This document shows positions 1 to 47,797 of a stretch of DNA of 47,797 nt, in pieces; positions within the stretch are counted from its first letter, which is position 1, and each line of letters begins with the position of its first letter. The notes below the pieces were generated by a model. It was not told the origin of the DNA. It saw nothing but the letters and a program-made list of their open reading frames with translations, and searched no databases. Source of the stretch: Chloroflexota bacterium (GTDB taxonomy: Bacteria > Chloroflexota > Dehalococcoidia > UBA2979); contig CANIRU010000006.1 in the NCBI GenBank assembly GCA_947470025.1, positions 1-47,797 on the forward strand. Reading direction: 5' to 3'. A program made the translations under genes and the position numbers.

Positions 1-203
1 CGGCGCCCGCACCGCGACCCGCGGCCGCTAGTTTGACCCGAGGTCTGGTGGTCCTGGGGTTCGCCCCGGGGCCATCGGGCCTCGATTCGTTCCGTCGGAC
101 TCGATGGGTGCGCTGCCTCGACAGTGCGCACGCCGAGTCCGGGGTACGAGTCCCTCGATACGCATCTCTGACGAGGTGCCAGTACGCACGGCGGAGTAGG
201 CAG

Positions 204-728
204 ATGGGCCGCATTCGGAACCTCGCGACGTCTCGCGCAACGCTGGTCATGGCGGCAATCGTTGCCGCCGTGCTGGTGAGCGCGCTCGCGCAGAGCACCG
301 CTTCCGCGCAGGCCGCGCTTCCCTACAAGGCGTACGGCTCCGGCCTGAAGTCCGCGCAGGTCGTCGAGGCGTTCAAGGGCACCACATCCGTGGGCAAGGC
401 GGCCGTGGACGCCTCCGGCAACTGGTCGATCGATATCCAGTCCGGCGGAGCCTCGAACGTCGCGAACGGCGACAAGATCACCTTCAAGCTCGACGGCCGC
501 GATGTGACGCAGAGCTTCACCTTCCAAGGGGGCCAGTTCCCCGCGCCGCCGGGCCTCGTGCTCACGGTCGCTGCGGGCGGCACGACGGCGCCGCCGCCGG
601 CCCCGGCGAAGACGGGCGACGCCGGCCTGTTCGGCGCGACCGGTGCTTCCACCTCCATGGTCCTGCTGCTGGGCGTGCTCGCCGCGGCGCTGGTCGCGGG
701 CGCGCGTACCGCCACGCGTGGCCGGTAA
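204..728 (+). CDS. secreted, C-terminally anchored hypothetical protein
   Basis: Predicted protein of 174 residues. The open frame extends further upstream, but the ATG at 204 is preferred because GGAG lies 7 nt before it and it begins a clean signal peptide: basic start, hydrophobic stretch, cleavage expected after AQA near residue 37. A small beta-rich domain follows, with a pattern (YGSGL, DASGNW, NGDKITF) seen in exported carbohydrate-binding-like proteins. Next come a Pro/Ala linker and a C-terminal hydrophobic helix (about residues 147-165) ending in Arg residues, which suggests membrane anchoring outside the cell. The next gene's Shine-Dalgarno overlaps this stop codon, so the two are probably co-transcribed. 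I do not recognise a function. Bases 1-203 hold nothing else I can identify. Confidence 0.7.
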   Translation: MGRIRNLATSRATLVMAAIVAAVLVSALAQSTASAQAALPYKAYGSGLKSAQVVEAFKGTTSVGKAAVDASGNWSIDIQSGGASNVANGDKITFKLDGRDVTQSFTFQGGQFPAPPGLVLTVAAGGTTAPPPAPAKTGDAGLFGATGASTSMVLLLGVLAAALVAGARTATRGR

Positions 729-741
729 GGAGCACACGAGG

Positions 742-1212
742 ATGTCCGTCACCCACGCCGCCCACCTCACCGGCCGCAAGACGCTCCTCGCAGCACTGGT
801 CGGCCTCGTGCTGATCGTCGGCTCGCTCACCTCGATCGCTCCGGCGGCACACGCCGGCGAGCCGATGGCGGTGTTCTACGGCTACGTGTTGCCGGAATCC
901 ACGGCCGGCGCGCTGCCGAAGCGCGTCCGCGCGATCTCGGCGCAGGGCGCGGTCTGTGGATCCTCCGACGTGACGGTGACCGGGAACACGAAGATCGGCT
1001 TCTACGCGATGCCGGTCGTGCCGGCGAGCGTGAAGGACGGTTGTCCCGTCAGCGGCGAGACCGTCCGCTTCGCACTGGTGTACGGTTTGATCGATGAGAG
1101 CGAGTCGTTCGGGCTGCCGGGCGTGTTCCGCTCCGGGGAGCCGATCGAGCACCACCTGTACCGTGTCGCCTCGGACGTATCGTCCGTCGCCTCCCCCACG
1201 CTGCTTCCGTAG
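742..1212 (+). CDS. secreted hypothetical protein
   Basis: Predicted protein of 156 residues. The ATG at 742 is chosen because AAGGAG lies 9 nt upstream, overlapping the stop of the preceding gene, and because it starts a signal peptide with cleavage expected after AHA near residue 38. The mature part is about 118 residues with two cysteines that could form a disulfide, and has no transmembrane segment. It lies in the same unit as the preceding exported protein, so the two may work together at the cell surface. I cannot assign a family. Confidence 0.65.
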   Translation: MSVTHAAHLTGRKTLLAALVGLVLIVGSLTSIAPAAHAGEPMAVFYGYVLPESTAGALPKRVRAISAQGAVCGSSDVTVTGNTKIGFYAMPVVPASVKDGCPVSGETVRFALVYGLIDESESFGLPGVFRSGEPIEHHLYRVASDVSSVASPTLLP

Positions 1213-1394
1213 CGCGTCCTCGATACCCCCGCGCTCCGTTCGCCTCGATGCCGCCGCGCCGCGCCGCGCCGCGCGAGTTGCCGCGCTCTGTTATCTTCTG
1301 CGCACAGACGGCCTGATCCGCGATCGACTCGCGTGACCACGCTCGCACGACGTCCTCGAGGCCGGGTGAGCCTCGAGTAGAGGAGGGCACCCGC

Positions 1395-2564
1395 ATGGCT
1401 GGACCACTCGACGGGATTCGCGTCATCGATGTGACGGAGGGAGCGCAGGGGCCGTGGGCCGGCGCGCTGCTCGCAGACCTCGGCGCGGACGTGATCAAGG
1501 TGGAACGCCCGCAGGGCGAGATGATGCGTCAGGGCGGGCCGCGCAAGAACGGCTTCCCGCTGCCGCACGTCGGCATGAACCACGGCAAGCGCAACCTTGT
1601 CCTCGATGTGAAGACGCCCGAGGGCCTCGAAACGATGCTCGAGCTGGTGCGCGGCGCGGACATCTTCATGGAGAACTGGCGCCGCGACGTGTCGGCGCGC
1701 CTCGGCCTCGACTTCGAGTCGCTGCGGAAGATCAACCCGGACATCGTCTACGGATCGGCGAGTGGCTTCGGCGAGGCCGGACGCTACGGACCGCTGGCCT
1801 CGACGGACGGGTACTCGCAGGCGATGGAGGGGTACTACTCGCTGAACGGCCCGCCGGGTGGCCCCGGCGAGCGCCCGCGCTTCATCGTGATCGACTTCAC
1901 CTCGCCGCTGACGCTGGTGCAGGCGCTGATCATGGGCCTCATGGAGCGCGACCGCACCGGCGAGGCGCAGTGGGTGCATTGCTCGCAGCTGCGCACGCTG
2001 CACGCCCTCGCGGCCGTCCGGTCGGAGGAGTACTTCGCGTCGGGCGAGGTGCCTGAGCCGATGGGCAGCGCGTCCGCGTACTGCGTGCCGTCGCAGGCGT
2101 TCAAGACGGCCGACACGTACATCGCCGTCGACTGCCCGAACGAGGCATCGTGGCGCGCCTTCTGCACCACGATCCTGCTGCCGAAGCTCGCGGACGACGA
2201 GCGCTTCGCGACGAACGCGCTGCGCGTCGAGCATCGCGCGGAGTTGGTCCCGATCCTCGAGCAGGCGATGCTGCGTTTCGAGGGGCACCGCTGGCTCGAG
2301 AAACTGCGCGCGGCCGGGGTGCCGTGCAGCCGCGTGAACATGGACATCGAGGATCTGTACGACGACCCGCAGGTCGTGGCGAACAGCCTCATCGTCACGC
2401 GCACGCACGAGGACGTCGGCTGGGTGCGCACGAACGAGGTGCCATGGACGTTGAGCAAGACACCCGCGGTGTACGGTCCGTTGGCTGGGAAGATGAACGA
2501 GCACGGTGATTCGGTACTCGCCGAGATCGGGCGCGTGCCCGCGGGCAGCACCGCCGCCAGCTAG
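1395..2564 (+). CDS. class III (CaiB/BaiF) CoA-transferase, Asp-containing
   Basis: Predicted 389-residue class III CoA-transferase, which moves CoA from one acyl-CoA to a free carboxylic acid through an enzyme-bound aspartyl-CoA thioester. The N-terminus has the family's 'LDGIRVIDVTEG...GPW' opening and the 'LADLGADVIKVE' strand. The acid residue expected to be catalytic (Asp169 in formyl-CoA transferase) is present as Asp167 in IVIDFTS. AGGAGGG lies 7 nt before the ATG, a strong start. A related gene follows 81 nt downstream on the same strand, and the two may form a heteromer. The substrate cannot be told from sequence. The neighbouring solute-binding protein, amidohydrolase and SDR suggest catabolism of an organic acid. 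Confidence 0.9.
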   Translation: MAGPLDGIRVIDVTEGAQGPWAGALLADLGADVIKVERPQGEMMRQGGPRKNGFPLPHVGMNHGKRNLVLDVKTPEGLETMLELVRGADIFMENWRRDVSARLGLDFESLRKINPDIVYGSASGFGEAGRYGPLASTDGYSQAMEGYYSLNGPPGGPGERPRFIVIDFTSPLTLVQALIMGLMERDRTGEAQWVHCSQLRTLHALAAVRSEEYFASGEVPEPMGSASAYCVPSQAFKTADTYIAVDCPNEASWRAFCTTILLPKLADDERFATNALRVEHRAELVPILEQAMLRFEGHRWLEKLRAAGVPCSRVNMDIEDLYDDPQVVANSLIVTRTHEDVGWVRTNEVPWTLSKTPAVYGPLAGKMNEHGDSVLAEIGRVPAGSTAAS

Positions 2565-2645
2565 ACACATCGCACGCATTCGCGAGGCGGACGGGATCAC
2601 CTCGTCCGTCTCGCTACGGGACCACACAGTCGAGGGGATACGAAG

Positions 2646-3851
2646 ATGGCCGGACCGCTGACCGGGAGCCTCGTGCTCGATCTCACTCAGGGCGATGGCG
2701 CGCCGTTCACGGCGATGCAGCTGGGCGACGCGGGCGCCGACGTGATCAAGGTCGAGCCGATTACCGGTGACTGGGCGCGCCAACTCGGCGGCCCGTTCAA
2801 CCACGGCGATGGCCCGCTGTTCATGGCGATGAACCGCAACAAGCGCAGCATCGCGGTGGACATCGAAAGCGCCGAGGGGCGCGCGATCGTGCTGGAGATC
2901 GCGCAGCGCGCGGACATCCTCGTGCATTCGTTTCCGCACGCGGCGGACGCGGCGCGACTCGGCCTCGACTACGCGACGCTTGAGGTGCTCAACCCGCGTC
3001 TGATTTACTGCGACATCTCGACCGTAGAACGATCCGGCCCCGACGCGGAGTTGCAGGAGACCGACCTGACGGTGCAGGCGCGCTCGGGCCTGCCGAGGTT
3101 CCTCGGTCAGCGCGGGCAGCCGCCGCTGCGCTACGGGTCGAACTACGCGGGCGTCACGGCGTCGCTGTACGCCGTGCAGGCGATCCTTGCGGCGATGTAC
3201 TGGCGGAACAAGAGCGGTGTCGGTCAGCAGATCGAGACGTCGTACCTCCGCGCGATGGTCGCGACGCAGCAGAACTACCTCACCTCGTTCAGCGATCCGG
3301 ACGATACCTCGTCGGGCGGGTTCTACATCTCGCACCTCGAGCCGCCGGCACAGGGCATGGAGACGGCGGGGCAGCGCGTCGAGATGGGCTTCAACTTCGC
3401 CCGCGACCCGAAGGCGATCGACAAGGTCGCCGAGTGGCTCGGCATCCTCGACGAGATGCACACGACGTACCCCGCGACGGCCGAGCGTCCGCTGGGCCAG
3501 CAGGACAACGCCACGCTGCGCCCGCTGGTCGCGCGCGAGCTGAAGAGCAAGCCCTACGCCGAGGTCTACGACAAGATGATGGAGCTCGGCCTCCAGTGGG
3601 CCCCCGTCCACGACTACGGGACGCTCTATCAGGACCCCGGCATCCTCGAGCAGGACGTGGTGCGGACGGTGGAGCATCCGGTGCGCGGCACCATCCAGCA
3701 GGTGAGCCCGGCGTGGCAGCTCGACCAGGCGCCGGCGGAGATCCGCCTCGGTCCGCCGCTCCTCGGCGAGCACACGGACGCCGTGCTGGGCGAGATCGGC
3801 TACGACGCGGCGCGCATCGCCTCGCTGCGGGCCACGGGCGCCGTCGCCTAG
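2646..3851 (+). CDS. class III CoA-transferase paralogue lacking the catalytic Asp
   Basis: Predicted 401-residue CaiB/BaiF-family protein with the same opening ('LVLDLTQGDGAPF', 'LGDAGADVIKVE') and overall length as its neighbour. At the position of the catalytic aspartate (family 'G...AD..A') it reads SNYAGVTAS, with glycine at residue 169, so it probably cannot form the aspartyl-CoA intermediate. Heterodimeric class III CoA-transferases are known (BbsEF of toluene degradation), so this may be a partner subunit for the preceding enzyme. A GAGGGG sequence precedes the ATG. The frame is intact with normal codon use, which argues against a pseudogene. Confidence 0.85.
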   Translation: MAGPLTGSLVLDLTQGDGAPFTAMQLGDAGADVIKVEPITGDWARQLGGPFNHGDGPLFMAMNRNKRSIAVDIESAEGRAIVLEIAQRADILVHSFPHAADAARLGLDYATLEVLNPRLIYCDISTVERSGPDAELQETDLTVQARSGLPRFLGQRGQPPLRYGSNYAGVTASLYAVQAILAAMYWRNKSGVGQQIETSYLRAMVATQQNYLTSFSDPDDTSSGGFYISHLEPPAQGMETAGQRVEMGFNFARDPKAIDKVAEWLGILDEMHTTYPATAERPLGQQDNATLRPLVARELKSKPYAEVYDKMMELGLQWAPVHDYGTLYQDPGILEQDVVRTVEHPVRGTIQQVSPAWQLDQAPAEIRLGPPLLGEHTDAVLGEIGYDAARIASLRATGAVA

Positions 3852-3876
3852 CCTCGACACCTCGATGTTCGCGCGG

Positions 3877-3897
3877 GGGCCGGCCATCAGCCGGCCC
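3877..3897 (+). terminator. GC hairpin after the CoA-transferase pair
   Basis: An 8-bp perfect stem (3877-3884 with 3890-3897) and a 5-nt loop lie 26 nt after the stop of the second CoA-transferase. There is no T-run, so termination strength is uncertain. Confidence 0.4.
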
Positions 3898-3998
3898 TCG
3901 CCGTGTCAGCCGGGCGGTCGAGGCAGGGAGATTCGCCCGTGCCGAGGCGGCATTGCTATCCTGCACATACCGCTCCCACGCCGCGCTGAAGGATGTTC

Positions 3999-5759
3999 AT
4001 GCCGGGACCTCACAACGACGGTTCGCACCCCTTTGGCCGCCGGCTCTCCCGCCGACGGCTATTGGTGTCAGCGGGCAGCGCCGCAGCCGGGCTATCCGCA
4101 GCCGCGCTGATCGGCTGCGACCGCACCCCTGCCGTCTCCATCCCCACTGTGGGCGAGACACGCACCGTCGCTTCCTCCACGCCCACCGCGGCGCCCACGC
4201 CCTCGATCCGTCGAGGTGGCATGTGGCGGATCGCGCTGCCGGCCGACCCGGGCAGCCTCGACCAGCCGGGTAACACGGGCGGCTCGGCGAAGGTCGCGGG
4301 CGCGCCGGTCTACAGCCGCCTGCTCGCGTACGAGTCGGGGCCGGGCAAGCCGCGCGCCAACTTCAACACCGTCCCGGACGCCGCCGAGTTCACGCAGGCT
4401 CCGGACGCGCAGACGTTCGTCGTCCGCCTCAACCCCCGCGCGAAGTTCACGCAGCCCATCGGGCGCGTCATGACCTCGGCGGATGTGAAGTACTCGTTCG
4501 AGCGGATGCTCGGGCGGGGCGACGTGCCGGGTGCGAGCTCGGACGCGCCGCTGCTGTCGATGGTGCAGTCGATCGAGACGCCGGACGAGCGCACGGTCAC
4601 GTTCGAGCTCAAGGAGCCGTTCGGCGCCTTCGCGCAGGTGCTAGCGGACGCGCGCGCGCTGATGATCATGCCCGTCGAGACGGGCAAGGCGTTCGATCCG
4701 GCGCGGCAGATGGTGGGCTCGGGCCCGTTCATGCTCAAGTCGTACGAGCCCGGCACGCAGATCAGCTACCTCCGCAACCCGGAGTGGCACCTCGGCACCG
4801 ACCGCCCCTTCGTCGACGGCATCGAGGTCAGCATCCTTCGCGACACGCCCGCCGCGGTATCGCAGTTCCTCGCGAGCGGCCTCGACGCGCTGTCGATCGG
4901 CTCGGCGGATCTGAAGCGCGTGCGCGACGGGATCAAGGGCGTCGTCATCGACCAGTCGCCGCCGATGCAGATCCAGAACATCACGTTCTCCGGCCTCGAT
5001 TTCGAGCCGCCGTGGCGCGACGTGCGTGTGCGCCGCGCGGTGTCGATGGCGATCAACCGCGACGCGATGCTGGACGAGTCGTTCGGGCTCAAGGACATGA
5101 AGGCGGCGGGCCTCGATGTCCCGTACACATGGGACGGGTTCCTGCCGTGGGGCATCACTGGCTACTCGCTCGAAGCCAAGCAGATGAAGCCCGACCGCGC
5201 GGCGTCGTTCAAGTTCAACACGTCCGAGGCGGCGAAGCTCATGGACGCCGCGGGATGGGGCGGCGGCTTCGGCGTCGAGTGGCACTCCTCCGGCGCGTTC
5301 CGAGGCGGCTACCCGTTGAACGCGCGCCTCGTCGCCCAGCACCTGCGCGAGATCAGGATCAATCTGCGCACGACGATCGAGGACTACGGCACGGTGTTCC
5401 TCCGCAGCACGATTCCCGGCAATTTCCGCGGGATGGCCGCGATCCAGCAGTCGCTGGGCGAGCCGGGCAACTACCTCTCGGCGATGTACCTGCCGTCTTC
5501 GCCGCGCAACTCCGGCAAGATCAACGATCCGCGGCTCACCGATCTCGTCACCACGATCAACGCGAACACGAACCGTGAGGAACGCCGCCAGCAGATCCTC
5601 GACGTGCAGGACTACCTCGCTGAGCGCATGTACAACGTGCCGCTGCCGAACGGTCCCGTGCTGACCGCGTACCAGCCGTCCGTGCGCAACGTTCTCGAGT
5701 TCCAGTCGCAGGGCGTGTCCGCTTCGATCGACCAGGTTCCGTACTACTGGAAAGCATGA
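3999..5759 (+). CDS. Tat-exported ABC solute-binding lipoprotein (family 5)
   Basis: Predicted 586-residue extracytoplasmic solute-binding protein of the peptide/nickel (SBP_bac_5) family. An ATG at 3993 is also possible, but GAAGGA (3988-3993) is correctly spaced only for the ATG at 3999. The N-terminus is a twin-arginine signal (SRRRLL) followed by a hydrophobic stretch and a lipobox ending at Cys40 (LIGC), so it is a membrane-tethered lipoprotein. A Ser/Thr/Pro/Ala linker leads into the family fold, with 'GGMWRIALPADPGSLD' and 'DVKYSFERML' type motifs. No permease or ATPase gene is in the window, so it either serves a transporter encoded elsewhere or acts as a sensor. A paralogue lies at 30372-32090. 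Confidence 0.9.
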   Translation: MPGPHNDGSHPFGRRLSRRRLLVSAGSAAAGLSAAALIGCDRTPAVSIPTVGETRTVASSTPTAAPTPSIRRGGMWRIALPADPGSLDQPGNTGGSAKVAGAPVYSRLLAYESGPGKPRANFNTVPDAAEFTQAPDAQTFVVRLNPRAKFTQPIGRVMTSADVKYSFERMLGRGDVPGASSDAPLLSMVQSIETPDERTVTFELKEPFGAFAQVLADARALMIMPVETGKAFDPARQMVGSGPFMLKSYEPGTQISYLRNPEWHLGTDRPFVDGIEVSILRDTPAAVSQFLASGLDALSIGSADLKRVRDGIKGVVIDQSPPMQIQNITFSGLDFEPPWRDVRVRRAVSMAINRDAMLDESFGLKDMKAAGLDVPYTWDGFLPWGITGYSLEAKQMKPDRAASFKFNTSEAAKLMDAAGWGGGFGVEWHSSGAFRGGYPLNARLVAQHLREIRINLRTTIEDYGTVFLRSTIPGNFRGMAAIQQSLGEPGNYLSAMYLPSSPRNSGKINDPRLTDLVTTINANTNREERRQQILDVQDYLAERMYNVPLPNGPVLTAYQPSVRNVLEFQSQGVSASIDQVPYYWKA

Positions 5760-5797
5760 TCTCTGAGTAATGGCGTTGCTTTCTCGCCCGAGCATGA

Positions 5798-5825
5798 AGA
5801 GACCGCACCTCACGGGGCGGTCTCT
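5798..5825. terminator. bidirectional terminator hairpin
   Basis: A 9-bp perfect stem (5798-5806 with 5817-5825) and a 10-nt loop lie between the convergent solute-binding protein and amidohydrolase genes. The symmetric hairpin could end transcription from both sides. Confidence 0.6.
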
Positions 5826-5854
5826 GTGTATGCGAGCCGTACGAGGTAAGCGCG

Positions 5855-6808
5855 CTACTTTATGTCCATGAAGCGGCGCGCGTTCTTCGCCAGGATGTCT
5901 TCCTTCTCGGTGTCCGAGAGGTCGATGCCCATGATCGTGCGGACGTAGCCGCGCACCTCGGAGCCCGGCGCGTCGGTACCGAACATGCAGCGGTCGGTGC
6001 CGATCGTCTTCAGGAAGCGTGCGGCATCCTCGATCGGGACGCAGCGGTGCGCGTCGCGCGCGCGGCCGTTGCCGTTCGGCTGGAAGAAGCCGCCCGAGAT
6101 GTCGAACTGCACCTGCGGGAATCGCCTGGCGAGGTCGATGCGCTCGTCCCAGAACGCGGTGGTGAGGTGCGCCATGATAAAGCGCAGGTTCGGGAACTTC
6201 TCGAATACCGGGTAGAAGTTCACCGGCTCGCCGTAGGGGCCCGAGCCCTCGGGCCCCTTGCCGCCCGCCGCACCCGAGTCGCTGAGGATCGGTACGCCGA
6301 GGGACGAGAGCTTCTCGTAGAGCGGGAACATCTTCTCGTCACCGGGGTAGAACCTCGACAGGCCGGGGTGGATCTTCACGCCCTTCGCACCGGCGGCGAG
6401 GCGGGTGTCGAGCTCGTCCATCATCGCCTGTTGATCCCCGTAGAAGACGCCGATGTCGACGTTCACGTACGGCGTGACGCGGCTCTCGCTCGCGGCGTAC
6501 TCGCACACCCACTGGTTGAACTGGCGGACGCGGTCGGTCATCTGGCCCTGCAGGTCCTTGCGGGCCTCGGCCTCCTCCGCGCTGCCCGGTGCGAGGCGCG
6601 CGACGCGGTTGTCGATGATGCGATTGATGTCGATGTAGTTGATAGCGAAGATGTGCGACAGGCCCTCTTCACGGAACCACTCGGAGATGCCTTCCGGGTT
6701 CGCGTTGTACCACTCGTCCGGCCAGCCGGGGTGGTTGAAGACGACCTTCTCCTGCTGCCGGTTGCGCGTGTAATGCACGTGGACATCGATGACTTCGGGA
6801 ACGCTCAC
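5855..6808 (-). CDS. amidohydrolase-family (amidohydrolase_2) metal hydrolase/decarboxylase
   Basis: Predicted 317-residue TIM-barrel amidohydrolase. The N-terminal metal-binding HxH is visible as 'IDVHVHYT'. Further barrel motifs are 'GVKIHPGL' (strand with the expected His), 'FIMAHLTTAFWDERIDLARR' (His plus following acid), and 'DRCMFGTDAPGSEV', which supplies the C-terminal metal-binding Asp. This subgroup includes ACMSD-like decarboxylases and lactone hydrolases acting on aromatic-derived carboxylates. The exact reaction cannot be assigned. The start follows GGAGG on the minus strand. It is convergent with the upstream solute-binding protein and runs in the same direction as the SDR at 6973-7737, so a catabolic role is plausible. 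Confidence 0.85.
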   Translation of the reverse strand: MSVPEVIDVHVHYTRNRQQEKVVFNHPGWPDEWYNANPEGISEWFREEGLSHIFAINYIDINRIIDNRVARLAPGSAEEAEARKDLQGQMTDRVRQFNQWVCEYAASESRVTPYVNVDIGVFYGDQQAMMDELDTRLAAGAKGVKIHPGLSRFYPGDEKMFPLYEKLSSLGVPILSDSGAAGGKGPEGSGPYGEPVNFYPVFEKFPNLRFIMAHLTTAFWDERIDLARRFPQVQFDISGGFFQPNGNGRARDAHRCVPIEDAARFLKTIGTDRCMFGTDAPGSEVRGYVRTIMGIDLSDTEKEDILAKNARRFMDIK

Positions 6809-6972
6809 ACTGGCCTCCTGGGCTGGCTGTTCGGAGTGGCGAGGATGCCCGCTCGGACGTCGAGTCTGTCTCCTGCCGCCCGCATCCTAGTGCCGGGGCG
6901 CAATCTCTGCACGCATCGTGATATCGGCCGTGCGAGGGCGCATCGAGGCGCCGCTTCGAGGCGCAGGAGGGG

Positions 6973-7737
6973 CTAGCCGCGGCCGACCAGCGGCATGTTC
7001 GCGGCCATGACGGTCATGAACAGCACGTTCGCCTCCGGGGGCAGGCTGGCCATGTAGACCACGGCGCGCGCTACGTCCTCGACGTTCATCGTGGGCTCGA
7101 CCTTCGTCGAGCCGTCGGGCTGGATGATGCCCGCCTGCATCGGCGCGGTCATCTCTGTCGCGGCGTTGCCGATGTCGATCTGACCGCAGGTGATCCCCAT
7201 GCGACGGCCATCGAGCGCGAGCGCGCGGGTGAGCCCGGTCATCGCGGTCTTCGTCGTGGTGTACGGCGCGCCGTTCGGTCGAGGAGCGTGCGCGGCGATC
7301 GATCCGTTGTTGATGATGCGGCCGCCGCTGGGCGTCTGCTTCATCATCAGGCGCACCGCGCCCTGCGCGCAGAGGAACGCGCCGTTGATGTTCACGTCCA
7401 CCACGCTCTTCCACTGGTCGAACGTCAGGTCCTCGAAGTGGACGGGCGGCGCGCCGATGCCCGCGTTGTTGAACAGGAGATCGAGGCGACCGTACGCGCC
7501 GCGGATCGCCTCGAACAGCGCGTCCACGGACTCCTCGTCGGCGATGTCCGTCGGCACGACGAGGTGCTCCATGCCGCCGGGCGTGCTCTCGCCGAGGAGC
7601 GCGGCGGTCGCCCGCAGCGGGTCCGCGCGCCGCCCGGCGAGGACGAGCGAGTAGCCCTCGCCCGCCAGCGCCACTGCGACCGCCCGGCCGATGCCCGTCC
7701 CTGCGCCGGTCACCAGCGCCACCTTCTGGTCAGCCAT
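6973..7737 (-). CDS. short-chain dehydrogenase/reductase
   Basis: Predicted 254-residue classical SDR, an NAD(P)-dependent oxidoreductase of the cytoplasm. It has the glycine-rich cofactor motif TGAGTGIG near the N-terminus, the structural motif NNAGIG, and the catalytic YxxxK (YTTTK), with an upstream Ser/Asn pair in the expected region. Length is normal and the fold appears complete. It ends 164 nt before the start of the amidohydrolase on the same strand, so the two could be read as one unit, with the SDR first. The substrate is unknown. Confidence 0.9.
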
Positions 7738-7876
7738 GCGTCGCTCCTCGTGCTGTTCGTGTGTCGTCGTCGCATCTTCCTATACGTGCTGGCGTTGCGC
7801 TCGCGCGGGGATGTGCGGCACCGTACACAGGCGCCTCGACCGAGGTGCGCGAGGCTGGGACCGAGGGGGGACGGGG

Positions 7877-8311
7877 ATGATCGGACCGCTGCACCACGTG
7901 GGGATCTCGACGCCGGACATCGAGCGGGCGATCACGTTCTACACCACGCTCTTCGGCTTCGAGGTCATCGACCGCAGCAACTGGGGGCCGGGCAACGCGG
8001 TGCGTGACCGCCAGCTGCACGCCACCGGGTCCACGGCGGAGCACGCGATGATGCTGCGCGAGGGGATGCGCCTCGAGCTGCGCCAGTACACCGTGCCCGC
8101 GGGACGGCCGAAGGCGACCGACGCGCCCGCCGTCGACCACGGCATCAACCACTTCTGCTTCGCGGTGGACGACGTCCACGCCGAGTATGCGCGGCTCTCC
8201 GCGGCGGGCGTCCTGTTTGACTGCGAGCCGCTGGAGGTGCGCCCTGGCGTGATGCTCACCTACGCGCGCGACCCCGATGGCAACGTCATCGAGCTGCTGT
8301 CGGGGCTGTAG
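7877..8311 (+). CDS. VOC/glyoxalase-family protein
   Basis: Predicted 144-residue protein of the vicinal oxygen chelate fold. The ATG at 7877 follows GAGGGGGG and opens with the typical 'MIGPLHHVGISTPDIERAI', where the first metal-binding His is expected. A second repeat contains 'GINHFCFAVDDV' and ends 'DPDGNVIELLSGL', supplying the other His and Glu ligands. Members include glyoxalase I, methylmalonyl-CoA epimerase and extradiol dioxygenases. Its size fits an epimerase or lyase rather than a dioxygenase. It is divergent from the SDR, sharing a 139-bp intergenic region that probably holds both promoters. Confidence 0.85.
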   Translation: MIGPLHHVGISTPDIERAITFYTTLFGFEVIDRSNWGPGNAVRDRQLHATGSTAEHAMMLREGMRLELRQYTVPAGRPKATDAPAVDHGINHFCFAVDDVHAEYARLSAAGVLFDCEPLEVRPGVMLTYARDPDGNVIELLSGL

Positions 8312-8336
8312 CCGGGGAGCGGGGCGGGGGAGTGGT

Positions 8337-8412
8337 TGGTGGGCCCGCAGGGACTCGAACCCTGAACCGATGGGTTAAAAGCCCACTGCTCTGCCAATTG
8401 AGCTACGGGCCC
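8337..8412 (-). tRNA. tRNA-Lys(UUU)
   Basis: A full cloverleaf is visible on the minus strand: acceptor stem GGGCCCG/CGGGCCC, discriminator A, encoded CCA (8337-8339), anticodon loop CUUUUAA with anticodon UUU between GUGGG/CCCAU stems, and a T-arm with GGTTCGAGTCC. Confidence 0.97.
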
Positions 8413-8470
8413 AGACCACCCAGTCACTCTACGATTTCGGCGGCGTGAGCGGGAGCCGCCTCTTCTGACT

Positions 8471-8507
8471 CCTCCCCCTGTACGGGGGGAGGGCAGGGGT
8501 GGGGTGC
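8471..8507 (-). repeat. dispersed palindromic repeat, copy D (short)
   Basis: On the minus strand this reads 'caccccacccctgccctc' followed by a C-run/G-run hairpin. It matches the core of the copies at 11813, 12087 and 19073 but lacks their flanking parts. It is intergenic, between tRNA-Lys and a transporter gene. Confidence 0.5.
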
Positions 8508-8545
8508 CGCCGTCAGCGCGCTCGACGAAGCCTCGAGGTGGCCCG

Positions 8546-9025
8546 CTAGAAGGCGCTCAACACGACCACGCCCGCCACGACGAGCAGCGCGCCCAGGACG
8601 ACCCGCGGCGTGATGCGCTCCACGCCGCGCAGGAAGATCGAGGCAAAGAGCAGCGTGAACAGCGGGTTCGTCGCCAGCACCGGCGAGATCACCACGACCT
8701 GTCCCAGCCCCAGCGCGTAGAACATCAGCAGCACGCCCATCGCGGAGAACAGGCCGCCCGCCGCGAAGAACAGCGCGCCTCGTCCGAAGTGGTCGCCTCG
8801 GTCGCCGAGGTTGCGCGCGCTCAACAGCGCGAAGCCCAGCGTGCCCCAAAACAGCGAGATCAGCGTGCCGACCAGCGGCGGCGCCATGTTGCCGATGATC
8901 TGTCGCGTGATCACCTGCGAGCTGCCGTACGCCATCGCCGCGGCGAGCGCGAAGGCGACGCCGGTGATCAGCGTGCGGCGCGGGGTGGGCATCGCAGCGG
9001 CGGTGGCTGGTGCGGCCTGCGTCAT
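8546..9025 (-). CDS. EamA-domain half transporter (second of pair)
   Basis: Predicted 159-residue membrane protein with about five transmembrane helices, equal to one EamA/DMT repeat rather than the usual two-repeat, ten-helix transporter of about 300 residues. The ATG at 9025 is preferred over an earlier one because AGGAG (in GTAACGAGGAG) precedes it. It begins only 13 nt after the stop of another single-repeat EamA gene on the same strand. The two probably assemble into one transporter of small metabolites, as known for EmrE-like heteromeric members of this superfamily. The substrate is unknown. Confidence 0.85.
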   Translation of the reverse strand: MTQAAPATAAAMPTPRRTLITGVAFALAAAMAYGSSQVITRQIIGNMAPPLVGTLISLFWGTLGFALLSARNLGDRGDHFGRGALFFAAGGLFSAMGVLLMFYALGLGQVVVISPVLATNPLFTLLFASIFLRGVERITPRVVLGALLVVAGVVVLSAF

Positions 9026-9038
9026 GGCGTACTCCTCG

Positions 9039-9482
9039 TTACTTCGGCGCGGTGATCGTGACGAGCAGGCCACTGAGGATCAGCGCGATGCCCGCGCCGG
9101 TCGCCAGCGTGATGTGCTCGCCGATGAACAGCACCGCGATCATGACGGCGAACAGCGGCGAAGACGCGAGCAGCGGCGTCGATCGGCCCACGCCGAGGCG
9201 GCCCATCGCCATGTAGTTGAAGAACCGGCCCATCGGGAAGTTGAGGATGCCGATCAGCCCGAACAGCGCGATGCCTCTCCACGACACGGCGAGCAGCGCA
9301 TCGAGCTGGAGCGCCGCCACGAGCACCGCCGTCACGACGAGGCCGGAGGTCAGCGAGAGCAGCGTTCCCATGCTGGTGGACAGGTCACGCAGGCCGTGAC
9401 GCACGAGGACGGCGCTCATCCCCCACGAGGCAGCAGCACCGATCGCGAGCACGATCGCAAGCATGGGCAAACTCATTCCCAC
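9039..9482 (-). CDS. EamA-domain half transporter (first of pair)
   Basis: Predicted 147-residue protein with about five hydrophobic helices and EamA-type features ('AAASWGMSAVLVRHG', 'ASSPLFAVMIAVLFIGEHIT'). It starts at GTG 9482 or, two codons later, ATG 9476. There is no strong Shine-Dalgarno to decide. It is followed after 13 nt by a second single-repeat EamA gene with its own AGGAG, so this is a two-gene unit and not one frameshifted gene. A full-length DMT transporter would equal the sum of both. Confidence 0.85.
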   Translation of the reverse strand: MGMSLPMLAIVLAIGAAASWGMSAVLVRHGLRDLSTSMGTLLSLTSGLVVTAVLVAALQLDALLAVSWRGIALFGLIGILNFPMGRFFNYMAMGRLGVGRSTPLLASSPLFAVMIAVLFIGEHITLATGAGIALILSGLLVTITAPK

Positions 9483-9526
9483 CCGCCGAGATCCTCGGCG
9501 AGGCGTTCGTCAGTTGATGGGCCGGG

Positions 9527-9925
9527 CTAGGCGACGAGCTGCGTGCAGAACGAGCAGCGGCGCGCCTCGATCGGGATCTCGCTGACGCACTCGGGGCACT
9601 TCTTCGTCGTCGGGTCGGCGGGCGGGGTGCGTCGTGCGCGGGAGAGCAGCGCGTTGATGGGCTTTACGACGAAGAAGAAGATCACCGCCGCGAGGATCAC
9701 GAACGAGATCACGGCGTTTAAGAAGTGACCGATCTTGATCACGCTGCCGTTGATCGTCAACGTGATCGCGGAGAAGTCTGGCTGACCGCCGATCGCCGCG
9801 ATCAGCGGCGTGATCAGGTCCTCCACCATCGCCGTCACGACCGCGCCGAAGGCCGCGCCGATGACCACCGCCACCGCGAGGTCCACCACATTGCCGCGCA
9901 GCAAGAAGCGCCGGAACTCGTTCAT
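9527..9925 (-). CDS. mscL: large-conductance mechanosensitive channel with C-terminal zinc ribbon
   Basis: Predicted 132-residue MscL, the pentameric inner-membrane channel that opens under osmotic downshock. The ATG at 9925 follows GGAGGG by 7 nt and gives the canonical start 'MNEFRRFLLRGNVVDLAVAVVIG', containing the pore-lining TM1. TM2 is 'AVISFVILAAVIFFFVVKP'. Instead of the usual short amphipathic helix end, the C-terminus has a CxxC...CxxC pair (CPEC and CSFC), a small zinc-ribbon fold in the cytoplasm. Such tails occur in some MscL proteins and may bind metal or a partner. The gene is monocistronic as far as can be seen. Confidence 0.95.
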   Translation of the reverse strand: MNEFRRFLLRGNVVDLAVAVVIGAAFGAVVTAMVEDLITPLIAAIGGQPDFSAITLTINGSVIKIGHFLNAVISFVILAAVIFFFVVKPINALLSRARRTPPADPTTKKCPECVSEIPIEARRCSFCTQLVA

Positions 9926-10073
9926 CGCACCCTCCTCGATCCGCCGCGTGAGCACGCGACGCCCGGGCGGATTTTAGTCCGCTCGCGGCTCGGCGGGGAG
10001 TGACGAGGAGGCATCCCACGGCCTCGTTCATAACGAGTACCGTGTGCGCGCGTACCGACGTCAGGGGGCAGAC

Positions 10074-10121
10074 ATGTCGAACGCGCGCATCGCAGCGTCC
10101 AGGCTGCGCAGCCGACGATGA
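10074..10121 (+). CDS. 15-codon leader ORF coupled to the next gene
   Basis: A short frame, M-S-N-A-R-I-A-A-S-R-L-R-S-R-R, starts at an ATG preceded by a strong AGGGGG 5-6 nt upstream. Its TGA stop overlaps the ATG of the following gene (ATGA at 10118-10121). The following gene lacks its own good Shine-Dalgarno, so translation of this Arg-rich leader probably delivers ribosomes to it. It could be a coupling leader, an attenuator-type leader, or the original N-terminus displaced by a frameshift. Confidence 0.45.
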   Translation: MSNARIAASRLRSRR

Positions 10122-10537
10122 ACTTCCGGGTCGCGTGGCTCCTCGCCGCGGTGGTCGTCCTCGTGGGCGCTCACGCGGGCGGCGCGTGGCGCTCGGACGC
10201 CCCGCTTGCCGTGCGCGAGGGGCGGGCAGCGGCGAGCTCGTTCGCCGGCGGCATGGACCGCGTCGGCGCCTGCCGCGCGGCACGCCTCGCCGTCCGTGAT
10301 CTCCTCGAGGCACCCCACCGCTGGGCGGGCAGTTGCGCGACCGGCGGGCAGGACTGGATCGGCAAGACCTCGACCGAGCACGGTGCTGCGTGGCATGTGA
10401 TGGGCGTCGTGCAGGCGCTGCAGCCGTCCGGCCGCACGGCGCGTCTCGCGTTCGCGGTCACGATCGACGAGGGTGCGGGTGGGGCGTACCGATCGACGGT
10501 GCATGACCTCGAGGCGATCGACGGGCCTGCGCGCTAG
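10118..10537 (+). CDS. small exported hypothetical protein
   Basis: Predicted 139-residue protein with an N-terminal hydrophobic helix (about residues 5-22) that could be a signal peptide or anchor, followed by a soluble domain with two cysteines. No family is recognised. There is no clear Shine-Dalgarno at its ATG, and its start overlaps the stop of the 15-codon frame at 10074-10121, which suggests translational coupling. Codon usage resembles neighbouring genes. It is convergent with the thioredoxin-like lipoprotein gene, whose 3' end lies 17 nt downstream. Confidence 0.55.
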   Translation: MNFRVAWLLAAVVVLVGAHAGGAWRSDAPLAVREGRAAASSFAGGMDRVGACRAARLAVRDLLEAPHRWAGSCATGGQDWIGKTSTEHGAAWHVMGVVQALQPSGRTARLAFAVTIDEGAGGAYRSTVHDLEAIDGPAR

Positions 10538-10554
10538 TCGAGGTTGGCAGCGCG

Positions 10555-11640
10555 CTACTTGCCGGCGAGCGCCGCGTCCAGCGCCTGCTTCACCTCGGCG
10601 AGGTCGATGATGCCCTCGAACTTTGTAGTGACGATGCCCTGGCCGTTGACGACGAAGATGAACGGCTCGCTGCGGAGCTTCCATTCCTCGAACTCGCGTC
10701 CGGCGACGAGCGTCCCCTTCCGCGCGAGCGCGAGGTCAACGGGCTCGATGTGGATCACGTGCGCGCGATCCTTGTACTGCTGGTACGTGGGGATCACGAC
10801 CGTCTCCATGACCGGGCCGCAGAAGCGCGTCTGGCAGAACGCCGGGGTGACGAACGCGACGACTGAGGGCTTCCCGCTGGCGATCGCGTCCGCGACGGTG
10901 ATGTTGTGGAACTCTGGGTGCGTGCTCTTCGACGAGTCGATCTCGGAGAGGTTCGCCACGTCCTTCGCGAGCTTCTGCTTCGTGCGCGGCGCCTGATCGC
11001 CGACGCCGGGTTCCGAGGTGCGTTCGAGGACGACGAACGTGACGAGCAGGTTGTCGTAGGTCTTGTTGCCGGTCTTCACCTGCAACTGCGCGCCCCACAG
11101 CCCCGCCTGGTTGAAGTCGACGGTGGTCGTGAACACGGTCGTCAGCGCGCCGTCGTGCCTCGGCGCGGCGGGTGCCTCGTGCGATGGGCCGAGCAGCGCG
11201 ACGTCGACGAGCGCGCGCCCGTTGGCGTCGATGTCGAGGCGCATCGTGCGGCCGCCCTCGTGCTCCGCGGCCACGTCGATCGTGCGCGCGGTCATGTCGT
11301 ACGAGCCCAGCAGCGCGCCGGCGTCCGGGTTCTTCTCCGGCTCGTTGTCGAGCCGGAAGATCCTCGCGGTGACCTTGCCTTCGAGGATCAGCGTTTGGTC
11401 GCGCTTGAGCAGCGCGAGCGCGACGCGCGAGGGGCCTCGACCGATGTTGGAGTTGATGATCACGGGCGTGAACGGCGCGGCACTCAACGAGGTCGCGACG
11501 CTCTTCGCGTCCCACTTCGGCGCGACCGGCGTGCTGCCGGGGAGCATTCCGCACGAGGTGGCCAGCACGCCGAACGCGGCGAGCGCGAGGAACAGCACGG
11601 GGCGCAGCAGGCTCCGGGAACGCGAGGTATGCCGGGACAT
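10555..11640 (-). CDS. lipoprotein with C-terminal thioredoxin-like domain
   Basis: Predicted 361-residue lipoprotein. The ATG at 11640 follows AGGAG and begins a lipoprotein signal with lipobox ATSC (Cys30). The frame is open further upstream but has no support there. The middle part (about residues 40-230) is beta-rich and resembles accessory domains of extracytoplasmic proteins ('SRVALALLKRDQTLILEGK', 'LWGAQLQVKTGNKTYD'). The last 110 residues form a thioredoxin-like fold with 'VVAFVTPAFCQTRFCGPV' and a cis-Pro-like SEPFIFVVNGQG. The two cysteines (about 269 and 274) are spaced CX4C and not CXXC. A role in extracytoplasmic redox or copper handling is possible but unproven. Confidence 0.8.
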   Translation of the reverse strand: MSRHTSRSRSLLRPVLFLALAAFGVLATSCGMLPGSTPVAPKWDAKSVATSLSAAPFTPVIINSNIGRGPSRVALALLKRDQTLILEGKVTARIFRLDNEPEKNPDAGALLGSYDMTARTIDVAAEHEGGRTMRLDIDANGRALVDVALLGPSHEAPAAPRHDGALTTVFTTTVDFNQAGLWGAQLQVKTGNKTYDNLLVTFVVLERTSEPGVGDQAPRTKQKLAKDVANLSEIDSSKSTHPEFHNITVADAIASGKPSVVAFVTPAFCQTRFCGPVMETVVIPTYQQYKDRAHVIHIEPVDLALARKGTLVAGREFEEWKLRSEPFIFVVNGQGIVTTKFEGIIDLAEVKQALDAALAGK

Positions 11641-11812
11641 CGGGGCTCCTACTCCGGGCAGGCCCGGCGCGACGCGGTGGGGGAGCGGGCTGATCATCGT
11701 CCTTCCTCGGGAACGCTGGCAAATCGTCGCCAGTTCCTCGAGGCGGGCGAGGGGGTTCGAGGACGGTGCGAGGGCGCGGGCGGCAGACTGCGGGTGCCCT
11801 TGGGGCGGGGGA

Positions 11813-11905
11813 GGTTCGAGGACTGTGCGGGTCGGCCCACCCCCTGCCCCCTCCCGGCGCGGGAGGGGGATGAAATCCAAGGGGCTTCGCCCCCTCGGGC
11901 CCCCC
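11813..11905 (+). repeat. dispersed palindromic repeat, copy A
   Basis: Composite element: lead 'ggttcgaggactgtgcggg', then 'tcggcccaccccctgcc', a 9-bp hairpin (11847-11855 with 11861-11869), and a second small hairpin with a TTC loop (11881-11885 with 11889-11893). Copy B, in inverted orientation, lies about 180 bp away. The lead alone is also present at about 11755. Confidence 0.7.
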
Positions 11906-12030
11906 GGTCGGACCGAGGGCGCTGCGCGCCTCGGGCGTTCTGACCCCCTCGCCCATGCCGTGGGAAGGCTGACGCATCGGTCGATGGGACTCTCCTACCA
12001 AGGAAGCGGATCAGTGCGTGCTCTGACCGA

Positions 12031-12070
12031 GGGTGCGAAGCACCCTGCTCTGTCGAGGTGCGAAGCACCC
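12031..12070 (+). repeat. two tandem GGTGC-GAA-GCACC hairpins
   Basis: Two near-identical hairpins with GAA loops (12031-12045 and 12055-12070) stand side by side between palindromic repeat copies A and B. They look like the second-hairpin module of that repeat family. Confidence 0.6.
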
Positions 12071-12086
12071 TCGGTCTCGGGGGAGC

Positions 12087-12171
12087 GCGAGGGCGAAGCC
12101 CTCGCTATTCATCCCCCTCCCGCGCAGGGAAGGAGGCAGGGGGATGGGCCGACTCGCGCAGTCCTCGAACC
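12087..12171 (-). repeat. dispersed palindromic repeat, copy B (inverted)
   Basis: Read on the minus strand it gives 'ggttcgaggactgcgcgag', 'tcggcccatccccctgcc', a C/G-run hairpin, and 'gcgagggcttcgccctcgc'. It aligns module by module with copy A at 11813. With the hairpins between them, copies A and B fill the 567-bp gap between the lipoprotein and RNase H genes. Confidence 0.7.
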
Positions 12172-12207
12172 ATCCCTCGCCCCGAGGATGTCCGGCAGCG
12201 TCGGTGC

Positions 12208-12765
12208 TTAGACCTCGGCGCGCTGGTAGGCGGTGGAGAGGGAGTCGGCGTACTCGTTCCAGCGGCTGCCGTCGTGGGCGCGGATCCACTGGATGCGCGC
12301 CAGCGGGCGCTCCTGCGCGAGCGCGTACGCCTCCTGCACCAGGTCGAGGTTCTTCACCTCGCCGTCGCGGCGACGCCAGCCGAGGCGCTCCCAGCCCTTC
12401 GCCCACTGCGTCAGCGTGTTCACCACCAGCGCGCTGTCCGTGAACACATCGGCCTCCTCGGACGGGCCGAGGAAGGTGAGGCCGGCGATCATCGCCGTGA
12501 ACTCCATGCGGTTGTTCGTCGTGGCGGGGTCGGAGCCCCACTCCTGTGCGAGGACGACGCCGTCGCGCACGTAGACCGCCCCCCAGCCACCGGGGCCGGG
12601 GTTGCCGGAGCACGAGCCGTCCGTGAACACCCCGGTGGTCGGGCCGCCCTCGAACCGCGCGAGGATCTGCGCCGTCGTCAGGTTCATCGAACGCGTGACC
12701 GAGGTGCCGCCACCGCCCGAGGGCCGTCGAGGCCCGCCGCTGGGGCGTCGCGATCCGTACTGCAT
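12208..12765 (-). CDS. rnhA: ribonuclease H (RNase HI family)
   Basis: Predicted 185-residue RNase HI, which degrades the RNA strand of RNA-DNA hybrids. The ATG at 12765 follows GAGGAG by 7 nt. A Gly/Pro/Arg-rich N-terminal extension of about 40 residues precedes the catalytic domain. The four metal-binding acids are visible: Asp49 in 'FTDGSCSGNPG', Glu88 in 'NNRMEFTA', Asp110 in 'VFTDSALV' and Asp174 in 'NEYADSLS'. The mobile-loop His164 is present as well. All core residues are conserved, so activity is expected. The gene is followed by repeat elements and preceded by a large secreted protein gene on the same strand. Confidence 0.93.
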   Translation of the reverse strand: MQYGSRRPSGGPRRPSGGGGTSVTRSMNLTTAQILARFEGGPTTGVFTDGSCSGNPGPGGWGAVYVRDGVVLAQEWGSDPATTNNRMEFTAMIAGLTFLGPSEEADVFTDSALVVNTLTQWAKGWERLGWRRRDGEVKNLDLVQEAYALAQERPLARIQWIRAHDGSRWNEYADSLSTAYQRAEV

Positions 12766-12812
12766 CTGGGGCTCCTCGATGTGACCGGGTGGGTGGCCGG
12801 CGGGCGGGCGCA

Positions 12813-14342
12813 TTATTTGATCGGGATCCCGTTGTAGAGCATCACGGGGTCACCGACGAATACGTCGCTCTCGAGGTTCGCGACCACGACGACCGGGCGG
12901 TCGGCGACCACCACCGCGCTGCCGACGAAGCCATCCGGCAGCCGCTCGTCCTGCCATTGCCGGAAGACGAGGCCCTCCGGGCCGATGCGCGTGGAGCCCT
13001 GCGGGAACAGACCGTTCGGGAACTGCTTGCCGTAGTAGACGACGTAAACCTGTGCGGCCGAGCCATCGAACGCCAGCACGCGGAACCACGAGTTCCACCC
13101 CTTCTTGCCGCCGAACGGCCCGAAGTTGCGGTCGACGACCGGCATCACCACCTGCGTCGAAGCCTCGCGGCCCGTGAAGCCGCGGTAGTCGGCGATCGAG
13201 CCGTCCGAGGACAGCCGCTGCACGACGACCGCGATCGGGTTCACCGCCTGCATCCGGACGCTGCCGAAGAACGTGGCGGGGAGGGACTTCCCGGCGGGCA
13301 TGCACAGCGGTCCGCGCTGGTCGCACGTCAGCACGCCGTTCACCGTGACCGTCGCCTCCAGCTCGATCTCCGCGCCGTTGCCGTCGCGGCCGCTGTAGCG
13401 CAGCGTCACGTCGTTGGGGAGCGAGGGGTTCGCGCTCATGATCCGGAAGCGCGTCGTGAACAGGCTCTGGCCCTCGGTCGCGTTGCGGTTCACCAGCGGC
13501 AGCAGCACCACCTGGCTCATCTCATCGGCGCCGATACCGCGGTACGACGCGAGGCCCGCACCCGCGCGCGCGCGCGTGTCCACCATCACCGCGAGTTGCT
13601 GCGAGGCAGCCGGGGTGCCGCTGCCGGAGGCGTAGGTGCGCACACGCGCCGATCCGTCGAACCCGAACGGCGCGCCGATGTTCAGCTCGTCGCGCACCAT
13701 CGACCCGCGCGGGGCGATCCGCTCGCCGCCCTGCGGACAGCCCGAGCCGCCCGTGCCCGGATCGCGCGTGCCTGAGGAGAGTGCGCCGTCGGCGTAGTAG
13801 ACGACCTCGACGCACGCGTCCTTCGAGTCGCTCGTGTTCTCCACCACGATGCGCGAGACGTGCGTCGCGTTGTTCACGACGAGCGGCAGGAAGTACTCGG
13901 CGACGCCAGCCCCGAGGCGGAGGCTGTCGCCGGCGATCTGGTAGGTGCCGTCCGGGCGCAGCACGTCGCGCGCCATCAGGCCGGTAAACGGCTGGTCGGA
14001 GACCACGTAGCCGGAGCCTCGGTAGCCGACGGGGAGGCCGTTGAACGTCTGCTGGAAGAACGAGCGCCCGGAGCCCGAAGTGATCGCGTCGCAGACGTTC
14101 GCCTGCGGGCAGCCGTCCTTGGCGACCAACCGGCCGCCGTTGTCGTAGAAGTTGAGGTCGATGTGCGCGGGCTGGGAGCCGACGTTCTGGATGCGCAGCC
14201 AGGAGTTCTCGTCGCCCAGCTTCGCCGTCTGGGCCTCGGAGCGGTCGGACGTGGCGAGGGTGAGCCCCACGAGGGCGGTGGCGATGAGCAGGGCCGCGAC
14301 GATGCGCAGCCGACGCCCGCGCCAGGGCAGCAGGTGTGGCAC
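12813..14342 (-). CDS. large secreted hypothetical protein with internal repeats
   Basis: Predicted 509-residue exported protein. The GTG at 14342 is chosen because GGAAGGG lies 8 nt upstream. It begins with a basic stretch and a hydrophobic signal segment (about residues 11-30), with cleavage near 'SEAQTA'. The mature part is beta-rich and seems to consist of three related segments. Recurring patterns are 'NSWLRIQNVG' and 'NSWFRVLAFDG' followed by 'YYxxG' strands, and repeated 'GFVGSAVVVADRP / GYRGSGYVVSDQP' pairs. Cys-containing loops could form disulfides. I do not recognise a characterised family. A cell-surface or adhesive role is only a guess. Its stop lies 47 nt from the rnhA start. 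Confidence 0.8.
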   Translation of the reverse strand: MPHLLPWRGRRLRIVAALLIATALVGLTLATSDRSEAQTAKLGDENSWLRIQNVGSQPAHIDLNFYDNGGRLVAKDGCPQANVCDAITSGSGRSFFQQTFNGLPVGYRGSGYVVSDQPFTGLMARDVLRPDGTYQIAGDSLRLGAGVAEYFLPLVVNNATHVSRIVVENTSDSKDACVEVVYYADGALSSGTRDPGTGGSGCPQGGERIAPRGSMVRDELNIGAPFGFDGSARVRTYASGSGTPAASQQLAVMVDTRARAGAGLASYRGIGADEMSQVVLLPLVNRNATEGQSLFTTRFRIMSANPSLPNDVTLRYSGRDGNGAEIELEATVTVNGVLTCDQRGPLCMPAGKSLPATFFGSVRMQAVNPIAVVVQRLSSDGSIADYRGFTGREASTQVVMPVVDRNFGPFGGKKGWNSWFRVLAFDGSAAQVYVVYYGKQFPNGLFPQGSTRIGPEGLVFRQWQDERLPDGFVGSAVVVADRPVVVVANLESDVFVGDPVMLYNGIPIK

Positions 14343-14472
14343 TGTGTGACCCTTCCGCCCCGCCGTCCAAGAATCATAGGCGACTCCGCCTCGCACGTGC
14401 CAAACGCCAGCATCTCGATTTGTCGAGGGTTGGGCCTCGATCAGGGCATTCGCCCGCCAGCGGGAGCGGTGT

Positions 14473-14478
14473 TACGAT
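14473..14478 (+). promoter_or_regulatory. -10-like TACGAT before tRNA-Pro
   Basis: TACGAT lies 34 nt before the tRNA-Pro gene. The same TAcGAT word stands upstream of several other units in the window (17179, 17196, 19257, 28013). No clear -35 is seen. Confidence 0.4.
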
Positions 14479-14512
14479 TCGTCACCTCGTGCCGCTACGC
14501 GGCCCGTTGCCT

Positions 14513-14589
14513 CGGGGTGTAGCTCAGCTTGGCAGAGCGCTTCGTTCGGGACGAAGAGGTCCGCGGTTCAAATCCGCGCACCCCGACCA
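14513..14589 (+). tRNA. tRNA-Pro(CGG)
   Basis: Full cloverleaf: acceptor CGGGGTG/CACCCCG, discriminator A, encoded CCA, anticodon loop UUCGGGA between CUUCG/CGAAG stems giving anticodon CGG, and T-arm GCGGTTCAAATCCGC. Confidence 0.97.
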
Positions 14590-14732
14590 CACTACTTTCC
14601 CCCAGCCCGCTCGACTCGATCCGCACTGTGCTGTGCAGCGCCTCGGTGTTCCCGCGCTCGCGCCGCCACGAGGCGTTCGCAGCCGCGATATCCTCTGCGC
14701 CAACACGTGGCACGTGATGAGGGGCCAGAACG

Positions 14733-15122
14733 ATGACTGCAGCTGTTGGCAATGAACACTCCCGTTCTGTGCTGGTGAGCGCGGAGCACTTCGCGAGTCG
14801 CATGGTGCCGGAAGCGCCCGAGGTGTTCAGCACGCCCTCGCTCGCCGTGCTGGTGGAGCAGACGGCCGCCGACTGGCTGAAGGCGCAACTCACGACCGAG
14901 CAGACCTCCGTCGGCAGTGAGCTGGTCATCCGCCACACCGCCCCCACGCCCGTCGACCGCACGGTCACCGTCACGGTGACCGTCGCCGCGATCGAGCCGC
15001 CTCGCTATGACTTCACGTGGGTGGCGCGCGACGACGTGGAAGAGATCGGATCCGGAACGCATCAGCGCTTCGCCGTCGACCGCGCGCGCTTCCTCGCGCG
15101 CGTCGATCGCAAGCGCCAGTAG
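14733..15122 (+). CDS. FlK-like hot-dog thioesterase
   Basis: Predicted 129-residue single hot-dog-fold thioesterase of the fluoroacetyl-CoA-thioesterase-like family. The ending 'GSGTHQRFAVDRARFLARV' is characteristic of that family, and the segment 'TPSLAVLVEQTAADWLK' carries the helix with the Glu of the active site. The start ATG follows GAGGGG. These proteins hydrolyse small acyl-CoAs. The true substrate here is unknown, and fluoroacetyl-CoA should not be assumed. It appears to be a single-gene unit ending at the hairpin at 15152-15178. Confidence 0.85.
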   Translation: MTAAVGNEHSRSVLVSAEHFASRMVPEAPEVFSTPSLAVLVEQTAADWLKAQLTTEQTSVGSELVIRHTAPTPVDRTVTVTVTVAAIEPPRYDFTWVARDDVEEIGSGTHQRFAVDRARFLARVDRKRQ

Positions 15123-15151
15123 CTTCGGACAAGGCTGCCGCCTCGAACATA

Positions 15152-15178
15152 CAAGAACCCCGCGATGCGGGGCTCTTG
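15152..15178. terminator. bidirectional terminator hairpin
   Basis: A stem of CAAGA/TCTTG plus CCCCGC/GCGGGG with one mismatch and a GAT loop lies between the convergent thioesterase and zinc-ribbon genes. Confidence 0.7.
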
Positions 15179-15195
15179 TCGATCCATCGAGGCGG

Positions 15196-15522
15196 TTAGT
15201 CTTCACCGCCGCCGGCGAGGTCACTCAGCGTCTCGAAGAAGCTCTTCTTCTTGCTGGGCTTCTGCTGGTAGCCACCACACGGTTCCGACCGCTGGTCGTA
15301 CCCGGATTCGCGAGGTCGCTCGCGGTCGCGTTCCTCGCCGCTGCGATCCACCGAGACACCTCGACGATCGTCCCACTCGTCCTCGCCGGATGACTCGCGT
15401 TCGATGAGCTTGTCCAGCTCCCCACGGTCGAGCCAGACGTCTTTGCAGTCGGGGCAGAAGTCGATCTTGATGCCGGAGCGGTCACGTTCGCGCAGCACGG
15501 TGCTGCATTGCGGACAATCCAA
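15196..15522 (-). CDS. zf-TFIIB-type zinc-ribbon protein
   Basis: Predicted 108-residue protein. Residues 1-45 form a zinc ribbon of the TFIIB type with CxxC pairs at 3/6 and 23/26 and the family signature 'CPDCKDVWLDRGELDKLIE'. The rest is a charged, probably unfolded segment rich in Asp/Glu/Arg, ending in a Lys-rich 'KPSKKKSFFETLSDL' tail. Such proteins are widespread in bacteria and of unknown function, probably cytoplasmic and zinc-binding. It is convergent with the thioesterase gene and divergent from the methyltransferase gene. Confidence 0.85.
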   Translation of the reverse strand: MDCPQCSTVLRERDRSGIKIDFCPDCKDVWLDRGELDKLIERESSGEDEWDDRRGVSVDRSGEERDRERPRESGYDQRSEPCGGYQQKPSKKKSFFETLSDLAGGGED

Positions 15523-15709
15523 TGGGCTAATCCTGAGCGCACGCGGTGGGCGCAGCGTCTTTTCAGGTTAGCGGTTCGCGGGGCCGTTCGAGGTGTGTGA
15601 AGGCACGGCAAATTGCTTGTCGATAGCCCGCACCTGTCGTGTAAATTCCGTGCCATGTGGGCCGTTCATTCGCAAACGCTGGTATCCAACCGACGAAGGG
15701 AGTTGCCGT

Positions 15710-16792
15710 ATGACTGATGGACCCGCGCCCGCCGAGGAGCTGGTTGGGCGGCTGCTGGAGGCGAGTGTCGGTGCGATGGACATCGTCGCGGTGTACCTCG
15801 GCGAGCAGCTCGGGGACTACCGCGTGTTGCACGAGAGTGGCCCCGCGAATTCGACGGAGCTCGCGGGGCGCACCGGGACAGCCGAGCGGTACGCGCGTGA
15901 GTGGCTGGAGCAGCAGGCGACGACGGGCATCCTCGCGGTGGAGGACGTGTCGGCGGGCGCGCTGGAGCGACGGTACGTCCTCCCCACCGGCTATGACGAG
16001 GTGCTGGCGAACCCGCGCTCGGAGCTCTTCGTTGCGCCGCTCGGGCGGTTCCTCGTCGGGGCGGCCGCGCAGGGGCCTGCGCTGGTCGAGGCGTATTGCT
16101 CGGGCGGCGGCGTCTCGTGGGCACAGTTCGGCGATCTTGCGCGGACTGCGCAGGCGGACTTCAACCGTCCGTTCTTCGAGCACTCGCTGGTGAGCGGCTA
16201 TCTCTCGCAGATCGCGGACCTCGATGCCGCGCTCCGCGTGCCGGGGGCACGAGTTGCGGAGATCGGGAGCGGCGGCGGGTGGGCGTCGATCGCGATCGCA
16301 CAGGGCTATCCGTCATGCCGCGTGGACGGGTACGACATCGATGGGCCGTCGGTCGAGCTGGCGCGCGCGAACCTCGAGGCCTCCAGCGTTGCCGACCGCG
16401 TGCGGTTCCACGAGCGGGATGCGGCGACCGTGGACGCGGGCGCGGGGTACGACCTCGTCTGTGCATTCGAGTGCATCCACGACATGCCTGATCCGGTCGC
16501 GGTGTTGCGCGCGATGCGCGCGCTCGCGAAGCCGGGTGGCACCGTGGTGGTAATGGACGAGCGCGTCGGCGAGTCGTTCGGCAACGTCGGCGACCTGATC
16601 GAGCGGCTGTTCTACGGCTTCTCGATCAGCGTGTGCCTGCCCGACGGCCTATCGCACCAGCCGTCCGTCGGTACCGGGACGGTGATGCGACCCTCGACGT
16701 TGCAGGCGTACGTCGAGGCGGCCGGATTCGCGGGGTTCGAGGTGCTGCCGCTGGAGCACGACCTATTCCGCTTCTACCGGCTGCGCCTCTAG
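15710..16792 (+). CDS. SAM-dependent methyltransferase with winged-helix N-terminus
   Basis: Predicted 360-residue protein. The ATG at 15710 follows GAAGGGA by 8 nt. Residues 1-100 resemble the winged-helix dimerisation domain common in small-molecule methyltransferases ('ELAGRTGTAERYAREWLEQQATTGIL'). The C-terminal class I fold has motif I 'VAEIGSGGGWASIAIA', an acidic loop 'VDGYDID' and a later 'PGGTVVVMDERVGE' strand. It probably methylates a small molecule or acts as a methyltransferase-like regulator. Neighbours give no hint of the substrate. Confidence 0.85.
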   Translation: MTDGPAPAEELVGRLLEASVGAMDIVAVYLGEQLGDYRVLHESGPANSTELAGRTGTAERYAREWLEQQATTGILAVEDVSAGALERRYVLPTGYDEVLANPRSELFVAPLGRFLVGAAAQGPALVEAYCSGGGVSWAQFGDLARTAQADFNRPFFEHSLVSGYLSQIADLDAALRVPGARVAEIGSGGGWASIAIAQGYPSCRVDGYDIDGPSVELARANLEASSVADRVRFHERDAATVDAGAGYDLVCAFECIHDMPDPVAVLRAMRALAKPGGTVVVMDERVGESFGNVGDLIERLFYGFSISVCLPDGLSHQPSVGTGTVMRPSTLQAYVEAAGFAGFEVLPLEHDLFRFYRLRL

Positions 16793-16804
16793 CGGTCGCC
16801 AGGC

Positions 16805-17119
16805 TTACATATCCCAGGGGACGGTGCTCTGCGCCTTCTTGCCTTTCTTCCGCTTCCGCTTGCCTTCGGTCACTTCGAATGAAGGCGTGGGAGTGCCTCG
16901 GCGGCCGAAGGCGAAGTAGGCGAGCGGGCCGACGCCGTTGATCAGGAGCACGGGAAACCACGCCCACTTGCGACCGCCCCGCACCTCCGAGGCCGGGCGA
17001 CGCACGAGGTCGATCATCGCGCTCGCGAGGAGGACCGCCTGTACGGAGCCGACGATCGCGATCGCCTTGCGTGCGCCTTCCGGCAGGTCCTGCCAGCGGC
17101 TGCGGTGTCCGAGGTGCAT
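16805..17119 (-). CDS. small membrane protein, PLDc_N-like
   Basis: Predicted 104-residue protein with two hydrophobic helices ('AIAIVGSVQAVLLASAMIDL' and 'WAWFPVLLINGVGPLAYFAF') separated by an Arg-rich loop. This is the arrangement of the phospholipase-D-nuclease N-terminal (PLDc_N) family. A strongly basic C-terminal tail (KRKRKKGKK) would face the cytoplasm. The ATG at 17119 has only a weak CAGGGA nearby, while a better AAAGGAG further upstream serves out-of-frame ATGs, so expression may be low. The function is unknown. It ends 12 nt from the convergent methyltransferase gene. Confidence 0.75.
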   Translation of the reverse strand: MHLGHRSRWQDLPEGARKAIAIVGSVQAVLLASAMIDLVRRPASEVRGGRKWAWFPVLLINGVGPLAYFAFGRRGTPTPSFEVTEGKRKRKKGKKAQSTVPWDM

Positions 17120-17178
17120 TCCCTGTTCATGTGCATTGGTGCGCTCCTTTGGCCATCTTGACCGCAGGGTAGCCCCGC

Positions 17179-17201
17179 TACGATTCCACTCTGATTACGA
17201 T
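17179..17201 (+). promoter_or_regulatory. duplicated TACGATTCC element before GGCT-like gene
   Basis: TACGATTCC occurs twice, at 17179 and 17196, 17 nt apart, 24-46 nt before the GTG start. Each contains a -10-like TACGAT. They could be two promoters or a protein-binding repeat. Confidence 0.35.
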
Positions 17202-17224
17202 TCCGCCGGGATCAGGAGGCACGC

Positions 17225-17764
17225 GTGACAGACCGCACAGAAGGCGAGGCACCCGGGGGCTCGTTCCTGTATTTCGGATACGGGTCGAACCTGGACGAGG
17301 CAGGAATGCGCTCGCACTGTCCGAGTGCGCGGCTGGTGAGCATTGCGCGGCTACCGGATCACCGCTTCGCGTTCACGATCGAGTCGAAGAACACATGGCT
17401 CGGCGGCGTCGGCGATATGCAGCCCGCGCCCGGCGACGAGATCTGGGGCGTGCTCTGGGTGATCGACGCCGAGGACTCGCACGCCCTTGATGAGCACATG
17501 GGGCTGTTCCGCGACCCGCCCGCATATGCACGCACGATCGTCGAGGTGACGCCGCCCGCCGGCGACGTCGTGCGCTGCCGCTCGTACGTCGTCGCCGCGC
17601 CGCACCTCGAGGGGTACCTGCCGTCGCCGGCCTATCGAGACGCGGTGGTGCGCGGCGCACGGAGCGTGGAGCTGCCCGCGGCCTACATCGCGCGGCTCGA
17701 GGCGATCGAACACAACGGACGGCAGGGCTCTGGACCACAAGTGCCGCAAGGGCCGCAGCACTAG
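17225..17764 (+). CDS. gamma-glutamylcyclotransferase-like protein
   Basis: Predicted 179-residue protein of the GGCT/AIG2-like beta-barrel family, whose active members release 5-oxoproline from gamma-glutamyl amines. The substrate-loop motif YGSNL is at residues 19-23 and the family's 'WGVLWVIDAED...ALD' core is clear. The usual catalytic Glu in 'LDxxEG' is replaced: here it reads ALDEHMG, with Met92 at that position. Classical cyclotransferase activity is therefore doubtful. AGGAGG precedes the GTG start by 5 nt. It is a single gene, convergent with a methyltransferase that starts to its right. Confidence 0.85.
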   Translation: MTDRTEGEAPGGSFLYFGYGSNLDEAGMRSHCPSARLVSIARLPDHRFAFTIESKNTWLGGVGDMQPAPGDEIWGVLWVIDAEDSHALDEHMGLFRDPPAYARTIVEVTPPAGDVVRCRSYVVAAPHLEGYLPSPAYRDAVVRGARSVELPAAYIARLEAIEHNGRQGSGPQVPQGPQH

Positions 17765-17770
17765 GAGTGC

Positions 17771-19015
17771 TTACGGCGCGCGGGTGACCTCGAGGAAGCT
17801 CGTGCCGCGGTGTTTCGTGCGCGACGCCTTGCAGTCGGCGGGCAGTTTGTGCGCGAGCAGGCGCGTGATCGCGGTCGAGCCGCCCGCGAGCACGGCGCGT
17901 CCGCCCGGCGCCAGTGTTGCGACGAGACCCACGTGCTCTGCCACGACGGCCGGCGCGCCACCGCCCTCGTGCAGCACGCCCACGACGAGGTTCGCGCCCG
18001 CATCGGCAGCACTCGCCTCGCTCCACGCGCCGATGACGCGCGTCTCCACGCGATCCTCGGCGGCACCAAGCGCGAGTAGGGCGCGTCGCGCGGTGCGCAG
18101 GGCGAGCACGTCGCGGTCGACGAGGATGAGGTGCGCCTCGGGCTGTGCGCTGCGCACGTACGCGGGCAGGTAGCCCTGCGCCACGTTGCTCACCAGCACG
18201 CGCTGGCCGGCGCGGATGCGCGGGATGCGCCGCGTCAGCGCGTCCTCGATGACGTCGATGCGGTCGTAGTTCGGGATGCCCTCGACCGTGGTGATTGTCG
18301 CGGGCTGCTCGTTCGCGTCCTCGAAGGGGAGCGTGCCGCGGTCGTACGCGCCGGCCGCGAAGGCATCGGTGGGCGGGGGGAACGAGGCGTTCGCGGCAGG
18401 TCGGTAGTGGAAAACGCTGTAGTCCGCCGTGTCGCGGCGCAGCGTGACCTCGAGGTCCTCGCGCGCGAGCGTGGAGGCGACGAGGTCGCGGATCGGCTCG
18501 ATGACGACGACGGCGACGAGGCCGCCCGGCGCGAGCACGCCCAGTGCGCCCAGCAGCATCGAGGACAGCACGGCGGCACCGGCCTTGCCGGGCAGGTTCG
18601 AGGCGACCAGGTCGTAGCGCGCCTCGGGTGTGTCGCGGAGCACCTCGGCCAGCCCGAGGCTGACGGACGTGGTGACCTCGACGCCGTTCGCGCGCGCGTT
18701 CTCGGCGGCGAAGTCCACGGCCAGCGCGTCGCGATCCACGAGGTGTGCCGAGGCGACCGCCGGCATCGTCGCCAGCGCCACCCCGAGCGCGCCATACCCG
18801 CACCCGAGGTCGAGCACCCGCGCGCTGGCCTCGGTGTCGCGCTCCGCGAGGACTGGCTCCATCGTGCGAAGGAGCAGGCGGCTGCCCACATCGACCTGGT
18901 GCGAGGAGAACAGGTCGAGGCAGGTCGCGAACTCCAGCCGCCGCCCGCCGAGGTCGAGCGGGACGCGGCGGTGGACGTACGGGGCGATGGGGGAGCCGGG
19001 GGAGGAAGTGGTCAC
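17771..19015 (-). CDS. tandem-domain RsmC/RlmG-like methyltransferase
   Basis: Predicted 414-residue protein starting at GTG 19015. The N-terminal half has motif I 'VLDLGCGYGALGVAL' (about residues 67-81), the acidic 'LVDRDALAV' loop and motif IV 'SNLPGKAG' (Asn140), the N-x-P-type motif of N6- or N2-specific methyltransferases of the RsmC/RlmG type. The C-terminal half looks like a second, degenerate methyltransferase fold ('QRVLVSNVAQGYLPAYV', 'LILVDRDVLALRTARRAL'). This duplicate layout matches RsmC/RlmG, where one half is catalytically inactive. A target in rRNA is likely but the exact base is unknown. The only Shine-Dalgarno-like sequence, GAGG, overlaps the start. Confidence 0.8.
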   Translation of the reverse strand: MTTSSPGSPIAPYVHRRVPLDLGGRRLEFATCLDLFSSHQVDVGSRLLLRTMEPVLAERDTEASARVLDLGCGYGALGVALATMPAVASAHLVDRDALAVDFAAENARANGVEVTTSVSLGLAEVLRDTPEARYDLVASNLPGKAGAAVLSSMLLGALGVLAPGGLVAVVVIEPIRDLVASTLAREDLEVTLRRDTADYSVFHYRPAANASFPPPTDAFAAGAYDRGTLPFEDANEQPATITTVEGIPNYDRIDVIEDALTRRIPRIRAGQRVLVSNVAQGYLPAYVRSAQPEAHLILVDRDVLALRTARRALLALGAAEDRVETRVIGAWSEASAADAGANLVVGVLHEGGGAPAVVAEHVGLVATLAPGGRAVLAGGSTAITRLLAHKLPADCKASRTKHRGTSFLEVTRAP

Positions 19016-19072
19016 CTCGTCAGTCTAGGGGCGCGGATCGGAAGGCGCGTCTTGCCGATGAGGTGATCGAGG

Positions 19073-19165
19073 TGCTTGCGGAGTCGGCCCACCCCTGCCC
19101 CCTCCCGGCGCGGGAGGGGTTCTGAAAGAGGAACCAAGTGTGAGGAGCTGCGCCCCTCACACTCC
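19073..19165 (+). repeat. dispersed palindromic repeat, copy C
   Basis: Shares 'gagtcggcccacccctgccc' and an 8-bp C/G hairpin (19099-19106 with 19112-19119) with copies A and B, followed by a second hairpin around 'gtgtgaggagctgcgcccctcacac'. It fills part of the 319-bp gap before gyrA. Confidence 0.7.
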
Positions 19166-19256
19166 CGGCGGGATCGTGCGTTTCTAGTGGTGCCGGAGCA
19201 GCCGAGCACGGACGATCGAGGCACCCCGGAGGCTCGTTCCAGCGGGGCTGCTGGGG

Positions 19257-19262
19257 TACGAT
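19257..19262 (+). promoter_or_regulatory. -10-like TACGAT before gyrA
   Basis: TACGAT lies 72 nt before the gyrA start. It matches the recurrent element found upstream of other units. No convincing -35 hexamer is visible. Confidence 0.4.
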
Positions 19263-19334
19263 AGGGGCTCAAGAACTCCCCTCCGGCGCGACGTTCCCCA
19301 GTCGACCGCTCCGTGACGGCGCGAAGGGTGCAGC

Positions 19335-21824
<2,490 letters not shown>

Positions 21825-21844
21825 CCGCGCACGCCGGGGTCACG

Positions 21845-22906
21845 ATGCATTTGAATGATCTGGGCGAGTTCGCGCTGATCGATCGCATCGTCGCGCACCT
21901 CGGCGAGGCGGCGGCGCGCGATATCGTCGTCCCGTCGGGCGATGACGCGGCCGCGTGGACGACCGTCGAGGGCTACGCGGTCGCCACCATCGACGCCCTG
22001 GTCGAGGGTACGCACTTCCGTCGCGACACCATGAGCATGGCCGACGTCGGCTGGCGCGCCGTCGCCGCGAACGTCTCCGACCTCGCCGCGATGGGTGCGG
22101 AGCCGCAGTACCTGCTGATCGCGACGCTCCTCGGCCCCGACGTGACGCTCGAGGATGTTGATGGCCTCGCGCAGGGCATCGGCGAGGCGTGTGTCGCAAT
22201 GGGGGTGCGCGTCGCCGGCGGCGACATCGTGCGCGCGGGGACGACCGGCCTCTCGATCGCGGCGTACGGGCGCGCGCGTCAGACGACCGACGACACCCCG
22301 GTGCTGCTCCGTCGAGGCGGCGCGCGGCCGGGTGATCGTGTCGCGGTGTCGGGCCACATCGGTGCGGCCGCCGCGGGCCTCGCGCTGATCGAGACAGGGC
22401 GCGGCAACCAGGTGGCCGCCGCGCCGCTCGTGCGGGCGCATCGACGGCCTGTGGGGCGCGTAGCGCTAGGCCGGGCGGCGGTCGCGCGCGGTGTGCGCTG
22501 TGCCATCGACTGTTCGGACGGGTTGTTGCAGGATCTGGGTCACATCGCGGAGCGGTCGCACGTGGGCATCGAGGTCGCGCTCGCGCAGGTGCCGCTGCAC
22601 CCGGCGGCAGTGGAGTTGCTCGGTGCGCAGGTAGCGCTCGACCTCGCGTTGGGCGGGGGCGAGGACTTCGAGCTCGTGCTGACGGGCGGCCGTGAGGCGC
22701 TGATGGCGCTCGATGGAGCCCGGAGGTCTGGATCGGCCGGTGCGGGTATCCCGCGCTTAGGCCGAGAAGACGACGTACCGGTCACGCTGATCGGCCGCGT
22801 GGTGGCGGAGCACCCGGGCGAGGTGATCGCGTGGGCCGAGGATGGCTCCGTATACGAGCCGCCTCGACGAGGCTGGGATCAGACGAGGGACACAGGCGAC
22901 CGATGA
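21845..22906 (+). CDS. thiL: thiamine-monophosphate kinase
   Basis: Predicted 353-residue ThiL, which makes thiamine diphosphate from thiamine monophosphate. Family motifs are 'GDDAAAW' with the metal-binding Asp pair, 'DALVEGTHFRRDTMS', 'ANVSDLAAMGAEP', 'GGDIVRAG' and 'GGGEDFELVL'. All ligand-binding acidic residues seem retained. It lies 20 nt after gyrA and its TGA overlaps the ATG of tsaE (ATGA), showing translational coupling in a gyrA-thiL-tsaE-tsaB-ndk run. The C-terminus has a short extra tail of Arg/Asp residues. Confidence 0.95.
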   Translation: MHLNDLGEFALIDRIVAHLGEAAARDIVVPSGDDAAAWTTVEGYAVATIDALVEGTHFRRDTMSMADVGWRAVAANVSDLAAMGAEPQYLLIATLLGPDVTLEDVDGLAQGIGEACVAMGVRVAGGDIVRAGTTGLSIAAYGRARQTTDDTPVLLRRGGARPGDRVAVSGHIGAAAAGLALIETGRGNQVAAAPLVRAHRRPVGRVALGRAAVARGVRCAIDCSDGLLQDLGHIAERSHVGIEVALAQVPLHPAAVELLGAQVALDLALGGGEDFELVLTGGREALMALDGARRSGSAGAGIPRLGREDDVPVTLIGRVVAEHPGEVIAWAEDGSVYEPPRRGWDQTRDTGDR

Positions 22907-23382
22907 GCACCGCGAACCGCACGAGGATTCACAGCACCGGGGTCGCGCAGACGCGTGCTCTCGGCCGCCGGCTCGCGCGCTTCCTCCGGCCCGGCGACGT
23001 GGTGCTGCTCCAGGGACCGCTGGGCGCCGGCAAGACCGCGCTCGCGCAGGGCATCGGCGCGGGGCTCAAGGTGGAGAGCACCGTCAGCAGCCCGACCTTC
23101 GTGCTCTGCGTGTTGCACGAGGGCGTGACGAAGATGTACCACGCCGATCTCTACCGCCTCACCGACTCGTACGAGGTCGAGGACCTGCACCTCGACGACC
23201 AGGCGCGCGACGGTGTGCTGCTCGTCGAGTGGCCGGAGCGTGGCCTCGATGCCCTGCCCGCGGAGCACCTGCTGATCGTCCTCGACCCCGTCGATGGCAA
23301 GCCGAAGGAACGCCAGATCACGATCGTCGCCAGCGGCGCGCGCTACGAGCGCGTCCTCGATGGGCTCGGCGCACGTGGCTGA
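22903..23382 (+). CDS. tsaE: tRNA t6A biosynthesis ATPase TsaE
   Basis: Predicted 159-residue P-loop ATPase that works with TsaB and TsaD in making the threonylcarbamoyl-adenosine of ANN-reading tRNAs. Walker A is GPLGAGKT (residues 38-45). Other family marks are 'STVSSPTFVLC', 'MYHADLYRLTD' and 'VLLVEWPERG'. The ATG at 22903 is overlapped by the thiL stop, and an upstream in-frame ATG within thiL is less likely. tsaB starts before this gene ends. Confidence 0.95.
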   Translation: MSTANRTRIHSTGVAQTRALGRRLARFLRPGDVVLLQGPLGAGKTALAQGIGAGLKVESTVSSPTFVLCVLHEGVTKMYHADLYRLTDSYEVEDLHLDDQARDGVLLVEWPERGLDALPAEHLLIVLDPVDGKPKERQITIVASGARYERVLDGLGARG

Positions 23383-24133
23383 TCCCGTGGCGCCTGTTCG
23401 CGACGCCGGCGACATCGATCTCGGCATCGACACCGCGGCGGATGACGCCTCGCTCGCGCTGCTGCGCGGCGACGAGGTGGTCGCGCAGTGCGCGTGGCAC
23501 GTCGACAGCACGATGTCGAAGGAGCTGCTGGCGCACCTCGACGCGCTGCTCGTCGAGGCCGGCGTGATGCGGCAGCAGATTGCCTCCATCGCGGTCACCA
23601 ACGGGCCCGGCACCTACGGCGCGGTGCGCACGGGCCTCGCGACCGCGCAGGGCCTCGCGCTCGCCCTCGACGTCCCGCTCGCCGGCATCGGCCGGTTCGA
23701 GGCGGACGCCCTGTTGCACCTGGCGCCGGGGCGCGTGGTGGTCGCGACGCACGACACCGGCCGCGCGGGCATCGCGTGGGCGGCGTACACGCAGGACGCG
23801 CCGGGCGAGGCGCCCCGCTGCCTGGTCGCGCCCGACATCGCGACCGCCGAGGACGTCGTGCGCCTCGCGCCATCGCCCGCGACGTGGTGCGGCGAGACGA
23901 ACGAGGCACTCCGCAGCGCCCTGCAGGCGGCGCGAGACAGTGCGCGTCGCAGCGGCGACACTGATGCCCACAACTCGGAGGATGGGTCGCCCGCAGGCGG
24001 GCGGGCCGCAGCCCTTGTGCGCATCGCGCGCGCGCGGCAGGCCTATGGCGACCCGGCGCTGGTGGACGCCTTCTACCTGCGCCCGCCATCGATCACTCGG
24101 GCTGGCACGAGAGCGAAGCCGCACGAGGCGTAG
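23360..24133 (+). CDS. tsaB: tRNA t6A biosynthesis protein TsaB
   Basis: Predicted 257-residue TsaB (YeaZ-like, ASKHA fold), the scaffold partner of TsaD. Typical segments are 'LGIDTAADDASLALL' and 'VTNGPGTYGAVRTGLATAQ' (about residues 79-97). The ATG at 23360 overlaps tsaE by 23 bp. A GTG at 23375 is an alternative, and neither has a strong Shine-Dalgarno, so coupling to tsaE is likely. It lacks the cysteine or metal site of TsaD, as expected. The C-terminal part is Ala/Arg-rich and poorly conserved. Confidence 0.92.
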   Translation: MGSAHVADPVAPVRDAGDIDLGIDTAADDASLALLRGDEVVAQCAWHVDSTMSKELLAHLDALLVEAGVMRQQIASIAVTNGPGTYGAVRTGLATAQGLALALDVPLAGIGRFEADALLHLAPGRVVVATHDTGRAGIAWAAYTQDAPGEAPRCLVAPDIATAEDVVRLAPSPATWCGETNEALRSALQAARDSARRSGDTDAHNSEDGSPAGGRAAALVRIARARQAYGDPALVDAFYLRPPSITRAGTRAKPHEA

Positions 24134-24199
24134 AGCCTCGATGCTGGCACAAGCAACCAGATACGCAGCGCCGCCCGGCGGGCGGCACAAGGAGAGAAC

Positions 24200-24655
24200 A
24201 TGGCCCTGGAACGAACGCTGGTGTTGATCAAGCCGGACGCGATGCAGCGCGGGCTGGCCTTTGAGATCCTGCAGCGCTTCGAGCGCCGTGGCCTGAAGCT
24301 CGCCGCGTTGCGCCTCGTGCACGCCGATGAGGCGATCGCCGGTGAGCACTACGCCGAGCACGTCGGCAAGGGCTTCTACGACGGCCTGATCAAGTACATC
24401 ACGGCCTGCCCGATCATCGCCGCGGTGTTCGAGGGCACGGGCGCCGTCGCCGCGTGCCGCCAGACGATGGGCGCCACGAAGCCCGTCGAGGCCGCACCCG
24501 GAACGATCCGCCACGACTTCGGCCTGGAGATCGGCCGCAACCTCGTCCACGGCTCGGCCAACACGGACGACGCCGCCCGCGAGGTGGAGATCTGGTTCCG
24601 CGGGCAGCCGGTGCTGGACTGGAAGCGCGACACCGACGGCTGGGTCTTCGAGTAG
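24200..24655 (+). CDS. ndk: nucleoside-diphosphate kinase
   Basis: Predicted 151-residue Ndk, which equilibrates nucleoside di- and triphosphates via a phospho-histidine. The active-site His117 lies in 'NLVHGSANTDDAAREVEIWF', and the N-terminus 'ERTLVLIKPDAMQRGL' is canonical. AAGGAG precedes the ATG. The gene closes the gyrA-thiL-tsaE-tsaB run and is followed by a strong hairpin at 24684-24707. Confidence 0.97.
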   Translation: MALERTLVLIKPDAMQRGLAFEILQRFERRGLKLAALRLVHADEAIAGEHYAEHVGKGFYDGLIKYITACPIIAAVFEGTGAVAACRQTMGATKPVEAAPGTIRHDFGLEIGRNLVHGSANTDDAAREVEIWFRGQPVLDWKRDTDGWVFE

Positions 24656-24683
24656 CCCTCGACGCTTCGCAAACGAACGAACA

Positions 24684-24707
24684 GATGGGGGCCTTGCGGC
24701 CCCCATC
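24684..24707. terminator. terminator after ndk / rsfS
   Basis: A perfect 10-bp stem (24684-24693 with 24698-24707) with a TTGC loop is followed by TTCGTG. It lies between the convergent ndk and rsfS genes and may serve both. Confidence 0.75.
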
Positions 24708-24787
24708 TTCGTGTCGTGGATGCATCTCGGCTGGGGGCTGAAGCAGCCCTCGACCCGCCGCTCGTCGCGCCCATGGCGCCCGGGGCG

Positions 24788-25144
24788 CTACTGGATGCGC
24801 ACGACTTCCTGCGCGCGGCCCCAGAGGCCCTCGAGGTTGTAGTACGCGCGGGTCTCCAGCGAGAACAGGTGCACGAAGACGCCCTGCCCCGCGTCGACCA
24901 GGAGCCAGCCGCTCTCGGGGTCGCCCTCGTACTGGAGGTGGCTGCCCAGCTCGTTCACCTTGTTCGTGAGCAGGTCGACGATCGCGCGGGCCTGGCGGAT
25001 GTTGTCCACCGTGGCGATCACGAAGTACTCCGCGAACGCGTTGAGTTGCGTGAGGTCCAGGAGCACCACGTCCGCAGCCTGCCGGTCGACCAGCAGGTCG
25101 ACGAGTTGGTGCGCGAGTTCAAGCGGTTGTGCGGCAGCGTCCAG
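24788..25144 (-). CDS. rsfS: ribosome silencing factor RsfS (probable CTG start)
   Basis: Predicted 118-residue RsfS, which binds ribosomal protein L14 (uL14) and blocks subunit joining in slow growth. The core is clear: 'DRQAADVVLLDLTQLNAFAEYFVIATVDN', 'ESGWLLVDAGQGVFVHLFS' and 'YYNLEGLWGRA'. The reading frame has no ATG or GTG in the expected region. CTG at 25144 has GGAGG with 5-nt spacing and gives the normal family length. The only alternative is a TTG at 25270, which abuts the divergent mnmA start, has no Shine-Dalgarno and would add 42 unlikely residues. The product is certain; the start is inferred. Confidence 0.9.
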   Translation of the reverse strand: MDAAAQPLELAHQLVDLLVDRQAADVVLLDLTQLNAFAEYFVIATVDNIRQARAIVDLLTNKVNELGSHLQYEGDPESGWLLVDAGQGVFVHLFSLETRAYYNLEGLWGRAQEVVRIQ

Positions 25145-25269
25145 CGGGGCCTCCGAGGTGCGTGGGTGGGATGACGCCGTCGCGGCGTGCCCTCTGAGTA
25201 TAGCGGCTGGCGGTGGGAGCCTCCGGAGATGCTGCGTTACACTGGCATCGAACCGTCCGAGGAGCCCCA

Positions 25270-26367
25270 ATGGCCGAGCGTGTCCTGGTCGCGATGTCCG
25301 GTGGGGTGGACTCCGCCGTGGCCGCCGCGCTGCTGCACCAGCAGGGCTACGACGTCATCGGCGTGACCATGCGGCTCTACACCGAGGCCGACGACGGTGC
25401 GCTCCGCTCCGGCCGGACCTGCTGCGGCATCGAGGATGTCGGGGACGCGAAGGCGGCGGCGCAGCGCATCGGCATCCCGCACTACACCCTGAACCTCGAG
25501 CGGGAGTTCGCCCGCGAGGTGATCTCCACGTTCGTGGACGCCTACGCCAACGGGCGCACACCGAATCCCTGTCTCGCGTGCAACGAGAAGGTGAAGTTCT
25601 CCACGCTCCTCGACCGGGCGATCGCCATGGGCGTCGACCGCCTCGCGACAGGGCATTACGCGCGCATCGAGCAGGAGGACGGCGCGTACCGCCTGCACCG
25701 CGCCGTCGATGACGACAAGGACCAGTCGTACGTCCTCTACACGCTCGGCCAGAACGCGCTCGCGCGGACGATGTTTCCCCTTGGCGGCATGACGAAGGCG
25801 CAGACGCGCGAGGTGGCGCGGTCGCTCAACTTGCCGCTGGCGGACAAGCCCGACAGCGTCGACATCTGCTTCGTCCCCGGCGGCGACTATCGCGCGCTGG
25901 TTGAGTCACGCGGCGTCCGAGGCGCTCCCGGGGTGATCGAGCTGACGGATGGCACGCCGATCGGGGCGCACGCGGGCATCGAGCGCTTCACCGTCGGACA
26001 GCGCAAGGGCCTCGGCGTGCCCGGCCCAGAGCGCCGCTTCGTCACGGCGATCGACGCCCAGCGCAATGTCATCACCGTCGGCGACGAGGACGCGCTGTCC
26101 TCGTCGGTCGTGCATGCCTCGGCGTCGCGCTGGGTGGTCGCGCCGCCGGCGATCGGGGAGCGCCTCACCGCGCGCGTCCGCTACCACGCGGAGATCGCGG
26201 AGGTCGCCGTCACCTCGTACGGCACGGGCGATGACTCTGACCGGTTCACCGTGGAGTTCTCCCGCCCCGTCCGCGCCGCCGCGCCCGGCCAGGCGCTGGT
26301 GCTCTACCGCGGCACGGAGGTCGTCGGCGGCGGTACGATCGAGTCGAGCTCACGTCTTCCGCGGTGA
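25270..26367 (+). CDS. mnmA: tRNA-specific 2-thiouridylase MnmA
   Basis: Predicted 365-residue MnmA, which thiolates U34 of tRNA-Lys, -Glu and -Gln. The PP-loop ATP-binding motif SGGVDS is at residues 10-15. The two catalytic cysteines lie in 'NPCLACNEKVKF' (101/104 region) and 'SVDICFVPGGDY' (Cys200), matching the family spacing. GAGGAG precedes the ATG by 6 nt. The gene is divergent from rsfS, and its promoter would lie within about 120 bp between them. The window also carries tRNA-Lys(UUU), one of its substrates. Confidence 0.97.
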   Translation: MAERVLVAMSGGVDSAVAAALLHQQGYDVIGVTMRLYTEADDGALRSGRTCCGIEDVGDAKAAAQRIGIPHYTLNLEREFAREVISTFVDAYANGRTPNPCLACNEKVKFSTLLDRAIAMGVDRLATGHYARIEQEDGAYRLHRAVDDDKDQSYVLYTLGQNALARTMFPLGGMTKAQTREVARSLNLPLADKPDSVDICFVPGGDYRALVESRGVRGAPGVIELTDGTPIGAHAGIERFTVGQRKGLGVPGPERRFVTAIDAQRNVITVGDEDALSSSVVHASASRWVVAPPAIGERLTARVRYHAEIAEVAVTSYGTGDDSDRFTVEFSRPVRAAAPGQALVLYRGTEVVGGGTIESSSRLPR

Positions 26368-26513
26368 GCGACGAAGCCACGGCCGCTCGATAGAAGCATC
26401 GCGTTTGCAACCTCGGGCGGCTCGCCGCGTTGTACGGGCTACCCGCCGACGGCTAGGATGGCTGTGCGGCACGCCTCGTGCGATACGAGGCTCGCACGAA
26501 GGGGGCACGGCGG

Positions 26514-26837
26514 ATGAGCCTCGCTGATCTGCGCGACATCGTGGTGATCGTGTATGGCGTCATGGGCATCGTGCTCATGCTCGGGCTATGCATCGCCGCC
26601 TTCGGCCTGTGGTTCGCGATCCGCGCGCTCTCCGCGTCGGTTCAGGATCTGATCAAGGATCCGATCAAGCCGACCCTTCAGGAGTTCCAGAAGACCGCGC
26701 AGAACGTCCGGGGTACCTCGGAGTTCGTGGCGGACTCCGCCGTCCATCCGCTGATCCGCGTGATGTCGGTCGGTCGAGGCATCCGCAAGGGCATCGCGAC
26801 TGTCGCCGGGCTGCGCAAGGGCATTCGCGGGAAGTAG
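26514..26837 (+). CDS. small membrane protein, DUF948-like
   Basis: Predicted 107-residue protein with one N-terminal transmembrane helix ('IVVIVYGVMGIVLMLGLCIAAFGLW') followed by an amphipathic helical region and a basic tail. This resembles DUF948-type envelope proteins. The ATG at 26514 follows GAAGGGGG. It is followed after 7 nt by another small helical protein gene, so the two form an operon. Function is unknown. A TAGGAT element about 55-60 nt upstream could be its -10. Confidence 0.7.
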   Translation: MSLADLRDIVVIVYGVMGIVLMLGLCIAAFGLWFAIRALSASVQDLIKDPIKPTLQEFQKTAQNVRGTSEFVADSAVHPLIRVMSVGRGIRKGIATVAGLRKGIRGK

Positions 26838-26844
26838 GCCGGTC

Positions 26845-27096
26845 ATGCGCCTCGTCACGTTCCTGCTCACCACCTCCGCTGCGGCCGGCGCATTCGCTGC
26901 CGCGCGCCGCCTGATGGCGGATGCCGAGGTCATCGAGCATCTGCCCGTCCCCGCGCAGGCCGCGGCGACCGCGGTCCGCGAGAAGCTGCTCACCGCCCGC
27001 GAGGCGGTCGCCGAAGGCTTCCGCCAGGGCCGCGCCGAGCGTGACGCCGCCGAGCGGGAACTCATGGACGAGTACCGCCGCCAGTCGCACCGCTAG
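26845..27096 (+). CDS. small YtxH-like helical protein
   Basis: Predicted 83-residue protein with a short hydrophobic N-terminal segment and a long charged, helical C-terminal part ('TAREAVAEGFRQGRAERDAAERELMDEY'), like YtxH-type proteins. It follows the previous gene by 7 nt with the same orientation, so the two probably act together at the membrane. Its function is unknown. Confidence 0.65.
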   Translation: MRLVTFLLTTSAAAGAFAAARRLMADAEVIEHLPVPAQAAATAVREKLLTAREAVAEGFRQGRAERDAAERELMDEYRRQSHR

Positions 27097-27229
27097 CGTC
27101 TGGCTCACACGCCCCGAGGCGGGAGCGCCCGGGCTATCCCGACGGGGGGGAACCCCTCGGGCTGTCGGTTGTGGGTCTGGCTCGCCACCCGACTGTCCCG
27201 TGACTGCTGCGCCGGGTAGACTGACCGAC

Positions 27230-27315
27230 GGAGAGGTGGCCGAGTGGTTGAAGGCGCTCGTCTCGAAAACGAGTAAACGCAAGTTTCGCGGGTTCGAATC
27301 CCGCCCTCTCCGCCA
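27230..27315 (+). tRNA. tRNA-Ser(CGA)
   Basis: A class II tRNA with a long variable arm: acceptor GGAGAGG/CCTCTCC, discriminator G, encoded CCA, anticodon loop CUCGAAA between CUCGU/ACGAG stems giving anticodon CGA, and T-arm GCGGGTTCGAATCCCGC. Confidence 0.95.
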
Positions 27316-27339
27316 CGAGCCTCAACCCATCGAGGCTCG
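27316..27339 (+). terminator. hairpin after tRNA-Ser(CGA)
   Basis: A perfect 8-bp stem CGAGCCTC/GAGGCTCG (8-nt loop) directly follows the CCA end and could terminate or help process the transcript. Confidence 0.5.
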
Positions 27340-27421
27340 GGTCACCACCGCAGACTGACTGGCATGCTCCGCCCACAGCGTCCCCCCTCCGAGGGTACAG
27401 ACGCCGGGCCGCCCACCTCGC

Positions 27422-27511
27422 GGAGAGGTGCTGGAGTGGTTGAACAGGCTCGCCTGGAAAGCGTGTAACGGAGCAATCCGTTCGTGGGTTCGAATCCCAC
27501 CCTCTCCGCCA
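27422..27511 (+). tRNA. tRNA-Ser(GGA)
   Basis: A class II tRNA with acceptor GGAGAGG/CCTCTCC, discriminator G, encoded CCA, anticodon loop CUGGAAA giving anticodon GGA, and a long variable arm (GGAGCAATCC). The anticodon stem CUCGC/GCGUG has a U-U mismatch at 28-42, where E. coli tRNA-Ser(GGA) has A-U. It shares its acceptor stem with the tRNA-Ser 106 bp upstream, so it probably arose by duplication. Confidence 0.95.
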
Positions 27512-27573
27512 TCACAGCATCCGTCGAGTCGCCCTTTGTGCGCTCGATCTGGATCGCCCGAAGCGAGCCGCCG

Positions 27574-27942
27574 ATGACCCGTCGGATGCTGATTATGGAC
27601 GGGTTCGGCTGGGGCTTTGGGCTCTGGCTCTTCGGCTACCTGCTGGGCGTCGCGTTGTTCTTCGTCGTGCCGGTCGCGCTGATCGGCTGGGTGATCACCC
27701 CGGTCGCCGTCCTCGTCACCGCGTGGGTGCTGCTGACGCGGGTGCGCGTGGTGAGCATCCGCGCGCAGGCGGTCGTCGGTCTCGTCTGGGCCATGATCGC
27801 GGTTGTTCTCGACTACGTGTTCATCGTGCGGCTCATGGCGCCGGCGGACGGCTACTACCGCCCGGACGTGTACCTTTACTACGCGCTCACGCTTGCGATG
27901 CCGCCCGCGATCGGCTGGTGGAAGCGGCGCGGCTCGATGTAG
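27574..27942 (+). CDS. hypothetical membrane protein
   Basis: Predicted 122-residue protein with about three to four hydrophobic helices ('GLWLFGYLLGVALFFVVPVA', 'VVGLVWAMIAVVLDYVFIV', a short last one) and a basic C-terminus. Several in-frame ATGs exist. The one at 27574 is chosen since translation from further upstream would enter the tRNA gene. No good Shine-Dalgarno is seen. It lies directly after a tRNA gene. Family not recognised. Confidence 0.65.
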   Translation: MTRRMLIMDGFGWGFGLWLFGYLLGVALFFVVPVALIGWVITPVAVLVTAWVLLTRVRVVSIRAQAVVGLVWAMIAVVLDYVFIVRLMAPADGYYRPDVYLYYALTLAMPPAIGWWKRRGSM

Positions 27943-28012
27943 CGTCTCCTTGGCCCGTCCGCGGGGCCGGACCGCTCGGAGGCGCGTTCTGCGGGGCGCT
28001 GGTACGATGTCG

Positions 28013-28018
28013 CGGGGG
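28013..28018 (+). promoter_or_regulatory. -10-like TACGAT before sugar transferase
   Basis: TACGAT lies 17 nt before the ATG at 28036 of the interrupted sugar transferase, and is the same word found before gyrA, tRNA-Pro and the GGCT-like gene. Confidence 0.4.
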
Positions 28019-28035
28019 CAGAGTCTGGGGTTGCG

Positions 28036-28773
28036 ATGGCCATCCCAACGCGAGTCGTGACTCGGGGCACCATGACGACCGCGGAGCCGCACCCCACGTT
28101 CGGCGACCCAATCATCGAGGTCCCCGCGGGGGCCCTCGACTGGTCGCTGATCGAGGATCGCGCGCACGCCCGCTGGCAGTTCATCGCCTAGCGATGCCTC
28201 GACCTCATCGTCGCCATCCCCGTCACGGTCGTCCTCGCCGCGCTCTTCCCACTCTTCGCGCTCGCCATCCGCCTGGACTCGCCCGGTCCGATCATCTTCC
28301 GCCAGGATCGCCTGGGACGGGACGGCCGGCGGTTCACCGCGTTCAAGTTCCGGAGCATGGAGCAGGACGCCGAGGCGCATTTCGCGGACGTCCTGCACCT
28401 CTCGACCGGCGACGGTCCCGCGTTCAAGGCACCCGCCGATCCTCGCATCACCCGCGTCGGCTACTGGCTCCGCCGCAGCAGCATGGACGAGCTGCCCCAG
28501 GTGATCTGCGTCTTGCTCGGCGACATGTCGGTGGTCGGCCCGCGCCCTGTCCTGCACATCGACTTCGAGGGCTACGAGGAAGCGCTCGAGATACGCAGCC
28601 GCGTAAAGCCGGGGATGACCGGCCTCTGGCAGGTGTCTGGCCGCAGCAGCCTTCCCTTCGCGGACCGGGCACGGTTGGACGTCGTCTACGCGAAGCAGTG
28701 GTCGATCTGGATGGACGTGGTGACCCTCGTGCGTACGGTCCCGGCCGTGCTCACCGGGCGGGGCGCGATGTAG
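28036..28773 (+). pseudogene. small phosphoglycosyl (sugar) transferase interrupted by TAG
   Basis: Ignoring the TAG at 28189-28191, one frame encodes a 245-residue monotopic phosphoglycosyl transferase (bacterial sugar transferase family; PglC/WcaJ-type), which starts glycan assembly on a lipid carrier. Domains in order: a variable N-terminus (first 51 codons, or 39 from ATG 28072), a re-entrant membrane helix just after the stop (RCLDLIVAIP, LDSPGPIIFRQ), FKFRSM, the catalytic Asp-Glu pair in 'SSMDELPQV', 'MSVVGPRPVL' and a 'RTVPAVLTGRG' end. The stop sits where most relatives have Lys (AAG to TAG is one change). No start after the stop would preserve the membrane helix. It is probably a recent nonsense mutation, otherwise suppressed. 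Confidence 0.8.
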
Positions 28774-28841
28774 CGCGGCGGCCCGGACGGCGTGAGCGTT
28801 CGTTCGAGGTCGTTGCGACGCACCAACAGGAAGTGGGAATC

Positions 28842-29411
28842 ATGCCCGGCTTGGTGATCTGGTTCACAGGACTGCCCGCCGCCGGGAAGAGCACCCTGGC
28901 TGCGCTCACACGGGCGCGCCTGAGCGACGCTGGTATCGACGTCGAGCTCCTGGACGGAGACGACACGCGCGGGCGGTTCTTCCCCGAGTTGTCGTTTGAC
29001 CCCGCGTCGCGCGACGAGCATGTGCGTCGCCTCTCCCTCCTGGCGGCGATGCTGGAGCGCCACGGCGTCGCGACCATCGTCGCTGCGATCGCACCAAACG
29101 AGGCGGCGCGGCAGGCGGCGCGTGCGCGCGCGTCCACGTTCGTGGAGGTGTTCGTCGATACCCCGGTCGAGGAGTGCATCCGCCGCGACCCGAAGGGCAT
29201 GTACGCGCGGGCGTTGCGCGGCGACCTCGCCGATTTCACCGGCGTCTCCGCACCGTTCGACCCGCCGTCCCACCCGGAACTGGACGTGCAGACGACCGGC
29301 CGCACACCCGACGAGTGCGTCGACCAGGTGCTCGACTACCTCGTGCGCGAGGGCCTCATCGATGCGCCGACGCTTCGCCCCGCCTGCCCGCGGGGGCGCG
29401 CCGCCTCGTAA
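28842..29411 (+). CDS. cysC: adenylylsulfate (APS) kinase
   Basis: Predicted 189-residue APS kinase, which phosphorylates adenosine 5'-phosphosulfate to PAPS. The P-loop GLPAAGKST is at the N-terminus. 'DGDDTRG', 'RDEHVRRLSLLAAML' and 'DPKGMYARALRGDLADFTG' are recognisable, while the usual 'ISPYR' strand is diverged to IAPNEAAR. The ATG at 28842 follows AGGAAG. It lies 68 nt after the interrupted sugar transferase. The pairing would fit sulfation of an exported glycan, but no sulfotransferase is in the window. The stop is inside a 14-bp tandem repeat. Confidence 0.88.
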   Translation: MPGLVIWFTGLPAAGKSTLAALTRARLSDAGIDVELLDGDDTRGRFFPELSFDPASRDEHVRRLSLLAAMLERHGVATIVAAIAPNEAARQAARARASTFVEVFVDTPVEECIRRDPKGMYARALRGDLADFTGVSAPFDPPSHPELDVQTTGRTPDECVDQVLDYLVREGLIDAPTLRPACPRGRAAS

Positions 29412-29441
29412 CCGCCGCCTCGTAACCGCCGCCTCGTAACC
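29400..29441 (+). repeat. 14-bp unit repeated three times over the cysC stop
   Basis: The unit GCCGCCTCGTAACC is present three times in perfect tandem (29400-29413, 29414-29427, 29428-29441). The first copy holds the TAA of cysC. Since 14 is not a multiple of 3, the extra copies place TAA in all three frames. Confidence 0.8.
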
Positions 29442-29537
29442 GCCGCGTAGTCACGCGGCTGGCAGACGCGCTCGCAGACGTGTGTGCCCCCGTCTCGCCC
29501 AGGCCCTCGTCCCGCGGTCCCAGCACCGCGCCGGGGC

Positions 29538-30338
29538 TTAGCCCATGAAGCTCACGATCGCCTGCGCGACCTCCTGCGGGTGGTCGAACTGGGGGTCGAT
29601 GCGCGCACCCTCGATGATCGTGGTGCGGTGATCCTTCACGCGGGCGGCGAACTCGTCCTTGAACTTCGTGTACCGGAAATGCTCGCCCCATAGGTTCATC
29701 GCGGGGACTGCGACCTTCGGCAGGTTTCCTGCGAGATCGTAGGCCGCGAATGCGCGCAGCAGCTGCGAGCGATCCTTCCCGGCCAGCACGGCGTCTACGT
29801 TCTTTCGATCGGCCCAGAGTTGCGAAGGGGCCATCGGGCAGTGCTCAGGATCCCGGCGCAGCCGCTCCTCCATCGACACCGGGAGCGGGACAGCCCCCTC
29901 CATCGAGGATGCGACCGCCGCGAGGCCGGAGTGGGCCGCCTCCTGCGCGGCTTTGTCGGGGTACCACGGGCAACTCATCATGATGATCCGCTCGGTGACC
30001 TCGGGGAATGCGACCGCCAGCTCCGTCGCGACGTAGCCAGCCCCGGCCTGCCCGAGGAAGGTGGCCTTCCCGAGTCCGAGCGACTGCACGAACTCCGCCA
30101 TCACACTCGCGTAGTCGTGGATGCTCGGCTCGAAGCTGAAGTGGTCCGACATCCCACACCCGGGGTAGTCGACGGCGATGGCACGGATGTTGTCCGGCAG
30201 CGCCTCGAGCAGTTCGAGGTACGAACTCGACGACCCGCCGTTGACGTGCATCAGCACGAGCGGGCGTCCACTGCCGGTCGCCCGGTAGTGGACATACCCC
30301 ACTGAGGTCTTCACGAGACCGCGTTCGATGTCCTTCAT
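29538..30338 (-). CDS. alpha/beta-hydrolase-fold protein without nucleophile (paralogue 1)
   Basis: Predicted 266-residue protein of the alpha/beta-hydrolase fold. The ATG at 30338 follows GGAGAG. The nucleophile elbow, normally G-x-S-x-G, reads GQAGAG with Ala98 at the nucleophile position. The catalytic His four residues before the terminal 'P-x-x-V' motif is also missing. It starts 33 nt after the solute-binding protein gene and is clearly paralogous to the protein at 32119-32931 (shared 'IERGLVxTSxGYxHYR', 'LELLEALPDN', 'PWYPDK'). It may be a binding protein or use another chemistry. A lone-gene annotation as hydrolase would be misleading. Confidence 0.85.
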   Translation of the reverse strand: MKDIERGLVKTSVGYVHYRATGSGRPLVLMHVNGGSSSSYLELLEALPDNIRAIAVDYPGCGMSDHFSFEPSIHDYASVMAEFVQSLGLGKATFLGQAGAGYVATELAVAFPEVTERIIMMSCPWYPDKAAQEAAHSGLAAVASSMEGAVPLPVSMEERLRRDPEHCPMAPSQLWADRKNVDAVLAGKDRSQLLRAFAAYDLAGNLPKVAVPAMNLWGEHFRYTKFKDEFAARVKDHRTTIIEGARIDPQFDHPQEVAQAIVSFMG

Positions 30339-30371
30339 TCGTCTCTCCATCCACGGTCTCGCAAGGACGCG

Positions 30372-32090
30372 CTAGGCCTTCAGCGTGACGAACTTCGTGC
30401 CCTCGATGATGTCGTTGTCGCGGAAGCCGGCGGGTCCGGGGAAGCCCTCGATGCCCTGCCACTTCGGATTCAAGAAAGCGACCTGCTTCGGGTTGAAGAA
30501 CGGCGCCATCGGAGACTTCGCGATCACGATCTCGGTGGCGTCCTTCACCAGCTTGGTGCGCTTGGTGGTGTCGTATTCGCCGACGGCCTGCTCGTTCAGC
30601 TTGTCGACCTCGGGATCCGAGAACTTGCCGTAGTTCTTCGAGCCGTCTGTGCTGAAGAACGTTGCGAACTCGTCCGCGCCGTCGGAGGTCGAACTCAGCG
30701 CGTAGGTGAGCAGATCGAACTGCCCGGCCGCCACCTTCGCGAGGAACGGGACGCTGTCGTGCGGTCCGTCGAAGGTGAGCTTGGTCTTCGGCCACACCTT
30801 GTTCCACTGCGCCCGGACGCGCTCGGCGTTCGCGGTGTTCGCGGGGGTGCTGTGCGGCAGCATCGTGACGCTCGGCAGGCCCTCCGGGAAGCCGGCGGCG
30901 GCCATCAACCGCTTCGCCTCGGTGATGTCCTGTTCCTTGGTGTCCGGGTTCCAGCCCGGCCGCTTCTTGATCTCAGCGGACGGGATGCCCTCCTGGACCC
31001 ACGTCGGCGAGATCGGGCCGGAGTAGTCCCAGATCGGGCCGAAGTACGCGTCGCCCATCGCCTTCACGTCGACGACGAGGCGGAACGCGGTGCGGACGCG
31101 CTCGTCGTTGAACGGGGCTTTCGCGCAGTTGAAGCGGCAGAAGTGCATGAAGCCGTACTCCCACTGCATCTGCTTCGCGTCCGGTCGCCGCTCGGCGACG
31201 GACTTCACCTCGCTGTAGGGCAGGGTGTTCATCGTCAGGACGTCGATCGTGTCGCCGATGAACGCCGCCACGATCGCGGGACGCGTGTCGATGTACGTGC
31301 GCTCGATCCCGGCGACCTTCGGCAAGCCCGGTTCCCAGTACTTCGTGTTCGCGACGTACGTGCCGCCGCCGTCCTTGTTGAGCTGCTTGCCGACCCACGG
31401 GCCGGTCCCCGTCAGCAGATTCGGATCGATGAAGTCGCTGTCCTTTGTCTCGGTCGCGAGGATCGGTGTCCGCATGTCGGTGAGCCCGTTGAGGATCGCG
31501 CTGTTGGGCTTCGACATCTTCAGGACGACCGTGGAGGCGTCGACCGCCTCCGCCTTCGTCATGCCACGGAAGTTGGTGCGGCGTGGGTAGAGCGCGATCT
31601 TCTGCGGGTCGAGCAGCCCGGCGTGGCGGTTGATGCTGTACGCCAGGTCCTCGGCGTTGAACTCACGACCGTTCGTCGGTGCCTTGTCGTGGAACAGCAC
31701 GCCTTTGCGGATCTTGAAGGCGATTTCGGTCGGGGACTTGACCTCCCACGACTCGACGAGGCTGGGATCGAGCTTCGAGGTCTGCTTGTTCGCCCGAATG
31801 GCGAGGTTGCCCCAGAGGCCCCAGTACTCGGCGCCTTGGCTAATCATCGTGAACGGGTTGAACGACTCGGCGAGCTTGTTGCCGACGATGCGCAGCGTGC
31901 CGGTGCGCTGCACGGTAGCACCGCTACCGCCGCTCGCTCCGGCGTTCTGCGCAGCCGGCGTCTCCTGCTTCGAGCTGCTGCTGCAGCCGACGAGCGCCGC
32001 GGCGCTCAGGCCCGCGCCGACGATCCCCGCGCCGCGGAGGACGCCTCGGCGGGACACGCGGTCATGCGTCCAGTACTGCATCTCGGTCAT
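30372..32090 (-). CDS. Tat-exported ABC solute-binding lipoprotein (family 5), second
   Basis: Predicted 572-residue extracytoplasmic SBP_bac_5 protein with a twin-arginine signal (VSRRGVLRG) and lipobox ending LVGC at Cys36, then a Ser/Gly/Ala-rich linker. The fold is complete, ending with 'FLNPKWQGIEGFPG'. GAGGAGG precedes the ATG by 7 nt. It is a paralogue of the protein at 3999-5759 and shares its 'AGLSAAAL' signal core. It sits in the middle of a three-gene unit bracketed by two alpha/beta-hydrolase-fold paralogues (28 and 33 nt spacing) with no permease or ATPase. It probably delivers a ligand to a transporter encoded elsewhere or to those two proteins. Confidence 0.9.
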   Translation of the reverse strand: MTEMQYWTHDRVSRRGVLRGAGIVGAGLSAAALVGCSSSSKQETPAAQNAGASGGSGATVQRTGTLRIVGNKLAESFNPFTMISQGAEYWGLWGNLAIRANKQTSKLDPSLVESWEVKSPTEIAFKIRKGVLFHDKAPTNGREFNAEDLAYSINRHAGLLDPQKIALYPRRTNFRGMTKAEAVDASTVVLKMSKPNSAILNGLTDMRTPILATETKDSDFIDPNLLTGTGPWVGKQLNKDGGGTYVANTKYWEPGLPKVAGIERTYIDTRPAIVAAFIGDTIDVLTMNTLPYSEVKSVAERRPDAKQMQWEYGFMHFCRFNCAKAPFNDERVRTAFRLVVDVKAMGDAYFGPIWDYSGPISPTWVQEGIPSAEIKKRPGWNPDTKEQDITEAKRLMAAAGFPEGLPSVTMLPHSTPANTANAERVRAQWNKVWPKTKLTFDGPHDSVPFLAKVAAGQFDLLTYALSSTSDGADEFATFFSTDGSKNYGKFSDPEVDKLNEQAVGEYDTTKRTKLVKDATEIVIAKSPMAPFFNPKQVAFLNPKWQGIEGFPGPAGFRDNDIIEGTKFVTLKA

Positions 32091-32118
32091 GATGTACCTC
32101 CTCGCCCCTCGGGCGGTG

Positions 32119-32931
32119 CTACTTGTCCAGGAACGAAACGATGGCGCTGGCGATGTCCGCCGGCTGCTCCGTGACGACGTCCGAACAGGCGTCCTTCACG
32201 ATGTATGGCGTGCCGTTCTTCGGGACACGGACGACGTCGTCCATGTACTTCGCGTAGCGGTAGTATTGTCCCATCAGACTCATCACCGGGTGCTGGACGC
32301 GTGCGAGGTTCGACGGCAGGTCGTAGTTCTCGAACGCCTGCACCAGCTGCATGCCGTTTCGCCCCGCGAGCGCTTTGTTGACGTTCCCGCGGTCGACGAG
32401 CGACTGCGTCTGCGGCACCGGGCAGCCCGGCGGGTCGAGGGTCTGCGGCGGGTAGATCTCGCCGAGCTTCACGGGGATCGGCCAGCCGGTCTCGTCCGTG
32501 GCTCGTCGCCGGTCCACGAGTTGGTGGTGCTTCACCTCGGTCTCCTTGTCGGGATACCAGGGCGTGTTCACGAGCATGATCCGGTCGACGAGGTCGGGGT
32601 ATGTGAGCGCGAGCTCGGTCGCGATGTACGCGCCACCGTAGGCGCCGAAGAAGGCCGCCTTGGTCACGCCGATCCCGGCCAGTGCCTCGGCGACGACTCG
32701 CGCATATCCGGCGATATCGATCTGGTCGACGTGATCCGAGAACCCGCAACTCGGCAGGTCGATCCCGATGCCACGGACGTTGTCGGGCAGTGCCTCGAGC
32801 AGCTCGAGGAACAACGTGGACGAGCCCGCGTTCTGGTGCATCATCAGCACGGCCCGGCCGGCGCCGGCGGAGCGGTAGTGGATGTAGCCGATGGATGTGC
32901 GTACCAGTCCGCGCTCGATCTCTTTGGCCAT
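32119..32931 (-). CDS. alpha/beta-hydrolase-fold protein without nucleophile (paralogue 2)
   Basis: Predicted 270-residue alpha/beta-hydrolase-fold protein, first gene of the unit. The elbow reads GAYGGA, with Tyr98 in place of the nucleophile Ser. The C-terminal segment VTEQPADIASAI lacks the expected His. Otherwise the length and core strands ('VLMMHQNAG', 'GIGIDLPSCGFSDH') fit the family. GAAGGA precedes the ATG by 5 nt. The sister protein at 29538-30338 has Ala at the same position. Both being intact but altered at the same residue suggests selected, non-hydrolytic use rather than decay. Confidence 0.85.
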   Translation of the reverse strand: MAKEIERGLVRTSIGYIHYRSAGAGRAVLMMHQNAGSSTLFLELLEALPDNVRGIGIDLPSCGFSDHVDQIDIAGYARVVAEALAGIGVTKAAFFGAYGGAYIATELALTYPDLVDRIMLVNTPWYPDKETEVKHHQLVDRRRATDETGWPIPVKLGEIYPPQTLDPPGCPVPQTQSLVDRGNVNKALAGRNGMQLVQAFENYDLPSNLARVQHPVMSLMGQYYRYAKYMDDVVRVPKNGTPYIVKDACSDVVTEQPADIASAIVSFLDK

Positions 32932-33096
32932 GACGTCCTTCTAAGCACTCGTCGCACCGCGCCCACCGATCAGGCAACTAGCGGGACGATTTTACCAGAC
33001 AGTTTCCTGCTCACACAATTAACGGCCGTTCCGCAGGGAGCGACGTGCCGGGCGTGCTAGCGTGCCGCTCGACTGGTGTTTGCGATGGAGGAACGC

Positions 33097-34017
33097 ATGG
33101 CGCTGAAGGATCTCCTGAGCCTCGGGATGGTGCTGCCGCATCGTTCCCCCGATCCCTTTTCGATGGACGAGGTGCGGCATACTGCGCAACGCGCCGAGGA
33201 GCTCGGCTTCGCTGATCTGTGGGTGACGGATAACACGCTCGACCACGCGTACTCGCTCGACCCGATCGTCGCCCTAACCTACGCCGCGGCGGTCACGACA
33301 CGGATCCGCGTCGGCGTGTCGGTCCTCGTCCTCCCGCTGCATCACCCGGTCCACGTGGCGCATCAGATGGCCTCCCTCGATTTCACCAGTGGTGGGCGGG
33401 CGATCCTCGGGCTCGGCATTGGCGGCGCGGCGCACTACCACGACTTCGGTGTCCCCACCGAGCGCCGAGTCCGGCGGTTCACCGAGAGCATCGACGTCAT
33501 CCGCGCGCTGTGGCAGAACGACACCACCGAGTACCACGGACAGATCATCGATCTGCCGCGATCGGGGTTCCGGCTGCAGCCGATCCAGGATCCCGGCCCG
33601 CCGATCTGGCTCGGTGGTGCGGCGCCCGCGGCGCTGACCCGTGCCGCGCGGATCGGCGACGCCTGGATGGGATCGGGCAACTCGAGCGTGGCGGCGTTTG
33701 GTGGGCACCTGCGAGACGTGCGCGAAGCCCTCGAGCGCGAGGGCCGCGATCCGGCGACGTTCCCGACGTCGAAGCGCATCTTCATGTCCGTGCACGAGGA
33801 TGCCTCGATCGCTCGCGCCGAGCTTCTGCGCTGGTTCACCGAGGTGTATCGCAACGCGGATGCACTGGACGCATCCGGCGTCTACGGCACGCCCGAGCAC
33901 GTGCGCCAGCGGCTCGAGGAGATCGCAGCACTCGGCCCGTCCCACCTGCTGCTCAACCCGGTGACGCGGTTCACCGAGCAGGTCGAGGCGCTGGCCGAGG
34001 TCGCCGGGCTCGAGTAG
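33097..34017 (+). CDS. LLM-class flavin-dependent oxidoreductase (1)
   Basis: Predicted 306-residue TIM-barrel luciferase-like monooxygenase family protein, using FMN or F420. Family motifs are 'RAEELGFADLWVTDN', 'IRVGVSVLVLPLHHPVHVAHQMASLD', 'SGGRAILGLGIGG' and 'GPPIWLGGAAP'. The ATG at 33097 follows GGAGGAA. It is divergent from the hydrolase-SBP unit, with a shared promoter region of about 165 bp, and convergent with the flavoenzyme at 34027. It probably oxidises a carbon or sulfur compound, but the substrate cannot be inferred. Confidence 0.9.
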   Translation: MALKDLLSLGMVLPHRSPDPFSMDEVRHTAQRAEELGFADLWVTDNTLDHAYSLDPIVALTYAAAVTTRIRVGVSVLVLPLHHPVHVAHQMASLDFTSGGRAILGLGIGGAAHYHDFGVPTERRVRRFTESIDVIRALWQNDTTEYHGQIIDLPRSGFRLQPIQDPGPPIWLGGAAPAALTRAARIGDAWMGSGNSSVAAFGGHLRDVREALEREGRDPATFPTSKRIFMSVHEDASIARAELLRWFTEVYRNADALDASGVYGTPEHVRQRLEEIAALGPSHLLLNPVTRFTEQVEALAEVAGLE

Positions 34018-34026
34018 CCGCTACCG

Positions 34027-35196
34027 CTAGATCCACGCGGTCGCTGGATCGATGCCGAGGAAGAACTGCCCCGCCGTCTCGTAGTGGATCTGCTGCGCCT
34101 GGACCTGTGCCGTGGCCGCGTGCAGATCGCGGAACCGACGTTCGAACGGGCTGTCCTGGAAGACGGCGGTCGATCCCGCCGCCATGTGGATCATGTCACC
34201 GGCGCGAGCTGCTTCCTGGAGCGCGTGCGTGTTGGCGAGGCGCATGCGGATCCGCAGCGGGATGCTCAGCTCCCCGTTCGCCTGCGCGTACTCCCACGCC
34301 TCCTCGAGCGCGTCGTACATGTACGCGCGCGCGGCACCGAGGATCGCCTCGGCTCGCCCGACTTGCGATTGCACTACGGCGTTGTCGCGCAGCACCGTGC
34401 GCCCCGCCTTCGGCGTCTTGCCCTGCGCGATCTCCTCGAACGCGTCAAGCATCACGCGGACGATCCCGAGCGCCACCGATGCGAACCCCGCACCATGCCC
34501 CACGCGGACGGGGAAGCAGTTGAGCTTGCTCGGCGTCTGGGGTGGCTGTGCCACGTTGATCATGTGTTCTCGAGGGACGAAGACGTCCTGCAGCGCGTAG
34601 CTGTCGCTCCCGGTCCCGCGGAGCCCGCTCACGTGCCAGTGATCGCGCCACGTCACCGCCGGCTGCGGGAACGTGGCGATTGCCGTGCGAGCCGTCCCAT
34701 CCGACGCGAGTTCTGGTGAGCCCGCCGAGTCATGCAGGCGCACATCACCGAGCATCCAGGTCGCATGGTGCCCGCCACTTCCGAATCGCCATTCCCCGGT
34801 GACGCGGTAGCCGCCCGGCGCGGACACCGCGCGGCTCTCGGGTGCCGCGGTACCCGAGGCGGGGATCGCCCGTTGCGGCGCCAGGATCGTCTGGGCAACG
34901 TCCTGGTCGGCCCACGCCATCCGGAACACGAGCGGAGAGGCCTGAGCCACGCACCATGCGACGCTCGCGTCCGCCATCGCGAGCACCTCGATGGTACGCG
35001 CATAAGTGACGGGATCGGTCTCCGTTCCACCAAGAGGTTGTGGCGCGAGCAACTTGAACAGGCCGGCGTCGGTCAGCGCGTCGACGAGGTGCCGCGGGAT
35101 TCGCTGCTCACGCTCGATGCCATCGGCGGCGGCTGCGATGGCGGGAACCAGCGCCCGCGCGGCACGCACCGGCGAAGCTTCTGCGTCTGTGTCCAA
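34027..35196 (-). CDS. acyl-CoA-dehydrogenase-fold flavoprotein (HsaA/DszC-like)
   Basis: Predicted 389-residue acyl-CoA-dehydrogenase-superfamily protein. The sequence 'GLFKLLAPQPLGGTETDP', 'TGEWRFGSGG', 'SGLRGTGSDSYALQDVFVP' and a C-terminal four-helix bundle with 'QEAARAGDMIHMAAGSTA' match the type 2 C-terminal subgroup, which includes class D flavin monooxygenases such as HsaA and DszC. The proposed start is TTG at 35196 with GGGGGA 4 nt upstream. It gives a standard length, and the open frame beyond it is not protein-like. It is preceded by an LLM oxidoreductase on the same strand, so it is probably a monooxygenase paired with a flavin reductase located elsewhere. Confidence 0.85.
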   Translation of the reverse strand: MDTDAEASPVRAARALVPAIAAAADGIEREQRIPRHLVDALTDAGLFKLLAPQPLGGTETDPVTYARTIEVLAMADASVAWCVAQASPLVFRMAWADQDVAQTILAPQRAIPASGTAAPESRAVSAPGGYRVTGEWRFGSGGHHATWMLGDVRLHDSAGSPELASDGTARTAIATFPQPAVTWRDHWHVSGLRGTGSDSYALQDVFVPREHMINVAQPPQTPSKLNCFPVRVGHGAGFASVALGIVRVMLDAFEEIAQGKTPKAGRTVLRDNAVVQSQVGRAEAILGAARAYMYDALEEAWEYAQANGELSIPLRIRMRLANTHALQEAARAGDMIHMAAGSTAVFQDSPFERRFRDLHAATAQVQAQQIHYETAGQFFLGIDPATAWI

Positions 35197-35297
35197 GGCG
35201 TCCCCCGTTGGCCGACCGATATCGAGGCGACTATAGAGCGCGCTGGGCGACGGGCGAGCCGCTCTCCGCCTGACGTGCCGGTCGCGGACTCGCTGAG

Positions 35298-36218
35298 TCA
35301 GCGCACCTGCTCGTGTTCGAGATCCACGACCTGCTCGGCGATCAGGCCAAGCATCGCGAACGCGTGATCGTGGGCGCGAGTCGCCTCGAGGTCGGGCGCG
35401 TTGTACCAGTCGAGGACGACGTAGGTCGCACCGAGATCCTGGAGGCCTCGCAGATCCTCGTGGATCTGTTCGAGCGTGCCGGTGCCGGGTGCTCGGTCGG
35501 GTGCCGTGAGGGGCTCCGCGGTCACCTGCATCCGAACGCGTGGGACCAGCGCGGGGACCGGCATGTCGGTACGAATGGCCTCGGCCCGCAGCGCCGGCAG
35601 CCACCGCTCGCGCAGCGTCGCGACCGATTGGTTGATCGGATGCCAGGCGGAGCCGAATCGCACCGCCCGCCGGAGGGCGCTGTCGCTATTGCCGCCCACC
35701 CAGATCGGCGGATGCGGCTGATGGCTCGTCGCGATTGCGGAGACGTGCTCGAAGTCGATGAACTTCCCGCGGTAGGTCACCTCGCCGTCGCCGTTCCACA
35801 GCGCGCGTATCGCCTCGATCGCCTCGTCCGACCAGGCGCCGCGACGGTGGTGAGGGACGCCGAGCGCAGCGAACTCGTCTGCTGCGTGCCCGATCCCGAC
35901 ACCGAGGATCGCCCGCCCGCCACTCAGTCGATCGAGGTTCGCGACCTCGCGGGCGAGCAGGATCGGGTGACGATACGGCAGCACGATGATCGTGGTGCCG
36001 AGATCGACACGCGAGGTCTGCCCGGCGAGCCACGCCAGCGTCATCAGGGGGTCGAAGTAGGGCTCCGGATATCGCGGCGCGACGGTCGGCGTGATCGCCA
36101 CGTGGTCGGAGATGAAGATGCCGTGATATCCGAGGCCCTCGACCACCTGTCCCCATCGACCGATCGAGTCCGGGGAGACGCCCGGACCGAAGTTCAACAG
36201 GTTGATACCGATCTTCAT
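35298..36218 (-). CDS. LLM-class flavin-dependent oxidoreductase (2)
   Basis: Predicted 306-residue LLM-family enzyme with 'MKIGINLLNFGPGVSP', 'YHGIFISDHVA', 'VDLGTTIIVLPYRHPILLAREVANLD', 'SGGRAILGVGIGHAADEF' and 'HPPIWVGGNSD'. CGGAG precedes the ATG. It lies between the SDR (48 nt upstream) and the flavoprotein (101 nt downstream), all on the minus strand, forming a probable SDR-LLM-flavoprotein operon. It is related to the LLM gene at 33097 but not nearly identical, as expected for diversified paralogues. Confidence 0.9.
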   Translation of the reverse strand: MKIGINLLNFGPGVSPDSIGRWGQVVEGLGYHGIFISDHVAITPTVAPRYPEPYFDPLMTLAWLAGQTSRVDLGTTIIVLPYRHPILLAREVANLDRLSGGRAILGVGIGHAADEFAALGVPHHRRGAWSDEAIEAIRALWNGDGEVTYRGKFIDFEHVSAIATSHQPHPPIWVGGNSDSALRRAVRFGSAWHPINQSVATLRERWLPALRAEAIRTDMPVPALVPRVRMQVTAEPLTAPDRAPGTGTLEQIHEDLRGLQDLGATYVVLDWYNAPDLEATRAHDHAFAMLGLIAEQVVDLEHEQVR

Positions 36219-36265
36219 GATGACTCCGAACCCCCGCTCCGAATGGCAAGGCCAGCATCGTGCGC

Positions 36266-37072
36266 CTAGTAGACTACCGTCCGATCACGCTCGCTCGCGG
36301 CATCGATGGCCAGCGTCTCCCCGGTGATGCAATCGGCCTGCATTGAGCAGAGGAACAGCACAAGGTTCGCCGGGTCGGCCGACACGATGCGCCGTCCGAT
36401 CGGCGGGATGTTCCGCGCCTGCCGCGCCGCGGCCTCCTCCTCGGTGATCCCCTGTGCGTGCGCGATCTCCTTGATGCGCAATGCCTCGCGGTCGGAGTCG
36501 GAAGGGCCGCCCGGGTGCACGGCGTTCACGGTGATACCGTCCTTCGCGAGGTCGAGCGAGAAGGCCTTGGTCATGTTGATGATCGCGGCGTTCACCGCGC
36601 CGGCGCTGCCGCCTCCACCGATGCGCGAGGCGTTGCCGGCGATGTTGACGATGCGGCCCCAGTGGTTGCGCTGCATGATCGGGTGCACCGCGCGCATCGT
36701 GCGGAGGTAGCCGAACGTCTTCACGTCGAAGTGGCCGATCCAGTCCTCGTTCGACAGGTCGAGCGTGCCCCCGTACGGGAAACTCGCCGCCACGTTCACG
36801 AGGATGTCGATGCGGCCCATCTCGGCCTCCGCGGTCGAGACCATGCGGCGCACATCCTCGTCGCTCGACATGTCGGCGGAGATCGCCATGACCTTCACAC
36901 CGTGCGCGTCGCGGATCTGCTGCGCCGTCTCGTCGAGGAGGTTCTGACGCCGCGCGGTGATGCACACGTCGACGCCCTGACTCGCGAGCGCCATCGCACA
37001 GGCCCGGCCGATGCCGCGGCTCCCACCGGTGATGACGGCCTTCTTTCCAGCGATCCCATAGTCCACGCTCAT
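36266..37072 (-). CDS. SDR-fold protein lacking the YxxxK dyad
   Basis: Predicted 268-residue SDR. The cofactor motif TGGSRGIG is intact, but the NNAG motif reads NVAAS. At the catalytic YxxxK position, counted back from the conserved 'MTKAF', it has Ala157 and Asn161. Ser149 may remain. The rest ('GRIVNIAGNASR', 'VNAVHPGGPSDSDR') is well conserved. Other SDR subgroups lacking the dyad are known and may serve non-reductase roles. It is the first gene of the SDR-LLM-flavoprotein unit. The 422 bp to its right (37073-37494) hold no gene I can support apart from the 34-bp repeat at 37401. Confidence 0.85.
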   Translation of the reverse strand: MSVDYGIAGKKAVITGGSRGIGRACAMALASQGVDVCITARRQNLLDETAQQIRDAHGVKVMAISADMSSDEDVRRMVSTAEAEMGRIDILVNVAASFPYGGTLDLSNEDWIGHFDVKTFGYLRTMRAVHPIMQRNHWGRIVNIAGNASRIGGGGSAGAVNAAIINMTKAFSLDLAKDGITVNAVHPGGPSDSDREALRIKEIAHAQGITEEEAAARQARNIPPIGRRIVSADPANLVLFLCSMQADCITGETLAIDAASERDRTVVY

Positions 37073-37400
37073 CGGATGGCTCTCCCTGACTGTTGATCAC
37101 GAGCGACCCGCGGACTGTAACGCAGCGCGGACACGACGGTTCTCCGAAGAGGAATTGGCACCCCTCGCACTGCGGTGGTCAGAATGGATCGCGCATGGGA
37201 TTACCGACGCGGAATCCATCTCCGCGTCGCTATTCGCAGCGCCGCAGACGGCGACACCGCAGCCGGCCGCGATTGGCGGGGGAGCGCATAGTCGCTCCGA
37301 TGGAGGATGCGAAAGCTCGCTCCCGAGCGGGGGCGACCGTCAGCGGGCCGGTGCCAATGACTCGTCGCACGTCGCGGATCGGGTCACCGCTGCACGAGCA

Positions 37401-37434
37401 TCGGTATGTCCGCGCAACGCTCACAAGCGATTTG
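37401..37434 (+). repeat. 34-bp imperfect direct repeat, copy 1
   Basis: Matches 43420-43453 at 28 of 34 positions ('tcggtatgtccgcgcaacg' versus 'ccggtatgtctgctcaatg', both followed by 'gctcacaa'). Both copies are intergenic and flank the cyclic-di-GMP region. Nature unknown. Confidence 0.5.
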
Positions 37435-37494
37435 CGGGTCCCGCTTCCGGGTGGCGTTCCCGCTATGAACGGAAAATGTCGGCGGTTGCCGCAA

Positions 37495-38496
37495 TCAAGC
37501 CGTTCGCCGAGGGCGGTCCGGTGCCGAACCTACCCGAGCACCCGAACAAGCGCGCTTGGCAGCCAACATCCGCAGGTCAGCTTCGGCGAGGGCATCGGTC
37601 AGTCCCCTGGAAGGGTGCCTGACACAGACGCCGACTGAGGCGTCGACCGACACGCCATGGAGCACCGAGTTGATCCGGCTGAGTTCGGCACCTTCGTCAG
37701 CGGACCCGACGAGGATGAGTCCGAACTCATCACCTCCGAGCCGCGCCACCACGTCGGTTGAACGCGCGGCTACGCGCAGTGCTGCAGCGGCCCGCTTGAT
37801 GAGGCGGTCCCCTTCAGCGTGACCGGCGAAATCGTTTGTCCGCTTGAGGCCGTCGAGGTCAATGATCGCGATGGACGCGGGATCTCCGTAGCGTCGGCAG
37901 CGATCTTCTTCCCGTTCGAGCAGCGAGTCCCACCCTCGTCGGTTGAGCAATCCCGTGAGGGCGTCCGTCATCGACTCCACCTCCGCGCGCTCTCGCAGGC
38001 GGCGCTCGGCGTCGGCTGTCCGTTCCCGGATGAGGATGTTGCCGAGCAGTCCGGCGAGTAGCTCGACGAGTGGTTGGTCCTCGATGATCGACGCGGGCAT
38101 CGGTGTCTGGTTGATCGCGCAGAGCGTGCCGAACATCTCGCCACCAGCGAAGATCGGAACCCCGACATACGCCCCAATGGTGACCTGGCGACCAATCGGT
38201 GCCGCAGCGTACGCGGGGACTCGAGCGGAGTCGGGAGCGACCCTCGGCCCAAGCCCGATGACCATCTGCGAGCAGAAGGAATCTGACCAGCGGAACAGGT
38301 CGCCGGCCGCCACGCCGTAGTCTCGGTCGTCCGCCGTGAGCACGATCCAGTCATCCCCATTGGTCCGAGTCACCATCCAGAGTCCGAACCCCAGCCGCCC
38401 CCTCAAGTAGGCGAGGACTGCCCGCGCGGCGGTCTGGAAGTCGCTCGAGAGCAGCTGTTCGGTGGCGAAAGGCACAGTTCGGGTTGGTGCATCCAT
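37495..38496 (-). CDS. GAF-GGDEF diguanylate cyclase
   Basis: Predicted 333-residue cytoplasmic protein. Residues about 15-160 form a GAF sensor domain ('IGAYVGVPIFAGGEMFGTLCAINQ'). Residues about 175-320 form a GGDEF domain with 'DALTGLLNRRGWDSLL', an intact active site GGDEF at 254-258 and an inhibitory-site motif RSTD (245-248) five residues before it. It should make cyclic di-GMP with product feedback. There is no clear Shine-Dalgarno at the ATG, so the transcript may be leaderless. The C-terminal end is Arg-rich. It lies next to a membrane GGDEF-HD-GYP gene running the other way. Confidence 0.9.
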   Translation of the reverse strand: MDAPTRTVPFATEQLLSSDFQTAARAVLAYLRGRLGFGLWMVTRTNGDDWIVLTADDRDYGVAAGDLFRWSDSFCSQMVIGLGPRVAPDSARVPAYAAAPIGRQVTIGAYVGVPIFAGGEMFGTLCAINQTPMPASIIEDQPLVELLAGLLGNILIRERTADAERRLRERAEVESMTDALTGLLNRRGWDSLLEREEDRCRRYGDPASIAIIDLDGLKRTNDFAGHAEGDRLIKRAAAALRVAARSTDVVARLGGDEFGLILVGSADEGAELSRINSVLHGVSVDASVGVCVRHPSRGLTDALAEADLRMLAAKRACSGARVGSAPDRPRRTA

Positions 38497-38524
38497 GCGG
38501 ATAGCATCGGCTGGCTTCGGTGGG

Positions 38525-38636
38525 CTCTGAAGAGCACGGGCTTCAGGGTCGTCGGGCGCGAGCTAATGAGACGCCCGCCGAGTAGGACGATCGGACCACT
38601 GGTCGAGGAATTGGCGTGCGATCGCCTGATGTCCAG
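38525..38636. repeat. 112-bp direct repeat, copy R1
   Basis: About 96% identical to 41510-41620, with four substitutions and one single-base gap. On the minus strand it encodes the same last 22 or so residues (GHQAIARQFLDQW...RRASH) plus TAG as the end of the GAF gene at 41547, but no open frame continues upstream. It is therefore a gene-tail duplicate lying between the two GGDEF genes. Confidence 0.85.
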
Positions 38637-38753
38637 CTCCGTGCTTCGCGAGCGTGGCGGGCGCAACACTGGTGACTTCTCTACTCTTGGCCCGGGTTCG
38701 TATGCCGACAATTGGGAGGAATCAGTCCCGTTCAAGCCGCCAAGGGCATCCCA

Positions 38754-41294
38754 ATGTCGAACACCGAATTCAACATCGCTGCGGAACAGCCACCGGTGTC
38801 GAGAAATTGGTCGGCCCCGCTTTGGTCGTTCGGTGTGCTTGCGCTGGCGTGGTTCACGCTATCTGCCGTTCTGATCACGTTCCAACCGCTGCCTGAGGGC
38901 ATGCAGCACGCCTTCGCTTCGTTGTCCGGGATTCCGTCCATGCTCGCAGCCGCTATCGCCGCGGCATTCGCGGCAGCGCGGGCGCGCGGCAGCGTGCGGC
39001 GTGGCTGGTGGCTCATCGCAGTCGCCGCCCTGTGTTCCGCGATCGGTGACGGCATCTGGGCACTCTATGACTTGGCGCTGGGGATATCGGATCCGTTCCC
39101 ATCACCGGCAGATGCGTTCTACCTTTCGGTCATCCCGCTGTTTCTCGTCGGCATCTTCTTGCTCTCATCCGCGCGAAGCACGCTCGGTCAGTTCCGTACT
39201 GGCCTGGATGCAGCGGTGCTACTCGCTGCCGCCCTCGCTGTCGGATGGTCGGCGATCATCGATCCCACGTTCGCCGCGAGCGAAGCGAGTACGCCGCAAC
39301 GAGTGTTGAGTGCGGCTTATCCTGCGGCTGACATCGTGCTGTTGTGGGCGCTTGTCGTCGCCGTCAGAAGGCAGCGAGAACGGCGCGCGTTCATCGTGCT
39401 GGCCTCGCTTACCCTCGGGCTGACGGTGTTCGCGAGTGGCGACCTTGGGTTCGCCTATCTCTCGCTCCAGCAGACCTATGCAAGTGGCGCGATCGTAGAC
39501 CTGGGATGGTCGGCTGGCTTCTTGCTGATCGCCTGCGCTGCAGTCCTCCAAACGCGCTGGCAGTCTGATCTCGAGCCGGAACTGGGCGATCGTGTCGCGC
39601 CGATGTGGCGCAATGCGATACCGCTCGGCATGCTGCTCGCGCTCGTAGGATGGGTGTTGGTGAGCGACGCGGCTGGGGCACCACGACATGATCCCGTCGT
39701 CATCCTGCTGGTGGGAGCCGGTCTCCTGGGGGTCACGGTCAGGCAGATCGTGGTCCTCTCGGATAACGCCACGTTGAACGCGAGCCTCGACCGCCGGGTG
39801 CGCGACCGGACGCGCGAATTGCAGACCACGGTCGACCTCACGCGCGATCTCGCCTCCGCCCGCACGGTAGACGATGTGCTTGCCGCAGTGGGCGGGGCCC
39901 TGCGCCACGCGGTAGGCGGTGAGGTCACGCGTGTGCACCGGCTATCGGCGCAGGCCAGGCAGAAGGCTCGGTCGCTGCCAGAGGGAACGGGGCCGGTCCA
40001 CTCTGGACTCCAGTATGACCCAGAGACCGGTGTTCTCGTTGCTGGCGTCGGCCGTCCTGACCCACTCGGCTGGGTGGAGGTCAGTGGCGTATCGCGCCCG
40101 CCTCACCGGACGGCAGCCATTGAGGCGTTGGTCGTCGGCGCCGGGATCGCCATAGAGAATGCGACCCTCTTCGATCAGGCACGCCATGACGCGACCCACG
40201 ACCTTGTCACGGGATTGGTCAACCAGCGCCAGTTCTATGATGGCCTACGTGCGGCACTCGATGACCCGGCCCGCGGCGAGGCGGGGGTCTCCGTCGCCGT
40301 GCTCGACATCGACGACTTTCGACTGTTCAACGAGACGTATGGGCGTCTCCAGGGCGACAACGTGCTCAAATTGGTAGCGCGGGTGCTCCGTGGCCGGATG
40401 CCGCGCGGGGGGATCGCGGCGCGCTCCGGTGGCGATGAATTCGCACTGCTGCTCCCCTTCGGCCGCTCCGAGAGCGTCGCGTTCCTAAGCCGGCTCCAGG
40501 GGGCGATCGAACGCGTCCGCATCCGGCTCCCGCAGTCGACCGTGCCGGTGCGCCTCAGTTGTGGGTTGTCGTCGTTCCCAGAGGATGGTGCCACCGCGCA
40601 CGCCTTGCTGGTCGGCGCCGGTGACAATGTGCTTCACGCCAAACGGACCGGCGTCCCCACCGTCACCACGCCGAATCTCGGAGGCCAAACAGGCGGGGGC
40701 AACTATGCGGTACTGGTCGGCCTGATCACGGCGATCGATCGCCGAGACAACTACACGAGGGAGCATTGCGAGATGGTCTCCGACTACGCAGGGCGCCTGG
40801 CACACAAGCTCGGGCTCTCGAGCGAGACGCAACACACCGTCGCAATCGCCGGGATGCTGCATGACGTCGGGAAGATCGTCATTCCCGACCATATTCTGCG
40901 AAAGCCGAGCCGGCTGACGGAGGACGAGTACACGGTGATGAAGCAGCATGTCAATGTTGCCGCCGGACTGATCGTCGATGTGCCGAATCGTGACGAAGTG
41001 GTGGACGGCGTCGTCCACCACCACGAGCGATGGGATGGGACCGGCTATGCGAAGGGACTGCGGGGCGAGGCGATCCCGTATGTCGCCCGGATCGTCTCCG
41101 TTGTGGATCTCTACTCCGCCATGACGCTTGATCGCTCCTACCGGAAGGGCCTGTCCCCGCAGGCGGCCTTGGAGGAGCTGCGAAGAGCCGCAGGTACCCA
41201 GTTGGACCCCACGGTCACCGCAGCATTCATCGATATGGTCGAGGCTGAGTCGGCACTGGGGCAGGTGGGGGACATGCGACGGCACGTCGCCTGA
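38754..41294 (+). CDS. membrane GGDEF-HD-GYP protein (dual cyclic-di-GMP enzyme)
   Basis: Predicted 846-residue protein. The ATG at 38754 with AAGGGC upstream is preferred over TTG 38712. The first 310 residues contain about eight transmembrane helices, an MASE-like sensor, followed by a helix and a GAF-like region. A GGDEF domain has SGGDEF at residues 559-563 but no RxxD inhibitory site. The C-terminal HD-GYP phosphodiesterase has HD at 703-704 and 'HHHERWDGTGYAKGL', where the usual GYP is GYA. Both activities may be present. It is divergent from the GAF-GGDEF gene. Few CCTCGA words occur in it, unlike most of the window. Confidence 0.9.
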   Translation: MSNTEFNIAAEQPPVSRNWSAPLWSFGVLALAWFTLSAVLITFQPLPEGMQHAFASLSGIPSMLAAAIAAAFAAARARGSVRRGWWLIAVAALCSAIGDGIWALYDLALGISDPFPSPADAFYLSVIPLFLVGIFLLSSARSTLGQFRTGLDAAVLLAAALAVGWSAIIDPTFAASEASTPQRVLSAAYPAADIVLLWALVVAVRRQRERRAFIVLASLTLGLTVFASGDLGFAYLSLQQTYASGAIVDLGWSAGFLLIACAAVLQTRWQSDLEPELGDRVAPMWRNAIPLGMLLALVGWVLVSDAAGAPRHDPVVILLVGAGLLGVTVRQIVVLSDNATLNASLDRRVRDRTRELQTTVDLTRDLASARTVDDVLAAVGGALRHAVGGEVTRVHRLSAQARQKARSLPEGTGPVHSGLQYDPETGVLVAGVGRPDPLGWVEVSGVSRPPHRTAAIEALVVGAGIAIENATLFDQARHDATHDLVTGLVNQRQFYDGLRAALDDPARGEAGVSVAVLDIDDFRLFNETYGRLQGDNVLKLVARVLRGRMPRGGIAARSGGDEFALLLPFGRSESVAFLSRLQGAIERVRIRLPQSTVPVRLSCGLSSFPEDGATAHALLVGAGDNVLHAKRTGVPTVTTPNLGGQTGGGNYAVLVGLITAIDRRDNYTREHCEMVSDYAGRLAHKLGLSSETQHTVAIAGMLHDVGKIVIPDHILRKPSRLTEDEYTVMKQHVNVAAGLIVDVPNRDEVVDGVVHHHERWDGTGYAKGLRGEAIPYVARIVSVVDLYSAMTLDRSYRKGLSPQAALEELRRAAGTQLDPTVTAAFIDMVEAESALGQVGDMRRHVA

Positions 41295-41509
41295 GCCAAT
41301 CGCTCGCGGCAGGCGACGGCGCAGCCGCGTGGCCTTGATGCGCGGGTAGGGCGACATCCCCTCGGGACAGGGGGCCGAGCCGCGCGGAGCGCGAGCGGGG
41401 ATCTGGGGGCGACTGCTCGGGCAAGGCTAGCGGTTCGGCGGATAGAAGGCCTGCCGGCTCAGGCAGGAGTCTGGCTCAGACTTTCCAACGAGCGCCTCCA
41501 GAGGGTGGA

Positions 41510-41620
41510 CTCTGAGGAGCACGGGCTTCGGGTCGTCGGGCGCGAGCTAATGAGACGCCCGCCGAGTAGGAAGATCGGGCCACTGGTCGAGGAATTGGCG
41601 TGCGATCACCTGATGTCCAG
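41510..41620. repeat. 112-bp direct repeat, copy R2
   Basis: Overlaps the last 24 codons and stop of the GAF gene (minus strand) and runs 37 bp beyond it. It is nearly identical to 38525-38636. The pair flanks the membrane GGDEF-HD-GYP gene. The rest of 41295-41509 holds nothing I recognise. Confidence 0.85.
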
Positions 41621-42203
41621 ATTCAACTTTCGTGAGCGTGCTGAGCGCCATGCGGGCTGCAGCCACTTGCTGCCGAAGTTCTTCGTTTTCGTTCCGCAGC
41701 CCGTTGACCTCAAGTTCGGCCACCACTCGGCGCGCGAGAACGGTGAGCGCCCGGAGTTGTGCTGCCGTGAGGTCGCGATGCTCCCGGTCGATGACACAGA
41801 GCGTGCCAACGGCGTTGCCGGCGCTAGTAACGAGTGGAGCCCCTGCGTAGAACCGGATTCCGGGATCGCCGGTGACCAGAGGATTGGTTCGAAATCGCTC
41901 GTCCGCGGTCGCATCCGGTACGACGAGCGGCTCGGAGGTGTCCAGGATTGCGTACGCGCAGAATGCGACATCCCGTGACAGTTCGGGGGCATCCAGTCCG
42001 ACGCGGGACTTGAACCACTGCCGCTTCTCGTCCACGAGGCTGACGAGGGCAATCGGCGTCCCGCAAATCTCCGCGGCCAGCGCCGTGATGTCGTCGTAGG
42101 GCTGCTCCGGCAGCGTGTCGAGAATGCGGAACGCCTGTAGTTCCAGCAGGCGCTCGACTTCGTTGCTGGGCAGCGGTGCCGGCTTTGCGCCAGATTCGGT
42201 CAC
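41547..42203 (-). CDS. stand-alone GAF-domain sensor protein
   Basis: Predicted 218-residue protein. The GTG at 42203 is chosen because GAAGGA lies 8 nt before it. The longer open frame upstream lacks protein character. Residues about 10-165 form a GAF domain of the type found before histidine kinases and GGDEF domains ('ERLLELQAFRILDTLPEQPYDDI', 'GIRFYAGAPLVTSAGNAVGTLCVID'), then a short coiled coil ('LRNENEELRQQVAAARMAL') and a basic tail. There is no output domain, so it may oligomerise with or regulate the neighbouring enzymes. The 359 bp to its right (42204-42562) contain no gene I can support. Confidence 0.85.
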   Translation of the reverse strand: MTESGAKPAPLPSNEVERLLELQAFRILDTLPEQPYDDITALAAEICGTPIALVSLVDEKRQWFKSRVGLDAPELSRDVAFCAYAILDTSEPLVVPDATADERFRTNPLVTGDPGIRFYAGAPLVTSAGNAVGTLCVIDREHRDLTAAQLRALTVLARRVVAELEVNGLRNENEELRQQVAAARMALSTLTKVESGHQVIARQFLDQWPDLPTRRASH

Positions 42204-42562
42204 GGCTTCGATCCTTCGCGGAAACACCAAGTGCTCCCTCAATGATCGGGGAGGCGGCATCTGGCCGCCACTCTCGTCGCTCTGCACGCGCATGCCCGGT
42301 GAGTCAGGCGCAGGTGAGAGTCCGTGGCGAGGACAACGACAGAGCGGGGTCCCCGGGTTCTGCTTGTCGGGGCCGAGAGGGGCGGAGGCTTCGGCTAAGC
42401 AGTCATCTACCGGGTCACGAACATGGGAGAGTGTGTTCAACGGCGACGAAATCGAGACGATGCCGTTCATGCTGAGGATCGAGTTCGGCCCGCGCCCGTG
42501 AGTGCGCCTACACTGAACCTCCCGCGCCGTGCGTTGGGTCTTTTCGATGTATGGGGGGCAGT

Positions 42563-43306
42563 ATGACTGGGCCTGAAACCATCGAACCCGGAAGAATGGG
42601 CGCCGCGCATGCCCTCGAACCGCACCAAGGCTCGGTCGCAGGTCGACTGAACTGGCTTCGTGCCGGCGTACTCGGTGCCAACGATGGAATCATTTCCATC
42701 GCTGGACTTGTGATCGGCGTCGCCGCTGCGACGGCTGGCCGCACCGAGATCGCCACTGCCGGTGTCGCTGGCTTGGTCGCGGGCGCGGTGTCCATGGCAT
42801 TGGGCGAGTACGTCTCGGTCAGCAGTCAGCGAGATACCGAGCGCGCGCTTATCGATCGGGAGCGACGCGAACTAGCGACTGCCCCGGAGGCTGAACTTGC
42901 CGAGCTGGTTGGACTGCTTCGGCAGCGGGGCCTTAGTGATGAAAGCGCCGCGACGACAGCCCGAGAACTGACCGAGCGCGATGCGCTCAAGGCACACCTG
43001 AGCTTCGAGCTCGGAATCGACGGAGAAGAGCTGTCAAACCAATGGATCGCGGCCGGCTCGTCGGCGGTCGCGTTTGCGGTTGGGGCAGTCGGGCCTCTGG
43101 TGACAATCCTCGTGTTGCCTCCCTCGCTCAGGATCCCGGTGACCTTCTTAGCGGTCCTCGTTGCACTCGTCGTGACCGGCTGGGTCAGCGCGCATCTTGG
43201 CGATGCCCCCAAGCGTGCTGCTGTTCTCCGGCTGGTGATTGGAGGGGCGCTGGCTATGGCAGTGACCTTCGGTATTGGGTACCTGTTCGGCGTGGCCACC
43301 GGCTGA
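42563..43306 (+). CDS. VIT1/CCC1-family transporter
   Basis: Predicted 247-residue membrane protein of the VIT1/CCC1 iron/manganese transporter family. The N-terminal 'LNWLRAGVLGANDGIISIAGLVIGVAAA' is the family hallmark, and 'GAVSMALGEYVSVSSQRDTERA' follows. A cytoplasmic helical metal-binding segment rich in Glu (residues about 95-150) separates it from three C-terminal helices. ATG 42563 has GGGGGG upstream. It appears monocistronic and exports Fe or Mn if it acts like its relatives. Confidence 0.92.
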   Translation: MTGPETIEPGRMGAAHALEPHQGSVAGRLNWLRAGVLGANDGIISIAGLVIGVAAATAGRTEIATAGVAGLVAGAVSMALGEYVSVSSQRDTERALIDRERRELATAPEAELAELVGLLRQRGLSDESAATTARELTERDALKAHLSFELGIDGEELSNQWIAAGSSAVAFAVGAVGPLVTILVLPPSLRIPVTFLAVLVALVVTGWVSAHLGDAPKRAAVLRLVIGGALAMAVTFGIGYLFGVATG

Positions 43307-43419
43307 GGTCGCTTCGAGCCGACGTCGTTAGGTGAACGTGACGGACGGGCTTGAACTCGGACAGCGCGTGCGGGGTGATCAGCTCGAAACGCATCTAATG
43401 CGTCGATCCTCCGGGTTCA

Positions 43420-43453
43420 CCGGTATGTCTGCTCAATGCTCACAAACGATGTG
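43420..43453 (+). repeat. 34-bp imperfect direct repeat, copy 2
   Basis: Partner of 37401-37434. It lies in the 202-bp gap between the VIT1-like gene and the DUF1365 gene, which otherwise holds only a small hairpin near 43390. Confidence 0.5.
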
Positions 43454-43508
43454 AACCGTCCCGGCGTCCATGTTCGACTGGTTTGTGGGCTGAGGGACTG
43501 ATTGAGAT

Positions 43509-44273
43509 CTAGGGTGTGCGCCCGTAGCGATGCCACGGAACCCCGCGTCTCCACAGGCGGATCGCATGCCAGAAGATGAGCACTGAGGTCTTCAGTGGCA
43601 TCAGTGGATCGCTCGCGAGCAACCGCAGCAGGCTGCGGTTGGTCAGCGGCACCCGGCGCACCTGTAGTTGCGCGACCAGGACCGGTTCGTCGCCCTCGTC
43701 CTCACGGATCGTGACCGCCAGCTGCTCGTCGTCCTCTCGGACGAGGAGTTCGTAGCGGGCGGCCGCAGCGATGAAGGGCGAGACGTACATCCGCTTGTCC
43801 TGCGCGCCCTTGAAGACCGGGCCGCCGCCTGCGACCGGCAGGAAGTCGTAGACCTCGCGATCACCATGTGTGTTGTGCACCTCGGCGAGCACCGCGCGCA
43901 GCGTGCCCGCCGCATCGTGGCAGAGATAAAACGACACCGGGTTGAACACGTACCCGAGTATGCGCGGGTACGAGATGAGCGTGACGCGCATCTGAGCCGG
44001 ATCGAAGCCGTGCGATTCTAGCCCCCGAGACACCGATGTCCGAAGATCCTCGCCGTCACCCTCGAGGTGATCGACGTCCCGCAGCTCGAGCAGGTTGCGG
44101 CGGTTGAACGAGAGCAGCGGAAGTCGGCGGTGCACCGCAGCACGCTCATCGAGATCGAGCGCGAGGTACCACACGTGGTGAGTGAAGTCATACGTCGCAA
44201 CCCGGCTACGCCGGTGCCGGATCGTGCCGACGAGGAAGTGCGAGCGGAGCTGCTCTGGCTCGTTCGTCACCAC
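43509..44273 (-). CDS. DUF1365 family protein
   Basis: Predicted 254-residue protein of DUF1365 ('VGTIRHRRSRVATYDFTHHVWYLALDLDE', 'RILGYVFNPVSFYLCHD', 'AEVHNTHGDREVYD'). Its molecular function is unknown. In many bacteria it is encoded with an FAD oxidoreductase and a cyclopropane-fatty-acid-synthase-like methyltransferase, so a role in modifying membrane fatty acids is assumed. The start GTG at 44273 (or 44270) overlaps the stop of the FAD oxidoreductase gene, showing translational coupling. It is the last gene of the four-gene unit. Confidence 0.9.
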   Translation of the reverse strand: MVTNEPEQLRSHFLVGTIRHRRSRVATYDFTHHVWYLALDLDERAAVHRRLPLLSFNRRNLLELRDVDHLEGDGEDLRTSVSRGLESHGFDPAQMRVTLISYPRILGYVFNPVSFYLCHDAAGTLRAVLAEVHNTHGDREVYDFLPVAGGGPVFKGAQDKRMYVSPFIAAAARYELLVREDDEQLAVTIREDEGDEPVLVAQLQVRRVPLTNRSLLRLLASDPLMPLKTSVLIFWHAIRLWRRGVPWHRYGRTP

Positions 44274-45526
44274 TGGACGCCGAGGGACTCCGCGACCTCC
44301 ACCCCGGAGCGTGCGCCGTCCTCGTGGAATCCGTACCCGAGATGCGCGCCGGCGAAGTACGTCTCTCGCTGCCCCTGCAGCGCACGGAGGAGACGCTGCG
44401 CCTCAAGGGTGCGCAAGGAGTAGACGGGGTGGGCATAGTCAAATGCCGCGATCACCCGAGCCGGATCGACGTTTGCTCCGGGATTCACCGATACGCAGTA
44501 CGTCGTCGATCCGGGCATGTTCTGCAACCGGTTCAGGTCGTAGCTCATCGTGAGTGTCGTCGGGAAGCCCTCGCGCTCGATACGGTGGTAGTTCCACGCC
44601 GCGCGAGCAGATGCTCGCCGTGGCAATACGCGCTCGTCTGTATGGAGGACCACCCGGTTCTGCGTGTAGGTGAAGCCACTCAACGCTTCGCGCTCCTCCG
44701 GCGAGGCGTCGGACAACAATGCCAGCGCCTGGTCCGCGTGACAGGCGAGCACCACCGTATCGAAGTGGCGTTCTTCGCCGTCTGGCAGCGCGACACACGC
44801 CCCGCCGGGTTGCCGCCTGACTCCTGCGATCGGTGTCCCGAGATGAAGCTTTGCCGGATCGATGGTACGGAGAATCGCGGTCACATAGTTGCGGGCTCCG
44901 CCGACGATCCACCGCCACTCTGGAACACTGTGCAACGCGAGCACCCCGTGCTGATCGAGGAAGCGGAACAGATAGTTCGTCGGAAACGCCAGCACATCGG
45001 CCGGCGCATTCGACCAGGTGGAGGCGATCAGCGGGATGATGATGCGCTCGCGAAAGTCGTGGCCGTAGTGCCCCCGCCGGAGGTACTCCTCGAACGGGAC
45101 GTCGTGCAGCAGATCTCGCCGCAGTACCTCACGCGCGTTCCGCTGGAACCGCAGCACGTCCAGGCCCATCAACGCGCGGCGGACATTGAACAGGTTCCGC
45201 GCGCTACCCAGGTACCCGCGCCATCCGCGGCTGCTGTACTCGAAATCATCATCTTCGGAGCGCACACCAAAGGACATATCAGAGGGGCGCGTTTCAATCT
45301 GCAGCTCGGACAGCAGACGGCTGAAGACGGGGTAGGTGCGCTGGTTGTAGACGATGAATCCAACGTCCAGGGCCACTTCAGCGCCTGTGTCGCTCCGCGT
45401 GACCACCGTGTTGGCATGCCCGCCAGCGGTGTCGCGCGCCTCGAACAACTCCACGTCATGTTTCCGCTGAAGGAGGTAGGCCGCGACGAGACCGCTCACG
45501 CCTCCACCGATGATCGCGATATGCAC
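44267..45526 (-). CDS. FAD-dependent amine-oxidase-fold oxidoreductase
   Basis: Predicted 419-residue flavoprotein. It begins with the Rossmann dinucleotide motif IGGGVSGLVAAYLL and 'EARDTAGGHANTV', and continues with an amine-oxidase/carotenoid-desaturase-like fold ('DVGFIVYNQRTYPVF', 'VVLACHADQALALL', 'TYFAGAHLGYGFHEDG'). Homologues are encoded with DUF1365 and cyclopropane synthase-like enzymes and are thought to act on membrane lipids. The ATG lies 2 nt after the SDR stop, and its own stop overlaps DUF1365. It is the core of the operon. Confidence 0.92.
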   Translation of the reverse strand: MHIAIIGGGVSGLVAAYLLQRKHDVELFEARDTAGGHANTVVTRSDTGAEVALDVGFIVYNQRTYPVFSRLLSELQIETRPSDMSFGVRSEDDDFEYSSRGWRGYLGSARNLFNVRRALMGLDVLRFQRNAREVLRRDLLHDVPFEEYLRRGHYGHDFRERIIIPLIASTWSNAPADVLAFPTNYLFRFLDQHGVLALHSVPEWRWIVGGARNYVTAILRTIDPAKLHLGTPIAGVRRQPGGACVALPDGEERHFDTVVLACHADQALALLSDASPEEREALSGFTYTQNRVVLHTDERVLPRRASARAAWNYHRIEREGFPTTLTMSYDLNRLQNMPGSTTYCVSVNPGANVDPARVIAAFDYAHPVYSLRTLEAQRLLRALQGQRETYFAGAHLGYGFHEDGARSGVEVAESLGVQW

Positions 45527-45528
45527 GC

Positions 45529-46527
45529 CTAGACCTCCATCGCGTCAGGCCGAGGGAGACGCCAGCCGCTCGTCGCTTCGCACCACGCCCACAGGCGCTC
45601 GCGTCGCTGTTCGGTGTCCGCGGCTCGTGTCCTCGCGATGCGGTGCGCGGGGCGCCGCACGCGGTCGAACCAGAACGCACCGCTCGTCTGCGCGGCCTCG
45701 CGATCTGCGGCCAGCCAGGCGATTGTATCTGCGCCCTCCTCGGGGGATCGCAAGAGCGGGCGCAAGAGCTGCCGGAATCGAGGTAAGGACGCGGCGAGAC
45801 CCGGCGTATCGACCCACCCCGGATGCATCGAGTGGAATACGACGGAACGCCCCCTGGCACGCTCTGCCCACAGTTCGGTGAGCGTAATCTGCGCTCGTTT
45901 CGCACGCGCATACTGCTGCGATCCATCGAACGCAGCGGGTGCTGGGTCAAGGCCCGAGATGGTGAGCGGAGCGAGGTAGGCACCGCCCGAGGAGACCGTG
46001 ATCACCCGGCCCGGCGCTCCGAGTTCAAGTCGTTCGAGCAGCAGCCCTGTCAGGAGGAACGGCCCAGCCACCTGCGCGGCCGAAGTCTGCTCGATGCCCA
46101 TCGGCGAACGCCGATAACCCCCCGCAAGCGCTCCCGCGTTGTGGACCAAGATGTCGAGGCGGGAATGCTGTGCCATCACTTCCGCGGCAGCCCGTCGTAC
46201 ATCGTCGGGGTCGTCCATCGACGCAACGACCGTCGAGATGTGCGGGCCGCCGGCGACCTGCATCAGAGCGTCCCGCGCCACCTCTGTGCGCGCCTGGTCA
46301 CGGCCCAGGACGATGACGTGCGCTCCCATACGCGCGAGCGCCTCGGCCGCAGCGAAGCCGATGCCCGAGGTGGCCCCGGTGACGAGCGCCACACGACCAG
46401 TGAGGTCGTACGCTTCCAGCGGCTGCCAGCCGGCAACACGCCGCCGCACGGCACAGCCGATCCGAGTGAACGAGGTCACCACCGGCCACTCGATCGCCTG
46501 ATCCACGATTGGCGTCAGCGCGCCCAT
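45529..46527 (-). CDS. short-chain dehydrogenase/reductase (DHRS12-like)
   Basis: Predicted 332-residue extended SDR. The cofactor motif TGATSGIG follows an N-terminal extension of about 50 residues containing an amphipathic segment. 'HNAGAL' and the active YxxxK (YARAK) are present. The C-terminal region is long and Arg-rich. ATG 46527 is preferred to the upstream GTG because GAGGAA is then 6 nt away. It is the second gene of the operon, 25 nt after DUF2177 and 2 nt before the FAD enzyme. SDRs of this kind accompany DUF1365-FAD pairs in other genomes. Confidence 0.9.
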   Translation of the reverse strand: MGALTPIVDQAIEWPVVTSFTRIGCAVRRRVAGWQPLEAYDLTGRVALVTGATSGIGFAAAEALARMGAHVIVLGRDQARTEVARDALMQVAGGPHISTVVASMDDPDDVRRAAAEVMAQHSRLDILVHNAGALAGGYRRSPMGIEQTSAAQVAGPFLLTGLLLERLELGAPGRVITVSSGGAYLAPLTISGLDPAPAAFDGSQQYARAKRAQITLTELWAERARGRSVVFHSMHPGWVDTPGLAASLPRFRQLLRPLLRSPEEGADTIAWLAADREAAQTSGAFWFDRVRRPAHRIARTRAADTEQRRERLWAWCEATSGWRLPRPDAMEV

Positions 46528-46552
46528 CGGCACTTCCTCGCTGCATCGCGCA

Positions 46553-46957
46553 CTAGGTGAACCGGCGCGCGACGATGATCGCCATCGCGGCGACCACAGC
46601 GGTGAGCGATGCGCCCCACGCCATATCGACGACAGTCACGACCATCGACCATCCCCGGATCGTAGCCTGGTTCGTGAGGTCGTACGTGCCGTACGCCACC
46701 AGGCCAAGCAGCGCACCCATGGCGACCGCTCGGCTCAGCGGCCATTCGCCATCGAGCGCTGGGCGCACGACCAACACCACGACGCCGACGGCGTATAGAA
46801 GATAGAACGCAATGGCGGGAGCCAAACTCGGTGCGTCCAGAAGAAGGCCGGAGAGCTGCCTGCGGTAAAGCCGCGTGGTCATCGTCCCCAGCCAGATCCC
46901 GTCCAGCACGCCCATAGTTACCAGTGTCACCACCGCTGCAACCACGATCCGTCCCAT
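46553..46957 (-). CDS. DUF2177 membrane protein
   Basis: Predicted 134-residue protein with four transmembrane helices and the DUF2177 pattern ('VLDGIWLG', 'YRRQLSGLL', 'AYGTYDLTNQATIRGW'). Its function is unknown. GGAGG precedes the ATG. It is the first gene of the unit DUF2177-SDR-FAD-DUF1365. The same families are clustered in proteobacteria with a cyclopropane synthase-like gene, which is absent here. Confidence 0.9.
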   Translation of the reverse strand: MGRIVVAAVVTLVTMGVLDGIWLGTMTTRLYRRQLSGLLLDAPSLAPAIAFYLLYAVGVVVLVVRPALDGEWPLSRAVAMGALLGLVAYGTYDLTNQATIRGWSMVVTVVDMAWGASLTAVVAAMAIIVARRFT

Positions 46958-47202
46958 GTCCCCGCCTCCTCATATCCACGTGTCGGTCAGAACCTCGCGT
47001 CTTCCGCTACCACGTCGGCACCGCACTGCGCGCCCAGAGTAACTATGGGGCTGCGCCGTGACCGGAGCGTCACACAACGCACGGATGCTGATAGAGGAAG
47101 CCTCGGTGTGCGGCCTCGATTCGAGCGAGTTGCACGAGGATCGAGGAGGACTGGAGAGTCGATGTTCGACCCCACTGTCAGGCTCCGGCTTGAGAAACGG
47201 GC

Positions 47203-47344
47203 TGCATCCCACTATCCAGGTGGCCGGCAGCAGCGCGGCCTGTTCGAGCGCCGTCTCCGCCGCCTTCTCCTGCATGTCGGGCGGGTAGCCATACTTCCGG
47301 AGTATACGCTGAGCGCGCAGATCGTTGCAGGGGGCGATGCGATC
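47203..47344 (-). pseudogene. remnant of type I restriction HsdR C-terminus
   Basis: Read on the minus strand, an in-frame stretch gives '[20 protein letters not shown]' and then 'ALEQAALL'. This closely matches the conserved C-terminal end of HsdR-type restriction subunits ('[14 protein letters not shown]...VLEQAELL'). No other part of HsdR is in the window, and the stretch is followed by unrelated sequence. It is a fragment of about 45 codons left from a lost restriction system. The rest of 46958-47393 holds no gene I can support. Confidence 0.55.
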
Positions 47345-47356
47345 GAGGTGTGGGGA

Positions 47357-47384
47357 GAGGCGCCTCTAATTGCGGAGGCGCCTC
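47357..47384 (-). terminator. terminator after dnaN
   Basis: A 10-bp perfect stem of GAGGCGCCTC (47375-47384 with 47357-47366) and an 8-nt loop lie 10 nt after the dnaN stop. The stem sequence is self-complementary, so the hairpin forms on both strands. Confidence 0.65.
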
Positions 47385-47393
47385 AGTCTTCCG

Positions 47394-47797
47394 CTACCAT
47401 TGAACGAACATCGGCATGACGACGTGTACGAAGCGGTCGTTCCCGACGGGGCGGAGGACGCCCGGGCTCGATGGCGATGAGGTCTCGATCGCGACGCGGT
47501 CGGCGTCCATGACGCCGAGGACATCCGTCAGGTAGCGGCCGTTGAAGGCGATCTTCGCCTCGGCGCCGTTCACGACGGCGTCGATGACGCCCTCGTTGTC
47601 GCCGACTTCCTCGGCGCGCGCGGTGATGACGAGGCGGCCCGGGGCGCCGCCTTCGCCGGGCGTCGCGATCACACGGACGATGCCGGAGCCGTCACGCGCG
47701 AAGATCGAGGCGATGCGGGTCTCGCGTATGAACTCGCTGACGTTCACCTCGGTGCGGGTCGCGGAGTTCGCGGGGATGAGCTGGTCGTAGTTGGGGA
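47394..47797 (-). CDS. dnaN: DNA polymerase III beta sliding clamp, 3' part
   Basis: The window ends inside this gene. About 134 C-terminal codons are present, continuing past 47797. The segment reads 'PNYDQLIPANSATRTEVNVSEF' in frame, then 'FARDGSGIVRVIATPG' and 'IAFNGRYLTDVLG', and ends 'FVHVVMPMFVQW'. The 'PMPM'-like end is typical of the beta clamp. DnaN confers processivity on the replicative polymerase. It is on the opposite strand to gyrA, about 28 kb away. Confidence 0.95.
   Translation of the reverse strand, partial: PNYDQLIPANSATRTEVNVSEFIRETRIASIFARDGSGIVRVIATPGEGGAPGRLVITARAEEVGDNEGVIDAVVNGAEAKIAFNGRYLTDVLGVMDADRVAIETSSPSSPGVLRPVGNDRFVHVVMPMFVQW

Follow-up and report, generated by a model that had tools for sequence, protein, structure and literature searches.

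Proteins of the alpha/beta-hydrolase fold include members that lack the catalytic triad, namely the NDRG proteins (Pfam Ndr, PF03096), as well as small-molecule receptors such as KAI2/D14, GID1, and RsbQ, of which KAI2/D14 and RsbQ retain the triad. Other proteins of the fold, the cofactor-free dioxygenases and hydroxynitrile lyases, make use of a catalytic His as part of a His-Asp dyad. On the side of solute uptake, carboxylates are the typical ligands of TctC and DctP receptors (PMC5812351). Orphan TctC/Bug receptor genes are found to adjoin genes for cytosolic enzymes, e.g., arylmalonate decarboxylase, and the large numbers of TctC proteins in beta-proteobacteria are unexplained (PMC5812351).

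The stretch analyzed here (47,797 nucleotides of a Dehalococcoidia genome, referred to as the window) carries on its minus strand three intact open reading frames in the order protein B (270 aa; 32931-32119), a solute-binding lipoprotein (572 aa; 32090-30372), and protein A (270 aa; 30350-29538), and the reading frames of A and B display a strong codon-position GC bias. The intergenic spacing of 28-33 nt given in an earlier note on this DNA was recovered, with 28 nt between B and the solute-binding protein gene and 33 nt between the latter and A if A starts at its second Met (21 nt otherwise). A divergent intergenic region (32932-33096), presumed to hold the promoter, separates B from a gene for an F420-type LLM-class oxidoreductase (TIGR03619; 33097-34017, plus strand), of which the start was set at an internal ATG, the ORF program giving 33076; a promoter scan of this region found no sigma-70-type consensus. 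Further on, the minus strand encodes an acyl-CoA-dehydrogenase-fold flavin monooxygenase-like protein (34027-35235; HsaA-like, below the cut-off, best PDB match Rv3094c), a second LLM-class oxidoreductase (TIGR03619; 35298-36218), and an SDR-family oxidoreductase (36266-37072). Together, these genes look like an accessory catabolic cluster, any functional tie to the trio being hypothetical. Genes with GGDEF and GAF domains are located at 37-42 kb of the window, several genes away from the trio, and such genes show no tie to the A/B family elsewhere. Mis-binning of the contig was considered and rejected, given a GC content of 0.65-0.66 for the trio versus 0.68 for the window and the fact that a second contig of this bin encodes a paralogue of the solute-binding protein.

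Proteins A and B match each other end to end, with 43% identity over 267 residues (E 1e-82), in line with their earlier description as full-length paralogues. Both match Pfam Abhydrolase models (Abhydrolase_1/6), and the alpha/beta-hydrolase fold is further borne out by an AlphaFold2 pTM of 0.79 and Foldseek TM scores of ~0.6-0.73. The elbow reads GQAGAG in A, with an Ala (Ala102 in the 270-aa reading frame, i.e., Ala98 counted from the second Met) at the nucleophile position, and GAYGGA in B, with Tyr98 at that position. This assignment, made in the earlier note, was confirmed in two ways: sequence alignments to PDB entries pair Tyr98 of B with the Ser of AidH-type hydrolases and the elbow Ala of A with the Asp of haloalkane dehalogenases, and in AlphaFold2 models of the single proteins, built from a 12-sequence alignment, both residues fall on the turn that joins strand and helix (A, strand 96-101 and helix 104-114; B, strand 92-97 and helix 100-110), the core being well predicted and the lid having a pLDDT below 50. 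In the alignment, the catalytic His column is occupied by Ile in A and Ser in B, so that the reported lack of this residue holds as well, and the acid column by Phe in A (GEHF) and Tyr in B (GQYY). Both proteins lack the three features of a serine-type hydrolase, namely, a Ser/Cys/Asp nucleophile at the elbow (GxSxG), a His after the last strand, and an acid after strand 7. On the basis of the active-site columns, the standard mechanism of hydrolysis is excluded.

The protein encoded between them matches the SBP_bac_5 profile (165.6 bits versus a cut-off of 32.4) and, as read by eye, its N terminus contains a twin-arginine motif (SRRGVL) and a lipobox (LVGC), which agrees with the earlier view of a Tat-exported lipoprotein. 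No signal sequence was seen by eye in A or B, which are therefore presumed to be cytosolic and out of contact with the exported receptor; direct binding between A or B and the solute-binding protein was rejected on these grounds. Genes for a cognate permease or ATPase were not found adjacent to the window receptor gene. However, a paralogue with 59% identity is encoded in the same genome (G000:C3:16911-18620) beside two BPD_transp_1 permease genes, with acyl-CoA dehydrogenase- and enoyl-CoA hydratase-like genes close by (by eye), and the window receptor may use the permeases of this paralogue. The absence of a permease, pointed out earlier, thus holds for the cluster but is not peculiar, as the receptor duplicates one that has permeases and two relatives of A and B (loci L041 and L118) have permease genes nearby.

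A and B are the only family copies in their genome, and no member was found in the other 43 genomes of the same order or in the other genomes among 201 sampled from the phylum; the family is present in one further Dehalococcoidia genome (G074). Scanning of genome contigs gave ten clear homologues, one on a contig of G074 (L041) and the others (L042-L050) in Burkholderiales-type and Roseomonas genomes, with one family copy in each of these proteobacterial genomes. Nine matches each came from the orders around L047 (399 genomes searched) and L049 (299 genomes searched); viral contigs scanned with the family alignment contained no relatives, and a plasmid collection gave distant matches only (27-38% identity). 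The resulting set comprises 26 sequences from 25 loci, i.e., the window pair and 24 full-length relatives, one from Dehalococcoidia and the rest from Burkholderiales and the Roseomonas order. In a maximum-likelihood tree, with distant Dehalococcoidia relatives (L017-L021 and L029-L036) serving as outgroup only, the 26 sequences form one clade (support 100/99). A and B are sisters (support 100/99), and the duplication therefore occurred in the window lineage; the branch leading to B is long (1.68). The proteobacterial members make up a single group nested inside the Chloroflexota members, and the patchy distribution suggests horizontal transfer of the family.

When the nucleophile position was aligned across the homologues, as the earlier note had proposed, Ala was found in 24 of the 26 members, the exceptions being B (Tyr) and L043 (Ser). 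A catalytic His or acid is present in none of them, L043 included, and the His column outside the window pair is Phe, Cys, or Leu. Among the outgroup sequences, L018, L031, and L032 keep the full triad, and others show GxHTGA, with a His at the elbow. Since the loss of the triad is common to distant relatives of A and B, it is older than their duplication; it is an ancient loss that has been maintained rather than a sign of decay.

Conservation within the family is concentrated in the lid. Among the 24 members other than A and B, no part of the protein is better conserved than the lid core (148-205), in which 48% of the columns are at least 90% conserved; its mean majority-residue frequency reaches 0.80, compared with 0.40 in 13 related hydrolases, in which the lid is among the least conserved parts, and the fold outside the lid is similar between both sets. 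Residues invariant in these 24 members include R10, H35, D61, D69, D150, D167, H170, D181, R182, N184, R192, Q196, E223, F225, and R250, and a proteobacterial signature can be recognized, consisting of a GEAxGA elbow, HxNQQSSA, SGFPxTRT, SWMDRIN, GRxRWQ, GEHFxY, and ARFC. This pattern fits a maintained ligand pocket, which is deduced from residue conservation, the lid having been modeled at a pLDDT below 50. Of 77 near-invariant positions, A keeps 49 (28 lost) and B keeps 47 (30 lost), so their function may differ from that of the rest of the family. Among the residues lost in B are R250, E223, F225, W179, and H170, all of which are kept in A together with the DRxN and GEHF motifs, while A has changed D150 and other positions.

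A gene for a solute-binding protein directly adjoins the family gene at 16 of the 25 loci, and the receptors belong to three unrelated families: SBP_bac_5 in the window, DctP at L041 (DctQ, DctM, and a FAD_binding_2 protein come next), and TctC at L043, L045-L050, L115, L117-L120, L122, and L123, with TctC genes on both sides at L119 and L047 and with tctB and tctA genes close by at L118. At five further loci, the gene beside the family gene belongs to another transporter, namely, EamA (L121), MFS (L124), a formate/nitrite transporter (L125 and L126), or a convergent ABC ATPase (L127), and at L042, L044, L116, and L128 the immediate neighbors include no transporter, although L042 has a TctC gene one gene off. 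The orientation is mixed (same strand up- or downstream, divergent, or convergent) and the adjoining TctC proteins fall into at least seven lineages, which indicates that the link to receptors probably arose several times. Enzymes encoded in the neighborhoods include a 4HBT thioesterase, a zinc ADH, and FAD_binding_2 proteins; no recurrent gene for a regulator, kinase, or signaling domain was found beside family members in the neighborhoods examined. The arrangement of two hydrolase-fold genes around a receptor gene was found in the window genome only, other genomes having one such gene with one or two receptor genes, so the idea of a recurring three-gene set finds no support. The trio is indeed unique, as the earlier note had allowed for, but the decay it had coupled to such uniqueness is not seen, the family being conserved and intact.

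It is proposed that the small A/B family consists of cytosolic, non-hydrolytic pocket proteins, either enzymes of another chemistry or ligand binders, that serve a solute taken up by the cell, with an organic acid as the probable candidate; the case for and against this reading is about evenly balanced. Early in the history of the family, all three triad residues would have been exchanged (the Ser for Ala, the acid for Phe, and the His for Phe, Cys, or Leu), with strong constraint preserving a lidded pocket of polar character. The intracellular target of the protein would then be the solute that the neighboring uptake system brings in, which would undergo a non-hydrolytic step (e.g., of the isomerase, lyase, decarboxylase, or dehydratase type) or be bound. 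In the window, the orphan receptor, a duplicate of a permease-linked one, would deliver the solute, A would retain the family function, and B, having diverged further, might be a partner subunit or have altered specificity. The solute is the natural common factor because the cytosolic proteins cannot touch the exported receptor, and an organic acid is most likely in view of the carboxylate preference of TctC and DctP receptors and the conserved Arg/Gln/Asn residues. With so many adjoining receptor lineages, a pocket for a single solute would need convergent ligand preference. More tentatively, the family might represent a transferable post-uptake module, in which one conserved pocket was paired independently with SBP_bac_5 (ABC), DctP (TRAP), TctC (TTT), and other carriers, and in which the same kind of solute is transformed or sensed without hydrolysis. 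The earlier reading of the trio as a binding or sensing unit, or as a site of non-hydrolytic reaction, survives in part: the triad is absent, its loss is conserved across several bacterial classes, and a receptor or transporter is usually adjacent, but the trio as such does not recur.

Within this reading, catalysis of another type is rated somewhat above pure binding because the neighbors are metabolic enzymes and no recurrent signaling partner is seen. The same observation bears on a purely non-enzymatic role, in which the fold would serve as a receptor in the cytosol, signaling the imported solute to some unlinked partner. Such a role is possible but doubtful: complete loss of the triad beside a conserved pocket and lid, as well as linkage to receptors of which many are orphans, would suit it, and a signaling role for the over-abundant TctC proteins has been raised in a review of TTT systems (PMC5812351), yet the neighbors are metabolic enzymes, with no recurrent regulator, kinase, or signaling-domain gene among them, and the GGDEF/GAF genes of the window lie at a distance of several genes and show no tie to other family members. 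Hydrolysis via another residue, such as a Ser, Asp, Glu, or His of the lid or oxyanion loop, is very unlikely. Many conserved polar residues (S40/S41, D150, D167, H170, D181, and E223) and the elbow Ser of L043 could be taken to point that way; however, L043 is without His and acid as well, the loop following beta-3, in which S40/S41 are located, often contains Ser in related catalytic hydrolases too, and no alternative triad is arranged like those of known members.

Two further explanations were considered. That A and B are decaying pseudogenes left by the duplication, beside a receptor gene by chance, is scarcely credible: the long branch of B, its 30 lost positions out of 77, and the absence of the family from the rest of the order could be read as decay, but both reading frames are intact with codon-position bias, the loss of the triad precedes the duplication, and A keeps DRxN, GEHF, and R250. 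The transporter link could also be mere background if the family travels with accessory catabolic islands in TctC-rich genomes, which is unlikely, though less so than decay. At least 84 TctC matches were obtained in every proteobacterial genome searched, which makes adjacency there weaker evidence than it appears, and the local flank density is ~0.12 TctC genes per gene, a background based on a rough gene count that assumes one gene per kb. Still, TctC adjacency lies above this background, being found at 11 of 14 loci in the Burkholderiales set versus ~0.23 expected (P ~2e-5 in a naive calculation and 0.002 with sister loci collapsed). Moreover, the Dehalococcoidia members adjoin other receptor families, in genomes that gave no TctC match, and their adjacency is therefore free of the problem of TctC abundance.

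Triad-less proteins of the hydrolase fold are already known (NDRG), and a description of the A/B family was not found in the open-access literature; the search, limited to that literature, returned nothing relevant on the family, on its link with TctC/DctP, or on non-hydrolytic members. Triad-less proteins of this fold are usually labeled "alpha/beta hydrolase" and are thus hidden by annotation. With a clean sequence signature and a recurrent receptor link, the ligand could be findable via the neighboring solute-binding proteins, and the family could in turn help to identify the solutes of some orphan TctC receptors.

The family shares its fold, elbow geometry, and lid insertion with classical alpha/beta-hydrolases (MCP hydrolase, AidH, PcaD, and dehalogenases; Abhydrolase_1 and Abhydrolase_6), but it lacks nucleophile, acid, and His, and its lid is conserved instead of variable; the Asp nucleophile of haloalkane dehalogenases is replaced by Ala (A) or Tyr (B). 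Triad loss is shared with NDRG proteins, and the Ndr model gives weak matches (E 1e-3 or better) to each of the 12 members scanned, with B at 26.3 and A at 23.2 versus a cut-off of 23.3 bits. Unlike NDRG proteins, however, the family members are of bacterial origin, are associated with transport genes, and have a conserved lid of their own, and Abhydrolase models, Abhydrolase_1 included, score higher. KAI2-type proteins turn up when A is matched to PDB sequences and provide a receptor precedent for the fold, whereas the A/B family differs from KAI2/D14/RsbQ in having no intact triad and no recurring partner in its neighborhoods. Nor is the His-Asp dyad of the cofactor-free dioxygenases and hydroxynitrile lyases present, as the His and Asp columns of A and B are replaced. 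A parallel in gene context is that of the orphan TctC/Bug receptors with their enzymes, in which a receptor gene likewise lies beside that of a protein of the cytosol presumed to process the acid that is taken up; in the A/B family, by contrast, this protein is a triad-less hydrolase fold and is also paired with DctP and SBP_bac_5.

In the window, a short direct repeat, CGCCTCGTAACCGC (approximately three copies, 29405-29445), lies directly past the end of the APS-kinase-like gene, and two GAF proteins, one of which also has a GGDEF domain (37495-42470), are encoded a few genes upstream of the trio, to which any link would be hypothetical. Elsewhere, in three related loci, the gene after that of the hydrolase encodes a small protein with the 4HBT thioesterase fold (L117:9978-10526, L118:10397-10843, and L120:832-1329). 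At another locus (L116:6407-9021), genes for a [2Fe-2S] subunit and for a large subunit, recognized by eye as molybdenum-hydroxylase-type, come after the hydrolase gene, with no transporter in that place. The TctC (Bug) solute receptors are very largely expanded in the genomes G394-G401, G531-G748, G986, and G1009, and at least 84 scored TctC matches per genome were found in all proteobacterial genomes searched.

A second group of α/β-hydrolases in Dehalococcoidia carries the elbow GxHTGA, with His at the nucleophile position (L017 in G037, L029 in G097, and L030 in G077, among others), and most of its members lack the catalytic His after the last strand.

A cousin hydrolase in genome G061 (L039) looks catalytic, with the elbow GNSIGA and both Asp and His present. 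Since it shares one neighbourhood (L039:7424-13679) with an SBP_bac_5 lipoprotein, alongside an FAD_binding_2 protein, the hydrolase-receptor link may be older than the loss of the triad.
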